64,000 nucleotides of DNA, from positions 1,674,001-1,738,000 of the forward strand of contig NZ_CP020809.1 in the NCBI RefSeq assembly GCF_002157835.1, read 5' to 3'. Positions within the stretch are counted from its first letter, which is position 1; each line of letters starts with the position of its first letter. The position numbers and the translations under genes are program-made. This document shows positions 1 to 64,000 of this stretch, one piece after another. The notes under the pieces were generated by a model. The model was not told the origin of the DNA, ran no database searches, and worked only from the letters and a program-made list of their open reading frames with translations. Origin of the DNA: Mycobacterium dioxanotrophicus. Its GTDB lineage: Bacteria > Actinomycetota > Actinomycetes > Mycobacteriales > Mycobacteriaceae.

Positions 1-38
1 ATCCACGGCTGCAGGAGTTTCTGTCGAAGGTGCTGTGA
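1..38 (+). CDS. 3' end of a gene entering from upstream (partial, uncertain)
   Basis: The third frame is open from the window edge to a TGA at 36-38 and reads PRLQEFLSKVL. The ending is plausible for a real protein because the next gene lies convergently and stops at 42, leaving three bases between them. Only eleven residues are visible, so no family can be named and the call rests on frame and spacing alone. Confidence 0.3.
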   Translation, partial: PRLQEFLSKVL

Positions 39-41
39 GAC

Positions 42-773
42 TCAGCCCTGTTCGACGGTGTTGTCCGAGCCGGAGTTGGAGATCTGCGGTTCGCCCGAGT
101 GGAAGGTGAGCCGGTTCTCCATCCCGGAGACGCCGATGGTGTCCACGGTATCGACGGTGATCGTGTTCTGGATGCCCGACACCGTGATGCTGGTGCAGTG
201 TCCCGTGATGGTCACGGTGTTCTGGATACCTTGCACGATCACGGCGTTGCCGGCGCACGCGATGGTCCGGTTCTCGTTGATCCCTGTCACGGTGACCGGC
301 TGGCCGGGTGTCGATGGGCTCGTCGAGGCGGTGGGCGGTGCGGGCACGGCTGTCTGCGTATGGGTCGGCGCGGTGCGCACGGTCGTCTTGGTGGTGCGGC
401 TGGTGGTGGTGCCACTCGATCCGGTGTTCTGCGAGGTGCCGAACATCAGGTACGCCGCGACGCCACCGGCCACCAGGAACGACCCGACCGCGGCGAGTAT
501 CACCAGCACGCGCACAGCACTGCCCGAGCTTCGCTGCGGCGGCGGGGGATAGCCGGAGTACTGGCCGGGGTACTGGTTGCCGTAGGTCGGCGGCGGGTAT
601 TGGCCCCGGAATTGTCCGCCGTAGGTCGGTGGAGGGAACTGATTGTCGGCGGTCCATGGCTGGGTGGGCGGCGGGGTGCTGGACCCGGTCCCCAATTCCG
701 ACGCGTAGGCGGCGTCGGCGAGCGGGCGTTCCAGGTCCCGGATGCGGGCCTCGGGATCGTCCTGCGGGTCCAT
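42..773 (-). CDS. DUF3060 domain membrane protein
   Basis: A 243-residue protein of unknown function. A charged N-terminus (about residues 1-25) is followed by a Pro/Gly/Tyr/Gln-rich stretch (about 35-80) with PPPTYG and QYPG repeats, one transmembrane helix (about 87-110), a Thr/Pro-rich linker (about 115-158), and a C-terminal repetitive beta region (about 160-240) with recurring GIQNT, GMEN and GSDNT motifs, as in mycobacterial DUF3060 proteins. The layout suggests a membrane-anchored protein with an extracytoplasmic beta domain. It stands alone, divergent from the beta-propeller gene across about 500 bp. Its function is not known to me. Confidence 0.85.
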   Translation of the reverse strand: MDPQDDPEARIRDLERPLADAAYASELGTGSSTPPPTQPWTADNQFPPPTYGGQFRGQYPPPTYGNQYPGQYSGYPPPPQRSSGSAVRVLVILAAVGSFLVAGGVAAYLMFGTSQNTGSSGTTTSRTTKTTVRTAPTHTQTAVPAPPTASTSPSTPGQPVTVTGINENRTIACAGNAVIVQGIQNTVTITGHCTSITVSGIQNTITVDTVDTIGVSGMENRLTFHSGEPQISNSGSDNTVEQG

Positions 774-1282
774 GCGGTGATGCTCGCATATGCGGCGCCC
801 GGGTGGGGGAGGTTGACGATGCAGGTGTGAGCGGGGTCACGCCCAGCGAACATCTGTCCCACCGGGCCTCAGCTTTCCCAGTCGTAACATGGAGTCGGCC
901 GGTGCGGCCACGTGCGGTCGCCTGGGGATTCGAAAAGTTTGCTGGCGTGTCGAAGTGTGATTTATCGCTCATTTTTGCCCGGAATGGTAAGAGACCATTT
1001 CGCCAACACCATTGCGCGATGTCAGATGGGTGATAGCCGCCGGCAGCGTCGTCCCAGGTAACTGACGTGCAATGTATTGCTACCAAAACATAACGACGCC
1101 GTAACGAAGAATTTCCTAAGCGCAGCCTGAGAGAATGGCTCGGCAGTTGGCCGGGGCGCCGAGCTGATGATGAAGGGCGCCCATTTTCGTCGCTAGACTC
1201 GATCCAACCGCGCCAGCCTGGCGCAGACAGACCCTGGAATCTAGTGCCGGTGAACGCCATGCCGGCGGAGGTGCCGATGACC
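774..1282. other. long divergent intergenic region
   Basis: About 500 bp between two divergent genes, with a comparatively AT-rich core around 950-1130. I see no convincing ORF or structured RNA. Two direct copies of TAACGA lie at 1091-1096 and 1102-1107, spaced 11 bp (one helical turn), as OmpR-family response regulators prefer. A -10-like TAGACT at 1194-1199 would give a transcript with a leader of about 75 nt for the beta-propeller gene. The length and repeats suggest multi-input control. Confidence 0.4.
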
Positions 1283-2380
1283 ATGGCAAATAACTTCCTG
1301 CGTGCGATCAGCAATCTGCTTCGTCGTGACACCGCTGTCGCAGAAGATGCGGCCGGCAGCGTCGCGTTCGACGGGGCCCTCGACGACCTGGACGTTGCCG
1401 GTCTCGTGGAAGTCCAGCGCGGCCCCATCGCTGACATCGCTGTTGACGCCGACCGCGACACCATCGTGGTGACCAACTACGGCAGCGACTGCCTCACCGT
1501 CATCAACCCCGACACCCTGCGGGTCGTGGGTTCGGTACGGCTCGGTGGCGAACCGTTCGCGATCGCGGCGGCCGACGACCGTGCCTATGTCAGCATCGCC
1601 ACCGCCGGTCGTGACTCGATCGCCGTGGTCGACACCATCTCCGGTGCGCTGCTCGCCGAGTATCCGCTGGCCATGAACGTGACTGCACTGACCGTGAGCC
1701 CGGACGGCAAGCGCGTGTTCGTCGGTCGCAGCGGCCACGACCGCATCGACGTCGCCGTCATCGACGTGACCGCCGAGCGGGTCGGCACCATCGACATCGC
1801 CACCGGTGCGGGCGTCAACCTCGACGCCCTGCGGGCCGACTCCACCGGTAAGCGGCTCTACGCGGCCACTTCGGGTCCGCGGGGCAGCCGGCTGGTCGCC
1901 ATCAACACCGAAACCGCACATGTCGAGTCCACGGTGTGGATCGGCGCACCGGTTCGCGACATCGCGCTCGGTGCCGACGGAATCGCCTACGCGCTGACCT
2001 CGGATCTGCAGTACCGCGGTGAAGTGCACGTCATCGATACCGCTGCGGGAACTGTCCTCGGCACCATCGGTGTCGGCGGGGCCCCCACGCAGCTCGTGCT
2101 CAGCCCGGACTCCACCCGCGCCTACATCGTCGACTACGACCGCGTCCACGTGCTGTGTACCCTGACCAGCCAGATCATCGGCAGTGTCGATGTCAACGCC
2201 CAGCCCGCCGCGGTCGCCGTGCGCGCCGATGGTGGCCGGGTCTTCATCGCCGACTACACCGGCCACGTCAACGCCTTCGACGTCGCGGCCGAGCTGCCCG
2301 CGCTGTACTCGCAGCTGGCCTCCGCGCCGGTGGCCGTGCGTGAGCTCGCCGCACCGGCACGCGAACCCATCGCCGTCTAG
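1283..2380 (+). CDS. YncE-like beta-propeller protein, Rv1057-type
   Basis: A protein of about 365 residues made of repeating beta-propeller blades; motifs such as VTNYGSDCLTVIN, LTVSPDGKRVFVGR and LVLSPDSTRAYIVD recur roughly every 40-45 residues. No signal peptide is evident. In-frame starts exist at 1244 (GTG), 1277 and 1283; GGAGGTG at 1267-1273 fits 1283 best. Synteny points to M. tuberculosis Rv1057, a propeller gene reported as stress- and two-component-regulated; the long upstream region fits complex control. The molecular role is unknown. The gene ends convergently with the response regulator, 22 bp apart, and its TAG lies in a CTAG. Confidence 0.85.
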   Translation: MANNFLRAISNLLRRDTAVAEDAAGSVAFDGALDDLDVAGLVEVQRGPIADIAVDADRDTIVVTNYGSDCLTVINPDTLRVVGSVRLGGEPFAIAAADDRAYVSIATAGRDSIAVVDTISGALLAEYPLAMNVTALTVSPDGKRVFVGRSGHDRIDVAVIDVTAERVGTIDIATGAGVNLDALRADSTGKRLYAATSGPRGSRLVAINTETAHVESTVWIGAPVRDIALGADGIAYALTSDLQYRGEVHVIDTAAGTVLGTIGVGGAPTQLVLSPDSTRAYIVDYDRVHVLCTLTSQIIGSVDVNAQPAAVAVRADGGRVFIADYTGHVNAFDVAAELPALYSQLASAPVAVRELAAPAREPIAV

Positions 2381-2402
2381 ATCTCGTCTGCTCGCGAGGG
2401 GT

Positions 2403-3098
2403 CTAGCGCCAGTGGTAACGGGTGCTGGGCCGGCCGGTCTTGCCGTACTCCGTGCTGCGGGTAACGGTGCCGCCATCGGCCAGCCGCTCCAGGTAGCGCC
2501 ACGCCGTCACCCGGGAGACCCCCACCTGCTTGGCCACCTCGTCGGCGGTCAGCCCGTCGGGGTCGTCGCGTACCGCGCGGGCGATCTCGTCGGTGGTCTG
2601 CGGCGCCGCCCCTTTCGGGGAAGCGGCCTTGTCCGGGGCGACGCGTAATTCCCAGAGGGCCCGGTCCACCTCGGCCTGGCTGGCCGCGTCCGTACCGGCC
2701 GGAAGCGCCGTGCGGTAGCGGCGGTAGCGCTCGAGGCGATCGCGGAATGCCGCGAACGTGAACGGCTTCAGCAGGTACGCCAGGGCGCCGTGGGCCACCG
2801 CGGCCCGCACCATCTCCAAATCGCGTTCGGAAGTGATGGCGATGATGTCGGGCGCCGGTCGCAGCCCGGACAATCCCGAGGCCAACGAGATTCCACTGGC
2901 GTCGGGCAGTCCCAGGTCCAGCAGCACGAGATCGATCGGCCGCTCCGATGCCGAGGCCTCCGCCGCGGTGCGCATCGCGTCACGTGCGGTGTGCACCACT
3001 GCGGCAGTCGAAAACCCTTCCAGCCGAGCAAGATACGTGGCGTGCGCCTCGGCGATCAGCGGATCGTCCTCGACGATGAGGACGTGAATATCGCTCAT
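2403..3098 (-). CDS. CitB/DcuR-family response regulator
   Basis: A 231-residue response regulator. The receiver domain (about 1-120) has the acidic pair near residue 10, the phospho-acceptor Asp61 in LLDLGLPDA, and Lys111 in LLKPF. The C-terminal region (about 170-231) is a winged helix-turn-helix (TADEVAKQVGVSRVTAWRYL), as in CitB/DpiA/DcuR regulators of di- and tricarboxylate uptake. Its ATG overlaps the kinase TGA as ATGA (3095-3098), so the two are translationally coupled. The probable target is the divergent dctA gene. This assignment comes from family and position; no DNA-binding data are implied. Confidence 0.92.
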   Translation of the reverse strand: MSDIHVLIVEDDPLIAEAHATYLARLEGFSTAAVVHTARDAMRTAAEASASERPIDLVLLDLGLPDASGISLASGLSGLRPAPDIIAITSERDLEMVRAAVAHGALAYLLKPFTFAAFRDRLERYRRYRTALPAGTDAASQAEVDRALWELRVAPDKAASPKGAAPQTTDEIARAVRDDPDGLTADEVAKQVGVSRVTAWRYLERLADGGTVTRSTEYGKTGRPSTRYHWR

Positions 3099-4666
3099 AT
3101 CGGCAAGGTCACCGTGACGACCGAACCGTATGTCACGTCGGCCCGTATCGCGCCGCCGTGTCTTCTGACCACCTGAGCCACCAGCGCCAATCCCAGACCA
3201 TGGCCAGAAGTGTCGCCCGGTTTGGTGGAATACCCACGCTGCATGGCCTTTTCGAACGTCGACGCATCCATTCCGGGGCCGCTGTCGGCCACCCGGATCA
3301 ACAGTCCGCCATCGTCCTGGCTCACCGTGACCTCGACCCACGGATCGTCGCGGTCGCACGCGTCCATCGCATTGTCGATCAGATTACCCACCACGGTGAC
3401 CATCTCCTGGCCCGACAGCACTGTGTCGGTGGGCAGTTGGGTGTCCTCGGTGATCGTGAGCGCGATGCCGCGTTCGTCGGCCTGCGCGGTCTTGCCGAGC
3501 AACAGCGCCACCAGCGCGGGCTCGCGCACCGCCTGCGACAGCCGGTCGACCAGTTGCTGCGACAGCGCGAGATCCTCGGTGGCGAACCGGACCGCGTCCT
3601 CCGGACGTCCCATCTCGACCAAGGTGATGACGGTGTGCAGCTTGTTCGCCGACTCGTGCGCTTGGGCCCGCAGGGAATCGGCCAACACCTGCATGGAGCT
3701 GAGTTCGCCCAGCGCGCCCTGTAATTCGGTGCGATCCCGGATGGTGACGACCTCGGAATCGGAATCGATCCCCCGGCCGCTTCGCTCCTGCCCACCGGTG
3801 ACCCCGGAACGGTTCACGACCAGCACCCGGTCGTCGGTGACATGCACCTCGTCACGCACCCCTGGATCACGACTGCGCAGGAAGTCCGGCAGGTCGGCCT
3901 GCCGGACCGGTCCGGGCGGCACGCCCAGGAGCCGTCGCGCCTCGTCGTTGATCACGGCCACGCCGTCGCGATCCAGCACGATCAATCCCTCGGACACCGA
4001 ATGCAGGATCGCGTCGTGGTGGTCGTACATCACCCGCAGTTCGTCGGGCCGTAGGCCGCGGGTCTGGCGTAGCAGCCTGCGCCGGATCGCCCACACCCCG
4101 ATCGACGAAACTGCCAGGGCGCCAACGGTTACCGCCGCGATCACTGGGATCTGCGCCCGCCAGCGCTGCGCCAGGGTCTGCTGGGTGATGCCTGCGGAGA
4201 CCAGTCCCACGATGCGCCCGTCGCGGCCGTGCACCGGGGCCACCGCCCGCACCGACGGGCCGAGCGTTCCGGTGTAGACCTCGCTGAACGTCTCACCACG
4301 CAACGCCGGCTCGACGGTGCCGAGGTAGTGGCCGCCGATCTGGCTGGGATCGGTGTGGGTGAAGCGCGTTCCGTCGGGCGCCATGATCGTGATGAACGCG
4401 ATGTCGGTGGCCTTGCGCACCGCCTCGGTCATCGGCTGCAAAACCTCTGTGGCCGTGCCGGATTGGATGGCTGCGGCCGTCGACGGGGAATCCGCGAGTG
4501 CGGTCGCGATGCCGACGACCTGCTGGCGTGCGGCGGCGTCACCGTCGCGTCGCGCGTCGAGCAGCGCAAGTGCGGTCCCGGCCAGCACCACGATGGCGAC
4601 CACGACCACCTGCAGGGCGATCGCCTGACCGGCCAGCGACCGCGGCCACCACCTGCTCAACCGCAC
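3095..4666 (-). CDS. CitA/DcuS-family sensor histidine kinase
   Basis: A 523-residue membrane kinase. Order: TM1 (about 14-37), an extracytoplasmic PAS-like sensor (about 38-170) with TDPSQIGGHY as in C4-dicarboxylate/citrate sensors, TM2 (about 172-194), a cytoplasmic PAS region (about 210-310), a Spo0B-type dimerisation helix with His337 in QAHESANKLH, and an ATPase domain with N-box NLIDNAMDA (about 428), DSGPGM (461) and GHGLGLALV (488). It is cotranscribed with the overlapping response regulator and divergent from dctA, so it probably senses an external di- or tricarboxylate. The exact ligand cannot be read from sequence. Confidence 0.93.
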   Translation of the reverse strand: MRLSRWWPRSLAGQAIALQVVVVAIVVLAGTALALLDARRDGDAAARQQVVGIATALADSPSTAAAIQSGTATEVLQPMTEAVRKATDIAFITIMAPDGTRFTHTDPSQIGGHYLGTVEPALRGETFSEVYTGTLGPSVRAVAPVHGRDGRIVGLVSAGITQQTLAQRWRAQIPVIAAVTVGALAVSSIGVWAIRRRLLRQTRGLRPDELRVMYDHHDAILHSVSEGLIVLDRDGVAVINDEARRLLGVPPGPVRQADLPDFLRSRDPGVRDEVHVTDDRVLVVNRSGVTGGQERSGRGIDSDSEVVTIRDRTELQGALGELSSMQVLADSLRAQAHESANKLHTVITLVEMGRPEDAVRFATEDLALSQQLVDRLSQAVREPALVALLLGKTAQADERGIALTITEDTQLPTDTVLSGQEMVTVVGNLIDNAMDACDRDDPWVEVTVSQDDGGLLIRVADSGPGMDASTFEKAMQRGYSTKPGDTSGHGLGLALVAQVVRRHGGAIRADVTYGSVVTVTLPI

Positions 4667-4703
4667 GTTATCCGCCCCAGCTTGAACTAAATGAACTTAT
4701 GCG

Positions 4704-4720
4704 TGACGTGGCTCACGTCA
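4704..4720. promoter_or_regulatory. palindromic operator, CRP-like, between dctA and the sensor kinase
   Basis: TGACGTG-GCT-CACGTCA is a perfect 7-bp inverted repeat with a 3-bp spacer. It contains GTGA-N6-TCAC, the core of the CRP/GlxR-type consensus. It lies in the 102-bp divergent region, 48 bp before the dctA ATG. It may bind a CRP-type regulator (carbon control) or the adjacent CitB-type regulator; sequence alone does not decide. Confidence 0.5.
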
Positions 4721-4768
4721 TCGGCGAACCTACTTGCAGAGCAAACCGATGTCGACCCGGAGGTACCG

Positions 4769-6121
4769 ATGAGCACCACCTTGGACCCACAACCCGAACC
4801 GAAGACCCGACGAGACCGAACCCACTGGCTCTACATCGCCGTCATCGTCGCGGTGGTGGCCGGAGTCGCGGTCGGGCTCGTCGCACCGGGATTCGGCAAA
4901 GACGTCGGCGTGCTCGGGACGATGTTCGTCAACCTGATCAAGATGATGATCGTCCCGGTCATCTTCTGCACGATCGTGTTGGGCATCGGCTCGGTCCGTA
5001 AGGCCGCCACCGTGGGCAAGATCGGCGGCCTGGCCTTCGTCTATTTCCTGGTGATGTCGACCGTCGCGCTGGCCATCGGCTTGCTGGTGGGCAACCTGCT
5101 CGACCCCGGCTCGGGCATGCACCTGTCGGAGAAGGCCGCCGGGCAGGGCGCGCAGCTGGCCGAGAAGGCCCATGAGGCCGGCGGTCTGATGGACTTCATC
5201 CAGCACATCATCCCGACCACCCTGTTTTCGGCGCTGACCGACGGCAACGTGCTGGAAGCCCTTTTCCTGGCCTTGTTGGTCGGCTTCGCACTGCAGGCGA
5301 TGGGAACCGCGGGCGAGCCCATCCTGCGCGGTGTCGAGCACCTGCAGAAGCTCGTGTTCAAGGTGCTGATCATGATCCTGTGGCTGGCCCCGATCGGTGC
5401 GTTCGGCGCGATCGCGAACGTGGTCGGGCAGACCGGCTGGACGGCGGTCACCCAACTGCTGACCCTGATGCTCGCGTTCTACCTGACGTGCGCGGTGTTC
5501 GTGTTCGGCGTGCTCGGCGCGCTCCTGCGCCTGGTGTCGGGTGTGTCGATCTTCAAGCTGGTGCGCTACCTGGCCCGCGAGTATCTGCTGATCTTCTCGA
5601 CGTCGTCCTCGGAGTCGGCACTGCCGCGGCTGATCGCCAAGATGGAACACCTGGGCGTCGAGCGGAGCACCGTTGGTGTCGTCGTGCCGACCGGATACTC
5701 GTTCAACCTGGACGGCACCGCGATCTACCTGACCATGGCGTCGCTGTTCATCGCCGATGCGATGGGTGACCCGCTGTCCATAGGCGAGCAGGTCTCGCTG
5801 CTGGTGTTCATGATCGTCGCCTCCAAGGGCGCGGCTGGAGTCAGCGGCGCCGGCCTGGCCACCCTGGCCGGCGGGCTGCAGAGCCACCGCCCCGAACTGC
5901 TGGACGGGGTGGGCCTGATCGTCGGCATCGACCGGTTCATGTCCGAGGCCCGCGCCGTGACCAACTTCTCCGGAAATGCGGTGGCCACCTTGCTCGTCGG
6001 CTCGTGGACCAAGACGGTGGACCGGGCCAAGATCGACGCGGTGCTGGGCGGCAGGGACCCCTTCGACGAACTCACGATGGTCGACAACCATGCCGCGCCC
6101 GTGGCGGTAGCGGCCCACTGA
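4769..6121 (+). CDS. dctA: C4-dicarboxylate/H+ (Na+) symporter, DctA-type
   Basis: A 450-residue DAACS-family symporter importing succinate, fumarate or malate. It carries about eight transmembrane helices plus the two family re-entrant motifs: the serine-rich SSSESALPRLIAKMEHLGV and the PTGYSFNLDGTAIYL/GVSGAGLATLAGGL region. The start at 4769 is chosen because CCCGGAGGTACCG supplies a Shine-Dalgarno at the right distance; an upstream in-frame ATG at 4691 has none. It is divergent from the CitA/CitB-type system that probably controls it, and is followed by a strong terminator. A glutamate/aspartate symporter of the same family is the main alternative. Confidence 0.92.
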   Translation: MSTTLDPQPEPKTRRDRTHWLYIAVIVAVVAGVAVGLVAPGFGKDVGVLGTMFVNLIKMMIVPVIFCTIVLGIGSVRKAATVGKIGGLAFVYFLVMSTVALAIGLLVGNLLDPGSGMHLSEKAAGQGAQLAEKAHEAGGLMDFIQHIIPTTLFSALTDGNVLEALFLALLVGFALQAMGTAGEPILRGVEHLQKLVFKVLIMILWLAPIGAFGAIANVVGQTGWTAVTQLLTLMLAFYLTCAVFVFGVLGALLRLVSGVSIFKLVRYLAREYLLIFSTSSSESALPRLIAKMEHLGVERSTVGVVVPTGYSFNLDGTAIYLTMASLFIADAMGDPLSIGEQVSLLVFMIVASKGAAGVSGAGLATLAGGLQSHRPELLDGVGLIVGIDRFMSEARAVTNFSGNAVATLLVGSWTKTVDRAKIDAVLGGRDPFDELTMVDNHAAPVAVAAH

Positions 6122-6133
6122 GAGCCAGCACCG

Positions 6134-6165
6134 AAGCCCGGCCGGATTCTCCGGCCGGGCTTTGC
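6134..6165 (+). terminator. Rho-independent terminator of dctA
   Basis: AAGCCCGGCCGG, loop ATTCT, CCGGCCGGGCTT: a perfect 12-bp stem with a 5-nt loop, running into TTTGCGTTT, 13 bp after the dctA stop codon. Confidence 0.85.
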
Positions 6166-6207
6166 GTTTCCTGTGAACCATGTTGGCCCCGTCGCCGTGA
6201 CAGTGGT

Positions 6208-6522
6208 ATGCGAACAACCTCAGTGGCGCTGGCCGTATCGGGGGCGGTACTGGCAATCATGGCAACGCCGGCGGCAGTGGCGTCGGCAGAATCAGCAGTG
6301 GTGACCATCGGTGAACTTCAGGCCGACGGCTTCGATGTGACGATCGACCGGATCGGGAGTGCTCCGCTGGAGCAGTGCACGGTGACCAGCGTGCGCAATC
6401 CCCAGACCGAAACCAGGCTGGTTCGAGTTGAGAACATCGGCAAGAACGGCAAGAAGAACTTCGACCTCGTCCCGATCGTGGTGCGGCGCACCATCACGGT
6501 GTCGTTGGACTGCACACATTGA
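6208..6522 (+). CDS. small secreted protein (paralogue of the 7484-7801 gene)
   Basis: A 104-residue exported protein. A signal peptide (about 1-26, ending PAAVASA) is followed by a small domain with GFDVTIDRIGSAPLEQC, TSVRNPQ and a C-terminal SLDC; the two mature cysteines could form a disulfide. The core aligns with the gene at 7484-7801 (GYTVNIDRVGTAPLDQC, TSVRNPQ, SLNC), so the two are paralogues placed in opposite orientation around the aldo/keto reductase. No function is known to me. The start is set by the signal peptide; longer in-frame starts would run into the dctA gene. Confidence 0.8.
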   Translation: MRTTSVALAVSGAVLAIMATPAAVASAESAVVTIGELQADGFDVTIDRIGSAPLEQCTVTSVRNPQTETRLVRVENIGKNGKKNFDLVPIVVRRTITVSLDCTH

Positions 6523-6581
6523 CGTGGGTGCCGGGTGCCCCGGGTGGGCGGCGAAAGCGCGGACAGGGTACGCTGGAGGTC

Positions 6582-7451
6582 ATGGTCACGAGCAAGACAT
6601 TCCCACCGATGAATGCGCCGATCGAGCTGAACGACGGCACTCGCATCCCGCAGTTGGGATTTGGCGTGTTCAAGATCGAGCCGGAGAAGACGGCCGCGGC
6701 GGTCAAGGTGGCGCTGGACGTCGGTTACCGCCACATCGACACCGCCGAGATGTACGGCAATGAACGCGAAGTGGGTCAGGGCATCCGCGACGCCGGCTTG
6801 GACCGTGGCGACGTGTTCGTCACCAGCAAGCTCAACAACGGTTTTCACCGACCCGACGACGCCCGACGGGCCTTTGACGACACCCTGACTGCGCTCGGGT
6901 CCGACTATGTCGACCTTTTCCTCATCCATTGGCCGCTGCCGACGCTCTATGACGGCGACTTCGTGTCGACCTGGCATGTTTTGGAGGAATTCGCCAAGGA
7001 CGGCCGCGCACGCAGCATCGGGGTATCGAACTTCCAGCCCGCACATCTGGAGCGTCTCGCGAGGGAATCCGACACGGTGCCGTCGGTAAATCAGGTCGAG
7101 GTCCATCCGTACTTCACCAACGAAGAGGTCCGCACGTACGGGCGAGAGCATGGCATCGCAACGGAGGCCTGGTCGCCGATCGCGAAAGGCCGGGTGCTCG
7201 ACGATCCGGCCGTCACGAGAATCGCCGAGGCCGTCGGTCGGTTCCCCGCTCAAGTGGTACTGCGTTGGCACATCCAGCGCGGCGACATCGTATTTCCGAA
7301 ATCAGTGTCGCCCGAACGGGTTCGATCCAACTTCGAGCTGTTCGACTTCGAACTGAGCGACTCCGACATGCAAGCGATCTCGGCACTCGACCGCGGTGAA
7401 CCCGGACGAACTGGCCCGAACCCAGACACTTTCGACCGGATCCCGACGTGA
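6582..7451 (+). CDS. aldo/keto reductase
   Basis: A 289-residue NADPH-dependent carbonyl reductase with the AKR TIM barrel. The catalytic tetrad is visible: Asp53 and Tyr58 (DTAEMYGNE), Lys83 (TSKLNN) and His116 (LIHWPL). IGVSNFQPAHL and the C-terminal FPKSVSPERVRSNFELFDFELS are the usual cofactor-binding signatures. It is of the 2,5-diketo-gluconate reductase/AKR5-like type; the physiological carbonyl is unknown. The ATG at 6582 has GGAGGT only one base upstream, which is unusually close; ATG 6609 is an alternative giving a nine-residue shorter N-terminus. Confidence 0.9.
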   Translation: MVTSKTFPPMNAPIELNDGTRIPQLGFGVFKIEPEKTAAAVKVALDVGYRHIDTAEMYGNEREVGQGIRDAGLDRGDVFVTSKLNNGFHRPDDARRAFDDTLTALGSDYVDLFLIHWPLPTLYDGDFVSTWHVLEEFAKDGRARSIGVSNFQPAHLERLARESDTVPSVNQVEVHPYFTNEEVRTYGREHGIATEAWSPIAKGRVLDDPAVTRIAEAVGRFPAQVVLRWHIQRGDIVFPKSVSPERVRSNFELFDFELSDSDMQAISALDRGEPGRTGPNPDTFDRIPT

Positions 7452-7483
7452 GCCCCGGGCTGGGCGAGGCGGAACTGGCTCGC

Positions 7484-7801
7484 TCAGCCCTGGCAGTTCA
7501 GTGACACCGATACCGTCTGGCTGGTGACCACCTGCACCAGTACCCGGTCGTTGCCGTTACCGCGGCCCGGGCCGGTATAGGGGACCCACTGCTTGACCTG
7601 CTGCGGGTTGCGGACGCTGGTGACCACGCACTGGTCCAGCGGCGCCGTGCCGACACGATCGATGTTGACGGTGTAGCCCTGCGACTGCAGACGGCTGATG
7701 GTTTCCTGCGCCGTCTCGTCGGCTGACGCGAGGCCGGCGGGGGCGCCCACCAGCCCGATCACAGCCACTGCGACCGCACCCATGGTCCACTTCACCCGCA
7801 T
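7484..7801 (-). CDS. small secreted protein (paralogue of the 6208-6522 gene)
   Basis: A 105-residue exported protein with a signal peptide (about 1-27, ending GLASA) and a mature core GYTVNIDRVGTAPLDQC...TSVRNPQ...VSLNC shared with the gene at 6208-6522. Two conserved mature cysteines remain. AAGGAGAGG precedes the ATG at a good distance. It converges on the aldo/keto reductase and is divergent from the acyl-CoA synthetase. Function is unknown; it resembles the many short secreted orphan families of mycobacteria. Confidence 0.82.
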   Translation of the reverse strand: MRVKWTMGAVAVAVIGLVGAPAGLASADETAQETISRLQSQGYTVNIDRVGTAPLDQCVVTSVRNPQQVKQWVPYTGPGRGNGNDRVLVQVVTSQTVSVSLNCQG

Positions 7802-7898
7802 TGTCGTGCCTCTCCTTCAGCTACTTCACATCTTCCTCTCCATACATCGTTTCGGGAACCCGATTCGTTCCCGCGAGCACCCCGATAGCATCGCGCCC

Positions 7899-9521
7899 GT
7901 GGACAGCACCATGCAGAACTGGCCGTTGACCATCACGGCGATCCTGCGGCACGCCTGTGGCGCCAACGGCGACCGAACCGTCACCACCGCCACCGGTCAC
8001 GGGGGATACCGCACCAGCACCTACCGCGAGATCGGCGAACAGGCCGCCCGGCTGGCGCATGCCCTGCGGGGCTTCGGCATCACCGGCGACGAGCGGGTGG
8101 GCACGTTCATGTGGAACAACGCCGAACATCTGGCCGCCTATCTGGCCCTGCCTGCGATGGGGGCGGTGCTGCACACCCTCAACATCCGGTTGTCCCCGGA
8201 GCAGATCGCCTACATCGCCAACGAAGCGCAGGACCGGGTGATCGTGGCCGACGCGTCTCTGGTGCCGCAGCTGGCCCCGGTGCTGCCGCTCCTGGAGGCA
8301 GTGCACACCGTGATCGTGTCCGGGGACGGCGACCTCAGTGCTCTGAGCGGGGTCACGGTCGTGCGGTACGACGACGTGCTGGCGGCCCAGCCCGCGCAGT
8401 TCGACTGGCCGGACATCGACGAGAACTCTGCTGCCGCAATGTGTTACACGAGCGGTACCACCGGAAACCCCAAGGGAGTGGTGTACTGCCACCGGTCGAG
8501 TTATCTGCACTCGCTGTCCACCTGCACCGCCAACGCACTCGACGTCGGCGCGGGCGACGTGGTGTTGCCGATCGTGCCGATGTTCCACGCGAATGCGTGG
8601 GGGCTACCGTACGCGGCCCTGATGGCCGGGGCGGATCTGGTGATGCCGGACCGGTTCCTCGACGGTGTCTCGCTGATCGAACTGATCGAATCGCAGCGCC
8701 CCACAGTGGCCGGCGCCGTCCCCACCATTTGGAACGACGTCATGCACTGCCTGGAAAAGGCTCCGGGACACGATATTTCGTCGTTGCGACTGGTTGCCTG
8801 CGGCGGCTCGGCGGTACCGGTGTCGCTCATGCGGACGTTCCAGGAGCGCTACGACGTCTACATCCAACAGGCGTGGGGGATGACCGAGACGTCGCCGCTG
8901 GCGACGGTCGCCAAACCGCTGCCCGGAGTGTCCGAGGAACGGCACTGGGCCATGCGCGCGACGGCGGGCCGAGCGATGTGCGGTGTCGAGGTCCGCATCG
9001 TCGACGACACGGGTACACCCATGCCCGCCGACGGTAAAGCCGTGGGGGAGCTGGAAGTACGCGGGCCGTGGATCACGGGCAGCTACTACCGGGGCCGGGA
9101 CGCGGAGAAGTTCGACACCGGCTGGCTGCGCACCGGCGACGTCGGCTGCATCGACGAAGACGGCTATGTCACGCTCACCGACCGGGCCAAGGACGTCATC
9201 AAATCCGGTGGCGAGTGGATATCCTCGGTGGAGCTGGAGAATCTGCTGATCGCCCACCCCGCTGTGCTGGAGGCCGCCGTGGTCGGCGTGCCCGACGAGC
9301 GCTGGCAGGAACGCCCGCTCGCCGTGGTGGTGCTGCACGAGAACGCCACGGCCAGCCCGGCGGAACTACGAGAATTCCTGGCGGACAAGGTGGTTCGGTG
9401 GTGGCTTCCGGAGCGCTGGACATTCATCGACCAGGTTCCGCGCACCAGCGTCGGCAAGTACGACAAGAAGACCATCCGCGCCCGGCACGCCGACGGCGCG
9501 TATGAGGTGATCACCATCTAG
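7899..9521 (+). CDS. fatty-acid-CoA ligase (FadD family, Rv1058/FadD14-type)
   Basis: A 540-residue ANL-superfamily acyl-CoA synthetase, activating a fatty acid via acyl-AMP and loading CoA. It shows the P-loop-like YTSGTTGNPKG (about 183-193), the hinge-region GWLRTGDVG (about 408) with DRAKDVIKSGGEWISS, and the C-terminal catalytic lysine in SVGKYDKKTIR (about 520). Length and motif order are of medium-chain type. GTG 7899 is chosen; ATG 7911 is four codons downstream. By position it corresponds to M. tuberculosis fadD14 (Rv1058), but substrate length cannot be deduced. It converges with the alpha/beta hydrolase, nine bases apart. Confidence 0.92.
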   Translation: MDSTMQNWPLTITAILRHACGANGDRTVTTATGHGGYRTSTYREIGEQAARLAHALRGFGITGDERVGTFMWNNAEHLAAYLALPAMGAVLHTLNIRLSPEQIAYIANEAQDRVIVADASLVPQLAPVLPLLEAVHTVIVSGDGDLSALSGVTVVRYDDVLAAQPAQFDWPDIDENSAAAMCYTSGTTGNPKGVVYCHRSSYLHSLSTCTANALDVGAGDVVLPIVPMFHANAWGLPYAALMAGADLVMPDRFLDGVSLIELIESQRPTVAGAVPTIWNDVMHCLEKAPGHDISSLRLVACGGSAVPVSLMRTFQERYDVYIQQAWGMTETSPLATVAKPLPGVSEERHWAMRATAGRAMCGVEVRIVDDTGTPMPADGKAVGELEVRGPWITGSYYRGRDAEKFDTGWLRTGDVGCIDEDGYVTLTDRAKDVIKSGGEWISSVELENLLIAHPAVLEAAVVGVPDERWQERPLAVVVLHENATASPAELREFLADKVVRWWLPERWTFIDQVPRTSVGKYDKKTIRARHADGAYEVITI

Positions 9522-9530
9522 CGGCTGGAA

Positions 9531-10361
9531 TCAGGTCCGCACGGCTATGGTCGACAGCAGGTCTGCCAACCGATCGGGCCGGTCGATCATCGAGAAGGTG
9601 CGGGCGCCGTCGATGATCTCGAGGCGGGCGTGCGGGATGATGCTTGCCAGCCGTTCGCCGTCGCCGAGCTCGAAGAACACGTCGTCGGCCGACCACGCGA
9701 TCAGCGTCGGCTTGGTGAATTCGGGGAGCCGGGCGGCCACCCCGGTGGTGACCTCGGTGCGCAGCGACAGGGTGAACTGCCGCAGATCCTCGGCGATCGC
9801 CGGGTTCGACCGGGTGGTGTGCACCCATTCCCGGGTGAGGACATCGATGTTCGCGTGGGCCAGGCCCGCGTAGGCACGCCTGCGCACAGCAGGGATCCGC
9901 ACGGCCTGCGCGACGCCCCGGAACAGCACCTTGGATTGTGCGGCGCTGATCAGCGGCTTGAGGATGGGCGGTGGAAAGTGTTCGAACGCATCGCAACTCG
10001 TCAACACCAGGGCGCCGATTCGGTCCGGATGATGCACGGCGACCAGCTGCGTGACCACCCCGCCGGTGTCATTGCCGACCAGTGCGACGTCGTCGAGATC
10101 CAGGGTGGCGAGCGTGTCGGCGACGATGCTCGCGACGCCGCGGATGCTGCGATCGGCGCCGGGCCGCAACGGTTCGGGATGCGCGCCCAGTGGCCAGGTC
10201 GGGGCGATGCACCGCAGGCCACGCGCCGCCAGGCGCGCGCTGACCTGGCGCCACAGCTGCCCACCCATCATGTACCCGTGGACGAAGACGACCGGCCTGC
10301 CGTCCTTCGGTCCGAATTCCTCGAAATGGACGGTTCCGGCGCTAATCTCAATGATCGACAT
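9531..10361 (-). CDS. alpha/beta hydrolase with Asp nucleophile position and no catalytic His
   Basis: A 276-residue alpha/beta-hydrolase fold protein. The oxyanion HG lies at 28-30 (VFVHGYM). The nucleophile elbow is GNDTGG with Asp98, the haloalkane-dehalogenase/epoxide-hydrolase pattern rather than serine. An acidic residue follows at Asp226/227 (WSADDVFF). Where the catalytic His is expected the sequence is GARTFSMIDRPD, with Thr255, so the triad looks incomplete. It may be a non-hydrolytic or altered enzyme. ATG 10361 gives a fold-complete N-terminus and is preceded by GGGAG. It is divergent from a TetR regulator, the likely controller. Confidence 0.88.
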   Translation of the reverse strand: MSIIEISAGTVHFEEFGPKDGRPVVFVHGYMMGGQLWRQVSARLAARGLRCIAPTWPLGAHPEPLRPGADRSIRGVASIVADTLATLDLDDVALVGNDTGGVVTQLVAVHHPDRIGALVLTSCDAFEHFPPPILKPLISAAQSKVLFRGVAQAVRIPAVRRRAYAGLAHANIDVLTREWVHTTRSNPAIAEDLRQFTLSLRTEVTTGVAARLPEFTKPTLIAWSADDVFFELGDGERLASIIPHARLEIIDGARTFSMIDRPDRLADLLSTIAVRT

Positions 10362-10398
10362 GGATGACTCCCGGCTCGATACGCATTTACGAACAGTC

Positions 10399-10417
10399 TG
10401 CCGGTAACTTACCAACA
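10399..10417. promoter_or_regulatory. putative TetR operator
   Basis: TG-cc-GGTAA-c-TTACC-aa-CA is a 19-bp imperfect palindrome with a perfect 11-bp core. It lies in the 62-bp gap between the divergent hydrolase and tetR genes and overlaps a -10-like TAACTT (10405-10410), a layout typical of autorepression plus control of the neighbour. Confidence 0.5.
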
Positions 10418-10423
10418 GGGTGT

Positions 10424-11029
10424 ATGGAAAACAAGAGACGTACTCAGGAAGAGCGCTCCGCGGCCACCCGTGAAGCGTTGATCGCGGCTGCCCGGCGACT
10501 GTGGGGTGAGCGCGGCTACTCAGAGGTGGGGACGCCGGAGATCGCCACGGCCGCAGGCGTGACCCGAGGCGCGATGTATCACCAATTCGCCGACAAGGCA
10601 GCACTTTTTCTGGCCGTGGTGGAGGTCGTGGAGCAGGACGTGATGGCGCGGTTGGCGACCGAGGTGGCCGCGTCGGGCGCGACGACTCCGGCCGACGCGA
10701 TCCGCGCCGCGGTCGACGCGTGGCTGGAGGTGTCCGGCGATCCCGAGGTGCGCCAGCTGATCCTGCTCGACGCGCCGAGTGTGCTCGGCTGGGCAGGGTT
10801 CCGCGACGTGGCCCAGCGCTACAGCCTCGGCATGACCGAGCAACTGCTCGCCGAGGCGATCAAGGCCGGTCAACTCGCGCGTCAGCCCGTGCGGGCCTTG
10901 GCGCACGTGCTGATCGGCGCCCTCGACGAGGCGGCCATGGCCATCGCTACCGCCGAGGATCCGAAGAAGGCCCGCCGCGAGATCCGGCAGGTGCTACGCC
11001 GGCTGATCGACGCAATGCTGACCGGTTGA
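10424..11029 (+). CDS. TetR/AcrR-family transcriptional regulator
   Basis: A 201-residue regulator. The N-terminal helix-turn-helix (about 15-58) reads TREALIAAARRLWGERGYSEVGTPEIATAAGVTRGAMYHQFADKAAL, given here as overlapping short motifs: GTPEIATAAGVTRGAMYHQF is the recognition part. The C-terminal helical ligand-binding domain is variable, as usual. ATG 10424 is preferred over an upstream in-frame codon because it begins directly with the DNA-binding domain and lies just after the putative promoter. Divergent orientation and a shared palindrome suggest that it represses the alpha/beta hydrolase and itself. The ligand is unknown. Confidence 0.92.
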   Translation: MENKRRTQEERSAATREALIAAARRLWGERGYSEVGTPEIATAAGVTRGAMYHQFADKAALFLAVVEVVEQDVMARLATEVAASGATTPADAIRAAVDAWLEVSGDPEVRQLILLDAPSVLGWAGFRDVAQRYSLGMTEQLLAEAIKAGQLARQPVRALAHVLIGALDEAAMAIATAEDPKKARREIRQVLRRLIDAMLTG

Positions 11030-11032
11030 TTT

Positions 11033-11073
11033 CCGCGGCTTTCTCCCGCGGCTTTCTCCCGCGACTTTCTCCG
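11033..11073. repeat. three tandem 13-bp units
   Basis: CCGCGGCTTTCTC is repeated about three times, the third with one change (CCGCGACTTTCTC), directly after tetR and adjoining the stem-loop at 11074. Confidence 0.7.
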
Positions 11074-11132
11074 GCGAGCAGACAGCCAGGTACGCGAAAC
11101 GCGGCGTGTCGCGTACCCGCGTGTCTGCTCGC
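11074..11132. repeat. intergenic stem-loop, copy 1 of a dispersed family
   Basis: The outer arms GCGAGCAGACA and TGTCTGCTCGC pair over 11 bp, and the inner arms GGTACGCG and CGCGTACC over 8 bp, around a loop containing CGGCGTGTCG. It sits between convergent tetR and the thiolase-like gene and may act as a bidirectional terminator. The same outer arms and loop core occur at 38160-38218 and 59376-59435. Confidence 0.75.
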
Positions 11133-11142
11133 GAGGGAAGTC

Positions 11143-12348
11143 CTAGCGGTCGGCGCGCTGGTAGGCCGTCACGACGGCGGCGCCGCCAAGGCCGATGTTG
11201 TGTTGCAGCGCAGCGTTGACGCCGTCGACCTGACGCTTGTCGGCGGTGCCGCGCAACTGCCAGGTCAGCTCGGCGCACTGGGCCAGGCCCGTCGCACCCA
11301 GCGGGTGGCCCTTGGAGATGAGCCCGCCGGACGGGTTGACCACCCAGCGTCCGCCGTAGGTGGTGTCGTCGTTGTCGATCAGCCGCGGCGCTTCACCTTC
11401 GCCGCACAGGCCAAGGGCTTCGTAGAGCAGCAGCTCGTTGGCCGAGAAGCAGTCGTGTAGCTCGATGACCTGGAAATCCTCAGGGCCGAGGCCGGACTGT
11501 GCGTAGACCTGTTGGGCCGCTTGTACATTCATGTCGTAGCCGATGATGTTGGCGGCGCTGCCGTCGAACGTCGAGGCGAAGTCGGTGGTCATGGCCTGCC
11601 CGACGATCTCGACCGCCTGGGAAGCCAGCCCGTGCTTGTCGACGAACTCCTCACCGGCCAGGATCGCCGCGCCGGATCCGTCGGAGGTGGGCGAGCACTG
11701 CAGCTTGGTCAGCGGATCGGAGATCATCTTGGCGGCCAGGATGTCGTCGAGGGTGTACTCGTCCTGGAACTGCGCGTACGGATTGTTGACCGAGTGTTTG
11801 TGGTTCTTGTAGCCGATCTTCGCGAAATGCTCGGCGGTGGAGCCGTACTTCTTCATGTGTTCGCGGCCGGCCGCGCCGAACATCCACGGCGCCACCGGGA
11901 ATGCGAATTCGTCGATCTCGGCCAGTGCCTTGACGTGGCGGCCCAGTGGCGACTCGCGGTCCTGGGCGCCCGCCTGCAGCGCGCCCGGCTGCATCTTCTC
12001 GAAGCCCAGCGCGATGGTGCAGTCCGCCAGGCCGCCCCGGATCGCTTGTGCGGCAAGGTAAAGCGCGGTCGAGCCGGTGGAACAGTTGTTGTTCACGTTG
12101 ACGATCGGGATGCCCGTCATGCCCAGTTCGTAGAGCGCGCGCTGACCCGACGTGGAATCCCCCGAGCAATATCCGACATACCCCTGTTGGACCTGGTCGT
12201 AGGAGATCCCGGCGTCCTTGAGCGCGTTGGTACCCGACTCCCGCGCCATGTCCGGGTAGTCCCACGCCGAACCATTGTCGTTGAGGCGACGGCCGGGCTT
12301 CTCGAACTTCGTCATCCCCACCCCTACAACGAACACTTTGTTGACCAT
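11143..12348 (-). CDS. thiolase-like lipid-transfer protein (SCPx/Ltp type)
   Basis: A 401-residue protein of the thiolase superfamily, nonspecific lipid-transfer (SCP-x) subgroup. Cys89 in [12 protein letters not shown] matches the thiolase nucleophile, ELHDCFS and the C-terminal [14 protein letters not shown] carry the other active-site signatures. Such proteins act in sterol side-chain or branched fatty-acid degradation, as thiolases or in partnership with an aldolase. ATG 12348 gives the canonical N-terminus; ATG 12360 is an alternative. It is divergent from the oxidoreductase at 12428 with a consensus KstR operator between them, suggesting control by sterol or fatty-acid catabolites. Confidence 0.9.
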
Positions 12349-12392
12349 GTCGAGAAACATACATATCGCGACGCGCTTAGTGTAGAGATAAA

Positions 12393-12406
12393 TAGAACAC
12401 GTTCTA
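12393..12406. promoter_or_regulatory. KstR-type operator
   Basis: TAGAAC-AC-GTTCTA matches the published KstR consensus TnnAACnnGTTnnA at every fixed position, with perfect 6-bp arms. It lies between two divergent lipid-metabolism genes, 22 bp before the GTG of the oxidoreductase and 44 bp before the ATG of the lipid-transfer gene. Confidence 0.65.
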
Positions 12407-12427
12407 GTTCGTCGAGGAGGATCTGCC

Positions 12428-13474
12428 GTGCTCAAAGTGGTGCAGTGGGCGACCGGCGGAGTCGGCGTGGCCGCCATCAAAGGCGTGCTGGAACACCCGG
12501 ACCTGGAACTGGCCGGGTGCTGGGTGCATTCCGAGGCCAAGAACGGCAGGGACGTCGGAGAGCTCATCGGCGCCGGGCCCATCGGCGTCGTCGCGACCAA
12601 CAGCGTCGACGAGATCCTCTCGCTGGATGCCGACGCCGTCATCTACGCGCCGCTCGTGCCCAACCCCGACGAAGTCGCGGCGCTGCTGCGGTCCGGCAAG
12701 AACGTCGTCACCCCGATCGGCTGGTTCTACCCGTCCGACAAGCAGGCCGAGCCGCTGCGGGCCGCGGCACTCGAGGGCGGCGCCACATTGCACGGCACCG
12801 GTATCGCGCCCGGCGGCATCAGCGAGAAGTTCCCCCTGCTGGTGTCCGCGCTGTCCACCGGTGTGCGGTTCGTGCGCGCCGAGGAATTCTCCGACCTGCG
12901 CACCTACGAGGCGCCCGACGTGGTGCGCCACGTGATGGGCTTCGGCGGCGAGCCTGACAACGCGCTGAGCGGACCGATGCAGAAGCTGCTCGACGGCGGC
13001 TTCATTCAGGCCATCAAGTTGGTTGTGGACCAGATCGGGTTCAACGCCGAGCCGCGGATCAGGGCGACGCAGGAGATCGCCGTGGCCACCGCGCCCATCG
13101 AATCGCCGATCGGCGTGATCGAACCGGGTCAGGTCGCAGGGCGAAAATTCCACTGGGAGGCCATCGTCGGTGATGAGCCCGTCGTTCGGATCACGGTCAA
13201 CTGGCTGATGGGTGAGGAAAATCTAGAACCGGCATGGACTTTCGGGCCGGCCGGGCAGCGCTACGAGATGGCGGTCCGGGGCAATCCGGATTTCACCATG
13301 GTCATCAACGGATTTCAGGGCATCGTCGGCGAGCAGGGCCCCGAGCCCGGCGTCGTCGCCACCGCGGCGCACTGCGTCAACTCGGTGCCTGCGGTGTGTG
13401 CGGCGGCGCCGGGCATCGCCACCTATCCCGACCTGCCGCTGATCAGCGGGAAGGCGGCACCCGACCTGCGGTGA
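12428..13474 (+). CDS. dihydrodipicolinate-reductase-like NAD(P)-dependent oxidoreductase (Rv1059-type)
   Basis: A 348-residue protein with an N-terminal Rossmann fold ([16 protein letters not shown]) and the overall layout of the mycobacterial dihydrodipicolinate reductase-like / amine dehydrogenase-like family. The true lysine-pathway enzyme is shorter (about 245 residues), so this is not DapB. GTG 12428 has a strong GAGGAGG ribosome site. Its position next to the lipid-transfer gene with a shared KstR site suggests a role in lipid or sterol catabolism, but the substrate is unknown. It converges with the alcohol dehydrogenase, three bases apart. Confidence 0.87.
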
Positions 13475-13477
13475 TAC

Positions 13478-14521
13478 TTAGGGCTGCACCAGGATTCGGA
13501 TCGGATTACCGTCCTGGCGTTCCAACCTTTCGATGCCCGTGGCGATGTCCTCCAGCGCGACGATGCCGCTGATCGACCGCGACAGGTCGAGCCGGCCCAG
13601 CGACACCAGCGTCGCCAACGTCGAGATGTCGACGTTCTGATATCCGAGATGGCCGAGCACCTGCTTCTGGGTCAGGCCGAACATCGACGTCGGCCCTATG
13701 GTGGGCTCCTGCGCGCTCATGCCGACCGACACCAGCCGGCCGCCAACGGTCAACTGCCCCAACGCCTGCTCGAAGGTCGACTTGAGCCCGACCGCGTCGA
13801 ACGCGACGTCGAGCCCGCGGCCGCCGGTCACCTCGGCGATCTTTTCGCCGAGGTTCTCGTCACGCGAATCGAAGGCGTAATCGGCGCCGAGTTCCAATGA
13901 GCGGTCGAGGACTTCGGGTTTGATGTCGACGGCGATCACCGGTACGGCGCCGACCAGCCGGGCGAGTTGCGCGATGTGAGTGCCGACGCCACCGAGTCCC
14001 CACACCCCGACCGATTCGCCGATCCCGACCTTGCCCGTGCGCACCACGGCGCCGTACGGCGTCGACACCGCATCGGCCAGTATCGCGGCCTGTTCCAGCG
14101 GTACGTTGTCCGGCACGCGGGTCAGCCCGAATGCCTGCGCGATGGTGTACTCGGCCCACGCACCGTCGTAGGCGAAGGCCATCAACTGGATCCGCATGCA
14201 GTTGGCGATGTCACCGCACCGGCAGTTGGCACACGTCAGGCAGGGCCTGCCTGCCGCGACGATCACCCGGTCACCCTCGGCCCACCCCGTCACCCCTGGG
14301 CCGAGTTTGGCGATGGTGCCCGAAGCCTCGTGGCCCTGCGTCACCACCGGGGCCTGCGCCGGGAACGTGCCGTTGATCAAGCTCAGGTCGGAGTGGCAGA
14401 TGCCGCAGAACGCCACCTTCACCAGGACTTCGCCCGGACCGGGCTCGGGAATCGGAACATCTTCCACGACAACCGTTTTGGTGTCGGCGTAGAAGCGCTC
14501 GGCCCGCATCGTCGCGGTCAT
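13478..14521 (-). CDS. zinc-dependent alcohol dehydrogenase (MDR superfamily)
   Basis: A 347-residue medium-chain dehydrogenase. The catalytic zinc ligands are visible in FCGICHSD and GHEASG, the structural zinc site in CLTCANCRCGDIANC, and the nucleotide-binding motif in GLGGVGTHIAQLA. It oxidises an alcohol or reduces an aldehyde with NAD(P). The start at ATG 14521 fits the family N-terminus (MTATMRAERFY) and is preceded by GAAGGGAAC. It is divergent from the glutamine amidotransferase across 75 bp. The substrate cannot be predicted. Confidence 0.92.
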   Translation of the reverse strand: MTATMRAERFYADTKTVVVEDVPIPEPGPGEVLVKVAFCGICHSDLSLINGTFPAQAPVVTQGHEASGTIAKLGPGVTGWAEGDRVIVAAGRPCLTCANCRCGDIANCMRIQLMAFAYDGAWAEYTIAQAFGLTRVPDNVPLEQAAILADAVSTPYGAVVRTGKVGIGESVGVWGLGGVGTHIAQLARLVGAVPVIAVDIKPEVLDRSLELGADYAFDSRDENLGEKIAEVTGGRGLDVAFDAVGLKSTFEQALGQLTVGGRLVSVGMSAQEPTIGPTSMFGLTQKQVLGHLGYQNVDISTLATLVSLGRLDLSRSISGIVALEDIATGIERLERQDGNPIRILVQP

Positions 14522-14544
14522 CTCGGTTCCCTTCGTCCGGCGGC

Positions 14545-14550
14545 TACTAT
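14545..14550 (+). promoter_or_regulatory. -10 element of a leaderless transcript
   Basis: TACTAT fits the mycobacterial TANNNT -10 pattern and ends 7 nt before the ATG at 14558, so the transcript would begin at that start codon. Confidence 0.45.
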
Positions 14551-14557
14551 CGGCATC

Positions 14558-14593
14558 ATGTCGCAGTCGCCGGTCGCCGAGCAACGACGCTGA
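14558..14593 (+). CDS. leaderless 11-codon upstream ORF
   Basis: ATG to TGA encodes MSQSPVAEQRR. It starts 7 nt after a TACTAT -10 box, and its stop is followed after three bases (CCG) by the ATG of the glutamine amidotransferase. There is no separate Shine-Dalgarno for the downstream gene, so reinitiation or coupling through this short ORF is the obvious way to translate it. Conservation of the peptide is not known. Confidence 0.5.
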   Translation: MSQSPVAEQRR

Positions 14594-14596
14594 CCG

Positions 14597-15457
14597 ATGT
14601 GTCGGTTGTTCGGACTGCACGCGGGCCATCACGCCGTCACGGCGACCTTCTGGCTGCTGAATGCGCCGGACAGCCTCGCCGCGCAGAGCAGGCACAACCC
14701 GGACGGCACCGGACTGGGCGTATTCGGGCCCGACGGCGCACCGCACGTCTACAAGCAACCCATTGCGGCGTGGCAGGACTGCGCTTTCGCGACCGAGGCC
14801 CACGACCTCACCGCAACCACGTTCATCGCCCATGTCCGGTACGCGTCGACCGGTGCGCTCGAGGTACGCAACACGCACCCCTTCCTGCAGGACGGACGGA
14901 TCTTCGCGCACAACGGTGTGGTCGAAGGACTCGACGTGCTGGACGCGCGGCTCGCTGACCTGGGAGTCGCCGATCTGGTCGGCGGCGAGAGCGATTCCGA
15001 GCGGGTGTTCGCGTTGATCACCGCCGCGATCCGCAGCGCCGAGGGCGACGTGACCGCCGGGCTGCGCGACGCCATCGGCTGGCTCGCCGACACCGTGCCG
15101 ATATACGCCGTCAACGTCCTGCTCAGCACCGCCACTGGACTGTGGGCGTTGCGCTACCCGGACACTCACGAGCTGTACCTGTTGGATCGCCGCGAGGTGG
15201 CCGAGCGACAGATGCGGATGCGCAGCCACCGCATCGCCGCGCACTCCGAGCAGCTGAGTCGGCACCCGGCGGTGGTGTTCGCGAGCGAGCCGATGGACGG
15301 CGAGCCCTGGCAGCCGCTCGCACCCGGTGAACTGGTACACGTCGACGCCGACCTGAACATCCACCGCGAGGTGGTCTTCCCCGATCCTCCGAAGCATCTG
15401 CTGCAACTGGCCGAGCTCACCGAGAAGGCTGCCGCGTCACAACACCCCGCCGGGTGA
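14597..15457 (+). CDS. class II glutamine amidotransferase family protein (Rv1061-type)
   Basis: A 286-residue protein of the YafJ-like Ntn-hydrolase family. Cys2 directly after the initiator Met is the nucleophile (MCRLFG). Further glutaminase-domain signatures are HNPDGTGLG, IAHVRYAST, NTHPF and FAHNGVV. There is no attached synthase domain, so it is probably a stand-alone amidotransferase or amidohydrolase subunit with an unidentified partner. Exposure of Cys2 requires this exact start. Translation seems coupled to the 11-codon ORF just upstream; the patatin gene follows in the same direction about 30 bp later. Confidence 0.88.
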   Translation: MCRLFGLHAGHHAVTATFWLLNAPDSLAAQSRHNPDGTGLGVFGPDGAPHVYKQPIAAWQDCAFATEAHDLTATTFIAHVRYASTGALEVRNTHPFLQDGRIFAHNGVVEGLDVLDARLADLGVADLVGGESDSERVFALITAAIRSAEGDVTAGLRDAIGWLADTVPIYAVNVLLSTATGLWALRYPDTHELYLLDRREVAERQMRMRSHRIAAHSEQLSRHPAVVFASEPMDGEPWQPLAPGELVHVDADLNIHREVVFPDPPKHLLQLAELTEKAAASQHPAG

Positions 15458-15487
15458 GCCCGCGCCCGGCTGGCACACTGGAATCCC

Positions 15488-16345
15488 CTGGCAACCAAAC
15501 GTGCACTGGTCCTGGCAGGCGGCGGCATCGCGGGGATCGCATGGGAGACCGGCATTCTGCGGGGCATAGCCGACGAATCCCCGCAGACGGTCCAGGCCCT
15601 GCTTGACAGTGACGTGATGGTCGGCACGTCGGCCGGTTCGACGGTCGCCGCGCAGCTCGGCAGCGGACTGAGCCTCGATGAGCTCTACCTGCGCCAGATC
15701 GGCGCGAAATCGGCCGAACTGGACCCCGGTGTTGGCATCGACAGTGTCACCGACCTGTTCGTCGACGCGATGCTCACGCCGAACTCCGACAAGGCCCAGA
15801 AACTCCAGAAGATCGGCCAGGTCGCGCTGGACACCCCGACGGTGTCGGCGGCCGTGCGCCGGGAGGTGATCGCCGCGCGGCTGCCGTCTCACGAGTGGCC
15901 GCAGCGGGTACTGCGGATCTCGGCGGTCGACATCGACCGCGGCGAGCTGGTCAGCTTCGACCGGGATTCCGGCGTCGGACTTGTCGATGCCGTCGCCGCG
16001 AGCTGCGCGGTGCCGGGCGTGTGGCCGGTCGTCACGATCGGTGATCGGCGCTATATGGACGGCGGGGTCAACAGCAGCGTGAACATGGTGCTGGCCGCCG
16101 ACTGCGACGCCGCTGTCGTACTGGTGCCCTCAGGGCAGAACACCCCGTCGCCGTTCGGGGCCGGGGTGAGCGCCGAGATCGACGGTTTCGCCGGCGCATC
16201 GCTTGGCGTCTACGCCGATGACGACGCGGTGGACGCGTTCGGCGAGAACCCGCTGGACCCGGACTGCCGGGTCCCGTCGGCGCAGGCCGGCCGCAGGCAG
16301 GGGCGACGCGTCGCGGCGGCGGTGGCCGAGTTCCTGGCCGGCTGA
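15488..16345 (+). CDS. patatin-like phospholipase, Rv1062-type, probable CTG start
   Basis: A 285-residue patatin-fold lipid acyl hydrolase. The oxyanion-hole motif LVLAGGGIAG (about 7-16), Ser47 in GTSAGS and Asp191 in YMDGG make a complete catalytic dyad. The reading frame is open back to a TGA at 15455, but contains no ATG, GTG or TTG before 15614, which would remove the oxyanion hole. The first sensible codon is CTG 15488 (LATKRALVLAGGG), where related proteins as I recall them start with Met-Ala-Thr-Lys. Either CTG is used or the sequence has an error. It converges with the second patatin, one base apart. Confidence 0.85.
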   Translation: MATKRALVLAGGGIAGIAWETGILRGIADESPQTVQALLDSDVMVGTSAGSTVAAQLGSGLSLDELYLRQIGAKSAELDPGVGIDSVTDLFVDAMLTPNSDKAQKLQKIGQVALDTPTVSAAVRREVIAARLPSHEWPQRVLRISAVDIDRGELVSFDRDSGVGLVDAVAASCAVPGVWPVVTIGDRRYMDGGVNSSVNMVLAADCDAAVVLVPSGQNTPSPFGAGVSAEIDGFAGASLGVYADDDAVDAFGENPLDPDCRVPSAQAGRRQGRRVAAAVAEFLAG

Positions 16346-16346
16346 G

Positions 16347-17312
16347 TCAGCCGTCGAGCGCGCGGGCGGCCAACTCCTGACCGATCCCGATCACCTCGCC
16401 GGCCCGGTGGAACTCCAGGCTGCGGCACACCGAGCGGGGCACCTCGATGAGCAGATCGGGGGGATAGGCCGCCAGCGTGTGCCGGGCCAGCGCGGCCTGC
16501 GCGATGTCGATGGTGCGGTACATCACCTCGAAGCTGCCCAACCGCGGCGCCCCAGCGGTCTCGGGGATGTCGTCGGTGTCGGTTTCCGCGAGCTCGCCGT
16601 CGGGGATCGTCGCCCCGAACCGGCTCAGCACCGCGCGGGCCGTCGGCCGGTCGAGCATGCTGCGGACCGACGCCGTATCCAAGACCCCCGACGTGCTGCG
16701 CAGCATCCGGTTGAGCCACTCGGCGCTCGGCCGGGGCTCGCGATCCTCCGGTGTCGCGGCCGTGCCCGGATCACCGCCGGACACGCTGACCGCGATGGTC
16801 AGGTCGGCGTTGACCGCGGCGATCGGCGCCATCGGCAACGGATCGAGTATGCCGCCGTCGCCGAGCAGCCGGCCGCCGAGCGCATGCGGGGCGATCACGC
16901 CGGGGATGGCAATCGATGCCCGGATCGCCGCATCGACCGGGCCGTGCTGCAGCCATACCGATTTCCCGGCGATCAGATCCGTCGCGACCGCGGTATAGGG
17001 GATGGGCAGATCCTCGATGGTGGCCTCGCCGAGGATGTCGCGGACGGCGTCGAGGATCTTCTCCGCGCGCATGATCCCCGCGGCCGTGAGCGACGGGTCG
17101 AGCAGCCGCAACACCGCACGCTGGGTCAAAGTCCGCGCCCACTCGGCGAAATCGTCAAGCTTGCCCGCGGCGTGCAGCCCGCCGACGAGCGCTCCCATGG
17201 ACGACCCGGAGACACCGACCACCTCGTAGCCGCGTTCGCGCAGTTCGTTGATGACGCCGATGTGCGCGTAGCCGCGCGCGCCACCGCTGCCGAGAGCCAG
17301 CGCAACTCGCAT
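16347..17312 (-). CDS. patatin-like phospholipase, Rv1063c/RssA-type
   Basis: A 321-residue patatin-fold protein. The oxyanion motif GSGGARGYAH (8-17), Ser38 in GSSMG and Asp152 in LLGDGGIL form the expected catalytic dyad. It belongs to the RssA/YchK-like bacterial group and has a C-terminal extension of unknown role. ATG 17312 gives the family N-terminus MRVALALGSGG. It converges with the other patatin and lies directly downstream of, and in the same direction as, the SulP transporter at 17342, so cotranscription is likely. Substrate is unknown. Confidence 0.9.
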   Translation of the reverse strand: MRVALALGSGGARGYAHIGVINELRERGYEVVGVSGSSMGALVGGLHAAGKLDDFAEWARTLTQRAVLRLLDPSLTAAGIMRAEKILDAVRDILGEATIEDLPIPYTAVATDLIAGKSVWLQHGPVDAAIRASIAIPGVIAPHALGGRLLGDGGILDPLPMAPIAAVNADLTIAVSVSGGDPGTAATPEDREPRPSAEWLNRMLRSTSGVLDTASVRSMLDRPTARAVLSRFGATIPDGELAETDTDDIPETAGAPRLGSFEVMYRTIDIAQAALARHTLAAYPPDLLIEVPRSVCRSLEFHRAGEVIGIGQELAARALDG

Positions 17313-17341
17313 GCGTCCATTCTGCCGTGCGGACGCCGACG

Positions 17342-18970
17342 TCACACCTGCCGGTAGCGACCCTCGCGCTCGACGTCCTGCCACCACGGCCACCGGCGCG
17401 CGAGAGCCAGGGCCGTCGCGGGCATGGCGGCGAACTCCACACGGACGCCCGCCGCGGCCAGATCGGCATCCAGGTCGCGCAGGCCGTCGAGGATCGTGGT
17501 GCTGATGCTCAGCTGCCGGGAAAGGTCCACTACCAACGTCTTTGGCGGCGGATCGGCCGACAGCGCCATGACGCGCATCATCTTGGTGTTGGCCCTCAGG
17601 TTCGCGGTGTACAGCGCCACCTGGGTCCTGAGCACCAGAGGATCAGCCGGATGGACCAGTTCGCCCTCCGGCCCGTCGGTACTGATGCCGTGGTGGTCGA
17701 CGACCTGCACCACATGTGGCTGATTTGCGTTGTGCAACACCGCATACAGCGTCAGCAGCACCCCGACGGCGACGGCAGGCAGCAGGCCCACGGTCAGCGC
17801 CACGGTCATCACCAGGATCGCCAACGTGAACTCGCGGCGGCTGAATGTCCACAGCTGCCGCAGCGCCCGCACCTCGATCAGCCCGAGAACCGGAACCAGG
17901 ACCATGGCACCGAGCGTCGCTTCCGGCAGCTTGGACAACACCGGTGCCAGCAGCAACGCCACCACCACCGCCAGCGCCGCGGTCACCAACCCCGACACCT
18001 GGCTGCGGGCACCCGACCGGGTGTTCACCTGGCTCTGAGAGAAACCGCCCGAGGGTGGCAGCGCGTGGAAGAACGCACCGGCCACCGCGGCCAGCCCCAG
18101 GGCGCTGAGCTCCCGGTCCGGCTCGATCTGCGCATCCTCGCGGCGGCGGATGCCGCGAGCCGCCGACACGGTCTCCAAGAACGCCATCATCGCGATCGCC
18201 AGCGCCCCGGGGAACAGATGGCCGACGTGATCGAACGCCGGCCATCCGGGAACCGGAAGTCCTTCGGGCACAGCGGGTATCAACTTGACGCCGAGTGCGG
18301 ACAACCCGCCGAACGAGGCGCCCGCGATACCCAGCCCGGCGACCACCAGCGGGCCAGGAACTTTCGGGTAGGCGCGGCCGATGAACCACAGCAGCCCGAT
18401 GCTGGCGAGTGAGAGCACCACGGTCATGAGATGGGCATGGCCCAGTTGGCGTAGCGCCGAGGCAAGGACGCGGAAGAAGCCTTCGTGATTCGGATCCGGT
18501 GTCACACCCAGCAGTTTCGGCAGCTGACCGGCCGCGATGGTCAACCCGACACCGGCCTTGAGGCCGATCAGGGTGGCCTCGTTGATGTTCTCCACCACCG
18601 ATCCCAGCCGCAACACCCGGGCGACCAGCAGGATCACCCCGACGAGCAGCGTCAAGGTCATCAAATCCGAAGGGGCGCCCGATGATCCGGCCAGCACGCC
18701 CGCACCCAGCATCGTCGACGCCGTCAGCGTCGCGACCGTCGACGTGGTGCTGACGCTGACGCTGCGCGAACCGCCCGTGAACGCATAGACGATCATCGGC
18801 AGCATGCAACTGTAGAGGCCGAATTCGACGGGCATGTTGGCCACCGTCGCGTACGCCATCGCCTGCGGAATGACCACGGCGCCCGCCGCGAGTCCGGCGA
18901 ACACGTCACTGCGCAACCATTGTCGTTGGTAGGGCAGCAGCGCAGGGCTGGGCGCAACGCGAAATCGCAC
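17342..18970 (-). CDS. SulP/SLC26-family anion transporter with STAS domain
   Basis: A protein of about 542 residues. After a short cytoplasmic N-terminus comes the SulP signature region (DVFAGLAAGAVVIPQAMAYA), about 10-12 membrane segments, and a C-terminal STAS domain (about 430-540; TLVVDLSRQLSISTT). Family members carry sulfate, bicarbonate or dicarboxylates; the anion here cannot be told. Several in-frame starts exist; GTG 18970 is preferred because it gives a normal N-terminus, while ATG 19021 would overlap the divergent gene. It is divergent from a second SulP gene. Confidence 0.88.
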   Translation of the reverse strand: MRFRVAPSPALLPYQRQWLRSDVFAGLAAGAVVIPQAMAYATVANMPVEFGLYSCMLPMIVYAFTGGSRSVSVSTTSTVATLTASTMLGAGVLAGSSGAPSDLMTLTLLVGVILLVARVLRLGSVVENINEATLIGLKAGVGLTIAAGQLPKLLGVTPDPNHEGFFRVLASALRQLGHAHLMTVVLSLASIGLLWFIGRAYPKVPGPLVVAGLGIAGASFGGLSALGVKLIPAVPEGLPVPGWPAFDHVGHLFPGALAIAMMAFLETVSAARGIRRREDAQIEPDRELSALGLAAVAGAFFHALPPSGGFSQSQVNTRSGARSQVSGLVTAALAVVVALLLAPVLSKLPEATLGAMVLVPVLGLIEVRALRQLWTFSRREFTLAILVMTVALTVGLLPAVAVGVLLTLYAVLHNANQPHVVQVVDHHGISTDGPEGELVHPADPLVLRTQVALYTANLRANTKMMRVMALSADPPPKTLVVDLSRQLSISTTILDGLRDLDADLAAAGVRVEFAAMPATALALARRWPWWQDVEREGRYRQV

Positions 18971-19019
18971 GGCGCAAGTATGGCCCGCGTAGACCGTCGC
19001 CGTGGCAGGGTTGTGCACC

Positions 19020-20753
19020 ATGAGTGCGCCACCGAACGCGGCTTCGAGAGTGTCGGGGGCGGTGCGTAGTCTCGGCCGTCCCAGCCCACGCGATGTCATC
19101 GCCGGTCTGGTGACCGGGCTGTTCTCGATCCCGGAAGGCATGGCTTACGCCAGTATTGGCGGGTTCAACCCGGTGGCCGGGCTGTATGCAGGTGTGGTCC
19201 CCGGCATCATCGGCTCCCTGTTCGCCCGCACGGTGCTGATGGTGACGACGTTGACGAGTGCCATCGCACTGTCGTCGCGCAGCGTTCTCAAAGAAGCCGG
19301 GCTCGATCCGCAGGACCCGGCCAACGTCGCGGCCCTGGCGCTCGTGGTCGGTGCGGTGATGTTGCTGTTCGGATTGCTGCGGTTCGGCTCGATCATGAAC
19401 TTCGTCTCCAACGCCGTAATGACGGGCTTCTCCACGGGTATCGCGCTGCAGATCGTGGCGGGCGTGCTCGGCGACGCCACCGGCTACAAACCGCAGAGCG
19501 GCAACACCATCGGCAAGTTCATCGACTCGTTGGCGCACATCGGGCTGTGGCACGGCACGGCCGTCGCGGTCGCGGCAGGCACGGTCGCGGTGTGGGCGGT
19601 GTTCCATTTCGTCAAGCCTCTGGAATCGTTCGCCACCCTGATCGCGCTGGTGGTCGTCACCGCCGTCGTGGCCGTCGCGCACATCGACGTCGAAACCGTG
19701 GGCGACATCGCGTCGATCACGAATTCCCTTCCCCCGGTGACCATCCCGAATTTCTCCGCGATGCCGGAGCTGCTCGTGGGCGGGGTTGCCGTCGCGCTCG
19801 TCGCGCTGGCCCAGGCCGCGGGAATCTCCGCAGCGGTGCCCAACCCCGACGGCAGCCGCACCAACATGAACGGCGACTTCCTGGCCCAGGGCGCGGCCAA
19901 CTTCGCAGGCAGCTTCTTCGGTGCGCTGCCCACCGGAGGCTCGCTGTCGCGCACCGGGGTGGCCACCTCAGCAGGCGCGCGCAGCCGCTGGACCGGCATC
20001 TTTGCCGGTATCTGGCTGGCGGTGCTGGTCCTGGTCGCGGGCTCGGCCGCCGAGATCATCCCGATGCCGGTCATAGGCGGGCTCATCCTGGTGATCGGCG
20101 CCGAGCTGGTGGTGGGCCGGCTACCCGACATCAAGCTGGTGCTGCGGGTCGCGCCGCTGTCGGCGGTGGCAATGCTGATCACGTTCGCGGCCACCACACA
20201 GTTACCGCTGCACACCGCGATCCTCATCGGTGTCATCACATCGCTGGTGCTGTACTGCGCCAAGGCCGCCCAGGCCGCGCGACTCATGGCGCTAGAACCG
20301 GCAGCCGACGGCGGATGGCGGCAGGTGCCCGTGCCCGCGCGGTGCGCCAGCGACGACGTGACGGTGCTGCACTACGCCGGGGTTGGGCTGTTCGCCGAAG
20401 TGGCCCGCATCGACGAGACCTGGCCGCGGGCCGACGGCACCGCCAACGCTGTCGTGGTGCTGAGCCTTCGCGCGTTGCCCGACGTGCCGTCGTCGGTGAC
20501 CATCAAGGCGTTGCGGAGATGGGCCGGCCAGTTGACGGCCAACAACGGCAGGCTGATCATCTCCGGCGTGAATCCGGGCACCGCGGAGGTGCTGCAGCGC
20601 GGCGGGCTCGACGACGTGCTGGGCGACGACGGCATCGTTGCCGCCACCGACCGGGTCTTGGGCGCCCTCGACATCGCCGTCGAGCGCGGACGTGCCTGGG
20701 TGGCCGCCCAGCGCGGCGAGAGCGGTGGTTCGGCGCAGCCTGATTCGAACTAG
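19020..20753 (+). CDS. SulP/SLC26-family anion transporter with STAS-like domain
   Basis: A 577-residue SulP transporter, only distantly similar to its divergent neighbour. The N-terminal signature DVIAGLVTGLFSIPEGMAYASI is followed by membrane segments and by GALPTGGSLSRTGVATSAGARS, the conserved loop. A C-terminal STAS-like domain (about 440-560) contains VVLSLRALPDVPSS and GVNPGTAEVL. The start at ATG 19020 is within about 50 bp of the divergent start, so both promoters must lie inside coding or very short leader DNA. Its TAG shares a CTAG with the convergent lpqV stop. Confidence 0.9.
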   Translation: MSAPPNAASRVSGAVRSLGRPSPRDVIAGLVTGLFSIPEGMAYASIGGFNPVAGLYAGVVPGIIGSLFARTVLMVTTLTSAIALSSRSVLKEAGLDPQDPANVAALALVVGAVMLLFGLLRFGSIMNFVSNAVMTGFSTGIALQIVAGVLGDATGYKPQSGNTIGKFIDSLAHIGLWHGTAVAVAAGTVAVWAVFHFVKPLESFATLIALVVVTAVVAVAHIDVETVGDIASITNSLPPVTIPNFSAMPELLVGGVAVALVALAQAAGISAAVPNPDGSRTNMNGDFLAQGAANFAGSFFGALPTGGSLSRTGVATSAGARSRWTGIFAGIWLAVLVLVAGSAAEIIPMPVIGGLILVIGAELVVGRLPDIKLVLRVAPLSAVAMLITFAATTQLPLHTAILIGVITSLVLYCAKAAQAARLMALEPAADGGWRQVPVPARCASDDVTVLHYAGVGLFAEVARIDETWPRADGTANAVVVLSLRALPDVPSSVTIKALRRWAGQLTANNGRLIISGVNPGTAEVLQRGGLDDVLGDDGIVAATDRVLGALDIAVERGRAWVAAQRGESGGSAQPDSN

Positions 20754-21202
20754 CCGCAGAGCTGATCGGCCGCCGCGCGGACCGCGACGATCACCGCAGC
20801 CTGACGGCCGGGCTCCAGCTCCGCCCAGGCCTTGTTGTAGGTGCCGGGCCCCGGGATCGCACCAGGGGTCTGCAAGGAGGCCAGATACGGCTCGATCTGC
20901 GCCTTGGGGTCGCCGCCCTTCTCGTCCATCCACACCTTGGCGGCGTGGCAGGCCTGGAAATACTCCTCTTCAGAGGACTGGGCGTCGGCCCCCACGGCGG
21001 TGGTGACCCCGCCCGGCGAGACCGCCGCTTCACCGGGGGAGGCCGTGGGTGTCGCCGTGCGGGTAGAGGCGGTCGACGGTGTCGCGGGGGCGCCGGATGG
21101 CTGCCCCTGATCGCCGGTCGACGAGCATCCCGTCAACAACGTGAGGCCGGTGACGGCGATGGCTCCGGTCGTCCACCGCACGGCCGAGGTGTTACTGCGC
21201 AT
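20750..21202 (-). CDS. lpqV: lipoprotein LpqV
   Basis: A 150-residue lipoprotein. The signal sequence ends in LLTGC with Cys26 as the lipidated residue, followed by a Ser/Thr/Pro-rich linker (about 27-75) and a small globular domain with EYFQACHAAKVWMDEKGG and a C-terminal DQLCG; two cysteines could pair. The name rests on synteny with M. tuberculosis Rv1064c between the patatins and the cysteine dioxygenase gene, and on the lipobox. Function is unknown. It is divergent from the poly-cysteine leader ORF. Confidence 0.82.
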   Translation of the reverse strand: MRSNTSAVRWTTGAIAVTGLTLLTGCSSTGDQGQPSGAPATPSTASTRTATPTASPGEAAVSPGGVTTAVGADAQSSEEEYFQACHAAKVWMDEKGGDPKAQIEPYLASLQTPGAIPGPGTYNKAWAELEPGRQAAVIVAVRAAADQLCG

Positions 21203-21230
21203 GACGCCAATCTATGCAACACTGGCCGCC

Positions 21231-21275
21231 GTGACGGAACGGACCAGTTCTCAGGACTGTTGTCGGGCTCGCTAG
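21231..21275 (+). CDS. short leader ORF with tandem Cys codons (candidate cysteine-responsive attenuator)
   Basis: GTG ACG GAA ... GAC TGT TGT CGG GCT CGC TAG encodes MTERTSSQDCCRAR, 14 codons with two adjacent cysteine codons near the end. AACACT ends 7 nt before the GTG, the spacing of a leaderless start, although its first base departs from TANNNT. The ORF ends 48 bp before a cysteine dioxygenase gene. Leaderless poly-cysteine short ORFs have been described in mycobacteria as cysteine-responsive attenuators of sulfur genes; this one fits the pattern and stands before a cysteine-degrading enzyme. Confidence 0.55.
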   Translation: MTERTSSQDCCRAR

Positions 21276-21323
21276 CGCGCCCTTGACCAACCCTGTCCGT
21301 ACGTCAGTTCTGGAGTTTCCCGC

Positions 21324-21848
21324 ATGGTTTCCACCCTTGCCCCTGCCGTGGTGCCCGCAGTATCCGCACCGACCCGGCTGCGCCTGCCCGATCTGCTGCA
21401 CACCACCGACCGCGCCGCCGACGATGTCCTCTCCGGCCGCTACGACCGGCTGTTGCGCGGCCTGCCGCACGACGAACGCTGGTACACCCGGCTCGCCGGC
21501 GACGACGAGTTGGACATCTGGCTCATCAGCTGGGTGCCGGACAAGTCCACCGAACTGCACGACCACGGCGGCTCGCTGGGCGCGCTGACGGTGGTGTCCG
21601 GTGCGCTCACCGAAACCCGCTGGGATGGTGAGGCATTGCGGCGTCGACGCCTGTCGGCCGGTGCCCAGGCCGCGTTCCCGCTCGGATGGGTGCACGACGT
21701 GGTCCGCGCACCAGCGCCGATCACCGGCCCGACATTGAGCGTGCACGCCTATTCGCCACCCCTCACCGCCATGTCGTACTACGAGGTGACCCAACGGAAC
21801 ACGTTGCGCCGCAACCGTACCGAGCTGACCGACGCGCCGGAGGGGTGA
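21324..21848 (+). CDS. cysteine dioxygenase-family cupin protein (Rv1065-type)
   Basis: A 174-residue cupin of the cysteine dioxygenase family, which oxidises L-cysteine to cysteine sulfinate with O2 at a non-haem iron. The three iron ligands are His79 and His81 in TELHDHGGS and His124 in GWVHDV. Length is typical for bacterial enzymes. A GGAG at about 21313 precedes ATG 21324. The rhodanese gene follows after two bases, an arrangement (sometimes a fusion) linked to sulfur handling in cysteine breakdown. The poly-cysteine leader ORF upstream suggests cysteine control. A different thiol substrate is possible. Confidence 0.88.
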   Translation: MVSTLAPAVVPAVSAPTRLRLPDLLHTTDRAADDVLSGRYDRLLRGLPHDERWYTRLAGDDELDIWLISWVPDKSTELHDHGGSLGALTVVSGALTETRWDGEALRRRRLSAGAQAAFPLGWVHDVVRAPAPITGPTLSVHAYSPPLTAMSYYEVTQRNTLRRNRTELTDAPEG

Positions 21849-21850
21849 GC

Positions 21851-22219
21851 ATGAGCCGGATCGACGCAGTCTTGGCAGCCGCGCGGGAGCGCCTGCAGCG
21901 GCTGCCTGCCGACGAACTGCCCGCCGCGCTGGCGTCGGGAGCGGTGCTCGTCGACATCCGGCCCGCCGCGCAACGAGCCCTCGAGGGCGAAGCCGCGGGC
22001 GCGCTGGTGATCGAGCGCAACGTCCTGGAGTGGCGGTGTGACCCCACCAGTGATGCCCGCATTCCGCAGGCCGTCGACGACGATGTCTACTGGGTGATCC
22101 TCTGCTCGGAGGGCTACACCTCAAGCCTGGCCGCCGCCGCCCTGCTCGACCTCGGGCTGCACCGCGCCACCGACGTCGTCGGCGGCTATCAGGCCCTGAA
22201 AGTGGCTGAGCTGGTCTAG
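21851..22219 (+). CDS. rhodanese-like sulfurtransferase (Rv1066-type)
   Basis: A 122-residue single-domain rhodanese. The active-site loop reads ILCSEGYTSS with the persulfide-forming Cys85; VLVDIRP is the usual preceding strand. It starts two bases after the cysteine dioxygenase stop with GAGGGGTGAG as ribosome site, so the pair is an operon and probably handles sulfane sulfur from cysteine catabolism. The stop codon shares the tetranucleotide CTAG (22216-22219) with the convergent membrane hydrolase gene. Confidence 0.92.
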   Translation: MSRIDAVLAAARERLQRLPADELPAALASGAVLVDIRPAAQRALEGEAAGALVIERNVLEWRCDPTSDARIPQAVDDDVYWVILCSEGYTSSLAAAALLDLGLHRATDVVGGYQALKVAELV

Positions 22220-23916
22220 GCGTTTTCGTCGTTGTTCAGCAGCGGGCGCAGTCTCTCGGTCTTGTCCGGAGTCCAGTCCGGCGGCTGCAGGATCTTGGCC
22301 CACGCGTTTGCGACATCCTTGACGTAGACGTGGCCGTGCCCGTCGGGCACGTCGACCGCGACCGCCATGTCCGCAGACACCTGCAGGAACGTCACCACCG
22401 GGATCCACTGCATGCGTCCCGAGACGTCGTAACCACGGGGCTCCCTGAGCCAATCCGGCTCGGAGAACAGCAGATCCGGGTTCCACCACGCGATCGGGTC
22501 GGATGCGTGCTGCAGGTAGACCGTGCGCGGCGTGAACCACGGGTCCGCCGGCCGGTCCAGATTCTCCGGGCGCGCGGCGAACCGAACGTAGTCGCCCTTT
22601 TCGTAGATCGGCAGCCACTCCGGTGAACCGGCATCGCGGTTGCGGGTCAGATCCGTCCAGATGGTGTTGTTGAACGTCGGACCCGAGAACAGTGCACCGT
22701 CGGTGCGGGCGACCAAATTGTTCAGGCTCAGGAACGGCGCCTCGCCGCCGAACGAACCGAGGCTCTCGCCGAACACGACGAGCTTGGGGCGCTTGCCTTC
22801 CGGCCGTTGCTTGACCAGTTCGTCGACGGCCTCGAACAATGCCTGCCCGGCCTGACGCGCGTTCTCCTTGTCCACCAGGAACGAGATCCAGCTGGGCAGG
22901 AACGAGTACTGCATCGACACGATCGCACTGTCGCCGTTGTACATATACTCCAGTGCCGAGGCCTCGGCCTCGTTGATCCAGCCCGTGCCGGTGGTGGTCG
23001 CCACCGCGACCACCTTGCGGTCCAACCCACCGGTGCGCAGCAACTCCTGCGCGGCCAGCGCCGCGGTGGCTCGGATGCCCTCGGCGGAATGCAGCCCGGC
23101 GTACGCCCGGATCGGTGGCATCGCTGGTTTTCCGTTGAACTTGGTCAAGGCTTCGACGCTCGGGCCGGCCGAGACGAACACCCGGCCCTGATGGCCCAGC
23201 GTGGTCCACTTCGCCAAAGATTCAGGGCCGCCGGACCGCAGCTTCGACGTCGGGGCCGCGAAATCGGGATCGTCCTCGTTGTTGATCGCCGAGAACGTGC
23301 TGTTGATCTTGTCCATCGCGACCCGGACCACCACGCCGTTGAGCAGCGCGATGCTGAACGCCAGCAACAGTACAACCACGACCACTGCCGAAACCCGGGG
23401 CGGCGCAAAGCGATTGAGCTGACGCACCAGGAAGCGCACGAGCCTGCCGATGAGCTGTCCGATCTCGACGAACACGAACAGCAACACCACCGACAGCACG
23501 GCCGTCAACGGGTGATCCCAAAATGTCAGCCGCGGTACGCCCATGAAGTCACGGACCTCGTCCTGCCACACATGGAAGTACACGATCATCAGGATCTGGC
23601 CGACGATGCCGACGACCACCAGTCCGAGCCAGGCCCACTTGGGTGCCTTGGGGCTGTTGTCCCTGGAGCCCATGAACCGCACCAGCCACACCCCGAAAAC
23701 ACCGAGGCCGTAGCCGATTGCGCCGGCGGCCCCGCTGACCAGACCTTGAAACAGCGGGCCGCGCGGCAGCAGCGACGGCGTCATCGACAACCACAGGAAC
23801 ACCAGGCCGAGCGCCGTTCCGAAGAACGTGTAATGACGCTGCCACCAGTCGGGCTTGTCCGTCTCGCGTGCCTGGGCTTCAGGAGTCTCGGCTTCGGGCT
23901 CGGCGGTGTCGGTCAC
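22216..23916 (-). CDS. integral membrane alpha/beta hydrolase family protein (Rv1069c-type)
   Basis: A 566-residue protein. The N-terminal third (about 25-190) contains four or five membrane helices; the C-terminal part (about 240-560) is an alpha/beta-hydrolase domain with Ser385 in FGESLGSFGG. This is the two-part architecture of the Abhydrolase_9 family of actinobacteria. No substrate is established to my knowledge. GTG 23916 is the start. It lies nine bases after echA8 in the echA9-echA8 direction, so it is probably the last gene of that operon, hinting at a lipid-related role. Confidence 0.87.
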   Translation of the reverse strand: MTDTAEPEAETPEAQARETDKPDWWQRHYTFFGTALGLVFLWLSMTPSLLPRGPLFQGLVSGAAGAIGYGLGVFGVWLVRFMGSRDNSPKAPKWAWLGLVVVGIVGQILMIVYFHVWQDEVRDFMGVPRLTFWDHPLTAVLSVVLLFVFVEIGQLIGRLVRFLVRQLNRFAPPRVSAVVVVVLLLAFSIALLNGVVVRVAMDKINSTFSAINNEDDPDFAAPTSKLRSGGPESLAKWTTLGHQGRVFVSAGPSVEALTKFNGKPAMPPIRAYAGLHSAEGIRATAALAAQELLRTGGLDRKVVAVATTTGTGWINEAEASALEYMYNGDSAIVSMQYSFLPSWISFLVDKENARQAGQALFEAVDELVKQRPEGKRPKLVVFGESLGSFGGEAPFLSLNNLVARTDGALFSGPTFNNTIWTDLTRNRDAGSPEWLPIYEKGDYVRFAARPENLDRPADPWFTPRTVYLQHASDPIAWWNPDLLFSEPDWLREPRGYDVSGRMQWIPVVTFLQVSADMAVAVDVPDGHGHVYVKDVANAWAKILQPPDWTPDKTERLRPLLNNDENA

Positions 23917-23925
23917 CCGTTGACT

Positions 23926-24699
23926 TTAACGATGCGTGAAGTTCGGGGCGCGCTTCTCGGTGAAGGCCGCCATGCCTTCCTTCTGATCGGCCGTGGCGAA
24001 CGCCGAGTGGAACAGCCGCCGCTCGTAGAGCAGCCCTTCGGTGAGCGACGACTCGAAGGCGCGATTGACGGCTTCCTTGGCCATCCGTGCGGCCGACAGC
24101 GACATCCCCGCGATCGTCTCCGCGACCGCGAGGGCCTCGTCGATCAGCGAGTCCGCCGGCACCAGCCGCGACACCAGCCCGGCCCGCTCGGCCTCGACCG
24201 CGTCGATGGTGCGGCCGGTCAGGATCAGGTCCATCGCCTTGGCCTTGCCGATCGCGCGCGTCAGCCGCTGGCTGCCGCCCATACCGGGCAGCACGCCGAG
24301 CTTGATCTCGGGCTGACCGAACTTCGCGGTGTCCGCTGCGATCAGGATGTCGCACATCATCGCCAGCTCACAGCCGCCGCCCAGGGCGTACCCGGCGACC
24401 GCGGCGATGGTCGGCGTCCGCGTGGCCGCGAACTTCGACCACTGCTCGAAGAAGTCGGCCGAGTACACATCGGCGAACGACAGCTCGGCCATCTCCTTGA
24501 TGTCGGCGCCCGCGGCGAACGCCTTGTCGTTGCCCGTGACGATGATCGCGCCGACGCTCGGGTCATTGTCGAGTTCGGCTGCGGCCGTGGTGACTTCGTT
24601 CATCACCTGGCTGTTGAGCGCGTTGAGCGCCTTGGGCCGGTTCAGGGTGATGGTGGCGACGCGGTCGACGCGGGTCACCAGGATCGTCTCAAAGCTCAT
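23926..24699 (-). CDS. echA8: enoyl-CoA hydratase EchA8
   Basis: A 257-residue crotonase-fold enzyme hydrating 2-enoyl-CoA in beta-oxidation. [12 protein letters not shown] forms part of the oxyanion hole, [15 protein letters not shown] carries the first catalytic Glu, and the second Glu lies in [14 protein letters not shown], followed by GGSQRL. Both glutamates are present, so it should be a true hydratase. ATG 24699 is preceded by GAGGACATCCG. It follows echA9 by 11 bases. Synteny with M. tuberculosis Rv1070c supports the name. Confidence 0.94.
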
Positions 24700-24710
24700 C
24701 GGATGTCCTC

Positions 24711-25739
24711 TCAGAACGTCAGGTCGGGATCCGCCGGAACAAAGTATGCGTCGACATCGGCCTGGGTGACCTCCGCAATCGATGCCGGAGACCATTGTGG
24801 ATTGCGATCCTTGTCCACCAGCTGGGCGCGGATGCCCTCGACGAAATCATGCGAGCGCACCGAAGCGCACGAGGTCCGGTACTCCTGCTGGAGGACCTCT
24901 TCGAGGGTGTCCAGCTTGGCGGCCCGGCGGACGGCTTCCAGAGCCACGGCCAGCGAGACGGGGGAGCGGGTCGAGATGAGATTGGCGGCGTCGGTGCCCG
25001 CGTCACGCTCGCGCAGGGCGGCCACGATGTCGGCGACGGTGTCCCCGGCGTAGCATGTGTCGATCCAGTCCCGTTGTGCAAGTAGGGGACTGGCCGGCGG
25101 CTCGACGGCGTGGGCGGCCAAGGCGTGCTCGACGCCGTCATTGACGACGGCCTCGGTGAACTCGGCGAGGCTGTCATGGGGCACATAGTGATCGGCGAAG
25201 CCCATGGCGATCGCGTCGGCTCCGCTGAACGGTGCGCCGGTCAGCGCGGCGTGCAGGCCCAGAGCGCCGGGGGCGCGTGAGAGCAGGTAGGTGCCGCCGA
25301 CGTCGGGAATGAAGCCGATGCCGACCTCGGGCATCGCCATCTTGGTGCTGTCGGTGACCACCCGGATGCTGCCGTGGGCTGCGACGCCCACGCCGCCGCC
25401 CATCACGATGCCGTCCATGAGCGCCACATACGGCTTGGGATAGCTGCCGATGCGGGCGTTGAGCCGATATTCGTCGTACCAGAACCTGCGGGCGTCGGCC
25501 CCGCCCGCCTTGGCGCTGTGATAGAGCGCCACGACGTCGCCGCCTGCGCAGAGACCGCGCTCGCCGGCGCCGGTGAGCAGAACGGTGTGAACGTTCTCGT
25601 CGTGCTCCCACGCGTCGAGCGCCGCGGCCATGCCCGCGACCATGCCCTCGTTGAGCGAGTTGATCGCCTTGGGCCGGTTCAAGGTGAGGATGCCGACGCC
25701 GTTGCGGACGTTTACTAGGATGTCCTCGTTTTCGGTCAC
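24711..25739 (-). CDS. echA9: 3-hydroxyisobutyryl-CoA hydrolase-like protein EchA9
   Basis: A 342-residue crotonase-superfamily member with the extended C-terminus of 3-hydroxyisobutyryl-CoA hydrolases (valine catabolism). [33 protein letters not shown] and [19 protein letters not shown] are the family signatures. M. tuberculosis Rv1071c (echA9) is the positional counterpart, annotated as an enoyl-CoA hydratase; length and motifs here favour the hydrolase. GTG 25739 is the start. It is the first gene of the echA9-echA8-membrane hydrolase operon and divergent from the BI-1 gene. Confidence 0.9.
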
Positions 25740-25914
25740 GGATGCAATCTAGTTCGACGCCCGTTGGCCCCTTTCGCCGGGTAGGGTTTGCCTCGATATC
25801 AAACCTGTACGTTTCCTGGGAACTCATCCGGTTTTGCGGGAACCTGTGCAGATCGCCGAACGTTGACCCAAGTAGTTCACTGCCGAACAACGGCACATAG
25901 GAGAGGACCCGACG

Positions 25915-26748
25915 GTGCGCGAGACCAGCAACCCGGTATTCCGGTCTCTGCCCAAGACGCAGGGCGGATACGCACAATTCGGTACCGGAGCCGCCGGATA
26001 CGGCGCTCAGCAGGTACATGCACAGCCTTACACCGAGTACCCCGAACAGCGGCAGGCCGGTGTGTCGCGTCCGCTCACCATCGACGACGTCGTCACCAAG
26101 ACCGGTATGACGCTCGCGATCGTGTCGATCGTGGGTGTGCTTTCCTACTTCTTCGCCGCCGCCAACCCGGCGCTGATGTTCCCGATGTTCATGGTCGGCA
26201 GCATCGGCGGCTTGGTGCTGGTGCTCATCGCGACATTCGGGCGTAAGCAGGACAACCCGGCCATCGTGCTGTCGTACGCGGCGTTCGAGGGTGTGTTCGT
26301 CGGCACCGCGTCCTTCCTGTTCGCCAACCTGGTGTCCAGCGGCGGACCGGCCATGATCTTCCAGGCCGTGGTCGCCACCTTCGGCGTGTTCTTCGGCATG
26401 CTCGTCGTCTACAAGACCGGCGCCATCCGGGTCACCCCGAAGCTCACCCGCATGATCGTCGCCGGCATCTTTGGCGTCGTCGCACTGGCCATCGTGAACA
26501 TCCTGTTCGCGATCTTCACCGGCAACGCCCCGCTGACCGACGGCGGCCCGCTGGCCATCGGCTTCTCGCTGCTGTGCATCGGCCTGGCCGCGTTCAGCTT
26601 CCTGATCGACTTCGACGCCGCCGACCAGATGATTCGCGCCGGCGCGCCCGAGAAGGCCGCCTGGGGCATCGCGCTCGGCCTGACCGTCACCCTGGTCTGG
26701 CTGTACATCGAGATCCTGCGACTGCTGAGTTACTTCAACAACGACTAG
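25915..26748 (+). CDS. Bax inhibitor-1/YccA family membrane protein (Rv1072-type)
   Basis: A 277-residue protein with a polar N-terminus (about 1-60, rich in Gly, Gln and Tyr) and seven membrane helices (about 64-275). The closing region FLIDFDAADQMIRAGAPEKAAWGIALGL with its paired aspartates is characteristic of the BI-1 fold, which in other bacteria forms pH-sensitive calcium leak channels. GTG 25915 has GGAGAGG upstream. A Rho-independent terminator follows. Role in mycobacteria is unknown. Confidence 0.9.
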   Translation: MRETSNPVFRSLPKTQGGYAQFGTGAAGYGAQQVHAQPYTEYPEQRQAGVSRPLTIDDVVTKTGMTLAIVSIVGVLSYFFAAANPALMFPMFMVGSIGGLVLVLIATFGRKQDNPAIVLSYAAFEGVFVGTASFLFANLVSSGGPAMIFQAVVATFGVFFGMLVVYKTGAIRVTPKLTRMIVAGIFGVVALAIVNILFAIFTGNAPLTDGGPLAIGFSLLCIGLAAFSFLIDFDAADQMIRAGAPEKAAWGIALGLTVTLVWLYIEILRLLSYFNND

Positions 26749-26762
26749 CAGTCATACCCGAG

Positions 26763-26796
26763 AAGGGCGTCCGCGATTGCGGGCGCCTTTTTCTTT
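26763..26796 (+). terminator. Rho-independent terminator of the BI-1 gene
   Basis: AAGGGCGTCCGC, loop GATT, GCGGGCGCCTT forms an 11-bp stem with one bulged G and one G-T pair, followed by a run TTTTTCTTTT. Confidence 0.8.
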
Positions 26797-26833
26797 TGCG
26801 TTGTTCTGCCGTGGGTGGGCGTGGGCCGCGGCG

Positions 26834-26891
26834 TTGAGTCTGCAGTGAGGGTCTTGGCTTCTCGCACTTTTGCGCCGTGGATGCAGAGTCA
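26834..26891 (+). repeat. detached copy of the 82-bp repeat family
   Basis: Starting TTGAGTCTGCAGTGAGGGT and ending GATGCAGAGTCAA, this segment aligns with the first 58 bases of the tandem units at 27839-28228, with scattered substitutions. It lies upstream of the endonuclease-like gene in the same orientation, so the gene is bracketed by members of the family. Confidence 0.7.
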
Positions 26892-26995
26892 ATATAGGCG
26901 GCAGGGTTATCCCCAAGCCCAGGTTCATCCACAGTCGCCGGCTGGCGCGTCTCGGACAGCGACAAATAGTCGGTGGCCGAAACGAGCCTGTCGCC

Positions 26996-27853
26996 ATGGA
27001 CATTGGTACCGAACCATTCGTCGGCAGCGAGGCTCTGGCATGCGGCGCGCTGAACCGCTACGAGTTACGTCGCTATTACCGGCTGCTGATGCCAAATGTG
27101 TACCTGGACAAGCGAATAGTCCCGACGCTGCAGCTGCGGACTCAGGCGGCGTGGCTGTGGTCACAGCGGAAAGGCGTCGTCGCGGGCCTCGCGGCATCGG
27201 CCCTGCACGGTGCGAATTGGATTGGTGGCGACACTCCGATCGAGTTGATCTGGGCGAATGCGAGACCACCAAAATCGGTGATCACGCGTGCGGAGCTGTT
27301 GTTGCCGGGGGAGTCTCAACGGCTCGACGGACTCGTTGTGACGACGTCTGAGCGGACGGCGTTCGACCTCGGCCGGCGCGGTTCACTGGGCGAGGCGGTC
27401 GCTCGGCTCGACGCACTAGGCAACGCGACGGGGCTGAAAGCGCTTGATGTTTTGCAGCTGGCCGACCGCCATCGGCATGTGCGCGGGCTACGTCAGCTCG
27501 AATCCGCGCTCGATCTCTACGATCCCGGTGCCCAGTCGCCTCAAGAGACCCGGCTTCGGCTGATGATCATCGATGCCGGATACCCACGGCCGCAGACGCA
27601 GATCCCAGTGCCAGGAGAGGACGGGCAACCGCGGTACTACCTCGACATGGGTTGGGAGGAGTACATGCTCGCCGTCGAATATGACGGTGCACAGCATGCT
27701 GACGCACTTGGCTACGACATCATCCGCCACGAGTACGTCGCACACCTCGGCTGGACCACAATTCGCGTGGCGGCCGGACACCGTCGGCCGGACATCCTGA
27801 GGCGCCTGCAGCTCGCGTGGGATCGGGTTGCTCCGCCATTGGCTCTGCGGTGA
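26996..27853 (+). CDS. DUF559/Vsr-like endonuclease-domain protein with AbiEi-like N-terminus (Rv1073-type)
   Basis: A 285-residue protein of a family found in mycobacteria. The N-terminal part (about 1-75) resembles the winged-helix region of AbiEi-type antitoxin proteins. The C-terminal part (about 185-275) resembles a Vsr-like PD-(D/E)xK fold: SPQETRLRLMII, YYLDMGWEEY, then AVEYDGAQHAD and LGWTTIRV. Activity is unproven. ATG 26996 is chosen because it starts the conserved region. The last codons (PPLALR-stop) lie inside the first unit of the 82-bp tandem array, and a diverged unit lies upstream. Confidence 0.78.
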   Translation: MDIGTEPFVGSEALACGALNRYELRRYYRLLMPNVYLDKRIVPTLQLRTQAAWLWSQRKGVVAGLAASALHGANWIGGDTPIELIWANARPPKSVITRAELLLPGESQRLDGLVVTTSERTAFDLGRRGSLGEAVARLDALGNATGLKALDVLQLADRHRHVRGLRQLESALDLYDPGAQSPQETRLRLMIIDAGYPRPQTQIPVPGEDGQPRYYLDMGWEEYMLAVEYDGAQHADALGYDIIRHEYVAHLGWTTIRVAAGHRRPDILRRLQLAWDRVAPPLALR

Positions 27854-28228
27854 GGGTGTTGGTTTCTCGGGCTTTGACGCCGTGCGTGCAGAGTCAGTGC
27901 CGAGCGGGGTGCCCCCGCCGTTGGCTCTGCGGTGAGGGTGTTGGTTTCTCGAACTTTGACGCCGTGCGTGCAGAGTCAGTGCCGAGCTTGGTGCCCCCGC
28001 CGTTGGCTCTGCGGTGAGGGTGTTGGTTTCTCGCCTTTTCACGCCTCACGCGCAGAGTCAGTGCCGAGCATGGTGCCGCCGCCATTGGCTCTGCGGTGAG
28101 GGTGTTGGTTTCTCGCCTTTTCACGCCTCACGCGCAGAGTCAGTGCCGAGCATGGTGCCGCCGCCATTGGCTCTGCGGTGAGGGTGTTGGCTGCTCGTAC
28201 TTTGACGCCTCACGCGCAGAGTCAGTGC
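27839..28228 (+). repeat. tandem array of five 82-bp hairpin-forming units
   Basis: Units begin with TTGGCTCTGCGGTGAGGGT at 27839, 27921, 28003, 28085 and 28167, an exact 82-bp period; the fifth is cut off near 28228 at GAGTCAGTGC. In the last three units GGCTCTGCG-GTGAGG can pair with CCTCAC-G-CGCAGAGTC (15 bp, one bulge); the first two have a weaker right arm (CGTGCGTGCAGAGTC). The first unit contains the end and stop codon of the upstream gene. As 82 is not a multiple of three, the array does not encode a repeated protein. It fills most of the 384-bp gap to the insertion sequence. Confidence 0.9.
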
Positions 28229-28236
28229 ACGGCTGG

Positions 28237-28242
28237 ACTAGC
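28237..28242. repeat. target-site duplication, left (ACTAGC)
   Basis: ACTAGC borders the left inverted repeat and is repeated at 29333-29338. It fits the NCTAGN target described for IS481. On the minus strand its GCTAGT supplies the last codon (AGC) and the stop (TAG) of the transposase reading frame. Confidence 0.9.
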
Positions 28243-29225
28243 TGTACTGACCTGAGAGGTTAGGCACGCGGCTGGCAGGTGGTTGACCCTTGAGTGCTGT
28301 GTGGCCGCGGTGGTGATTGTAGTTGTGTAGCCATCGCGGGTACTCGGCGCAGCGGTCGGTGTCGCTGGTGTAGAGCCGGGCGTAGGCCCATTCGTCGGCC
28401 AGGGTGCGGTGGAAACGTTCCACTTTGCCATTGGTTTGTGGCCGGTAGGGGCGGGTGCGCCGGTGCTCGATGTCACCCAGGGCATCGCGAAATTTGTGCG
28501 ACCGATAGCAGGACCCGTTGTCGGTCAACACTTTCCGCACCGTAAAGCCGCAATGATTGAACCAGGCGTTGGCCCGCAGCCAGAACGCTGCGGCCGTCTC
28601 TTTGCGTTCGTCTGCCAGTAGTTCGGAGTAGGCCAGCCGTGAGTGCGCATCGATGGCGGTGTGCAAGAAGTGATACCCCCGCACCGGATTGCCGTACTTG
28701 CTGGTCTGCCCTGAACTCTTGTCGGCCTGCCTGTTGCGGCCACCGATAGGTTTTCCCAACATCCGCCAGCCGCCTCCGTCCGGGATCTTGCCCAGCTTCT
28801 TGACATCGACATGCACGAGATCGCCGCAGGCCGCGGATTCCATCCGGCGGATGACCGCCCGGTCGGGCGGTCGAGCCAGCGCAGTTTGGCCAGGCCGTAC
28901 CGGGTCAGCACGCGATGCACCGTCGAGGGATGCAACCTCAGCAGATAACCGATACGCGCAGGCCCCAACGCCGGATGACCCGGACTTTGATGATGCGCCG
29001 CTCAGTTCGGGTGGGTGTTCTCTTGGGGCTGTGGTGAGGCCGTGAGCTGCGATCAGCCATGCCGGCATCACCGAGTTCGCGGTACCGCCCGGCCCAGCGA
29101 GCTGCGGTGCTCACCGAGACCTGGAACCGCTCGGCAGCCCGCCGCAGCGGCCAACCGTCCTCAACAATGCACCGAGCTAGGCGCAGACGTCCGGTTTCTG
29201 ACAACGGGGCATTACGGTGGGACAT
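28238..29225 (-). pseudogene. IS481-family transposase, disrupted by two frameshifts
   Basis: The full product would be about 330 residues. The first part (29225 to about 28966) has the helix-turn-helix WPLRRAAERFQVSVSTAARW; the middle (about 28968-28866) reads GPARIGYLLRLHPSTVHRVL; the last part (about 28866-28238) has the DDE residues in DLVHVDVKK, TDNGSCYRS and NGKVERFHRTLADE. Continuity is lost at a GGGG run (28963-28966) and at a GG run (about 28866), each fitting loss of one G. GGAGGTCTTC precedes the ATG. The stop codon lies in the target duplication. If the sequence is correct the enzyme is inactive. Confidence 0.88.
28243..28268. repeat. left terminal inverted repeat of the IS
   Basis: Begins TGTACTGACCTGAGAGGTTA and ends GGCACG; partner of 29307-29332. 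Confidence 0.9.
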
Positions 29226-29286
29226 GAAGACCTCCGGAGTGAGTTGGTGCGTTCCTCGACAGCTCGCACTTCACTCGGAGGTCTTC
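29226..29286 (-). promoter_or_regulatory. transposase leader stem-loop covering the ribosome site
   Basis: In the transposase mRNA, GAAGACCTCC-GAGTGA pairs with TCACTC-C-GGAGGTCTTC: 16 bp with one bulged C, ending directly at the AUG. The GGAGG ribosome site is buried in the stem. Such hairpins in other IS elements block translation of read-through transcripts from neighbouring genes. Confidence 0.65.
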
Positions 29287-29306
29287 GTCATGTCACTACG
29301 CCACGC

Positions 29307-29332
29307 CGTACCTAACGTCGGTGGTCAGTACA
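29307..29332. repeat. right terminal inverted repeat of the IS
   Basis: Reads CGTACC at the inner end and GGTCAGTACA at the outer end; its reverse complement begins TGTACTGACC like the left end. Confidence 0.9.
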
Positions 29333-29338
29333 ACTAGC
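29333..29338. repeat. target-site duplication, right (ACTAGC)
   Basis: The second copy of ACTAGC. Its CTA at 29334-29336 is the TAG stop codon of fadA3 on the minus strand, so duplication of the target left fadA3 intact. Confidence 0.9.
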
Positions 29339-30551
29339 TCAAGCGCTCCACGACCATCGCCATGCCCTGGCCGCCACCGACGCACATGGTCTCGATGCCG
29401 AAGGTCTTGTCGTAGGTCTGCAGGTTGTTCAGGAGCGTGGCGGTGATGCGGGCACCTGTCATGCCGAACGGGTGGCCCAAAGCAATTGCGCCACCGGACA
29501 CATTGAGCTTGTCCTCGTCCATGCCGAGCGCGCGGGCCGAGCCGAGCACCTGCACCGCAAAGGCCTCGTTGATCTCGTAGAGGTCGATGTCGCCGATGGT
29601 CATGTTCGCGTTGGCGAGCGCCTTCTTGACGGCTTCGATGGGACCGAGACCCATGATCTCCGGCGACAGACCGGACACGCCCGTCGACACGACGCGGGCC
29701 AGCGGGGTGAGGCCGAGCTCGCGAGCGCGCACATCGCTCATGACCACGAGCGCCGCGGCGCCGTCATTGAGCGGGCAGGCGTTGCCGGCGGTGATGGTGC
29801 CGTTGGGCCGGAAGACGGGCTTGAGCTGGCTGATCTTCTCGTAGGTGGTGCCCGCGCGCGGACCGTCGTCCTTGGAGACCACGGTGCCGTCAGGCAGGGT
29901 CACCGGAACGATCTCGCGCTCGAAGAAGCCGCTGTTGATGGCTTCCTCGGCCCTGTTCTGCGACCGAACACCCCAGTGATCCTGGTCTTCACGGCTGATG
30001 CCGGTGTGCAGTGCGACGTTCTCGGCGGTCTGACCCATGGCGATGTACACGTCGGGCAGCAGGCCGTCTTCGCGGGGATCGTGCCACTCGTCGGCGCCTG
30101 CCGCGGCCTGGTCGGAGCGGGCCATCGCGTCGGCGTATATCGGGTTCTTGGTGTCGGGCCAGCCGTCGGCGTTGCCCTTGGCGAACCGGGACACGGTTTC
30201 GACGCCTGCGGAGATGAAGGCATGGCCCTCACCGGCTTTGATCGCGTGGAACGCCATGCGGGTGGTCTGCAGAGACGACGAACAGTAGCGGTTGACGGTG
30301 GTGCCGGGCAGGAAGTCGTAGCCGAGTGAAACCGCGACGGCGCGACCGATGTTGAACCCGGCCTCACCACCGGGCTGGCCGCAGCCCATGATCAGGTCGT
30401 CGATGTCGCGGGGGTCCAGAGCAGGCACTTTGTCCAGCACGGCCTTGACCATCTGGGCGGCCAGGTCGTCGGGACGCATGTTGACGAGTGAGCCTTTGCC
30501 TGCGCGGCCGATCGGCGAGCGGGCAGTGGCAACGATGACAGCTTCAGGCAT
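29334..30551 (-). CDS. fadA3: acetyl-CoA acyltransferase (thiolase) FadA3
   Basis: A 405-residue thiolase. Nucleophile Cys90 lies in [11 protein letters not shown], His360 in [12 protein letters not shown] and the second Cys390 in MCVGGGQG, so all catalytic residues are present; it should cleave 3-ketoacyl-CoA or run the condensation. ATG 30551 is the start. Synteny with Rv1074c supports fadA3. A KstR-like palindrome lies 11 bp upstream of the start. The gene ends at the insertion sequence, whose target duplication preserves the TAG. Confidence 0.94.
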
Positions 30552-30561
30552 GGCAGGCTCC

Positions 30562-30575
30562 TAGATCGTGTTCTA
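30562..30575. promoter_or_regulatory. KstR-like site upstream of fadA3
   Basis: TAGATC-GT-GTTCTA matches TnnAACnnGTTnnA except for one base (ATC for AAC). It lies 11 bp before the fadA3 start in the 33-bp gap after the GDSL hydrolase gene. Flanking bases extend the palindrome to CTAGATCGTGTTCTAG. Confidence 0.45.
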
Positions 30576-30584
30576 GAAACGAAC

Positions 30585-31571
30585 CTAACCCGCGGGCACC
30601 ACGATGGGTGCGGGCACCCCGGTCGGCCGCCGCCAGAGCCTGCTCACACTGCCCAGTCGCGACAGCAGCGACGTGTCGTCCGCCGACCCGGTTTCCAGGG
30701 CTTCGGCACCGTCCCAGTCGCCCAGCGCATTACAGAGCGCGGGCAAGAGCTGGCTGGCCGCCAACGCATAGCCCGCCGCCGACGGGTGGAACATGTCCTG
30801 CGAGAACAGCAGCTCGGGAGCTTTGTAGAAGTCCGGTGCCAGCAGGTCGGAGAACGGGACCGGCACGCCGCCCGCGGCACGCACAGCGCCGGCCTGCGCG
30901 CGGGCCAGGCGCAATCCGCGGCTGCGTGCCACCATGCGCAGGGGTTGGGGTATCGCAGTGATCACCCCGAAGTCGGGACAGGTGCCGACGACCACCACCG
31001 CACCCGCCGACCGCAGCCTGCGCACCGCGGCGCCCAGACGCCGCGCCGACGGGCCGATGCCGTTCGGCTTGGTGATGTCGTTGGCTCCGATCATGATGAC
31101 GGCCGCGTCCGGTGGTGGGCCCGCGACGAACATCGCGTCGATCTGGCCGGACAGCCCCTTCGACGTGGCGCCGACAATTGCCTTGGTGCTCAGGCGAATC
31201 CGCTTGCCGAACTGCTCGGCCACACCGCGAGCGATCACGACTCCGGGTACCTCGTCGGCCTCATGGCAGCCGTAACCCGTGGCCGTGGAATCTCCGAACA
31301 CCATCAGGTGGATGTCGAACGGAACCCCACGCTCCCACCGCTGCACCGGCCCGCCGCCGGGCGCGTACACGCCGTCGGCTCGGGGCGGGATGTCCCAGGA
31401 CTTCGGAATGACTCGGCGGGCCTGGTCGGCCTGCCCGGACAGCAGATTGCGTGCTCCGATGTAGGCCGTGCCGGTCGACGCCAGCGTCGCTGCGGCCGCC
31501 AGGGCGACGGTGGCTCGACGTGGCGTCCGACTACGGCTGCGGACGCGAGGAGCATCACTACTTGACCCCAC
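30585..31571 (-). CDS. SGNH/GDSL hydrolase (Rv1075c-type)
   Basis: A 328-residue esterase with an N-terminal signal/anchor helix (about 19-40), so probably exported. Block I Ser95 is in VFGDSTATG, block III Asn164 in IGANDITKP, and the Asp259/His262 pair in SQDMFHPSAAGY, giving a complete catalytic triad. GTG 31571 is the start; a shorter start would cut the exported N-terminus. It is upstream of and in line with fadA3, but with a KstR-like site between them, and divergent from lipU. Substrate is unknown; short acyl esters are typical for the fold. Confidence 0.9.
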   Translation of the reverse strand: MGSSSDAPRVRSRSRTPRRATVALAAAATLASTGTAYIGARNLLSGQADQARRVIPKSWDIPPRADGVYAPGGGPVQRWERGVPFDIHLMVFGDSTATGYGCHEADEVPGVVIARGVAEQFGKRIRLSTKAIVGATSKGLSGQIDAMFVAGPPPDAAVIMIGANDITKPNGIGPSARRLGAAVRRLRSAGAVVVVGTCPDFGVITAIPQPLRMVARSRGLRLARAQAGAVRAAGGVPVPFSDLLAPDFYKAPELLFSQDMFHPSAAGYALAASQLLPALCNALGDWDGAEALETGSADDTSLLSRLGSVSRLWRRPTGVPAPIVVPAG

Positions 31572-31765
31572 ACCGCAAGTTTAGGTGCGACACACGGGGT
31601 TTTGCGCGCGGCGAAGGCGGATCAGCGATTACGTTGCGGTATCAAGTCCGGTATCAATTCAGGTTATTTGATTGTTGAACTGATTGACCGTGTCAAGCTA
31701 AGTTACCCGGGTTGTCTGAGTGACGTAGCACACCTAGCACTACAAAGACGTAGGAAGTGGTGGCG

Positions 31766-32803
31766 ATGACTGCACCGAGTAAGGTCTCGAGGTCCCATCG
31801 CGCTGGGATAAGCCCAGCTAGATTGCACCGCGCACGCAAGTACCCGGTAAGTGACCAGAGGCCCGTAGAGATCGTCGAAGACGGCCCGAGCCTGGGTGGT
31901 CGGCTGGCTTCGCTGGCAGCCATGCTGACAATCCGTCCGGTGCTGGCAATTGGTAGCCATGCTCCACGTCTGCCGTGGCCATTCGGCATCGTCGAATTCG
32001 CGGCTCGGACGCTGCGTCCCTCTCCCGGGACCATCAGGGCAACGATCGGATTGCCGAATTGCACTGCGCAGCTCGTGCGGGCAAACGGAGTACTGCCGGC
32101 CGACGGCAAGCGCAGCGTCATCCTGTATCTGCACGGCGGCGCGTTCATCGTGTGTGGTGCGAGCACCCACTCCGGCATCGTGTCGTCGCTGTCGCAGTAC
32201 GCGGACAGCCCGGTGCTCGTCGTCAACTACCGGATGATCCCCAAGCACTCGGTGGGCACCGCGCTCGACGACTGTTACGACGCCTACCAGTGGCTGCGGC
32301 TCACGGGTTACGAGCCCGACCAGATCGTGCTGGCGGGCGATTCCGCAGGCGGCTATCTGGGCCTTGCGCTCGCCGAGCGGCTGCTGGCCGAAGGCGAAGA
32401 GCCGGCGGCCCTGGTGACGATGTCGCCGCTGTTCGAGATCGACAACGTCACGCGCGCCAACCATCCGAACATCCGTCGCGACGCGATGTTCCCGGGCCGC
32501 GCCTTCGAAGCTCTGGTCGAACTCGTCGAGCACGCCGCAGGCCGCAAGGGCGAAGAAGTCTACGAACCGCTCGACCACATCGAACCGGGCCTGCCGCGCA
32601 CGCTCATTCACGTGTCCGGTTCCGAAGTTTTGATCAGCGATGCGCGGAAAGCCGCCCGGATGCTGGCCGCCGCCGGCGTTCCGGTGGAGGTTCGCGTTTG
32701 GCCCGGTCAGATGCACGTCTTCCAGCTCGCATCGCCTCTGGTGTCCGAAGCGACGCGCTCGCTGCGCCAGATCGGCGACTACATTCGCGAGGCCACCTGG
32801 TAA
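31766..32803 (+). CDS. lipU: alpha/beta hydrolase LipU (hormone-sensitive lipase family)
   Basis: A 345-residue esterase of the HSL/family IV type. The oxyanion motif HGGAF (123-127), nucleophile Ser193 in GDSAGG, an acidic residue in GSEVLISDAR and His in GQMHVFQL complete the triad. ATG 31766 has AGGAAG eight bases upstream and is preferred over GTG 31757. Position matches M. tuberculosis lipU (Rv1076). It is divergent from the GDSL hydrolase across about 190 bp of AT-richer DNA and followed by cbs after 29 bp. Confidence 0.92.
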   Translation: MTAPSKVSRSHRAGISPARLHRARKYPVSDQRPVEIVEDGPSLGGRLASLAAMLTIRPVLAIGSHAPRLPWPFGIVEFAARTLRPSPGTIRATIGLPNCTAQLVRANGVLPADGKRSVILYLHGGAFIVCGASTHSGIVSSLSQYADSPVLVVNYRMIPKHSVGTALDDCYDAYQWLRLTGYEPDQIVLAGDSAGGYLGLALAERLLAEGEEPAALVTMSPLFEIDNVTRANHPNIRRDAMFPGRAFEALVELVEHAAGRKGEEVYEPLDHIEPGLPRTLIHVSGSEVLISDARKAARMLAAAGVPVEVRVWPGQMHVFQLASPLVSEATRSLRQIGDYIREATW

Positions 32804-32832
32804 CCCGCGCGCGAGCCTGACACGATGTGACT

Positions 32833-34227
32833 ATGCGCATCGCCAAGCACGTCAGTGAGCTCATCGGCAATACCCCTCTGGTACAGCTGAACTCGGTTGT
32901 CCCAACAGGTGCGGGCTTGGTGGCCGCCAAGATCGAGTACCTCAACCCGGGTGGTAGTGCCAAGGACCGCATCGCCGTCAAGATGATCGACGCCGCGGAG
33001 GCCAGCGGCGAACTCAAAGCGGGTGGCACCATCGTCGAGCCGACGTCCGGCAACACCGGGGTCGGCCTGGCGCTGGTGGCCCAGCAACGCGGCTACAAGT
33101 GCATCTTCGTCTGCCCGGACAAGGTCAGCGAGGACAAGCAGAATGTGTTGCGCGCGTACGGAGCTGACGTAGTCGTGTGCCCGACGGCGGTGCCGCCGGA
33201 TCATCCCGACAGCTACTACAGCGTCTCCGACCGGCTGGTCAGGGAGATCGACGGGGCCTGGAAGCCCGACCAGTACTCCAACCCGATGGGGCCGGCCAGC
33301 CACTACGAGACCACGGGCCCCGAGATCTGGGCCGACACCGAGGGCAAGATCACCCATTTCGTCGCCGGCGTCGGCACCGGTGGCACCATCACCGGAACCG
33401 GGCGCTACCTCAAAGAGGTCTCCGGCGGAAAGGTGCAGATCATCGGGGCCGACCCCGAAGGATCGGTCTACTCCGGCGGGACCGGCCGTCCGTATCTCGT
33501 CGAAGGTGTCGGCGAGGACTTCTGGCCCAGCGCCTCCGACCCGACCGTGCCCGACGAGATCATCGCCGTCTCCGACGCGGATTCCTTCGACATGACCCGC
33601 AGGCTGGCGCGTGAGGAAGCCCTGCTGGTCGGTGGATCGTGCGGGATGGCCGTGGTCGCAGCCATCGAGGTGGCCCGCAAAGCCGGGCCGGACGCGGTCG
33701 TGGTGGTGCTGTTGCCCGACGGCGGACGGGGTTATCTCTCAAAGATTTTCAACGATGCATGGATGTCCTCGTATGGCTTCCTGCGCAGCCGCCTGGACGG
33801 CTCGATCGAACAGTCGACGGTCGGAGATGTGCTGCGCGGCAAGTCCGGAGCCCTGCCCGATCTGGTGCACACCCACCCGTCGGAGACCGTGCGCGACGCC
33901 ATCGGCATCCTGCGCGAATACGGGGTGTCGCAGATGCCCGTCGTCGGTGCCGAGCCACCTGTGATGGCCGGCGAGGTTGCCGGCAGTGTGTCGGAACGTG
34001 AACTGCTGTCAGCGGTATTCGAAGGCCGGGCCAAGCTCGCCGACGCCGTCTCCGAGCACATGGGGCCGGCGCTGCCGCTGATCGGCGCGGGTGAGTTGGT
34101 GAGCACCGCGGCGAAGTCGCTGCGGGACAGTGACGCCGTGATGGTCGTCGAAGACGGCAAGCCCGTCGGCGTGCTGACCCGTCACGACCTGCTCGGGTTC
34201 CTGTCGGAGGGAAACGCGCGGCACTGA
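32833..34227 (+). CDS. cbs: cystathionine beta-synthase
   Basis: A 464-residue pyridoxal-phosphate enzyme joining serine and homocysteine to cystathionine (reverse transsulfuration). Lys44 in GGSAKDRIA is the cofactor lysine, TSGNTG binds the substrate carboxylate, and GVGTGGTITG the phosphate. A C-terminal pair of CBS domains (about 338-460) is present, as in M. tuberculosis Rv1077, where these domains are regulatory. No haem-binding N-terminal extension is seen. ATG 32833 gives the family N-terminus MRIAKHVSELIGNTPL. metB lies four genes downstream. Confidence 0.95.
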   Translation: MRIAKHVSELIGNTPLVQLNSVVPTGAGLVAAKIEYLNPGGSAKDRIAVKMIDAAEASGELKAGGTIVEPTSGNTGVGLALVAQQRGYKCIFVCPDKVSEDKQNVLRAYGADVVVCPTAVPPDHPDSYYSVSDRLVREIDGAWKPDQYSNPMGPASHYETTGPEIWADTEGKITHFVAGVGTGGTITGTGRYLKEVSGGKVQIIGADPEGSVYSGGTGRPYLVEGVGEDFWPSASDPTVPDEIIAVSDADSFDMTRRLAREEALLVGGSCGMAVVAAIEVARKAGPDAVVVVLLPDGGRGYLSKIFNDAWMSSYGFLRSRLDGSIEQSTVGDVLRGKSGALPDLVHTHPSETVRDAIGILREYGVSQMPVVGAEPPVMAGEVAGSVSERELLSAVFEGRAKLADAVSEHMGPALPLIGAGELVSTAAKSLRDSDAVMVVEDGKPVGVLTRHDLLGFLSEGNARH

Positions 34228-34472
34228 ACACCAGGTGAGAAGCGCTGCAATCGACCACTTCTCGGGTAGTGTCAGCGGGCGCTATTCAGCAAACTCGACT
34301 GCGGAGGGGGTCCGCGACCGATCTACCGATACGGCCTTTGCCGCGAGGGGCATGTGAACGAGCCCCGTGGTGCGTAATCTCCCCAGTGAGCCGTTCCGCT
34401 CGCTGTACATCCAGGTGCTGGCAGTCAGTGGTGACCGGGTGACGGTCGCTACCCGAGATAGGAGCCATCAAC

Positions 34473-35483
34473 GTGAGTAATCAACCGCCGCCCGGAAACT
34501 ACCCGCCGCCTCCGCCCGGAGGATTCCCGCCACCGCCTCAGGGGGGCGGCGGCTACCAACCGCAAGGCGGCGGCTACCAACCGCCCCAGGGCGGGGGGTT
34601 CCAGCCGCAGGGCGGTGGCGGTTATCCGCCGCCGCCACCTCCGCAGCAAGGTGGTTATCCGCCTCCGCCGCAGGGCGGTTATCCGCCGCCTCCGCCTCCT
34701 GGCGGGCCGGGCGGCTACCCGCCACCGCCGCCTCCCGGTGCGCCGGGGTACCCGCCTCCCGGTTACGGGCAGCAAGGCGCCGCCTACAGCGTGGGTGAAG
34801 CGTTCTCGTGGGCGTGGAACAAGTTCAGCAAGAATGCGGCCGCCCTCATCGTTCCGACGCTGGTGTACGGATTGATCGTCGGTGTGATCGCGGGCGTCGC
34901 GTACGGCCTTGCGATCGCGATGGCCGAGAGCAGCACGTCGTCGTACGGCAGCTACGGTTCGGACTACGAATACTCGGCGAGCTACAGCCTCGGCGCGGGC
35001 AGCATCGCTGTGCTGATCCTCGGCGGTCTGATCCTCGTCGTGCTCATGGCCGTGGTGTCGTCGGCGTATCTGAGCGGTGTGATCGATATCGCGAACGGAC
35101 AACCGGTGACGATCGGTTCGTTCTTCAAGCCGCGTCAGCTCGGCAATTTCATCATCGCCGGTCTGATCATCGGTGTGCTCAGCGCCATCGGCTCGTTCTG
35201 CTTCATCGGCAGCATTGTGGTGGGCATCTTCACCTTGTTCACCATGCCGGCCATCCTGGACCGCAACCTGTCCGCGATCGACGGCATCAAGACCAGCTTC
35301 GAGCTGGTCAAGTCGAACTTCGTCAATGCGCTGGTCGCCTACATCGTCATCTTCGTGACGATCTTCGTCGGCGAACTCCTTTGCGGCATCGGCCTCCTGG
35401 TCGCCGCACCGGTCGCAGCGTTGTTCCTGGTGTACACCTGGCGTCGGCTCACCGGCGCCCAGGTTGCTCCGCTGACCCCGTAG
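34473..35483 (+). CDS. proline/glycine-rich integral membrane protein (Rv2560-like)
   Basis: A 336-residue protein. The first third (about 1-105) is a low-complexity Pro/Gly/Gln/Tyr region with repeats such as QGGGYQPPQ and GGYPPPPP. The rest has about five or six membrane helices beginning with VGEAFSWAWNKFSKNAAALIVPTLVYG, resembling the mycobacterial proline- and glycine-rich membrane protein type (Rv2560-like). The tail may be cytoplasmic and interact with other proteins; no activity is known. GTG 34473 has GGAGCC upstream. A 17-bp perfect stem-loop separates it from the RDD genes. Confidence 0.85.
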   Translation: MSNQPPPGNYPPPPPGGFPPPPQGGGGYQPQGGGYQPPQGGGFQPQGGGGYPPPPPPQQGGYPPPPQGGYPPPPPPGGPGGYPPPPPPGAPGYPPPGYGQQGAAYSVGEAFSWAWNKFSKNAAALIVPTLVYGLIVGVIAGVAYGLAIAMAESSTSSYGSYGSDYEYSASYSLGAGSIAVLILGGLILVVLMAVVSSAYLSGVIDIANGQPVTIGSFFKPRQLGNFIIAGLIIGVLSAIGSFCFIGSIVVGIFTLFTMPAILDRNLSAIDGIKTSFELVKSNFVNALVAYIVIFVTIFVGELLCGIGLLVAAPVAALFLVYTWRRLTGAQVAPLTP

Positions 35484-35496
35484 TAATCGTCGACAA

Positions 35497-35547
35497 CACT
35501 GTGCCCACGGTGCACTCGGCCAACAGGTCCGCACCGTGGGCACAGTG
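35497..35547. repeat. perfect 17-bp intergenic stem-loop
   Basis: CACTGTGCCCACGGTGC (35497-35513) and GCACCGTGGGCACAGTG (35531-35547) pair without mismatch around a 17-nt loop. There is no T-run on either side, so it is not a classical terminator; it lies 13 bp after a stop and 21 bp before the next start. Confidence 0.8.
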
Positions 35548-35568
35548 CTGCCATGGCATCATCTGGCC

Positions 35569-36327
35569 ATGACCGCGATGCCGCCCAACCCTTATGGAGC
35601 CGGATACGGACCGGGCCAGCCCGGCCCCGGCCAGCCCGGCCCCGGCCAGCCGAGCTACGGGCAGCCCGGTTACGGCCAACCCGGCTACGGACAACCGAAC
35701 TACGGTCAACCCAGCTACGGCGGTCAGCCTGGATTCGCCTCGCCCCAACCGGGTTTCGCGCCGCAGCAGGGCTACTATCCGCCGACTCCCAACCCGAACT
35801 CCTACACGCCGTGGACGGACCGGGCCGTCGCGTTTTTCATCGATCAGCTGCCCATCGCCGCCATCCTGGTGGTCGCCTACGTCGTCGTGCTGGTCGGGGG
35901 ACTGGCACTCGTGGGAACCTCGCAGCCGGAGTGCTCGAGCACCGGCAGCTATGTCGACTGTTCTGGCACCACCGCGCCTTCGGGCGTCATCGCGGTGTTC
36001 ATGGTGCTCGTGACGATCGTGATGTTCACCCTTCCGCTGGCCTTCGCGGTGTGGAACTACGGCTACAAACAGGGCACCACCGGCCAGAGCATCGGCAAGA
36101 AGGTGATGAAGTTCCAGGTCGTTTCCGAAAGCACCGGCCAGCCAATCGGTTTCGGCATGTCACTGGTTCGCCAGATCGCCCACTTCGCGGACAGCGCCGT
36201 CTGCTATATCGGGTACCTGCTTCCACTGTGGGACGCCAAGCGTCAGACCTTCGCCGACAAGATCATGTCGACGGTCTGCGTCCCCGCCAATCCTGTGCTG
36301 AGCCCTCCCGCCAACGGAATCTACTGA
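35569..36327 (+). CDS. RDD-domain proline-rich membrane protein (Pra-like)
   Basis: A 252-residue protein with a repetitive N-terminus (about 1-75; GQPGPGQPGPGQPSYGQPGYGQP-type units), then an RDD domain (about 83-240): SYTPWTDRAVAFFIDQLP, SIGKKVMKFQVVSE and QIAHFADSAVCYIGYLLPLWDAKRQTFADKIM, the last two given as separate motifs. Membrane helices surround the Arg-Asp-Asp-type positions. It corresponds to the proline-rich antigen homologue Pra (Rv1078) of M. tuberculosis. ATG 35569 is preferred, ATG 35578 being possible. A tandem paralogue follows after 12 bp. Transport function is only suggested. Confidence 0.85.
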   Translation: MTAMPPNPYGAGYGPGQPGPGQPGPGQPSYGQPGYGQPGYGQPNYGQPSYGGQPGFASPQPGFAPQQGYYPPTPNPNSYTPWTDRAVAFFIDQLPIAAILVVAYVVVLVGGLALVGTSQPECSSTGSYVDCSGTTAPSGVIAVFMVLVTIVMFTLPLAFAVWNYGYKQGTTGQSIGKKVMKFQVVSESTGQPIGFGMSLVRQIAHFADSAVCYIGYLLPLWDAKRQTFADKIMSTVCVPANPVLSPPANGIY

Positions 36328-36339
36328 TCAGGCGCCGCC

Positions 36340-36987
36340 ATGAGTTCAATGCTGCCGAACGACAACCCGGGCGGAAACACCTTCGGCCAGGAGCCCATCC
36401 CCGTCTTCTATGCGCCCACGTCCGGATACCAGCCGCAGCAGCCCCACCAGCAGCCTGCGACCCCGCAGCACCCGTATACGCCGTGGAGCACGCGGGTGGT
36501 CGCGTTCGTGATCGACCAGCTGCCCGTCACGGTATTCCTGGTCATCGCGTTCGCCATCTTGACGGTGGCGATCGGCTCGGTCGCGAGCAGCGAATCGACG
36601 TGCCGGCGCCAACTCAGCTGCCCGGGCTATTCGACCAGCAGTGAGCTCGTCCTGTACGGGACGGCCGCGCTGTTCGGCATGGTGCTGCCGTTCAGCTTCT
36701 CGGTGTGGAACTACGGGCAGCGGCAGGGCATGACCGGCCAGAGCATCGGCAAGAAGGCGATGAAATTTCAGGTCGTCAGTGAGAAGACCGGCGAGCCAAT
36801 CGGTTTCGGTATGTCCCTGATGCGCCAGATCGTCCACGTCGTCGACGGTCTCGTCTGCTACCTCGGCTATCTGTTCCCGCTGTGGGACGCCAAGCGTCAG
36901 ACTTTCGCCGACAAGATCATGTCGACGGTGTGCGTACCGGTGAATCCTGCACCGGTCGCGGGGCCATACCCGGGCTGGTCCGGATAG
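36340..36987 (+). CDS. RDD-domain membrane protein, tandem paralogue of the preceding gene
   Basis: A 215-residue RDD protein with a shorter Gln/Pro-rich N-terminus (about 1-45). The domain repeats the motifs of the upstream gene almost word for word: PYTPWSTRVVAFVIDQLPVT, WNYGQRQGMTGQSIGKKAMK, FQVVSEKTGEPIGFGMSLMR, PLWDAKRQTFADKIMSTVCV. It begins 12 bp after its paralogue and is probably cotranscribed. This is a local duplication, with the N-terminal tail diverging fastest. Its stop lies inside the -10 region proposed for metB. Confidence 0.87.
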   Translation: MSSMLPNDNPGGNTFGQEPIPVFYAPTSGYQPQQPHQQPATPQHPYTPWSTRVVAFVIDQLPVTVFLVIAFAILTVAIGSVASSESTCRRQLSCPGYSTSSELVLYGTAALFGMVLPFSFSVWNYGQRQGMTGQSIGKKAMKFQVVSEKTGEPIGFGMSLMRQIVHVVDGLVCYLGYLFPLWDAKRQTFADKIMSTVCVPVNPAPVAGPYPGWSG

Positions 36988-36999
36988 GCTCAACGGGTT

Positions 37000-38154
37000 A
37001 TGAGTGAACAGCGCAAGTGGCACGGCCTGGCCACAAAAGCCATCCACGCCGGCTACCGTCCCGACCCGGGCACCGGAGCCGTCAACACCCCGATCTACGC
37101 CAGCTCGACCTTCGCCCAGGACGGCGTCGGTGGTTTGCGCGGCGGGTTCGAGTACGCCCGCACCGGCAATCCGACCCGCGCCGCGCTCGAAGCGTCGCTG
37201 GCCGCGGTCGAGGAAGCCGACTATGGGCGGGCGTTCAGCTCGGGCATGGCCGCCACCGACTGTGCCCTGCGGGCGGTCCTGCGGCCCGGGGACCACGTCG
37301 TGATCCCCGACGACGCCTATGGCGGCACGTTCCGGCTCATCGACAAGGTCTTCTCGCAGTGGGGGATCACCCACACCCCGGCGCCGCTGTCGGACCTCGA
37401 CGCCGTGCGTGCGGCGATGACTCCGCGCACCCGGATGATCTGGGTCGAGACGCCGACCAACCCGTTGTTGTCCATCGCCGACATCGCGGGGATCGTGCAG
37501 ATCGCCTCGGCGTCGGGGGTAAAGGTGTTGGTGGACAACACGTTCGCCTCACCGGCATTGCAGCAGCCGTTGCTGCTCGGCGCGGATATCGTGTTGCATT
37601 CGACCACGAAGTACATCGGTGGGCACTCCGACGTGGTGGGTGGTGCGTTGCTGACCAACGACGAGGAACTCGACACGGCTTTCGCGTTCCTGCAGAACGG
37701 GGCCGGGGCGGTGCCGGGCCCGTTCGATGCGTATCTCACCATGCGCGGGCTCAAGACCCTGGTGCTGCGGATGCGTCAGCACAGTGAAAATGCTGCTCTC
37801 ATCGCCGAATTCCTCGACGGGCACCCCGCTGTCGAGTCGGTGTTGTACCCGGGACTGGAGACCCATCCCAATCACGACGTCGCGGCGCGGCAGATGAGCG
37901 GTTTCGGCGGCATGGTGTCGGTCAGGTTGCGTGGCGGCCCCGATGCTGCGCGTGAACTATGCTCGCGCACAGAGGTTTTCATCCTCGCCGAGTCGCTCGG
38001 TGGCGTGGAGTCGCTGATCGAGTACCCCGGTGCGATGACGCATGCTTCGACGGCAGGGTCTCAGCTGGAGGTGCCCGACGACCTCGTGCGCCTGTCGGTC
38101 GGCATCGAACACCCCGCCGACCTGCTGGCCGACCTGGAGCAGGCGCTGAGCTAG
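37000..38154 (+). CDS. metB: cystathionine gamma-synthase / gamma-lyase MetB
   Basis: A 384-residue PLP enzyme of the Cys/Met metabolism family. The Schiff-base lysine is in HSTTKYIGGHSD (about residue 203); RTGNPTR, ETPTNP and FSSGMAATDC are further family signatures. It makes cystathionine from an activated homoserine and cysteine, or cleaves cystathionine. With cbs upstream it completes transsulfuration. TAGGCT at 36985-36990 ends 9 nt before the ATG, so a nearly leaderless transcript is possible. Synteny with Rv1079 supports the name. It ends in CTAG, followed by a family stem-loop. Confidence 0.95.
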   Translation: MSEQRKWHGLATKAIHAGYRPDPGTGAVNTPIYASSTFAQDGVGGLRGGFEYARTGNPTRAALEASLAAVEEADYGRAFSSGMAATDCALRAVLRPGDHVVIPDDAYGGTFRLIDKVFSQWGITHTPAPLSDLDAVRAAMTPRTRMIWVETPTNPLLSIADIAGIVQIASASGVKVLVDNTFASPALQQPLLLGADIVLHSTTKYIGGHSDVVGGALLTNDEELDTAFAFLQNGAGAVPGPFDAYLTMRGLKTLVLRMRQHSENAALIAEFLDGHPAVESVLYPGLETHPNHDVAARQMSGFGGMVSVRLRGGPDAARELCSRTEVFILAESLGGVESLIEYPGAMTHASTAGSQLEVPDDLVRLSVGIEHPADLLADLEQALS

Positions 38155-38159
38155 CCACG

Positions 38160-38218
38160 GCGAGCAGACACAAAGGTTCGCGAACTCCGGCGTGTCGGGT
38201 ACCGCAGCGACTGCTCGC
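38160..38218. repeat. intergenic stem-loop, copy 2 of the dispersed family
   Basis: GCGAGCAG and CTGCTCGC pair over 8 bp; the interior contains CCGGCGTGTCGGG. It lies between convergent metB and the GPP34 gene. After it, GGGAGAAGG(G)TGACACGC is repeated twice in tandem (about 38219-38256). Confidence 0.7.
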
Positions 38219-38264
38219 GGGAGAAGGTGACACGCGGGAGAAGGGTGACACGCGAAAAAGGCGA

Positions 38265-38930
38265 CTAGCCCATCAGAGCGGGGCGCAGGGTCGACGTCGT
38301 CACCGCCAGGTTCATCTCGGGTAACCCGGCGGCGGTGTCGTCGACCCATGCGCCCGTGGTGATCTCGGTTGCCCGGGCGTGTACCCAGCGCCATCCCCGC
38401 TCGTTGAGGCTGAGCACGGCGCCCAGACCGTCGACGGCGTGCAGCAGGCAGATGATGGCAGCGATCGCCGGAACCGGGTTCTGCCCATCGAACAACGCGC
38501 CGAGCAGTGCTGCGCGGGCCAGGCCGACCCGTTCCCGGTCGGTCAGCGGCCAGCAGTACGTTGCGCGAAAACCCTTGCCCGGCAAGCGAACCCGGTGGAT
38601 CTGGCCGATATTTTCCAGGTGCAGCTCAAGTGCAGGCTGGGTCGACTTGCCGAGCTTCGCCAGCGCCGACTCCGCCGAAAGCGGGCGCCGCCGCAGCAGT
38701 TGGAACGCCGGGTCCGTGACCGGGTCGGAGGGCCAGTTGCCTTCCAGGGCGATCAGCAGACCCGGCTCCATGGGCTCGTCGGCCAGTGCCGGACGGATCC
38801 GGCAGGCGTAAGCGAGGTCGAGGAGCGTGGCGGCGGCCAACACTCGTTCACGGCGCCGCCGGTCCAGACCAGGCTGCGCGGAGGCATTGTCCAGCAACAG
38901 CAGAAAGAGATCTTCGGCGATTTGCGCCAT
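38265..38930 (-). CDS. GOLPH3/Vps74-like (GPP34) family protein
   Basis: A 221-residue mainly helical protein. The N-terminus AEDLFLLLLDN and the following ERVLAAATLLDLAYACRIR and the later RVGLARAALLGALFDG segments match the GPP34 family, whose eukaryotic members bind phosphoinositides; the bacterial role is unknown. No membrane helix or catalytic motif is evident. It lies in line with greA, 36 bp downstream of it, and converges with metB. It is not part of the M. tuberculosis order as I remember it. Confidence 0.75.
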   Translation of the reverse strand: MAQIAEDLFLLLLDNASAQPGLDRRRRERVLAAATLLDLAYACRIRPALADEPMEPGLLIALEGNWPSDPVTDPAFQLLRRRPLSAESALAKLGKSTQPALELHLENIGQIHRVRLPGKGFRATYCWPLTDRERVGLARAALLGALFDGQNPVPAIAAIICLLHAVDGLGAVLSLNERGWRWVHARATEITTGAWVDDTAAGLPEMNLAVTTSTLRPALMG

Positions 38931-38966
38931 TGCCCCGACTGTAGTGCTTCCCCCGCGAGCCGTACC

Positions 38967-39461
38967 TTACGAGTGGTACGGCTCGGCGCTGACCAGCGTG
39001 ACCTTGACGGTGTTGCCGTTGGGCACGGTGTAGGTGCGGGTCTCGCCGACCTTGGCGTCGATCAAGGCCCCACCGAGCGGCGAGTTGGGCGAGTACACCT
39101 CGAGTTTGCCGTCGCTGATGCCCTCCTGGCGGGTGGCGATCAGGAACGTCTCGGTGTCGCTCTTGTCATCGTCGTAGTAGACCTTGACCACCGAACCGGG
39201 CAGCGCAACGCCGGACTGCTTGGGTGCTTCGCCCACCTTGGCGTTGTTGAGCAGTTCCTGCAGCTGGCGGATGCGGGCCTCCTGCTGGCCCTGCTCTTCG
39301 CGGGCAGCGTGGTAGCCGCCGTTCTCGCGCAGATCGCCCTCTTCGCGGCGGTCATTGATCTCGGCGGCGATTATCGGCCGGTTCGCGATCAGCTGATCCA
39401 GTTCGGCCTTCAGCCGGTCGAAAGCTTCCTGGGTGAGCCAGGTGACCTGGGTGTCGGTCAT
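38967..39461 (-). CDS. greA: transcription elongation factor GreA
   Basis: A 164-residue factor. The N-terminal coiled coil (about 10-78) carries the tip acidic residues in [19 protein letters not shown], which enter the RNA polymerase secondary channel to stimulate transcript cleavage; the C-terminal FKBP-like domain ends with [22 protein letters not shown]. Length and motifs are canonical. It matches Rv1080c. The leader (39462-39676) contains a long stem-loop, noted separately. Confidence 0.96.
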
Positions 39462-39520
39462 GTCTTCGCGCTCCTGTCGTTGTTGCCTCGCATGCGAAAG
39501 CCTCGGTTTCGGGCCGGGTG

Positions 39521-39596
39521 GGTTCCGCGTGTATTGCCGCTAGCGCAAGTGATTTCTGCGGGCTAATGCAGCAATACACGGCCCCAGCGCGGAACC
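39521..39596. repeat. nested inverted repeats upstream of greA
   Basis: CGTGTATTGC (39528-39537) pairs with GCAATACACG (39571-39580), and outside it GGTTCCGCG (39521-39529) pairs with CGCGGAACC (39588-39596). The two overlap slightly, so the stems compete. They lie in the 215-bp gap between greA and the DUF4307 gene. Confidence 0.6.
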
Positions 39597-39676
39597 GTGT
39601 ATCCGCTCAGTTTACCACCGAACAGACAGCCGATCTTCATGTATTCGCAGTTCGGCGTTTGTTGCGTCGGCTCAAA

Positions 39677-40099
39677 TCAAGGCGCTACCAGGTACGATGG
39701 CACGTCCGTCCCGCAGCCGTAGACGTCACCGACGACGGGCGGCTTGCTGGATTTCACCACGGCCGTCACCTGAACCGTCTTCTGCGTCGACGGACCCACC
39801 AGGATCTCGCGTCTGCCGGTCTCCCCGCCGTCGATGGAACGGGCCCGCACGATGCAGACCACCGGCCGCGACGGGTCCGGACGGGTCACCCCGATGGTCA
39901 CCGATACGCTGTCGTCACCGACCAACTCATAGGCCGTGAGCTCGCCTTTCACATCGTTGTTGGCGAATTTGTGCCACGCGGCGACGGCGAGAATGGTCCC
40001 CGCCACCACCACGAGAGCGAGGAGGGCGACAAGGACCCAACGACGGTTTCGGCGGGGCTGGGACTGTCGTCCGTACCGGGCGACGGGGCGTTCGATCAT
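39677..40099 (-). CDS. DUF4307 membrane protein (Rv1081c-type)
   Basis: A 140-residue protein with a basic N-terminus (about 1-20), one membrane helix (about 21-43; WVLVALLALVVVAGTILAVA) and an extracytoplasmic beta domain with two cysteines (VVCIVRARS and VYGCGTD). This is the DUF4307 layout of actinobacteria. ATG 40099 starts immediately before the basic anchor region; longer in-frame starts would overlap mca. It is divergent from mca with 90 bp between starts. Function unknown. Confidence 0.85.
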   Translation of the reverse strand: MIERPVARYGRQSQPRRNRRWVLVALLALVVVAGTILAVAAWHKFANNDVKGELTAYELVGDDSVSVTIGVTRPDPSRPVVCIVRARSIDGGETGRREILVGPSTQKTVQVTAVVKSSKPPVVGDVYGCGTDVPSYLVAP

Positions 40100-40189
40100 C
40101 AGAACTGGAACTATAGGCGGGGACAGCCCGCGGCCAACCGGCGCAGGTATTGGATTACACAAGAGGTCGCCGTAGTTAGATGAGACGAA

Positions 40190-41056
40190 ATGAGTGAACT
40201 GCGGTTGATGGCGGTGCACGCCCACCCGGACGACGAGTCCAGCAAGGGTGCGGCGACCACCGCGCGCTATGCGGCCAAAGGTGTGCGCGTCATGGTTGTC
40301 ACGCTGACCGGCGGCGAGCGCGGAGACATTCTGAACCCGGCGATGGACATCCCGGAGGTGCACGGCCGGATCGCCGAAGTCCGACGCGACGAGATGGCCA
40401 AGGCCGCCGAGATCCTCGGCGTCGAGCACCACTGGCTGGGCTTTGTCGACTCCGGACTACCCGAGGGGGACCCGTTGCCGCCGCTGCCGGACGGCTGCTT
40501 CGGCTTGGTGCCCATCGAGGAGCCGGTATCCCGGTTGGTGCGGGTGATCCGGGAGTTCCGGCCGCACGTGATGACCACTTACGACGAGAACGGCGGCTAT
40601 CCGCACCCCGACCACATCCGCTGCCACCAGGTGTCGGTCGCCGCGTACGAGGCCGCCGCCGACTACATGCAGTTTCCCGACGCCGGCGACCCGTGGAGCG
40701 TGTCCAAGCTCTACTACAACCACGGGTTCCTGCGAGAGCGCATGCAACTGCTGCAGGACGAGTTCGCCAAGAACGGCCAGGAGGGCCCGTTCGCCAAATG
40801 GCTCGAACATTGGGACCCCGAGCACGACGTGTTCGCGGGCCGGGTCACCACCCGGATCGAATGCGCCGAGTATTTCAGCCAGCGTGACGACGCGCTGCGT
40901 GCACATGCCACCCAGATCGACCCCCACGGTCACTTCTTCCACGCGCCGATCGAATGGCAGCAACGGTTGTGGCCGACCGAGGAGTTCGAGCTGGCCCGGT
41001 CCCGGGTGCCGGTAAGCCTGCCCGAGGATGATTTGTTCAGTGGGATTGAAAAGTGA
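40190..41056 (+). CDS. mca: mycothiol S-conjugate amidase
   Basis: A 288-residue zinc amidase cleaving mycothiol S-conjugates to mercapturic acids and GlcN-Ins, central to detoxification in mycobacteria. The LmbE/MshB-like fold is recognised by [13 protein letters not shown] (His12, Asp15 region) and the third metal ligand in [12 protein letters not shown]. Length fits Mca rather than MshB. ATG 40190 is preceded by GAGACG. The next gene overlaps its stop (TGATG). It matches Rv1082. Confidence 0.95.
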
Positions 41057-41358
41057 TGGATACCCTGACGGCCGTCGTGACGCTGCTTGCCGACGAGCCC
41101 CGCAACACCGGACCGGATTTCGGTAAGGCCAGCCCGTTCGGCCTGCTGATCACGGTAGCGCTGCTGGTAGGCACGTTTGCCCTGGTCTGGTCGATGAACC
41201 GGCACCTGCGCAAGCTGCCCGAATCGTTCGATCGTGAGCATCCCGAGCCCGATCAGGCCGTCGACGACGGTACGGTGGAAGCCACAGAAGACGAGCATTC
41301 CGACGACACCTCGGAGGAGCGATCCGACGACCGACAGCCGCGTGAGTCCGGGGGGTAA
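41056..41358 (+). CDS. small single-pass membrane protein (Rv1083-type)
   Basis: A 100-residue protein with one membrane helix (about 28-47; GLLITVALLVGTFALVW) and a very acidic C-terminal tail (about 60-100, rich in Asp, Glu and Ser). ATG 41056 overlaps the mca TGA as TGATG, giving tight coupling; GTG 41053 is one codon earlier. The 3' end overlaps the start of the DUF255 gene by 17 bp. Function unknown; the conserved order suggests a link with mca. Confidence 0.82.
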   Translation: MDTLTAVVTLLADEPRNTGPDFGKASPFGLLITVALLVGTFALVWSMNRHLRKLPESFDREHPEPDQAVDDGTVEATEDEHSDDTSEERSDDRQPRESGG

Positions 41359-43351
41359 CACCCTCGCCGGGGCCACCAGCCCCTACCTGCGCCAGCACGC
41401 CGACAATCCGGTGCACTGGCGGCAGTGGTCGTCCGAGGCGCTGGCCGAGGCGGCCGCACGCGACGTCCCGATCTTGTTGTCGATCGGCTACGCGGCGTGC
41501 CATTGGTGCCACGTGATGGCTCACGAATCGTTCGAGGATCCCGAGGTCGCGGCCGCGGCCAACGACGGGTTCGTCTGCATCAAGGTCGACCGTGAAGAAC
41601 GCCCCGACCTCGACGCCGTGTACATGAACGCCACCGTGGCGTTGACGGGGCAGGGCGGCTGGCCGATGACCTGTTTCCTGACCCCTGATGGACGCCCGTT
41701 CTTCTGCGGCACCTACTACCCGAAGCTGGGTTTCCTGCAACTGCTGGCGGCGGTGGCCGAGACTTGGCGCGACCGGCGCGACGAAGTCGAGCGGGCATCG
41801 GAGCAGATCGCGACGGAACTCCGGTCGATGTCCGCCGGGCTGCCCGGTGGTGGCGCGCCCGTGGGACCGGAACTGTGCGATCACGCGGTGGCCGCGGTGC
41901 TGCGCGACGAGGACGGCGCCCACGGCGGATTCGGCAAAGCGCCGAAGTTCCCGCCCTCGGCGCTTCTCGAAGGCCTGCTGCGGCATTACGAACGCACCGG
42001 ATCCGGCGCGGCCCTGCAGGCCGTCGAGCGCACCGCAGCGGCCATGGCCCGCGGCGGCATCTATGACCAGCTCGCAGGCGGCTTCGCCCGGTACAGCGTC
42101 GATCCGTACTGGGTGGTGCCGCACTTCGAGAAGATGCTGTACGACAACGCGTTGCTGCTGCGGGCGTATGCGCACTGGGCGCGGCGCACCGGTAATCCGT
42201 TGGCGCGCAAGGTGGCCGAAGAGACGGCCGGCTTCATCATCGCCGGGCTCGGGGCCAACGGGATGTTCACCTCGTCGCTGGATGCCGACGCGGCCGGTCG
42301 CGAGGGGCTGACGTACGTGTGGACGCCCGGTGAATTGGCCGAAGTGCTCGGTGACGACGACGGAGATTGGGCGGCTTCGCTTTTCGCCGTCACCGCCGAC
42401 GGAACCTTCGAGCACGGCGCGTCGGTGCTGCAGCTGCCCGTCGACCCCGACGACACCGCCAGGTTCGCATGCGTCCGCTCGAAGTTGTTGGCGCACCGCG
42501 GTACCCGCCCGCAACCCGCACGCGACGACAAGGTGGTCTCGGCGTGGAACGGGTTGGCCATCACCGCCCTGGCCGAAGCCTCGGTGGCCCTCGACAACCC
42601 CGAATACCTCACTGCCGCTTCGGAATGCGCACGCAGGCTACTGGATCTGCACCTCGTCGACGGGCGGCTACGCCGGGCGAGCCTCGGCAGCCGGGTGGGG
42701 GACAGCGCGGCGATCCTGGAGGACTACGCCGCGCTGGCGACCGGCCTGCTGACGCTCTATCAGCTCACCGGATCATGGTTGCCCGAGGCGCTGGGACTGC
42801 TGGACACCGCGCTGCAGCATTACGCCGATCCGCAGCGGCCGGGGCGCTGGTTCGACACCGCTGACGACGCCGAGCAGCTCATGGTGCGGCCCGCCGACCC
42901 CATCGACGGTGCCACGCCGTCGGGTGCGTCGCTGATCGCCGAGGCACTGCAACTGGCTGCGCACCTGACCGCGTCGGAAACCTACGCCGCCGCCGCACAG
43001 GACACGTTGGCTTCGGCGACACCGATCCTGGCTCGGGCGCCCCGCTCGGGCGGACACTGGCTGGCGGTGGCCGAGGCGCAGATCCGCGGGCCCATCCAGG
43101 TCGCGGTGGCCTGCAACCCGCGCTCGGCCGAATTGCTCACCGCCGCACGCGCGCTGGCGCCCGGCGGTGCCATCGTCGTCGGCGGCCCAGCGAACTCGTC
43201 CGCCTTGCTGGAAGGACGTGACCGGGTCGACGGAGCCGACGCGGCGTACGTGTGCCGCGGCCGCGTGTGCGACCTGCCCGTCACCACGGTCGGGGATCTC
43301 GCGGTCTCACTGGCCGGTCAACCGGAGGACGGCCGACGCGGCGCCGTGTAG
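41342..43351 (+). CDS. DUF255 thioredoxin-fold/glycoside-barrel protein (YyaL/Rv1084-type)
   Basis: A 669-residue protein. The N-terminal thioredoxin-like domain (about 1-165) has the active-site CHWCHVM with Cys53 and Cys56, plus GGWPMTCFLTPDGRPF. The remainder (about 190-660) is an alpha/alpha-barrel like N-acylglucosamine epimerase-type enzymes, as in the YyaL/spermatogenesis-associated 20 family. Biochemical function is unknown. GTG 41342 is the only reasonable start that keeps NTLAGATSPYLRQHADNPV near the N-terminus; it overlaps the preceding gene. Confidence 0.88.
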   Translation: MSPGGNTLAGATSPYLRQHADNPVHWRQWSSEALAEAAARDVPILLSIGYAACHWCHVMAHESFEDPEVAAAANDGFVCIKVDREERPDLDAVYMNATVALTGQGGWPMTCFLTPDGRPFFCGTYYPKLGFLQLLAAVAETWRDRRDEVERASEQIATELRSMSAGLPGGGAPVGPELCDHAVAAVLRDEDGAHGGFGKAPKFPPSALLEGLLRHYERTGSGAALQAVERTAAAMARGGIYDQLAGGFARYSVDPYWVVPHFEKMLYDNALLLRAYAHWARRTGNPLARKVAEETAGFIIAGLGANGMFTSSLDADAAGREGLTYVWTPGELAEVLGDDDGDWAASLFAVTADGTFEHGASVLQLPVDPDDTARFACVRSKLLAHRGTRPQPARDDKVVSAWNGLAITALAEASVALDNPEYLTAASECARRLLDLHLVDGRLRRASLGSRVGDSAAILEDYAALATGLLTLYQLTGSWLPEALGLLDTALQHYADPQRPGRWFDTADDAEQLMVRPADPIDGATPSGASLIAEALQLAAHLTASETYAAAAQDTLASATPILARAPRSGGHWLAVAEAQIRGPIQVAVACNPRSAELLTAARALAPGGAIVVGGPANSSALLEGRDRVDGADAAYVCRGRVCDLPVTTVGDLAVSLAGQPEDGRRGAV

Positions 43352-43354
43352 CCT
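43349..43354 (+). promoter_or_regulatory. -10 element, leaderless, for the ketosteroid isomerase gene
   Basis: TAGCCT ends 7 nt before ATG 43362. The TAG of this box is also the stop codon of the upstream gene. Confidence 0.45.
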
Positions 43355-43361
43355 CGCGGCC

Positions 43362-43736
43362 ATGCCGAACGTCGAGCACATCACCCAGACCGTCAACCGC
43401 TACCTCGAGCTGGTCGCCAACGGAAGTGCTGATGAGATCGCCGAACTCTACGCGGACGACGCGACCGTCGAAGATCCGGTGGGTGGCGGCGAGGTACACA
43501 TCGGGCGGGCCGCCATCCGCGGCTTCTACGCCAACGTCGAGAACATCAAGAGCAAGACCGAGCTGGTGACATTGCGGGTGGCCGGCCACGAGGCCGCGTT
43601 CCATTTCCGGCTCACGATGGACTTCGGCAACAGCGGCATGCGGATCGAGCCCATCGACGTCATGGTGTTCGACGCCGACGGCAAGATCTCGGCGATGAAG
43701 GCTTACTGGTCGCCGGCTGACACCGTCAAGCTGTAG
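43362..43736 (+). CDS. delta5-3-ketosteroid isomerase
   Basis: A 124-residue SnoaL/NTF2-fold enzyme. Tyr14, Asp38 and Asp99 fall at exactly the residue numbers of the classical Comamonas testosteroni isomerase (Tyr14 oxyanion donor, Asp38 general base, Asp99 oxyanion donor), in VNRYLELV, TVEDPVGG and IEPIDVMV. It should isomerise 5-ene to 4-ene-3-ketosteroids. A leaderless promoter seems to lie at the end of the preceding gene, so it may be transcribed alone. A different polyketide-like substrate is possible, but the triad is complete. Confidence 0.88.
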   Translation: MPNVEHITQTVNRYLELVANGSADEIAELYADDATVEDPVGGGEVHIGRAAIRGFYANVENIKSKTELVTLRVAGHEAAFHFRLTMDFGNSGMRIEPIDVMVFDADGKISAMKAYWSPADTVKL

Positions 43737-43742
43737 GCGGGC

Positions 43743-44540
43743 TCAGAACACCGCGAACCACATGGCGATGTAGTGGCAGATCGCCGCTACCGCTGTGCAG
43801 GCGTGGAAGAACTCGTGGTGGCCGAACGTCGTCGGCCACGGGTTGGGCCACTTCAGCGCGTAGAGCACGCCACCGATGCTGTACAGCGCGCCACCGACGA
43901 TCAGCAGTACCACCGCTGCCACCCCGGCACCGTTCATGATCGGCCCGATGAACCAGGCCGCCACCCAGCCCAACAGGATGTAGAGCGGCACCCCCAGCCA
44001 GCGCGGCGCCGACGGCCAGAACATCTTCAGCAGGACACCCGCGATCGCGCCGCCCCAGACGATCCAGAACAGCACCATGCCTTTGGATTCCGGAAGGGCC
44101 AGCAGTGCGAACGGGGTGTAGCTGCCCGCGATGAAGATGAAGATCATCGAATGGTCGGCGCGCTTCATCCACTTGCGCGCATCCGCCGATTTCCAGGTCA
44201 CCCGGTGATAGGTGCCACTGACGGCGAACATCGCCACGATGGTGAAGGTGTAGAGCAGTGTCGCCAGACCGGCGCGGGTGGACTCCACCGACCACGACAC
44301 GGACACCAGCGCGGCACCGGCGATGAACGCGACGACCGCCGAGTAGACGTGGATCCAGCCGCGGGCGCGCGGCCTGCCGAGGAACTGGGCGACGCCGTCG
44401 GCGACCGCTTCGGGCAGGTCTTCGGCGGGCCTGCTCCCTGCTGCCGCTGAGCGGTAGGGCTTGGTGGCATCGATCGGCGCGGCGTGATTGGTGCTCCTCG
44501 CGTCCGCGGTCATATTGGTGCTCCTCGCGTCCGCGGTCAT
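43743..44540 (-). CDS. hemolysin III family (PAQR-like) membrane protein (Rv1085c-type)
   Basis: A 265-residue protein with seven membrane helices. Family motifs include [28 protein letters not shown] and [19 protein letters not shown], the histidines being the probable metal site of the hemolysin III/adiponectin-receptor superfamily. GGAGGTGAC lies just before ATG 44540, fixing the start. The first nine codons (MTADARSTN) are duplicated in tandem, so a second in-frame ATG stands at 44513. Role unknown; hydrolase activity on lipids is seen in relatives. Confidence 0.9.
44487..44540. repeat. 27-bp in-frame tandem duplication at a gene start
   Basis: Two identical 27-bp units (44487-44513 and 44514-44540) encode MTADARSTN twice at the start of the hemolysin III gene. 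Only the upstream ATG follows the ribosome site. Confidence 0.9.
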
Positions 44541-44581
44541 GTCACCTCCATTAACAGCCATGAGTTCCCTGGCTATGACAG

Positions 44582-44587
44582 TAGTCT
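44582..44587 (+). promoter_or_regulatory. -10 element, leaderless, for the Z-prenyl synthase gene
   Basis: TAGTCT ends 8 nt before GTG 44596. Confidence 0.4.
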
Positions 44588-44595
44588 GGATTCTC

Positions 44596-45387
44596 GTGGA
44601 CATCATTCCCCCGCGGCTCAAAGAACCGGCCTACCGGCTCTACGAGATGCGGTTGCGTCAGGAGTTGGCGCAGTCCAAAGCCCAACTGCCCCGCCACATC
44701 GCGGTTCTGTGCGACGGCAACCGGCGATGGGCACGTGAGGCAGGTCACGACGATGTCAGCATCGGCTATCGCATGGGCGCGGCCAAGATCGCCGAGATGC
44801 TGCGGTGGTGTCAGGCCGCAGGCATCGAGATGGCGACGGTGTACCTGCTCTCGACCGAGAACCTGCAGCGCGATCCCGAAGAGTTGTCGGGGCTGATCGA
44901 GATCATCACCGACGTGGTCGAAGAGATCTGCGCGCCGGCCAACAAGTGGAGTGTGCGCACGGTCGGCGATCTGTCGTTGCTCGGCGACGAACCGGCCCGC
45001 CGGTTGCGCGAGGCAGTGGAGAGCACCAACGGCAACGGTGGGAAGTTTCACGTCAACGTGGCGGTCGCCTACGGCGGCAGGCAGGAGATCGTCGACGCCG
45101 TCCGCTCGCTGCTCAACAAAGAGCTGGCCAACGGCGCCACCGCGGAGCAGCTCATCGACGCCGTCACTGCCGAGGGCATCTCGGAGAACCTCTACACCTC
45201 GGGCCAGCCCGATCCTGATCTGGTCATCCGGACCTCGGGGGAGCAGCGGTTGAGCGGATTCCTGTTGTGGCAGAGCGCTTATTCGGAGATGTGGTTCACC
45301 GAGGCGTACTGGCCCGCGTTTCGGCGCGTGGACTTCCTGCGCGCGCTGCGCGATTACACCGCGAGGCACCGCCGCTTCGGCAAGTAG
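44596..45387 (+). CDS. short-chain Z-isoprenyl (Z,E-farnesyl) diphosphate synthase, Rv1086-type
   Basis: A 263-residue cis-prenyltransferase. Catalytic Asp40 lies in [13 protein letters not shown]; further family blocks are [49 protein letters not shown] and YSEMWFTE. The near-identity of these blocks with M. tuberculosis Rv1086, which makes Z,E-farnesyl diphosphate for decaprenyl phosphate, supports this rather than UppS (Rv2361c). GTG 44596 gives the family N-terminus [11 protein letters not shown] and follows a TAGTCT box by 8 nt. It is divergent from the hemolysin III gene. Confidence 0.92.
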
Positions 45388-45408
45388 GCGCGTGCCACAC
45401 TGGGATTC

Positions 45409-46779
45409 ATGGCTGCGCTGTCGGCGGTGGTCTTCACGCTCAGCTGGTGGCTGGGGCTCTATCTGCTTGCCCGCGACCCGCGCAAACCGGTCCTGGTGTG
45501 CGCCGCGGTCGGGCTGACCAGCTTCGCCGTCGTCGTCGCCCTCGACGCCGTCCGGCTCATCAGCGGGTCGGAGCTGCTCAGCCGCATCGAGATCTATCTG
45601 GTCGCGCTGCCCGGCATCGCCTGGTTCGCGGTGATGATCGAGCTGTCCCGACCGAGTGACACGTGGCGCGCCCGGGCCGGGGAGTTCGCCGCCATCTTCG
45701 CCGTCGCGGTGCTGGCTTTCGCCGGGGCCGCACTGGCAGGCAGTGTCGCCGGGCCGCTGCGCCCGGGGCACTGGGTGATGTTCGCGGTGATATCCCTGGC
45801 CTCGCTCGGCGCGATGATCAAGGCCGTCACCGGTGGGGCCAAGCCCGGATCCGTGGTGGGCTTCATCATCGTTGCGACGCTGTTCTTCGCCCTGGGCAAC
45901 GCGATCATCGTCATTCCGCTCGGGCTGCTCCCGAGTTGGCTGGCGTTGGCGTCCACCGGTTTTGACGTCGCCCTGCTGGGTATCGCGGTGGCGATCTGGG
46001 ACGCGTTCGACGAAGGGCAGGCTCTGCGCGCCGACATGCGGCGATCGATTCTCGGCACGTTGGTGATCGCGGTACCGTTCGGCGCCCAGGCGCTCATCGG
46101 TGCGGCCGTGCTCGCCGGCAACGGCCGGGTGGCGATGACGGTGCTGCTGTTCACCAGCCTGGCCGTCGCCGTGGCGGTGGAGGTGCTCGCCGATCCGCTG
46201 GCCGGGGTGCTCGACCGGTTGGCGTTCTCGCGCTCACCGGCTCTGCGCGCCGACCGCGAGGCGCTGCGCCGCACGGAGGCGGCGCTGCCACTGCGTTCGG
46301 GCAGCCCGCTCGACGACGTTGACGACGACGCGTTCGCCCGGCTCACCCGCCGCGCTCTCGGGCACTACGGCGACCTCTCCAAGCTGATGGCCAGCCCACT
46401 CACGGCGCTGCCCGCCATCGACGCGCGGTTGGCGCAGCGGGGCGCGGCCGATCAACCGCTGGAGCGGGCAAACGAACTCAAGGCGCTGCTGGCCGATCGG
46501 ATCGCGGCGCTCAAGCCGCGCGACGGTGGTGACTTCGGTACCACCGAGCAGTGGCGCCACTACAACTCGCTGTACTTCCCCTACGTCGTCGGAGTGCGTG
46601 CCTACGCGCAGAACGCCACCGCCGCGGGCCTCGATCCCGTCGCCCGGCAGGCCTGGCAGTGGTTGGTCACCGAAGTGCCGCAGCGGTCGTTGCACAACTG
46701 GCAGAACGCCGCGGCCAAGGTGATCGCCGCAGACCTGCGCGGCACCTTGGTGCCCGCCTCGGGCCCGGCGGCGCAATAG
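45409..46779 (+). CDS. multi-pass membrane protein with conserved cytoplasmic C-terminus, unknown
   Basis: A 456-residue protein not recognised by me. The first part (about 1-265) has seven or eight hydrophobic helices, resembling a 7TM sensory input module. The C-terminal about 190 residues are soluble and helical: RALGHYGDLSKLMASPL, ERANELKALLADRIAAL, TTEQWRHYNSLYFPYVVGVR and WLVTEVPQRSLHNWQN. No kinase, cyclase or DNA-binding signature is evident. CACACT ends 7 nt before the ATG, a possible weak leaderless promoter. The architecture suggests a membrane receptor with a non-catalytic output domain. Confidence 0.75.
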   Translation: MAALSAVVFTLSWWLGLYLLARDPRKPVLVCAAVGLTSFAVVVALDAVRLISGSELLSRIEIYLVALPGIAWFAVMIELSRPSDTWRARAGEFAAIFAVAVLAFAGAALAGSVAGPLRPGHWVMFAVISLASLGAMIKAVTGGAKPGSVVGFIIVATLFFALGNAIIVIPLGLLPSWLALASTGFDVALLGIAVAIWDAFDEGQALRADMRRSILGTLVIAVPFGAQALIGAAVLAGNGRVAMTVLLFTSLAVAVAVEVLADPLAGVLDRLAFSRSPALRADREALRRTEAALPLRSGSPLDDVDDDAFARLTRRALGHYGDLSKLMASPLTALPAIDARLAQRGAADQPLERANELKALLADRIAALKPRDGGDFGTTEQWRHYNSLYFPYVVGVRAYAQNATAAGLDPVARQAWQWLVTEVPQRSLHNWQNAAAKVIAADLRGTLVPASGPAAQ

Positions 46780-46897
46780 GGCCTGACCTGCGGTTGGCAG
46801 TGCTTGGCAGCGTCCGGCGTGGATCTGGCAGTGCGTCCTGAGCAATGTCGGAGGTGTTCGAAAAGCTCGACACCGCCTCATCGCCGAGGAGCCAGCC

Positions 46898-47326
46898 ATG
46901 ACCGCCTTCGTCACCCGTCCACTTCACCAATCCGCCCCAAGGGGTGGCACTGCGGAAGCCTCGCTGCTGCGGTTCGCCCTGCGCGCCGACGCCACGGTGT
47001 GCGCGGCGGTGGGCCTGCTCGGCGCCATGGTGGCTGATCCGCTGGCGCGGCTGGCCGGCTTGACCGCCACGGCCGGTTGGCTCGTCGGCGCCGCCCTCGT
47101 CAGCTACGGGGCGCTGCTCTATGCCGTGGCCGCGCTGCCCGACATCCGCCGCGTCGGCACCGCCGTCTACACCGGCAACGTGGTCTTCGGGGCGGTGGCC
47201 GTCACGGCGGTCCTGGCCGGTTGGTTGCCGCTGACCGCGCTGGGCACCGATCTGCTGCTGGGGTTCGTCGCCATCACGCTGGGCCTGGCCTGGCTGCAAC
47301 ACCGCGGAGTACGCCGGCTGGCGTGA
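46898..47326 (+). CDS. four-helix membrane protein (paralogue of the 47421 gene)
   Basis: A 142-residue protein with four hydrophobic helices after a polar N-terminus. RFALRADATVCAAVGLLGAM and ADPLARLAGL correspond to RLAMRVDAIFVGITGIVLLA and FSDLTGLPKS in the next gene, so the two are tandem paralogues. No catalytic or binding motif is visible. GAGGAGCC lies at a suitable distance before ATG 46898. Confidence 0.75.
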   Translation: MTAFVTRPLHQSAPRGGTAEASLLRFALRADATVCAAVGLLGAMVADPLARLAGLTATAGWLVGAALVSYGALLYAVAALPDIRRVGTAVYTGNVVFGAVAVTAVLAGWLPLTALGTDLLLGFVAITLGLAWLQHRGVRRLA

Positions 47327-47420
47327 CCTGTTCCCGCCGGTGCGGGGGCCGCATCCGTAGAGGTTGCGGCTGTGGTCCTCGCACCGTGCTCACCCCCACC
47401 ACCCACCAAGAAGGAGAATC

Positions 47421-47825
47421 ATGACCGCCATCACCACGCCCCGCACCGCGAGCGCATCCGACACCCTGCTGCGGCTGGCCATGCGGGTCGACGCGATCTT
47501 CGTCGGCATCACCGGCATCGTCCTGCTCGCCACCGCCGGGTGGTTCTCGGATCTCACCGGCCTGCCGAAGTCCATCGAATACGGCGTCGGCATCTTCTCG
47601 GTCGGCTACGGCGTCGTGGTGTTCGCGCTCGCAGCGATCGACCGGGTTCGTCCCGCGGGCATCGGCACCGCGGTGGCCAATGCGTTGTGCACCGTGATCG
47701 CGGTGGCCGCCGTGCTCACCATGACCCTCACCACGGCGGGCGGCGTGATCGTCATCGCCACCGGCATCTACACCGCGGTGATGGCGGAATGGCAGTTCAT
47801 CGGGGTCCGTCGAATCCGGGCGTAG
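47421..47825 (+). CDS. four-helix membrane protein (paralogue of the 46898 gene)
   Basis: A 134-residue protein with four membrane helices and no known function. It shares the RxAxRxDA start of helix one and the (F/L)xxLxGL segment with the gene at 46898. AAGGAGAATC provides a clear ribosome site for ATG 47421. It ends convergently with coaA, with a long stem-loop in the 72-bp gap. Confidence 0.8.
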   Translation: MTAITTPRTASASDTLLRLAMRVDAIFVGITGIVLLATAGWFSDLTGLPKSIEYGVGIFSVGYGVVVFALAAIDRVRPAGIGTAVANALCTVIAVAAVLTMTLTTAGGVIVIATGIYTAVMAEWQFIGVRRIRA

Positions 47826-47841
47826 CACCGCGCTGCCGAGT

Positions 47842-47888
47842 GGCCGGTTGTTGCACGCGAATCGCGAGAATGCGTGCGACAACTGGCC
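47842..47888. terminator. bidirectional stem-loop between convergent genes
   Basis: GGCCGGTTGTTGCACGC and GCGTGCGACAACTGGCC pair over 17 bp with two G-T pairs around a 13-nt loop, followed by TTTCGG. Position between converging stops suggests transcription termination in both directions. Confidence 0.55.
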
Positions 47889-47897
47889 TTTCGGCTG

Positions 47898-48836
47898 TCA
47901 GAGTTTCCGCAGCCGCAGCCGATTGATGGCGTGGTCGGCGTCCTTGCGCAGCACCAGGGTGGCCCGCGGGCGGGTCGGCAGGATGTTCTCGATCAGGTTG
48001 GGCCGGTTGATGGAATGCCAGATGTCGCGGGCGGCGAACACGGCCTGCTCGTCGGTCAGCGTCGAGTAGTGGTGGAAGTGCGACGCCGGGTCGGCGAAGG
48101 CCGTCGACCGCATGGTCAGGAATCGTGAGATGTACCAATTCTCAATGTCTTCGATGCGTGCGTCGACGTACACCGAGAAGTCGAAAAGATCCGACACCAT
48201 CAGCGCGGGTCCGGTCTGCAGGACGTTGAGCCCCTCCAGGATGAGAATGTCGGGGTGGCGGACGATCTGCTTCTCGCCGGGCACGATGTCGTAGAGCAGG
48301 TGCGAATACACCGGTGCGCAGGCCTCGTCGGCCCCTGACTTCACCCCGGTGACGAACCGCATCAACGCCCGACGGTCGTAGCTCTCCGGGAAACCTTTGC
48401 GGTGCATCAGGTTCCGGCGGTTGAGCTCTTTGTTCGGGTAGAGGAAACCGTCGGTGGTGACCAGGTCGACGCGCAGGTGGTGCTCCCAGCGGGCCAGCAG
48501 GGCCTGCAGCACACGCGCGGTGGTGGACTTGCCGACCGCCACGCTGCCCGCCACCCCGATCACGAACGGCACGGGTCGATCCGGGTTCTGCTGCGGCTCA
48601 CCGAGGAACTCCGCGGTGGCGGCGAACAGCCGCTGACGCGCGGCCACCTGCAGGTGGATCAATCGGGCGAGCGGCAGGTAGACCTCTTCCACCTCGAGGA
48701 GGTCGAGCTTCTCGCCCATGCCGCGCAGGCGCAGCAGTTCGTCCTCGGTGAGTTTCAGCGGGGTCGACATGCGCAGCGAACGCCATTGGATTCGGTCGAA
48801 CTCCACATAGGGGCTCGGCTCGCTGGGCCGCGGCAT
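47898..48836 (-). CDS. coaA: pantothenate kinase, type I
   Basis: A 312-residue P-loop kinase phosphorylating pantothenate, the first step of coenzyme A synthesis. The Walker A motif is [12 protein letters not shown] (about 95-106); [20 protein letters not shown] and [12 protein letters not shown] are type I signatures. Length equals that of M. tuberculosis CoaA (Rv1092c). ATG 48836 yields [15 protein letters not shown]. It is divergent from the DUF885 gene with only 30 bp between starts, so the promoters overlap. Confidence 0.96.
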
Positions 48837-48853
48837 TCGGTCAGTCTTGCATT

Positions 48854-48859
48854 TACGGT
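48854..48859 (+). promoter_or_regulatory. -10 element, leaderless, for the DUF885 gene
   Basis: TACGGT ends 7 nt before ATG 48867. Confidence 0.45.
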
Positions 48860-48866
48860 TGAGGGC

Positions 48867-50108
48867 ATGGCTAACGGGATGCACTTCGGGGTGGACCAGG
48901 GGACTGGCGCAGCGGCAGATTCAGCAGACTTCATCCGCGAATATCTGCTGCTCGGTTTGCGCTTCGACCGTGTCGAGGAGGGCTACGTCGACTCGTTCAC
49001 CGGCGACCCCGCATTGCGTCGCGCCGTCGAGAACGAGCCCGCGCCCGACCCTGCCGACCTGGCCCGGCAGGCCGACCGGCTCCTCGGTGACATACCGCAG
49101 GATCTGGACCGCGACCGCGCCGACTATCTCGCCGCGCACCTGCGCGCACTGAACTGCGCGGGGCGCAAGTTCGCCGGCGAGGAGGTGGGTTTCGTCGACG
49201 AGGTGCAGGCCTACTTCGACGTGCGGATCGGCAAGGGCGACCCCGAGCGGTATCGCGAGGCGCACGCCAAGCTCGACGACGCTCTCGGCGGCTCAGGCCC
49301 GCTGGCCGACCGCATCCAGGCACACCGCACAGGCGACGAGATCCCGCCGGCGCGTCTCGAGGAGTGCATTCACGCGTTCTCCTCGGCGCTGCGGGACCGG
49401 GTGCGCGCCGAATATCCGCTGCCCGACACCGAAACCATCACCTACGAGGTGGTCACCGACAAGCCGTGGTCGGGCTTCAACTACTACCTCGGCGACTACC
49501 GCTCGACGGTGGCGGTCAACGCCGACCTCAAGCAACAGATGGCCAACCTGCCCCGGCTGGTCGCTCACGAGTCCTATCCCGGCCATCACACCGAGCACTG
49601 CCGCAAGGAGGCCGGGTTGGTGGACCGGCAGGGCCAGCTGGAACAGACGATCTTCCTGGTCAACACCCCGCAGTGCCTGATGGCAGAAGGCTTGGCCGAT
49701 CTGGCGCTGTACGCCGCCATCGGTCCGGGATGGGGCGCGTGGGCTTCGGAGATCTACGCCGACCTTGGTCTGCGCTTCGACGGCGAGCGCGCCGAAGCCG
49801 TGTCCGAGGCGATGGCCGGGCTGGCCGACGTGCGTCAGGACGCGGCGCTGATGCTGCACGACGAGCACCGCGACGTCGACGACGTGGTCGCCTTCCTCAA
49901 GCGGTGGCTGCTGGTCAATGACGAGCGGGCCCGGCAGATGCTGCGGTTCTTGTCCTCGCCGCTGTGGCGCGCCTACACCAGCACCTACATCGAGGGCTAT
50001 CGGCTGCTGCGGGCATGGCTGGATGCGCGGCCCGCCGACGTGACGTTGACGTCGCGGTTCGGCAGGCTGCTCGACGAGCCGCTGATCCCGTCGACATTGC
50101 GGGCTTAG
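48867..50108 (+). CDS. DUF885 family protein (putative metallopeptidase-like)
   Basis: A 413-residue protein of the DUF885 family. The motif [12 protein letters not shown] (about 230-241) resembles a zinc-binding HExxH-type site, and [17 protein letters not shown] provides a further conserved acidic residue. Relatives are annotated as putative peptidases. No signal peptide is obvious, so it is probably cytoplasmic. ATG 48867 is preferred because it follows the TACGGT box by 7 nt; upstream in-frame codons lie antisense to coaA. Substrate unknown. Confidence 0.82.
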
Positions 50109-50115
50109 GCTCGGG

Positions 50116-50185
50116 CCGCCGCGTCGATTTCGACACCTGGGCTGTGCCTCCGCACCGCCGACGACCCTGGTGTCGAAAACGGCGG
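50116..50185. repeat. long imperfect stem-loop after the DUF885 gene
   Basis: TTTCGACACC (50128-50137) pairs with GGTGTCGAAA (50169-50178); CCGCC/GGCGG outside and GGG/CCC inside extend the stem. It lies 8 bp after the stop and 80 bp before glyA and may terminate DUF885 transcription. Confidence 0.6.
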
Positions 50186-50254
50186 AAGGCACGAGTCTGC
50201 TGGTCGCTTGCTCGGCATGCCCGAGCCGACACATCCGCGCGAGACCGCCCCGAC

Positions 50255-50260
50255 TAGGCT
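50255..50260 (+). promoter_or_regulatory. -10 element, leaderless, for glyA
   Basis: TAGGCT ends 7 nt before ATG 50268. Confidence 0.45.
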
Positions 50261-50267
50261 GAACGCC

Positions 50268-51740
50268 ATGGCAGCTGACTCGTCGTCCACCCCATCTTCT
50301 GTGCCTGCGGCTTCGGGCGCCGATTACGCCGACACCGCCAGCGCCGCCTATCAGGCCGCGCTGCAGGTGATCGAGTCGGTCGAGCCCCGAGTGGCCGCGG
50401 CCACCCGCAAAGAGCTTGCCGATCAACGGGATTCGCTGAAGCTGATCGCCAGCGAGAACTACGCGTCGCCTGCCGTGCTGCTGACCATGGGTACCTGGTT
50501 CTCCGACAAGTACGCCGAGGGCACCGTGGGGCACCGGTTCTACGCGGGCTGCCAGAACGTCGACACCGTCGAGGCGCTGGCGGCCGAGCATGCGCGCGAG
50601 CTGTTCGGCGCGCCCTACGCCTATGTGCAGCCGCACTCCGGCATCGACGCCAATCTTGTTGCGTTCTGGGCGATCCTGGCCACCAAGGTCGAGGCGCCCG
50701 AGCTCGCCAACTTCGGCGCCAAGCACGTCAATGATCTGTCCGAGGCGGACTGGGAGACCCTGCGCAACAAGCTGGGCAATCAGCGGCTGCTCGGCATGTC
50801 GCTCGACGCGGGTGGGCACCTGACCCACGGCTTCCGGCCCAACATCTCCGGCAAGATGTTCCATCAGCAGAGCTACGGCACCAACCCGGAGACCGGGTTC
50901 CTCGACTACGACGCCGTCGCCGCCGCGGCCCGCGAATTCAAGCCGCTGATCCTGGTCGCCGGTTACTCGGCGTACCCGCGCCGCGTGAACTTCGCCAAGA
51001 TGCGTGAGATCGCCGACGAAGTGGGCGCGACGCTGATGGTCGACATGGCGCACTTCGCGGGCCTGGTGGCGGGCAAGGTGTTCACCGGCGACGAGGATCC
51101 GGTGCCGCACGCGCACGTCACGACCACGACGACCCACAAGTCGCTGCGTGGCCCGCGCGGCGGCATGGTGCTGGCCACCGAGGAGTTCGCGCCCGCGGTC
51201 GACAAGGGCTGCCCGATGGTGCTCGGCGGACCGCTGTCGCACGTGATGGCCGCCAAGGCAGTCGCGCTGGCCGAAGCCCGCCAGCCCGCGTTCCAGGCCT
51301 ACGCGCAGCAGGTCGCCGATAACGCCCAGGCGCTGGCCGACGGCTTCACCAAGCGCGATGCCGGGCTGGTCACCGGCGGTACCGACAACCACATCGTGCT
51401 GCTCGACGTGCGGTCGTTCGGGCTCACCGGCCGCCAGGCCGAATCGGCGCTGCTGGATGCCGGTGTCGTCACCAACCGCAACTCGGTCCCCGCCGATCCG
51501 AACGGCGCCTGGTACACCAGCGGTGTCCGGTTGGGTACCCCGGCGCTGACCAGCCGCGGATTCGGCGCAGACGACTTCGACCGGGTCGCGGAGTTGATCG
51601 TCGACGTGCTGTCCAACACGCAGCCCGACGGTTCCTCGAAGGCCAAGTACAAGATGGCCGACGGCACCGCCGCGCGCGTCCACGCCGCGTCGGCTGAACT
51701 GCTCGATGCCAATCCGCTGTACCCGGGGCTGACGCTCTAG
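50268..51740 (+). CDS. glyA: serine hydroxymethyltransferase, long form
   Basis: A 490-residue PLP enzyme interconverting serine and glycine with tetrahydrofolate. Lys291 in [14 protein letters not shown] is the Schiff-base lysine; [29 protein letters not shown] and QPHSGIDAN are the substrate-site signatures. It is about 65 residues longer than the M. tuberculosis enzyme at the same locus (Rv1093, 426 residues as I recall it): an N-terminal extension, an insertion near [20 protein letters not shown], and a C-terminal tail. A TAGGCT box 7 nt before the ATG suggests leaderless transcription. Confidence 0.94.
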
Positions 51741-51758
51741 TAGCGCGTCAGGCGGCGG

Positions 51759-52019
51759 TCAGTGGTGGCCGCCGCCCCCGCTGCTGTGGCCGTTGTACCC
51801 GGGCTGGGAGATCTCGTCCTCGGTGAATTGATCGCTGGTGTCGGGCATCATGGTCGGCACGCATGACAATGAGTAGCTGTCTTGCACGTCATTGGATGTG
51901 CAATCGTCGGCCAGAGTGCGTGGCGTCGAAACGGCCATCGCACCGGTAATTGGCACGAGCACCAGACCTGCCGCAGCGGTGGCGACAAGCATCCGGCGTG
52001 CCGGTAACTGGAGTGTCAT
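51759..52019 (-). CDS. small secreted protein with Gly/His-rich tail
   Basis: An 86-residue protein. A signal peptide (about 1-30; LVATAAAGLVLVPITGAMA) precedes a short mature chain with two cysteines (ADDCTSND and SLSCVPT), SQPGYNGHSSGGGGHH at the end and several acidic residues. The pattern is that of short secreted mycobacterial orphans. The histidine-rich tail could bind metal, but this is speculation. It converges with glyA, 18 bp apart. Confidence 0.75.
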   Translation of the reverse strand: MTLQLPARRMLVATAAAGLVLVPITGAMAVSTPRTLADDCTSNDVQDSYSLSCVPTMMPDTSDQFTEDEISQPGYNGHSSGGGGHH

Positions 52020-52139
52020 GGCTCAGCGTAGAGCGCGTCTGCGCAGGTAGATTCGATAACCAGGAGACTCACAGGAGGCCTCGGCGTGGCGTGCGACACG
52101 CCGCCCCGGCCCGATTTCAAGGAATGTGTGTACTAGGGT

Positions 52140-52145
52140 TACAGT
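52140..52145 (+). promoter_or_regulatory. -10 element, leaderless, for desA2
   Basis: TACAGT ends 6 nt before ATG 52152. Confidence 0.45.
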
Positions 52146-52151
52146 TACTTC

Positions 52152-52979
52152 ATGGCACAGAAACCTGTCCCTAATGCGCTGACCCTCGAGCTGGAGCCGG
52201 TGGTGAGCGCCGAGCTGCGTCGTCACATCGATTCCGAGGATCTCTGGTACGCCCACGATTACGTGCCGTTCGACCAGGGCGAGAACTTCGCATTCCTAGG
52301 CGGACGGGACTGGGATCCCTCTCAGGTGACCCTGCCCAAGAAGGTCACCGACGCCTTGGAGATCCTGCTGATCACCAAGGACAACCTCGCCGGATACCAC
52401 CGCGAGCTGGTCGAACACTTCATCCTGGAGGAGAAGTGGGGCCGGTTCCTCGGCCGCTGGACCGCCGAGGAGCATCTGCACGCGGTCGCGCTGCGCAACT
52501 ACCTGGTCGTCACGCGTGAGGTCGATCCGGCCGCCAACGAGGACGTCCGCGTCGAGCATGTGATGAAGGGCTACCGGGCCGACCGCTTCAGCCAGATCGA
52601 GACCCTGGTGTTCATGGCGTTCTTCGAGCGCGCCCACGCGGTCTACTGCCGCAACCTGCAGGCGCAGGTGGCCGAGCCGGTGCTCGCATCGTTGATGGGC
52701 CGGATCGCCAGTGATGAGGAGCGCCACGAGGAGTTCTTCGCGAACCTGGTCTCGTTCCTGCTCGAGCAGCACCGCGACGAGACCGTCGCCGCGATCGCCG
52801 CCCGTGCGGCCGAACTCGACGTGATCGGCGCGGACATCGACGCCTACGGCGACAAGGTGGCGCTGGTGGCCGAGGCGGGCATCTTCGACAAGGCCGCACT
52901 GCGCACGGTGATCGCCGATCGCATCACCGCATGGGGTCTGGCCGGTGAGGCCCAGCTCCAGCAGTTCATCAACACTTAA
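52152..52979 (+). CDS. desA2: acyl-ACP desaturase-like protein DesA2
   Basis: A 275-residue di-iron ferritin-fold protein of the stearoyl-ACP desaturase family. The iron-ligand motifs are visible as TAEEHLHAVAL and SDEERHEEFF, with further ligands in the preceding helices (ELVEHFILEEKWG). Desaturases of this kind are thought to act in mycolic-acid or fatty-acid desaturation. Length and position match M. tuberculosis desA2 (Rv1094). ATG 52152 lies 6 nt after a TACAGT box. phoAT-phoH2 follows. Confidence 0.93.
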   Translation: MAQKPVPNALTLELEPVVSAELRRHIDSEDLWYAHDYVPFDQGENFAFLGGRDWDPSQVTLPKKVTDALEILLITKDNLAGYHRELVEHFILEEKWGRFLGRWTAEEHLHAVALRNYLVVTREVDPAANEDVRVEHVMKGYRADRFSQIETLVFMAFFERAHAVYCRNLQAQVAEPVLASLMGRIASDEERHEEFFANLVSFLLEQHRDETVAAIAARAAELDVIGADIDAYGDKVALVAEAGIFDKAALRTVIADRITAWGLAGEAQLQQFINT

Positions 52980-53034
52980 CGTGCTGGCGGGTTAGCTACG
53001 GCGCGCCTGTCAGGCGCATTCGGCGCGGCGGGGG

Positions 53035-53040
53035 TAGCGT
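53035..53040 (+). promoter_or_regulatory. -10 element, leaderless, for phoAT-phoH2
   Basis: TAGCGT ends 8 nt before ATG 53049. Confidence 0.4.
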
Positions 53041-53048
53041 CAAAAGCG

Positions 53049-53192
53049 ATGGCTAGCGACATGCTCTGCTGTCCGGGCGGTACCGATCGTATCGATTGCG
53101 AGAGGACCGGCCCCGGTCCTGGTGCCGCAGCGTCCACCGAGAAGTTCGTGTGGGGCCGCGTAACGAGCTTCGCCTCTAGGAGCGCCACGTGA
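53049..53192 (+). CDS. phoAT: PhoAT antitoxin of the PhoAT-PhoH2 module
   Basis: A 47-residue ORF ([11 protein letters not shown]...SFASRSAT) whose TGA overlaps the phoH2 GTG as GTGA (53189-53192). A small antitoxin gene, phoAT, overlapping phoH2 has been described in mycobacteria, and this ORF is in the right place, frame and size range. ATG 53049 is the first possible start after the desA2 stop in this frame; ATG 53061 is an alternative. TAGCGT ends 8 nt upstream, suggesting a leaderless mRNA. Identification rests on position; no sequence comparison was run. Confidence 0.7.
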
Positions 53193-54502
53193 CTGATTCG
53201 CCTGTCCGTACCTATGTGCTCGACACCTCCGTGTTGCTGTCCGATCCTTGGGCGTGCAGCCGGTTTGCTGAGCACGAAGTGGTGGTTCCGCTGGTTGTCA
53301 TCAGCGAACTAGAAGCCAAACGGCATCACCACGAGCTGGGCTGGTTCGCCCGGCAGGCACTGCGGATGTTCGACGATCTGCGTCTCGAGCACGGACGGCT
53401 GGATCAGCCGATTCCGGTTGGGACACAGGGCGGGACGCTGCACGTCGAGCTGAACCACAGCGACCCGACCGTGCTGCCGCAGGGCTTCCGTACCGACAGC
53501 AACGATTCCCGCATCCTGACCTGTGCGGCCAACCTGGCCGCGGAGGGCAAGCGAGTCACGTTGGTGAGCAAGGACATTCCGCTCCGGGTCAAGGCCGGCG
53601 CAGTGGGCTTGGCCGCCGACGAGTACCACGCCCAGGATGTCGTGGTCTCGGGTTGGACCGGGATGACCGAGCTGGATGTTGCCGCCGAGGACATCGACGC
53701 GATGTTCGCCGACGGTGAGATCGACTTGGCCGATGCCCGGGATCTTCCGTGCCACACCGGGATTCGTCTGCTCGGCGGAAACTCGCACGCACTCGGGCGG
53801 GTCAACGCCGACAAGCGCGTGCAGCTGGTCCGCGGTGATCGTGAAGTGTTCGGCCTCCGGGGAAGGTCAGCCGAACAACGCGTCGCACTGGATCTGCTGC
53901 TCGACGAGTCGGTCGGCATCGTCTCGCTGGGCGGCAAGGCAGGCACCGGCAAGTCGGCGCTGGCGCTGTGCGCGGGCCTGGAGGCGGTGCTGGAGCGCCG
54001 CACCCAACGCAAGGTCGTGGTGTTCCGTCCGCTGTATGCGGTTGGTGGTCAGGATCTCGGCTACCTGCCCGGCAGTGAGAGCGAGAAGATGGGCCCGTGG
54101 GCGCAGGCCGTCTTCGACACCCTGGAAGGCTTGGCCAGCCCGGCGGTGCTCGAAGAGGTGCTGTCGCGCGGCATGCTCGAAGTGTTGCCGCTGACCCACA
54201 TCCGCGGCCGCTCGCTGCACGATTCGTTCGTCATCGTCGACGAGGCGCAGTCGCTGGAGCGCAACGTGCTGCTGACGGTGCTGTCGCGGCTGGGCGCCGG
54301 CTCGCGCGTGGTGCTCACCCACGATGTCGCACAGCGGGACAACCTGCGGGTGGGCCGTCATGACGGCGTCGCGGCGGTCATCGAAAAGCTCAAGGGCCAT
54401 CCACTGTTCGCCCACATCACGCTGCAGCGCAGTGAACGCTCGCCGATCGCCGCGCTGGTCACCGAGATGCTGGAGGAGTACAGCCCCGCTGCTCTTCCCT
54501 GA
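53189..54502 (+). CDS. phoH2: PhoH2: PIN-domain ribonuclease fused to PhoH ATPase
   Basis: A 437-residue two-domain protein. The PIN domain (about 1-150) has the metal-site acids in YVLDTSVLL (Asp12), [10 protein letters not shown] and TDSNDSRIL. The PhoH domain (about 225-437) has Walker [12 protein letters not shown] (about 249-256) and Walker [11 protein letters not shown]. The mycobacterial homologue is reported as an ATP-driven RNA helicase/ribonuclease toxin paired with PhoAT. The GTG start overlaps the phoAT stop. A perfect 16-bp stem-loop follows the stop. Confidence 0.95.
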
Positions 54503-54510
54503 GTGATTCA

Positions 54511-54551
54511 TGTGCACCTCCCGTAATGGCGGGCGTTACGGGAGGTGCACA
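54511..54551. terminator. perfect 16-bp stem-loop after phoH2
   Basis: TGTGCACCTCCCGTAA and TTACGGGAGGTGCACA pair fully around a 9-nt loop, 8 bp after the phoH2 stop and 25 bp before the next start. There is no T-run, so termination is likely but unproven. Confidence 0.55.
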
Positions 54552-54576
54552 AATCGCCAGCCGGTAGGCTGCCGGG

Positions 54577-55452
54577 GTGGTGAGACTCCCCAACAGCCAG
54601 GCGTGGCGGTGGACGGTGATCGGCATTTTCGTCGCCGTCGTGGTCCTCGTGGCTGGTGCGGTCACCGGGCACATCCGCCGCGCGTCGGCCGATGACGTCA
54701 ACTGCGCAGTGGAGAAGTGCGTCGCCCTGACCTTCGACGACGGCCCCAGCCCGTACACCGACCGGCTGCTGAAAATCCTGCAGGACAACGACGCCAAGGC
54801 GACGTTCTTCGAGATCGGCAACAAGGTCGCCGCCAACCCGCAGGGGGCCAAGCGGGTGGTCGAGGCGGGCATGGAGCTCGGCCAGCACACCTGGGAACAC
54901 CCCAACATGACGACCATTCCGCCCGAGGACATCCCGTCGCAGCTGTCCAAGGCCAGCGACGCCATCGAGCAGGCGACCGGTCAGCGGCCGAAACTGTTGC
55001 GCACGGCCGGTGGGCTGATCAACGACCAGGTGCTGGCGGAGGCCAAGAAGCAGGGCCTCGCCGACATCAACTGGGACGTCATCCCGTTCGACTGGGCCAA
55101 CGACTCGAACACCGCGGCCACCCGGTACATGTTGATGACCCAGATCAAACCCGGCTCGGTGGTGCTGTTCCACGACACCTACTCGTCCACCGTCGATCTC
55201 GTGCAGCAGTTCATCCCGGTGCTCAAGGCCAACGACTACCACCTGGTGACGGTCAGCCACCTGCTCGGCCCCCGGGAGCCCGGCACGAGCTACGGCAGCC
55301 GCGAGAACGGCCCGCCCGTCAACGGTCTGCAGGACATCCCGCCGGCCAACATTCCGACGCTGCCGCCCACGCCGTCGCCGCCTCCCATGCCGAACTTCCC
55401 GATCACCGACATTCCCGGTGCCAACTCCGGTGGGGTCAACAACGGGGCGTGA
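54577..55452 (+). CDS. NodB-type polysaccharide/peptidoglycan deacetylase (Rv1096-type)
   Basis: A 291-residue carbohydrate esterase 4 protein. A membrane anchor or signal (about 13-33) precedes the NodB domain: TFDDGP (Asp54, Asp55), metal ligands His104 and His108 in GQHTWEHPN, and VLFHDT as the late histidine motif. The usual RxPY motif is replaced by LLRTAGGLIND. A Pro-rich tail (about 250-291) follows. M. tuberculosis Rv1096 is reported as a peptidoglycan deacetylase; the same cell-wall role is likely. GTG 54577 is the start. Confidence 0.9.
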   Translation: MVRLPNSQAWRWTVIGIFVAVVVLVAGAVTGHIRRASADDVNCAVEKCVALTFDDGPSPYTDRLLKILQDNDAKATFFEIGNKVAANPQGAKRVVEAGMELGQHTWEHPNMTTIPPEDIPSQLSKASDAIEQATGQRPKLLRTAGGLINDQVLAEAKKQGLADINWDVIPFDWANDSNTAATRYMLMTQIKPGSVVLFHDTYSSTVDLVQQFIPVLKANDYHLVTVSHLLGPREPGTSYGSRENGPPVNGLQDIPPANIPTLPPTPSPPPMPNFPITDIPGANSGGVNNGA

Positions 55453-55478
55453 GCGGGTGAGGCGCACATCGCACCTGG

Positions 55479-55498
55479 TTGAGGACCAAAGACCCTAA
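55479..55498 (+). promoter_or_regulatory. DosR (DevR) box upstream of the nitroreductase gene
   Basis: TTGAGGACCAAAGACCCTAA matches the DosR consensus TTSGGGACTWWAGTCCCSAA at 16 of 20 positions. It lies 32 bp before the ATG; a half-site TTCGGGAC follows at 55511-55518. Confidence 0.65.
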
Positions 55499-55530
55499 CC
55501 GGATCAGCCGTTCGGGACGACGCTGGTGTC

Positions 55531-56511
55531 ATGCCCGACACCATGTTCGACAGCGCCACCATCACCACAGCCGTCCAGCTGGCCTCGCGCGCACCGTCGT
55601 TGCACAACACCCAGCCGTGGCGCTGGGTGTACACCGGCGAGGCCTTGCAGCTGTACCTCGATCCGGAACGCGTGGTGCGTTCCACGGACCGGTCGGCGCG
55701 TGAGGCGGTCATCAGCTGCGGCGTGATGCTCGACCACGTCGTGGTCGCGATGGCCGCCGCGGGCTGGGCCACCGGCGTCGAGCGGTTCCCCGACCCCAAT
55801 CACCCCGATCACCTGGCGACCCTGCAGTTCAGTCCGCTCGGTTTCGTGACCGACGCACACCGCAGGCGCGCCGACGCGATCCTGGCGCGCCGCACGGACC
55901 GGCTGCCGATGGCCGCGCCAGCCGATTGGGAGTCCTTCGAACCGTTGCTGCGGGCCTGGCTGGCCGCGGGTCCGGTGCATCTCGACGTGCTGACCGACGA
56001 GATGCGTCCGCAGCTGGCCGAGGCCGCCATGCTCAGTGAGTCTTTGCGCCTCTACGACTCCGGATACCACGCCGATCTTGCTTGGTGGACAACGCCTTTC
56101 GCTACAACCGACGGCATTCCGCAGAGCGCGTTGGTGTCCGCGGCGGAAAGCGACCGCGTCGCGGTGTCCCGGGCGTTTCCGGTGACCGCTCACACCGACC
56201 GCCGGCCGGCCATCGGCGACGACGTCGCGCGCATCGTCGTGCTGTCCACCGACGGCTACAGCCGCGCTGATGCGTTGGACTGCGGCGAAGCACTGTCGCA
56301 GGTGCTGCTCGAGAGCACGATGGCAGGCCTGGCGACCTGCCCGGTGTCCCAGGTGACCGAGCTGCACGCCAGCCGTGACATCGTCGCCAACCTGATCGGG
56401 CGAGACGCCTGCCCGCAGGTACTGGTACGGATCGGGCTGGCACCCGCACTCGACGATGTGCCGCCGCCCACCCCGCGTCGGCCCGTCAGCGACTTCCTCA
56501 CCATCGCATAG
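55531..56511 (+). CDS. Acg-family nitroreductase-like protein
   Basis: A 326-residue protein of the Acg/Rv2032-Rv3131 family, nitroreductase-fold flavoproteins or flavin-sequestering proteins of the DosR regulon. [13 protein letters not shown] is the family N-terminal signature, and [20 protein letters not shown] and [13 protein letters not shown] recur in relatives. A DosR box lies directly upstream and devR-devS follow, so it is almost certainly hypoxia/NO inducible. ATG 55531 is taken; ATG 55543 is possible. Enzymatic activity is uncertain in this family. Confidence 0.9.
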
Positions 56512-56561
56512 GAATTGGCGATGCGTTTGCGATCGGGCCCGACGGCGGCGAGACTCAGGAG

Positions 56562-57197
56562 ATGATCAGAGTCTTCCTGGTCGACGACCACGAGGTGGTG
56601 CGCCGCGGCCTGATCGATCTGCTCAGCGCCGACCCGGAGCTGGAAGTGATCGGTGAGGCGGACTCGGTGGCGCAGGCGCTGGCCCGGGTGCCCGCGAGCG
56701 CACCCGATGTCGCGGTGCTCGATGTGCGGCTCCCCGACGGCAACGGCATCGAGCTGTGCCGGGAACTGTTGTCGCGCATGCCGGATCTGCGGTGTCTGAT
56801 ACTGACGTCGTTCACCTCCGACGAGGCCATGCTGGATGCAATTCTTGCCGGCGCCAGCGGCTATGTGGTCAAGGACATCAAAGGTATGGAGCTCGCACAG
56901 GCCATCAAGGACGTCGGGGCCGGCCGGTCGTTGCTGGACAACCGCGCTGCTGCGGCGTTGATGGCCAAACTTCGTCACGACGCCGAGCACGCCGATCCGT
57001 TGTCGGGGCTGACTCAGCAGGAACGGGTGCTGCTCGAGCTGCTCGGCGAGGGCCTGACCAACAAGCAGATCGCGGCCAGGATGTTCCTCGCCGAAAAGAC
57101 GGTCAAGAACTATGTGTCCCGGCTGCTGGCCAAGCTCGGCATGGAGCGTCGGACTCAGGCTGCGGTCTTCGTCTCCAAACTCGACCGTCCCGGCTAG
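56562..57197 (+). CDS. devR: hypoxia response regulator DevR/DosR
   Basis: A 211-residue NarL-type response regulator. The receiver has Asp54 in [11 protein letters not shown]; the LuxR-type helix-turn-helix (about 145-208) reads [20 protein letters not shown] followed by [15 protein letters not shown]. Long stretches ([34 protein letters not shown]) are nearly identical to M. tuberculosis DosR as I recall it. AGGAG lies directly before the ATG. It is followed by devS after nine bases. Confidence 0.97.
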
Positions 57198-59248
<2,051 letters not shown>

Positions 59249-59303
59249 GGTCAAACCGTACGTAGCCGGGCGGGTCGAGAGAGCCGGGCGAAAGTCCTAT
59301 TCG

Positions 59304-59323
59304 CCGAGGACCAAAGTCACTTT
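59304..59323 (-). promoter_or_regulatory. degenerate DosR box upstream of fdxA
   Basis: On the fdxA strand the segment reads AAAGTGACTTTGGTCCTCGG, matching TTSGGGACTWWAGTCCCSAA at 12 of 20 positions with most of the central GGGACTWWAGTCCC kept. A second weaker copy (around GGACTTTCGCCC, about 59286-59299) lies closer to the gene. Confidence 0.45.
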
Positions 59324-59375
59324 CGGTGCCGTGTTCAGTGCGTGTTAAGTGCCGTGTTCGGCCGCGAGAACTCCG

Positions 59376-59435
59376 GCGAACAGACACAAAAGCCCCTCGA
59401 CACCGGCGTGTCGAGGGACCTGAGTGTCTGCTCGC
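59376..59435. repeat. intergenic stem-loop, copy 3 of the dispersed family
   Basis: GCGAACAGACAC and GTGTCTGCTCGC pair over 12 bp with one mismatch, and CCCTCGACA and TGTCGAGGG pair inside, around a loop with CCGGCG. It follows the fum stop by 10 bp on the minus strand and probably terminates fum transcription. Confidence 0.75.
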
Positions 59436-59445
59436 GCAGGGAAAG

Positions 59446-60861
59446 TTACTGGCCGTCCTTGACTTTCGCCATGGCGAGAACGTCGAGGCGCTTGTCGAGT
59501 TCGGCTTCCGAGAGCTTGTCGCCGAGCAGGCCGCGGTCGATCACGGTCTGCCGGATGGTCTTCTTCTCCTTGAGTGCCTGCTTGGCGACCTTGGCGGCTT
59601 CTTCGTAACCGATCGCCGAGTTCAGCGGCGTCACGATGGACGGCGAGGACTCCGCGAGCTCGCGCAGGTGCGCCTCGTTGGCCACCAGGCCGTCGATGCA
59701 GCGCTCGGCGAAGAGTCGAGACACGTTGGACAGCAGCGTGAATGACTCCAGCAGGTTGCGCGCCATCATCGGGATGTAGACGTTGAGCTCGAATGCACCC
59801 GACGCCCCGCCCATGGCGATGGCCGCGTCGTTGCCGACCACCTGGCAGGCCACCTGGGTAACCGCCTCGGGCAGAACAGGATTGACCTTGCCCGGCATGA
59901 TCGAGCTGCCCGGCTGCAGGTCCGGCAGCTGGATCTCGCCGAGCCCGGTCAGCGGCCCCGAGCCCATCCAGCGCACGTCGTTGGCGATCTTGGTCAGCGA
60001 CACCGCGATGGTGCGCAGTGCGCCCGAAGCTTCGACCAACCCGTCGCGCGCCGCTTGAGCCTCGAAAGAGTCGACGGCAGTTCGCAATTCGGCAAGGCCG
60101 GTTTCGTTGACCAGCACCTCGACCACTTTGGCGCCGAAACCGTCGGGCGCGTTGAGGCCGGTGCCCACTGCGGTGCCGCCGATGGCCAGCTCACCCAGGC
60201 GGGGCAGCGTCGCCTTGACCCGCTCGATGCCGGCTTCGATCTGGCGTGCATAACCGCCGAACTCCTGGCCCAGCGTCACCGGCACGGCGTCCATCAGGTG
60301 CGTGCGGCCCGACTTCACCGTGGTCCGCCACTGCTTGGCCTTGGCGGCCAACGATGCGTGGAGCACCTCGAGTGCCGGAATCAGATGGCGCACAGCGGCT
60401 TCCGTTGCCGCGATGTGCGTGGCGGTCGGGAACGTGTCATTGGAGCTCTGCGACATGTTCACGTCGTCGTTCGGGTGCACCGTCACACCGTCGCGCGCCG
60501 CGATCGACGCGATCACCTCGTTGGTGTTCATGTTCGAGCTGGTGCCCGAACCGGTCTGGAACACGTCGATGGGGAACTGGTCGTCGTGCAGGCCGTCGGC
60601 GATCTCCCCGGCCGCGGCGATGATCGCGTCTGCCTTCTCCGGTGCCAGCAGGCCCAGGTCCTTGTTCACCTGCGCACACGCGGCCTTGAGCAGTCCCAGC
60701 GCCCGGATCTGCGTGCGCTCCAGCCCGCGGAACGAGATCGGGAAGTTCTCGACCGCCCGTTGGGTCTGAGCCCGCCACAGGGCGTTGATCGGCACCCGGA
60801 CTTCGCCCATGGTGTCGTGCTCGATTCGGAATTCACCTTCGACTGCGCTGTCGGCGGACAT
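59446..60861 (-). CDS. fum: fumarate hydratase, class II
   Basis: A 471-residue fumarase interconverting fumarate and malate in the TCA cycle. The superfamily signature [34 protein letters not shown] and [18 protein letters not shown] are all present. ATG 60861 has AGGGAGCAC upstream. It follows glpX by 39 bp in the same direction, as in M. tuberculosis (Rv1099c-Rv1098c). A family stem-loop follows the stop. Confidence 0.96.
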
Positions 60862-60900
60862 GTGCTCCCTTTGTGTGTGCGGTGGAGTTGTTCGGGTGGA

Positions 60901-61929
60901 TTACGGCAGGGGACGGACGGCGGCCGCGTCACCGATGAAATCGATGGCGGAGTACTCGTTGAGCTTGGAGAGCCGGTGGTAGGCCTCGATCATCCGGACG
61001 GTGCCGGACTTGGACCGCATGACGATCGACTGCGTGGTGCAGCCGCCGCTGGCGTAGCGCACACCCCGGAGCAGGTCACCGTCGGTCACGCCGGTGGCAC
61101 AGAAGAAGACGTTCTCGCCGGACACCAACTGCTCGGTGACCAGCACCGCGTCGAGGTCATAGCCCCGGTCGATGGCCTTCTGCCGCTCGGCGTCGTCCTT
61201 GGGGGCCAATTTGGCCTGGATCGCGCCACCCATGCAGCGGATGGCGGCCGCGGCGATGATGCCCTCGGGCGTGCCGCCGATGCCTGCGAGGATGTCGGTG
61301 CCCGAGTTGGGCCGGCAGGCTGCGATCGCGCCGGCGACGTCGCCGTCGGTGATCAGCCGGATCCGGGCGCCGGCATCGCGAACGTCGGCCATCAGCTGCT
61401 CGTGGCGTGGCCGGTCGAGGATGCAGACCGTCACGTCCTCGACCGAAAGGCGCTTGGCTTTGGCGACCTTGCGGATGTTCTCGCCGATGGGGGCGCAGAT
61501 GTCGATGGCCTCGGCGGCTTCGGGGCCGACGGCGATCTTGTTCATGTAGAAGACGGCCGACGGGTCGAACATCGCGCCGCGTTCGGCGACGGCGAGCACG
61601 GAGATGGCGTTGGGCAGACCCTTGCTCAGAAGGGTGGTGCCGTCGACCGGGTCGACGGCGAAGTCGCAGTTGGGGCCGTCGCCGTTGCCGACTTCCTCGC
61701 CGTTGTAGAGCATCGGGGCGTTGTCCTTCTCGCCCTCGCCGATCACCACGACGCCGCGCATGGAGACCGAGTTGACCAGCTCGCGCATGGCGTCGACGGC
61801 GGCGCCGTCACCGCGTTCTTTGTCGCCGCGGCCGACCCACCTGCCTGCGGCCATCGCTCCCGCCTCGGTTACCCGGACGAGTTCAAGGGCAAGGTTGCGA
61901 TCCGGGGCTTCGCCGCGAGTGGGACTCAT
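60901..61929 (-). CDS. glpX: fructose-1,6-bisphosphatase class II
   Basis: A 342-residue GlpX-type phosphatase, required for gluconeogenesis. Metal and substrate motifs include [37 protein letters not shown] and [23 protein letters not shown] 61929 begins [17 protein letters not shown], the family N-terminus; a longer in-frame start would overlap the divergent gene. It is divergent from the DUF4245 gene and upstream of fum. Matches Rv1099c. Confidence 0.96.
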
Positions 61930-61982
61930 GGGCTGATTCTCCCAGAACCGGCCGCCGTGCGGCGAGCTGGGATACTGCAACC

Positions 61983-62606
61983 ATGACCACCCAGCCCACC
62001 CCGGTTCCGAAGGCGGCAAAGTCGCGCTTGCTGCAGGACGGCCGGGACATGTTCTGGTCGATGGCGCCGCTGGTACTGGCGTGTATCGTCCTCGCAGGCA
62101 TGCTCGGCATGTGCTCGCTGGCGACCGACGGACCTGGCCGCGGTCCCGCGCCGGTGTACGACGCCGCGGCTGGGCTGCGTGCCGACGCCGACGCCCTCAA
62201 GATCCCGCTGCGGGTTCCTCAACTGCCTGCCGGCTGGCAGGCCAATTCCGGTAGCCGCGGCAGCATCGACGGTGGGATGACCCTGCCCGACGGGCAGCGC
62301 GGTCGGGCGGTGTGGTCCCGGGTCGGCTACCTCACACCCATCGGGGCTTACCTGAGCCTGACCCAGAGCAACGCCGACGAAACGGCGTTGGTGTCCTCGA
62401 TCAAGGCGGGCGGGTATCCGTCGGGAACCCAGAACGTCGACGGCGTGACCTGGGTGGTCTACGAGAGCGAGAGCCCCGAGTCGGTGTGGACGACGCGCCT
62501 GCCCGGTCCGGTGCAGATCGCGATCACGGGAGCCGGTGGTACGGATGAGTACCGTACGCTGGCGGAGGCGACGCAGAAGCAGTCGCCACTTCCCGTCAAG
62601 CGATAA
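61983..62606 (+). CDS. DUF4245 membrane-anchored protein (Rv1100-type)
   Basis: A 207-residue protein with one membrane helix near the N-terminus (about 27-47; [18 protein letters not shown]) and an extracytoplasmic domain of the actinobacterial DUF4245 family ([30 protein letters not shown]). Function unknown. GATACT ends 6 nt before ATG 61983, a possible leaderless promoter. It lies back to back with glpX and 16 bp before the dienelactone-hydrolase-like gene. Confidence 0.83.
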
Positions 62607-62622
62607 CGGATGGAGCTGGTGA

Positions 62623-63426
62623 ATGACCGCACCAGAAGCTGATCTCACCGGTTGGACCGTCGCCCCGTTCTCGGCGGCCGATCAGACCTACGACGTGTAC
62701 CGCAAAGGGGAGGGGCCGGGCGTCGTCCTGATCCCGGAAATCCCCGGCCTGCATCCCGGCGTGCTGGCGCTGGGCAATCACCTGGTGGACAACGGCTTCA
62801 CCGTCGCCGCCCCGTCACTGTTCGGCACCCCGGGGGCGCCCGCGGTGCGTCCGGGCGCCGTCCCGGTGATGATGAAAGCCTGTGTGACAAAGGAATTCGC
62901 GGCCTTTGCGACCAACGCCGACCGGCCCGTCGCGCACTATCTACGGGCGCTGGCGCGGGATCTCAACGCAGGCACACCCGGTAAGGGTGTCGGTGTGATC
63001 GGGCAGTGCTTCACCGGTGGGTTCGCGCTGGCCGCCGCCGTCGACGACAGTGTGCTGGCCCCGGTGCTGAGCCAGCCGTCGGCGCCGATCGCGCTCACCG
63101 CGAAGATGCGCCGCGATCCCGGGCTGTCCGAGGAGGAGCTCAAGATCATCGAGCAACGAGCCGCCACCGACGGTCTGTGTGCGCTCGGCCTGCGCTTCAG
63201 CGAGGACCGCTTGGCGCCCGGTGCGCGGTTCGGGACGCTCAAGTCGCGGCTCGGCGATGCGTTCGAGGTCATCGAGATCGACTCGAAAAAGGGCAATTCG
63301 CATGGGATTTCGCCGATGGCCCACTCGGTGCTCACGGACCAGGTCCGGGAGGTCGACGGGCATCCGGCCTACGAAGCGCGCAAGCGGGTGGTCGAGTTCC
63401 TCAAGACTCGTCTGACGGCGGCGTAG
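62623..63426 (+). CDS. dienelactone hydrolase family protein
   Basis: A 267-residue alpha/beta hydrolase. The nucleophile elbow is GQCFTGG with Cys129, typical of the dienelactone hydrolase family in place of serine. VVLIPEIPGLHPGV forms the oxyanion loop region, and a late His lies in KGNSHGISPMAHSV. GGAGCTGGTG precedes ATG 62623. The last 26 bp overlap the 3' end of the convergent transporter gene. Substrate unknown. Confidence 0.9.
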   Translation: MTAPEADLTGWTVAPFSAADQTYDVYRKGEGPGVVLIPEIPGLHPGVLALGNHLVDNGFTVAAPSLFGTPGAPAVRPGAVPVMMKACVTKEFAAFATNADRPVAHYLRALARDLNAGTPGKGVGVIGQCFTGGFALAAAVDDSVLAPVLSQPSAPIALTAKMRRDPGLSEEELKIIEQRAATDGLCALGLRFSEDRLAPGARFGTLKSRLGDAFEVIEIDSKKGNSHGISPMAHSVLTDQVREVDGHPAYEARKRVVEFLKTRLTAA

Positions 63427-64000
63427 CGGGTCCGGTGACCGGGGCGGTCTGCTCGCGCGGAGTGGTGGTCTTGGTGGCGCCGGTGCGGAACCGGGACCAC
63501 AACCGCTTGCGGGGCGCCTCCTCGTGCACCTCCAGCTCGACACCCTTGTAGACCGCCAGGTAGACGCTCACGGTGGTGACGATGATGATCATCAGCACCG
63601 GGCCGATCACCAGGCCGAAGAAACCGAACATCGAGATGCCTGCGAAGACCGCCAGCAGCATCAGCGCGGGATCCAGCCGCGCGGCCTTCGGTACCAGGAA
63701 CGGGCGCAACACGTTGTCGATGTTGGTGACGACCAGCAGATGCCACGCCACCACGAAGATGCCGCCGGCGACATTGCCGAAGAACACCATCCCGATGCCG
63801 AACGGGATGGTGACGATGCCGCCGCCGAGCGGGATCACCGACAGCGCGGTCAGCAGGATCGCGAAGATGAAGAACCCTTCGTGAAAGCCGCCGATGTAGA
63901 TCGAGATCGCGCCTGCGACGCCCTGGCACAGCGCGATGACGAACTGACCTTTGACCGTGCCCTTGACCATCGCGCCGGTCTTGGCCAGGTACAGGTCGGT
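63401..64000 (-). CDS. AI-2E family transporter, C-terminal part (runs off the window)
   Basis: About 200 C-terminal residues are visible; the frame is open to the window edge. Hydrophobic helices with GGIVTIPFGIGMVFFGN, LVVTNIDNVLRPFLVP, and FGFFGLVIGPVLM match the AI-2E/PerM family (Rv1101c-type). The visible tail is polar and Thr/Pro-rich. Despite the name, transport of autoinducer-2 is not established for mycobacterial members. It overlaps the convergent hydrolase gene by 26 bp. Confidence 0.88.
   Translation of the reverse strand, partial: TDLYLAKTGAMVKGTVKGQFVIALCQGVAGAISIYIGGFHEGFFIFAILLTALSVIPLGGGIVTIPFGIGMVFFGNVAGGIFVVAWHLLVVTNIDNVLRPFLVPKAARLDPALMLLAVFAGISMFGFFGLVIGPVLMIIIVTTVSVYLAVYKGVELEVHEEAPRKRLWSRFRTGATKTTTPREQTAPVTGPATPPSDES

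What the first reader, a model, noticed from the sequence alone, without database searches (positions are those of the whole stretch)
21203..22219. Tandem-cysteine leader ORF in front of a cysteine dioxygenase-rhodanese operon
A 14-codon ORF (GTG 21231 to TAG 21275) contains adjacent TGT TGT codons and ends 48 bp before a gene for cysteine breakdown. A -10-like AACACT ends 7 nt before the GTG, as in leaderless mRNAs. Poly-cysteine leaderless short ORFs are known in mycobacteria as cysteine-responsive attenuators, chiefly for acquisition genes. A copy controlling cysteine catabolism would invert the usual logic: attenuation when cysteine is short would keep a degradative enzyme off or, depending on mechanism, on.
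Basis: partly seen in the sequence, partly recalled or inferred. Interest (0 to 1): 0.7.

Follow-up and report, generated by a model that had tools for sequence, protein, structure and literature searches.

The report
Tandem-cysteine leader before cysteine dioxygenase
A tiny two-cysteine gene sits in front of a cysteine-burning enzyme gene in mycobacteria and most sampled relatives, and its predicted RNA folding would switch that enzyme on when cysteine runs short, opposite to what its annotation suggests.

Summary
GTG 21231..TAG 21275 encodes MTERTSSQDCCRAR; AACACT ends 7 nt before the GTG and 48 nt separate its stop from the CDO start. A leaderless-type uORF with adjacent Cys codons precedes CDO in 147 of 152 distinct upstreams (one miss is a paralogue) and in at least one locus of 16 of 21 other genera sampled, commonly as QECCRG. 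The Cys codons are mostly the minor TGT. Chance is excluded.

The mechanism is inferred from folding. The free uORF pairs with the linker up to the Shine-Dalgarno (SD). A ribosome stalled on the Cys codons would cut the cost of opening the RBS by 4.3 kcal/mol (95 mycobacterial leaders; shuffled uORF 1.7), 9.9 in other genera and 4.9 in polycysteine cysA2-operon leaders. The window's own drop is 2.1 and not robust, and the size depends on the region chosen.

Best reading: a Cys-tRNA-sensing translational attenuator of the polycysteine kind, predicted to raise CDO-rhodanese when cysteine is scarce. That clashes with cysteine catabolism and hints at sulfur salvage. The opposite sign remains possible. 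The primary polycysteine paper was not readable here, so prior listing of this locus is not excluded.

The parts
21218..21223 (+). -10-like element AACACT, 7 nt before the GTG
   Evidence: AACACT in 104 of 148 distinct leaders, spacing 7 in 139 and 6 in 9 (that script allowed 6-8 and favoured 7 and AACACT)
21231..21275 (+). leaderless-type uORF MTERTSSQDCCRAR
21258..21263 (+). tandem Cys codons TGT TGT
   Evidence: TGTTGT in 133 of 145 leaders with a CC pair, against 25 TGT: 122 TGC in 47 rough gene calls of the window
21252..21259 (+). CAGGACTG, possible 5' strand of an SD-masking helix with 21305-21312 (8 pairs); not in the minimum-energy fold of this leader
21265..21282 (+). small hairpin GGGC..GCCC with the uORF stop codon inside it
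   Evidence: fold of L001; average pairing in 95 leaders
21276..21311 (+). C-rich, G-poor linker that pairs with the uORF in the free leader
21312..21315 (+). GGAG, Shine-Dalgarno of CDO
21324..21848 (+). cysteine dioxygenase family gene (orthologue of Rv1065 by recall)
21851..22219 (+). single-domain rhodanese gene, same strand, start 2 nt after the CDO stop
20750..21202 (-). divergent lipoprotein gene lpqV, 28 nt between its start and the uORF start

Best explanation
The leader is a ribosome-operated translational attenuator. A leaderless mRNA starts at GTG 21231 (inferred from the conserved -10 and spacing). Ribosomes translate the 14-codon uORF. In the free RNA the uORF pairs with the linker and partly with the SD flank, which makes the CDO ribosome-binding site costly to open (computed). 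When Cys-tRNA is short, a ribosome stalls on the two UGU codons, holds the 5' strand and frees the linker and the SD flank, so CDO and the rhodanese are translated (inferred). When Cys is ample the leader refolds, CDO is little translated, and the exposed C-rich RNA could also let Rho end transcription (inferred). The predicted sign is thus ON at low cysteine, as I recall it for polycysteine leaders. That suggests the pair serves sulfur salvage or sulfite supply under cysteine shortage rather than disposal of excess cysteine (inference).
For: Conservation: 147 of 152 distinct upstreams. Other genera: 29 of 38 loci plus L225 with a wider search, in 16 of 21 genera. Codons: TGTTGT 133, TGTTGC 10, TGCTGT 1, TGCTGC 1 of 145. 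Stop-to-start distance 35-57 nt in 145 of 148, CDO starts being picked by script. Folding, RBS -22..+2, free to stalled: 11.4 to 7.1 in 95 non-redundant mycobacterial leaders (drop over 1 kcal/mol in 82, over 3 in 66, opposite by over 1 in 4) against a 1.7 drop for shuffled uORFs; 16.7 to 6.9 in 30 leaders of other genera (shuffled 2.0); 12.4 to 7.5 in 26 cysA2-operon leaders as yardstick (shuffled 0.9). With region -18..+6 other genera still drop from 13.7 to 7.5 (24 of 27 by over 1, none opposite by over 1). Linker-shuffle z mean -1.59, below zero in 93% of 95, and -1.99, 89% of 27, in other genera. A uORF pairs better with its own linker than with swapped linkers (median rank 0.30, reversed control 0.51).
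Against: Region -18..+6 with 60 nt of CDO gave only 8.6 to 7.3 in mycobacteria (42 of 95 easier, 12 harder by over 1) and no change at the SD core. The window leader is not robust: drop 2.1 with 0 of 8 uORF shuffles as large, but 3 of 12 as large, 3 of 12 swapped uORFs as large, and -1.6 with the narrow region. The helix next to the SD shows no covariation in mycobacteria (own 13.2, swapped 13.0), and in the window leader it costs 5 kcal/mol over the best fold. A ribosome at the stop codon opens the RBS as well as a stalled one (6.0 against 7.1), so the sign depends on dwell times. Swapped uORFs keep much of the effect (3.0, own better in 65%). Only two Cys codons are present, against eight in a row in the cysA2 leader. 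The predicted sign is odd for a cysteine-degrading enzyme whose catalytic residues are intact.
Confidence: 0.5

Rival explanations
1. Opposite sign, a starvation lock. Stalling at the Cys codons frees the C-rich linker for Rho (or stops ribosome delivery from the uORF stop to the CDO start), so CDO is turned off only when cysteine is short, as metabolism would suggest; like the E. coli tna operon (recalled) it would be a leader peptide on a degradative operon.
For: Linker 51% C and 18% G, first 60 nt of CDO 45% C and 24% G, later CDO 35/35 in 95 leaders; 47 rough window genes upstream 34/29, first 60 nt 33/31. Stalling lowers the opening cost of the linker from 6.6 to 3.4-3.7. Seliverstov 2005 suggested Rho for mycobacterial cys leaders on poly-pyrimidine grounds, calling the prediction weak (passages of PMC1262725). 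CDO leaders of a Streptomyces-like genus have Cys-rich uORFs and C-rich linkers but little RBS masking (6 loci).
Against: RBS unmasking on stalling is as large as in the cysA2-operon leaders and larger in other genera, which this model does not need. The C-rich tract alone also fits the main model.
Confidence: 0.26
2. The uORF is a translational coupler only: passing ribosomes open the CDO RBS at any cysteine level and the Cys codons sense nothing useful.
For: A ribosome at the stop codon opens the RBS as well as a stalled one.
Against: Tandem Cys codons are kept in 147 of 152 upstreams and occur in 16 of 21 other genera, mostly as the otherwise minor TGT; a coupler would not need them.
Confidence: 0.14
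3. The peptide itself acts (nascent-chain arrest, or a redox or metal-sensing CC peptide).
For: Residues beside the Cys pair are also conserved (ECCRA, ECCRG).
Against: Where the neighbours vary they often keep G in the RNA (GAG, GGG, CGG, TGG before; CGG, CCG, TGG, CAG after) rather than the amino-acid type, which suggests RNA pairing.
Confidence: 0.06
4. Chance or artefact.
For: The ORF is short and GTG-started.
Against: Conservation.
Confidence: 0.01

Closest known systems
Polycysteine-encoding leaderless short ORF attenuators of mycobacteria (Canestrari 2020, doi 10.1111/mmi.14498; paper not held; abstract recalled; citing passages seen in PMC9094748, PMC9031893 and PMC13236596)
   Same: Leaderless-type start, adjacent Cys codons near the stop, upstream of a sulfur or cysteine operon, computed RBS unmasking on stalling
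   Different: Two Cys codons instead of a long run; the operon is annotated for cysteine breakdown; in mycobacteria the Cys-to-stop stretch is less complementary to the RBS (mean helix score 11.7 in 95 leaders against 18.8 in 26 cysA2-operon leaders); NCBIfam leader models match the cysA2 leader but none of five CDO leader peptides tried
Cys leader peptides of mycobacterial cys operons (Seliverstov 2005, PMC1262725, passages read)
   Same: Short ORFs with Cys runs near the stop, no terminator found, pyrimidine-rich spacer
   Different: cys operons; 'cysteine dioxygenase' has 0 occurrences in its main text
Cys-rich leaderless uORFs of cysA2, Rv0485 and nirA (Shell 2015, PMC4633059, passages read)
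   Same: Conserved leaderless Cys-rich uORFs; this genome has those of the cysA2 operon and nirA
   Different: CDO not mentioned: 'dioxygenase' has 0 occurrences in the main text
E. coli tnaCAB leader (recalled; PMC8429421 seen as search listing with start of abstract)
   Same: Leader peptide in front of an amino-acid-degrading operon
   Different: TnaC responds to free Trp by ribosome stalling at high Trp; here a codon-starvation sensor is proposed

Membership tests
polycysteine leaderless sORF attenuators | leaderless mRNA starting at the sORF start codon | tested here: inconclusive
   -10 and 6-7 nt spacing conserved; no 5'-end data
polycysteine leaderless sORF attenuators | contiguous Cys codons | tested here: met
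   two adjacent Cys codons in 147 of 152 upstreams; short compared with eight in the cysA2 leader
polycysteine leaderless sORF attenuators | upstream of a cysteine or sulfur metabolism operon | tested here: met
   CDO_I and Rhodanese
polycysteine leaderless sORF attenuators | stalled ribosome removes structure masking the downstream RBS | tested here: inconclusive
   met by folding with region -22..+2 for the group, weak with region -18..+6 and long context, not robust for the window leader; computation only
polycysteine leaderless sORF attenuators | expression rises when cysteine is limiting | not testable with these tools
   no expression data available
NCBIfam leader peptide models NF042933/NF042934 | match to the model | tested here: inconclusive
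   no match for five CDO leader peptides read at 20 aa or more, four of Mycobacteriaceae and one Streptomyces-like; the bare 13-14-aa peptides are below the tool's length limit
classical transcription attenuator with intrinsic terminator | terminator hairpin and U tract in the leader | tested here: not met
   none found at 21100-21500; no Rfam match there at E up to 1
cysteine dioxygenase | metal-binding His, SxHxY and the substrate Arg | tested here: met
   H79 188, H81 187, S139 186, H141 186, Y143 186 and R56 181 of 188 aligned sequences; roles of these residues and the match of R56 to rat Arg60 rest on recall and on the match start 52 to 56

The most novel reading that the evidence does not exclude
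The enzyme annotated as cysteine dioxygenase, with its rhodanese, is a cysteine-starvation gene in Mycobacteriaceae: a tandem-UGU leader turns it on when Cys-tRNA is uncharged, so the pair serves sulfur salvage (for example releasing sulfite from other thiols) or sulfite/sulfane handling, not cysteine disposal. Control of CDO by Cys-rich leaders exists in a Streptomyces-like genus too, with a different peptide.
Probability: 0.27. Interest if true: 0.75.

Novelty: new member of a known kind. Interest (0 to 1): 0.52.

Why it matters
It adds an operon annotated as degradative to a regulatory class known from acquisition genes, with conservation beyond mycobacteria. The predicted sign turns a routine annotation into a question that can be tested: why would a bacterium make a cysteine-oxidising enzyme when cysteine runs out? 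Either the enzyme has another substrate or role, or the same leader design works with reversed sign.

Tried and rejected
Chance: rejected by conservation. Intrinsic terminator and known RNA family: none at 21100-21500. RNAalifold consensus on a MAFFT alignment: uninformative, the linkers align poorly. SD accessibility in the first test: no change between free (0.22) and stalled (0.24) in 138 leaders; the first opening-energy test also weak. I first read these as a difference from the cysA2 class, then found with a wider RBS region and a matched yardstick that the effect is comparable; both results are reported. Covariation of the helix next to the SD in mycobacteria: none in 83 leaders. Four-Cys pattern in the whole genome: 103 matches against 116 for the reversed pattern, so no help. 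In some searches I scanned the stored strand of own-genome loci, the wrong one for genes on the minus strand, and saw no nirA leader; one search scanned both strands and found one (VTPARNSTTRVLLVARRHVDFKRVCSCCCLP, L194 reverse). Rows dropped: leaders with stop-to-start distance over 57 nt or without CC were left out of the folding sets and leaders at 85% identity or more were thinned from 143 to 95; one search used the 83 of 95 with GGAG; 4 of 30 cysA2-operon loci gave no polycysteine uORF (L340, L359, L363, L366).

Full report
What is there. The window comes from a Mycolicibacterium close to M. brisbanense and M. aquaticum (CDO 99% and 98% identical in L032 and L034). The frame GTG 21231 to TAG 21275 encodes MTERTSSQDCCRAR, with TGT TGT at 21258-21263. 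AACACT ends 7 nt before the GTG, and 48 nt separate the stop from the ATG of a cysteine dioxygenase family gene. That gene matches CDO_I, the next matches Rhodanese, and the divergent gene upstream matches LpqV.

It is conserved. CDO matches occur in 184 of 198 genomes of the genus. From the 191 loci then held, 152 distinct upstreams were scanned for an ORF with adjacent Cys codons and a NANNNT element 5-9 nt before ATG/GTG; 147 have one. The misses are L002 (a paralogue), L101 and L104 (one of the two Cys codons changed), L116 (QEC then stop) and L191 (none). In 148 distinct leaders AACACT is the element in 104 and spacing is 7 in 139, though that script favoured both. In one search, which treated spacings 5 to 9 alike, all but 13 of 147 rows include 7 by my own count of the listing. 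Those loci leaned to the better matches, so a further 33 mycobacterial loci, mostly from the weakest-matching genomes and with some genomes present twice, were scanned: 31 have the uORF (L192 and L274 do not).

It goes beyond the genus. CDO was found in 181 of 251 genomes of the family, in 26 of 31 genera. Of 38 loci fetched from 21 other genera, 29 have a uORF of this class, and L225 shows it. Sixteen of the 21 genera have at least one; g7, g13, g18, g19 and g30 have none in the loci fetched. In g17 (L231) and g8 (L245) the peptide is unlike the rest. The common form is QECCRG, nucleotides CAGGAGTGTTGTCGAGGCTGA. Six were analysed further: linkers 42-53% C and 20-28% G, and stalling changes RBS opening by -0.5 to 1.8 kcal/mol (L298 was not picked up by that script).

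Codons. Of 145 leaders with a CC pair, TGTTGT occurs in 133, TGTTGC in 10, TGCTGT in 1 and TGCTGC in 1. Rough gene calls in the window use TGT 25 and TGC 122 times. The leader thus uses the minor Cys codon nearly always. The codons flanking the pair vary but often keep G, which fits RNA pairing better than peptide sequence.

RNA. In the free state 65% of linker bases pair with the uORF on average, and shuffling the linker loses stability (z mean -1.59; 93% of 95 below zero). In leaders of other genera z averages -1.99 over 27. A uORF pairs better with its own linker than with linkers of other species (median rank 0.30 over 95; reversed control 0.51); relatedness of the species is not corrected for. 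In other genera two helices can be seen by eye: CAGGAGUG with CACUUCCUG beside the SD, and UCGAGGC with GCCUCGA around the stop, with paired changes in L216, L230, L234, L235 and L244 (eye inspection, not a statistical test). In mycobacteria the helix beside the SD does not covary.

Switch. Cost of opening the RBS (-22..+2, RNA to +12), free against a ribosome at the first Cys codon: 11.4 to 7.1 in 95 mycobacterial leaders, 16.7 to 6.9 in 30 leaders of other genera, 12.4 to 7.5 in 26 cysA2-operon leaders found through the first gene of that operon. Drops with shuffled uORFs are 1.7, 2.0 and 0.9. Against this: with region -18..+6 and 60 nt of CDO the mycobacterial mean is 8.6 to 7.3 and the SD core does not change, while the cysA2-operon leaders still go from 10.9 to 7.0 and SD 5.0 to 2.6 under those settings. 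The window leader gives 10.3 to 8.2; 0 of 8 uORF shuffles match that drop, but 3 of 12 do, 3 of 12 swapped uORFs do, and with the narrow region the drop is -1.6. A ribosome at the stop codon opens the RBS equally in all three sets. So the switch is supported for the group, most clearly in other genera, and is weak for this one leader.

Composition. The linker is 51% C and 18% G and the first 60 nt of CDO 45% C and 24% G, against 35/35 later in CDO. Only 3 of 47 rough gene calls of the window, perhaps counting CDO itself, have a start region with as much C over G. This could serve Rho, either when CDO is untranslated (main model) or when the linker is freed by stalling (rival).

The enzyme. H79, H81, H141, S139, Y143 and R56 are conserved in 181-188 of 188 aligned relatives. 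It looks like a working cysteine dioxygenase of the Arg type (class assignment recalled), so the predicted ON at low cysteine is a real puzzle and not explained by a broken enzyme.

Same genome. Polycysteine leaders are present before the cysA2 operon (eight Cys codons) and before the nirA-like gene (missed earlier on the wrong strand).

Literature. Shell 2015 (PMC4633059, passages) names Cys uORFs upstream of cysA2, Rv0485 and nirA, with no occurrence of dioxygenase. Seliverstov 2005 (PMC1262725, passages) describes Cys leaders of cys operons and raises Rho as a weak prediction. The key paper, Canestrari 2020, is not held and its locus list could not be checked. Term searches for this leader or for CDO with leader peptide, uORF or attenuator and for Rv1065/Rv1066 showed no paper on a CDO leader among the rows listed; most lists were capped, and beyond listings I saw only the passages and one outline named by call. 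Novelty is therefore provisional.

Verdict. Observation confirmed. Most likely a new member of the polycysteine attenuator kind on an operon annotated as degradative, with a predicted sign that goes against the annotation.

Noticed in passing
17342-19141 (-) and 19002-20753 (+): Two long ORFs that read as SulP-type permeases lie head to head just upstream of lpqV and CDO; the + one matches Sulfate_transp, the - one was judged from its translation only.
   Followed up: no
genome C1:1667147-1667461, L002 (about 28 kb upstream of CDO, outside the window): A second CDO-like domain, 41% identical, in a 731-aa open frame; no tandem-Cys uORF was found in the stretch upstream of the matched part.
   Followed up: no
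L204:787-879: The cysA2-operon leader of this genome ends in eight Cys codons and matches NCBIfam NF042933; ACAACAACAGGAG at its target RBS mirrors the Cys codons.
   Followed up: yes
L194, reverse strand, position 989: A leaderless-type Cys-rich uORF (..RVCSCCCLP) precedes the nirA-like gene of this genome.
   Followed up: partly
L293, L295, L296, L298, L299, L300, L306: CDO genes of a Streptomyces-like genus are preceded by a different Cys-rich ORF (ending ARCSCCCPSC and the like), with TTGACA upstream in the six printed.
   Followed up: partly
L262-L273 and neighbours: Several mycobacterial CDO genes match in two pieces around residues 127-138, which may be an in-frame insertion (not checked further).
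   Followed up: no
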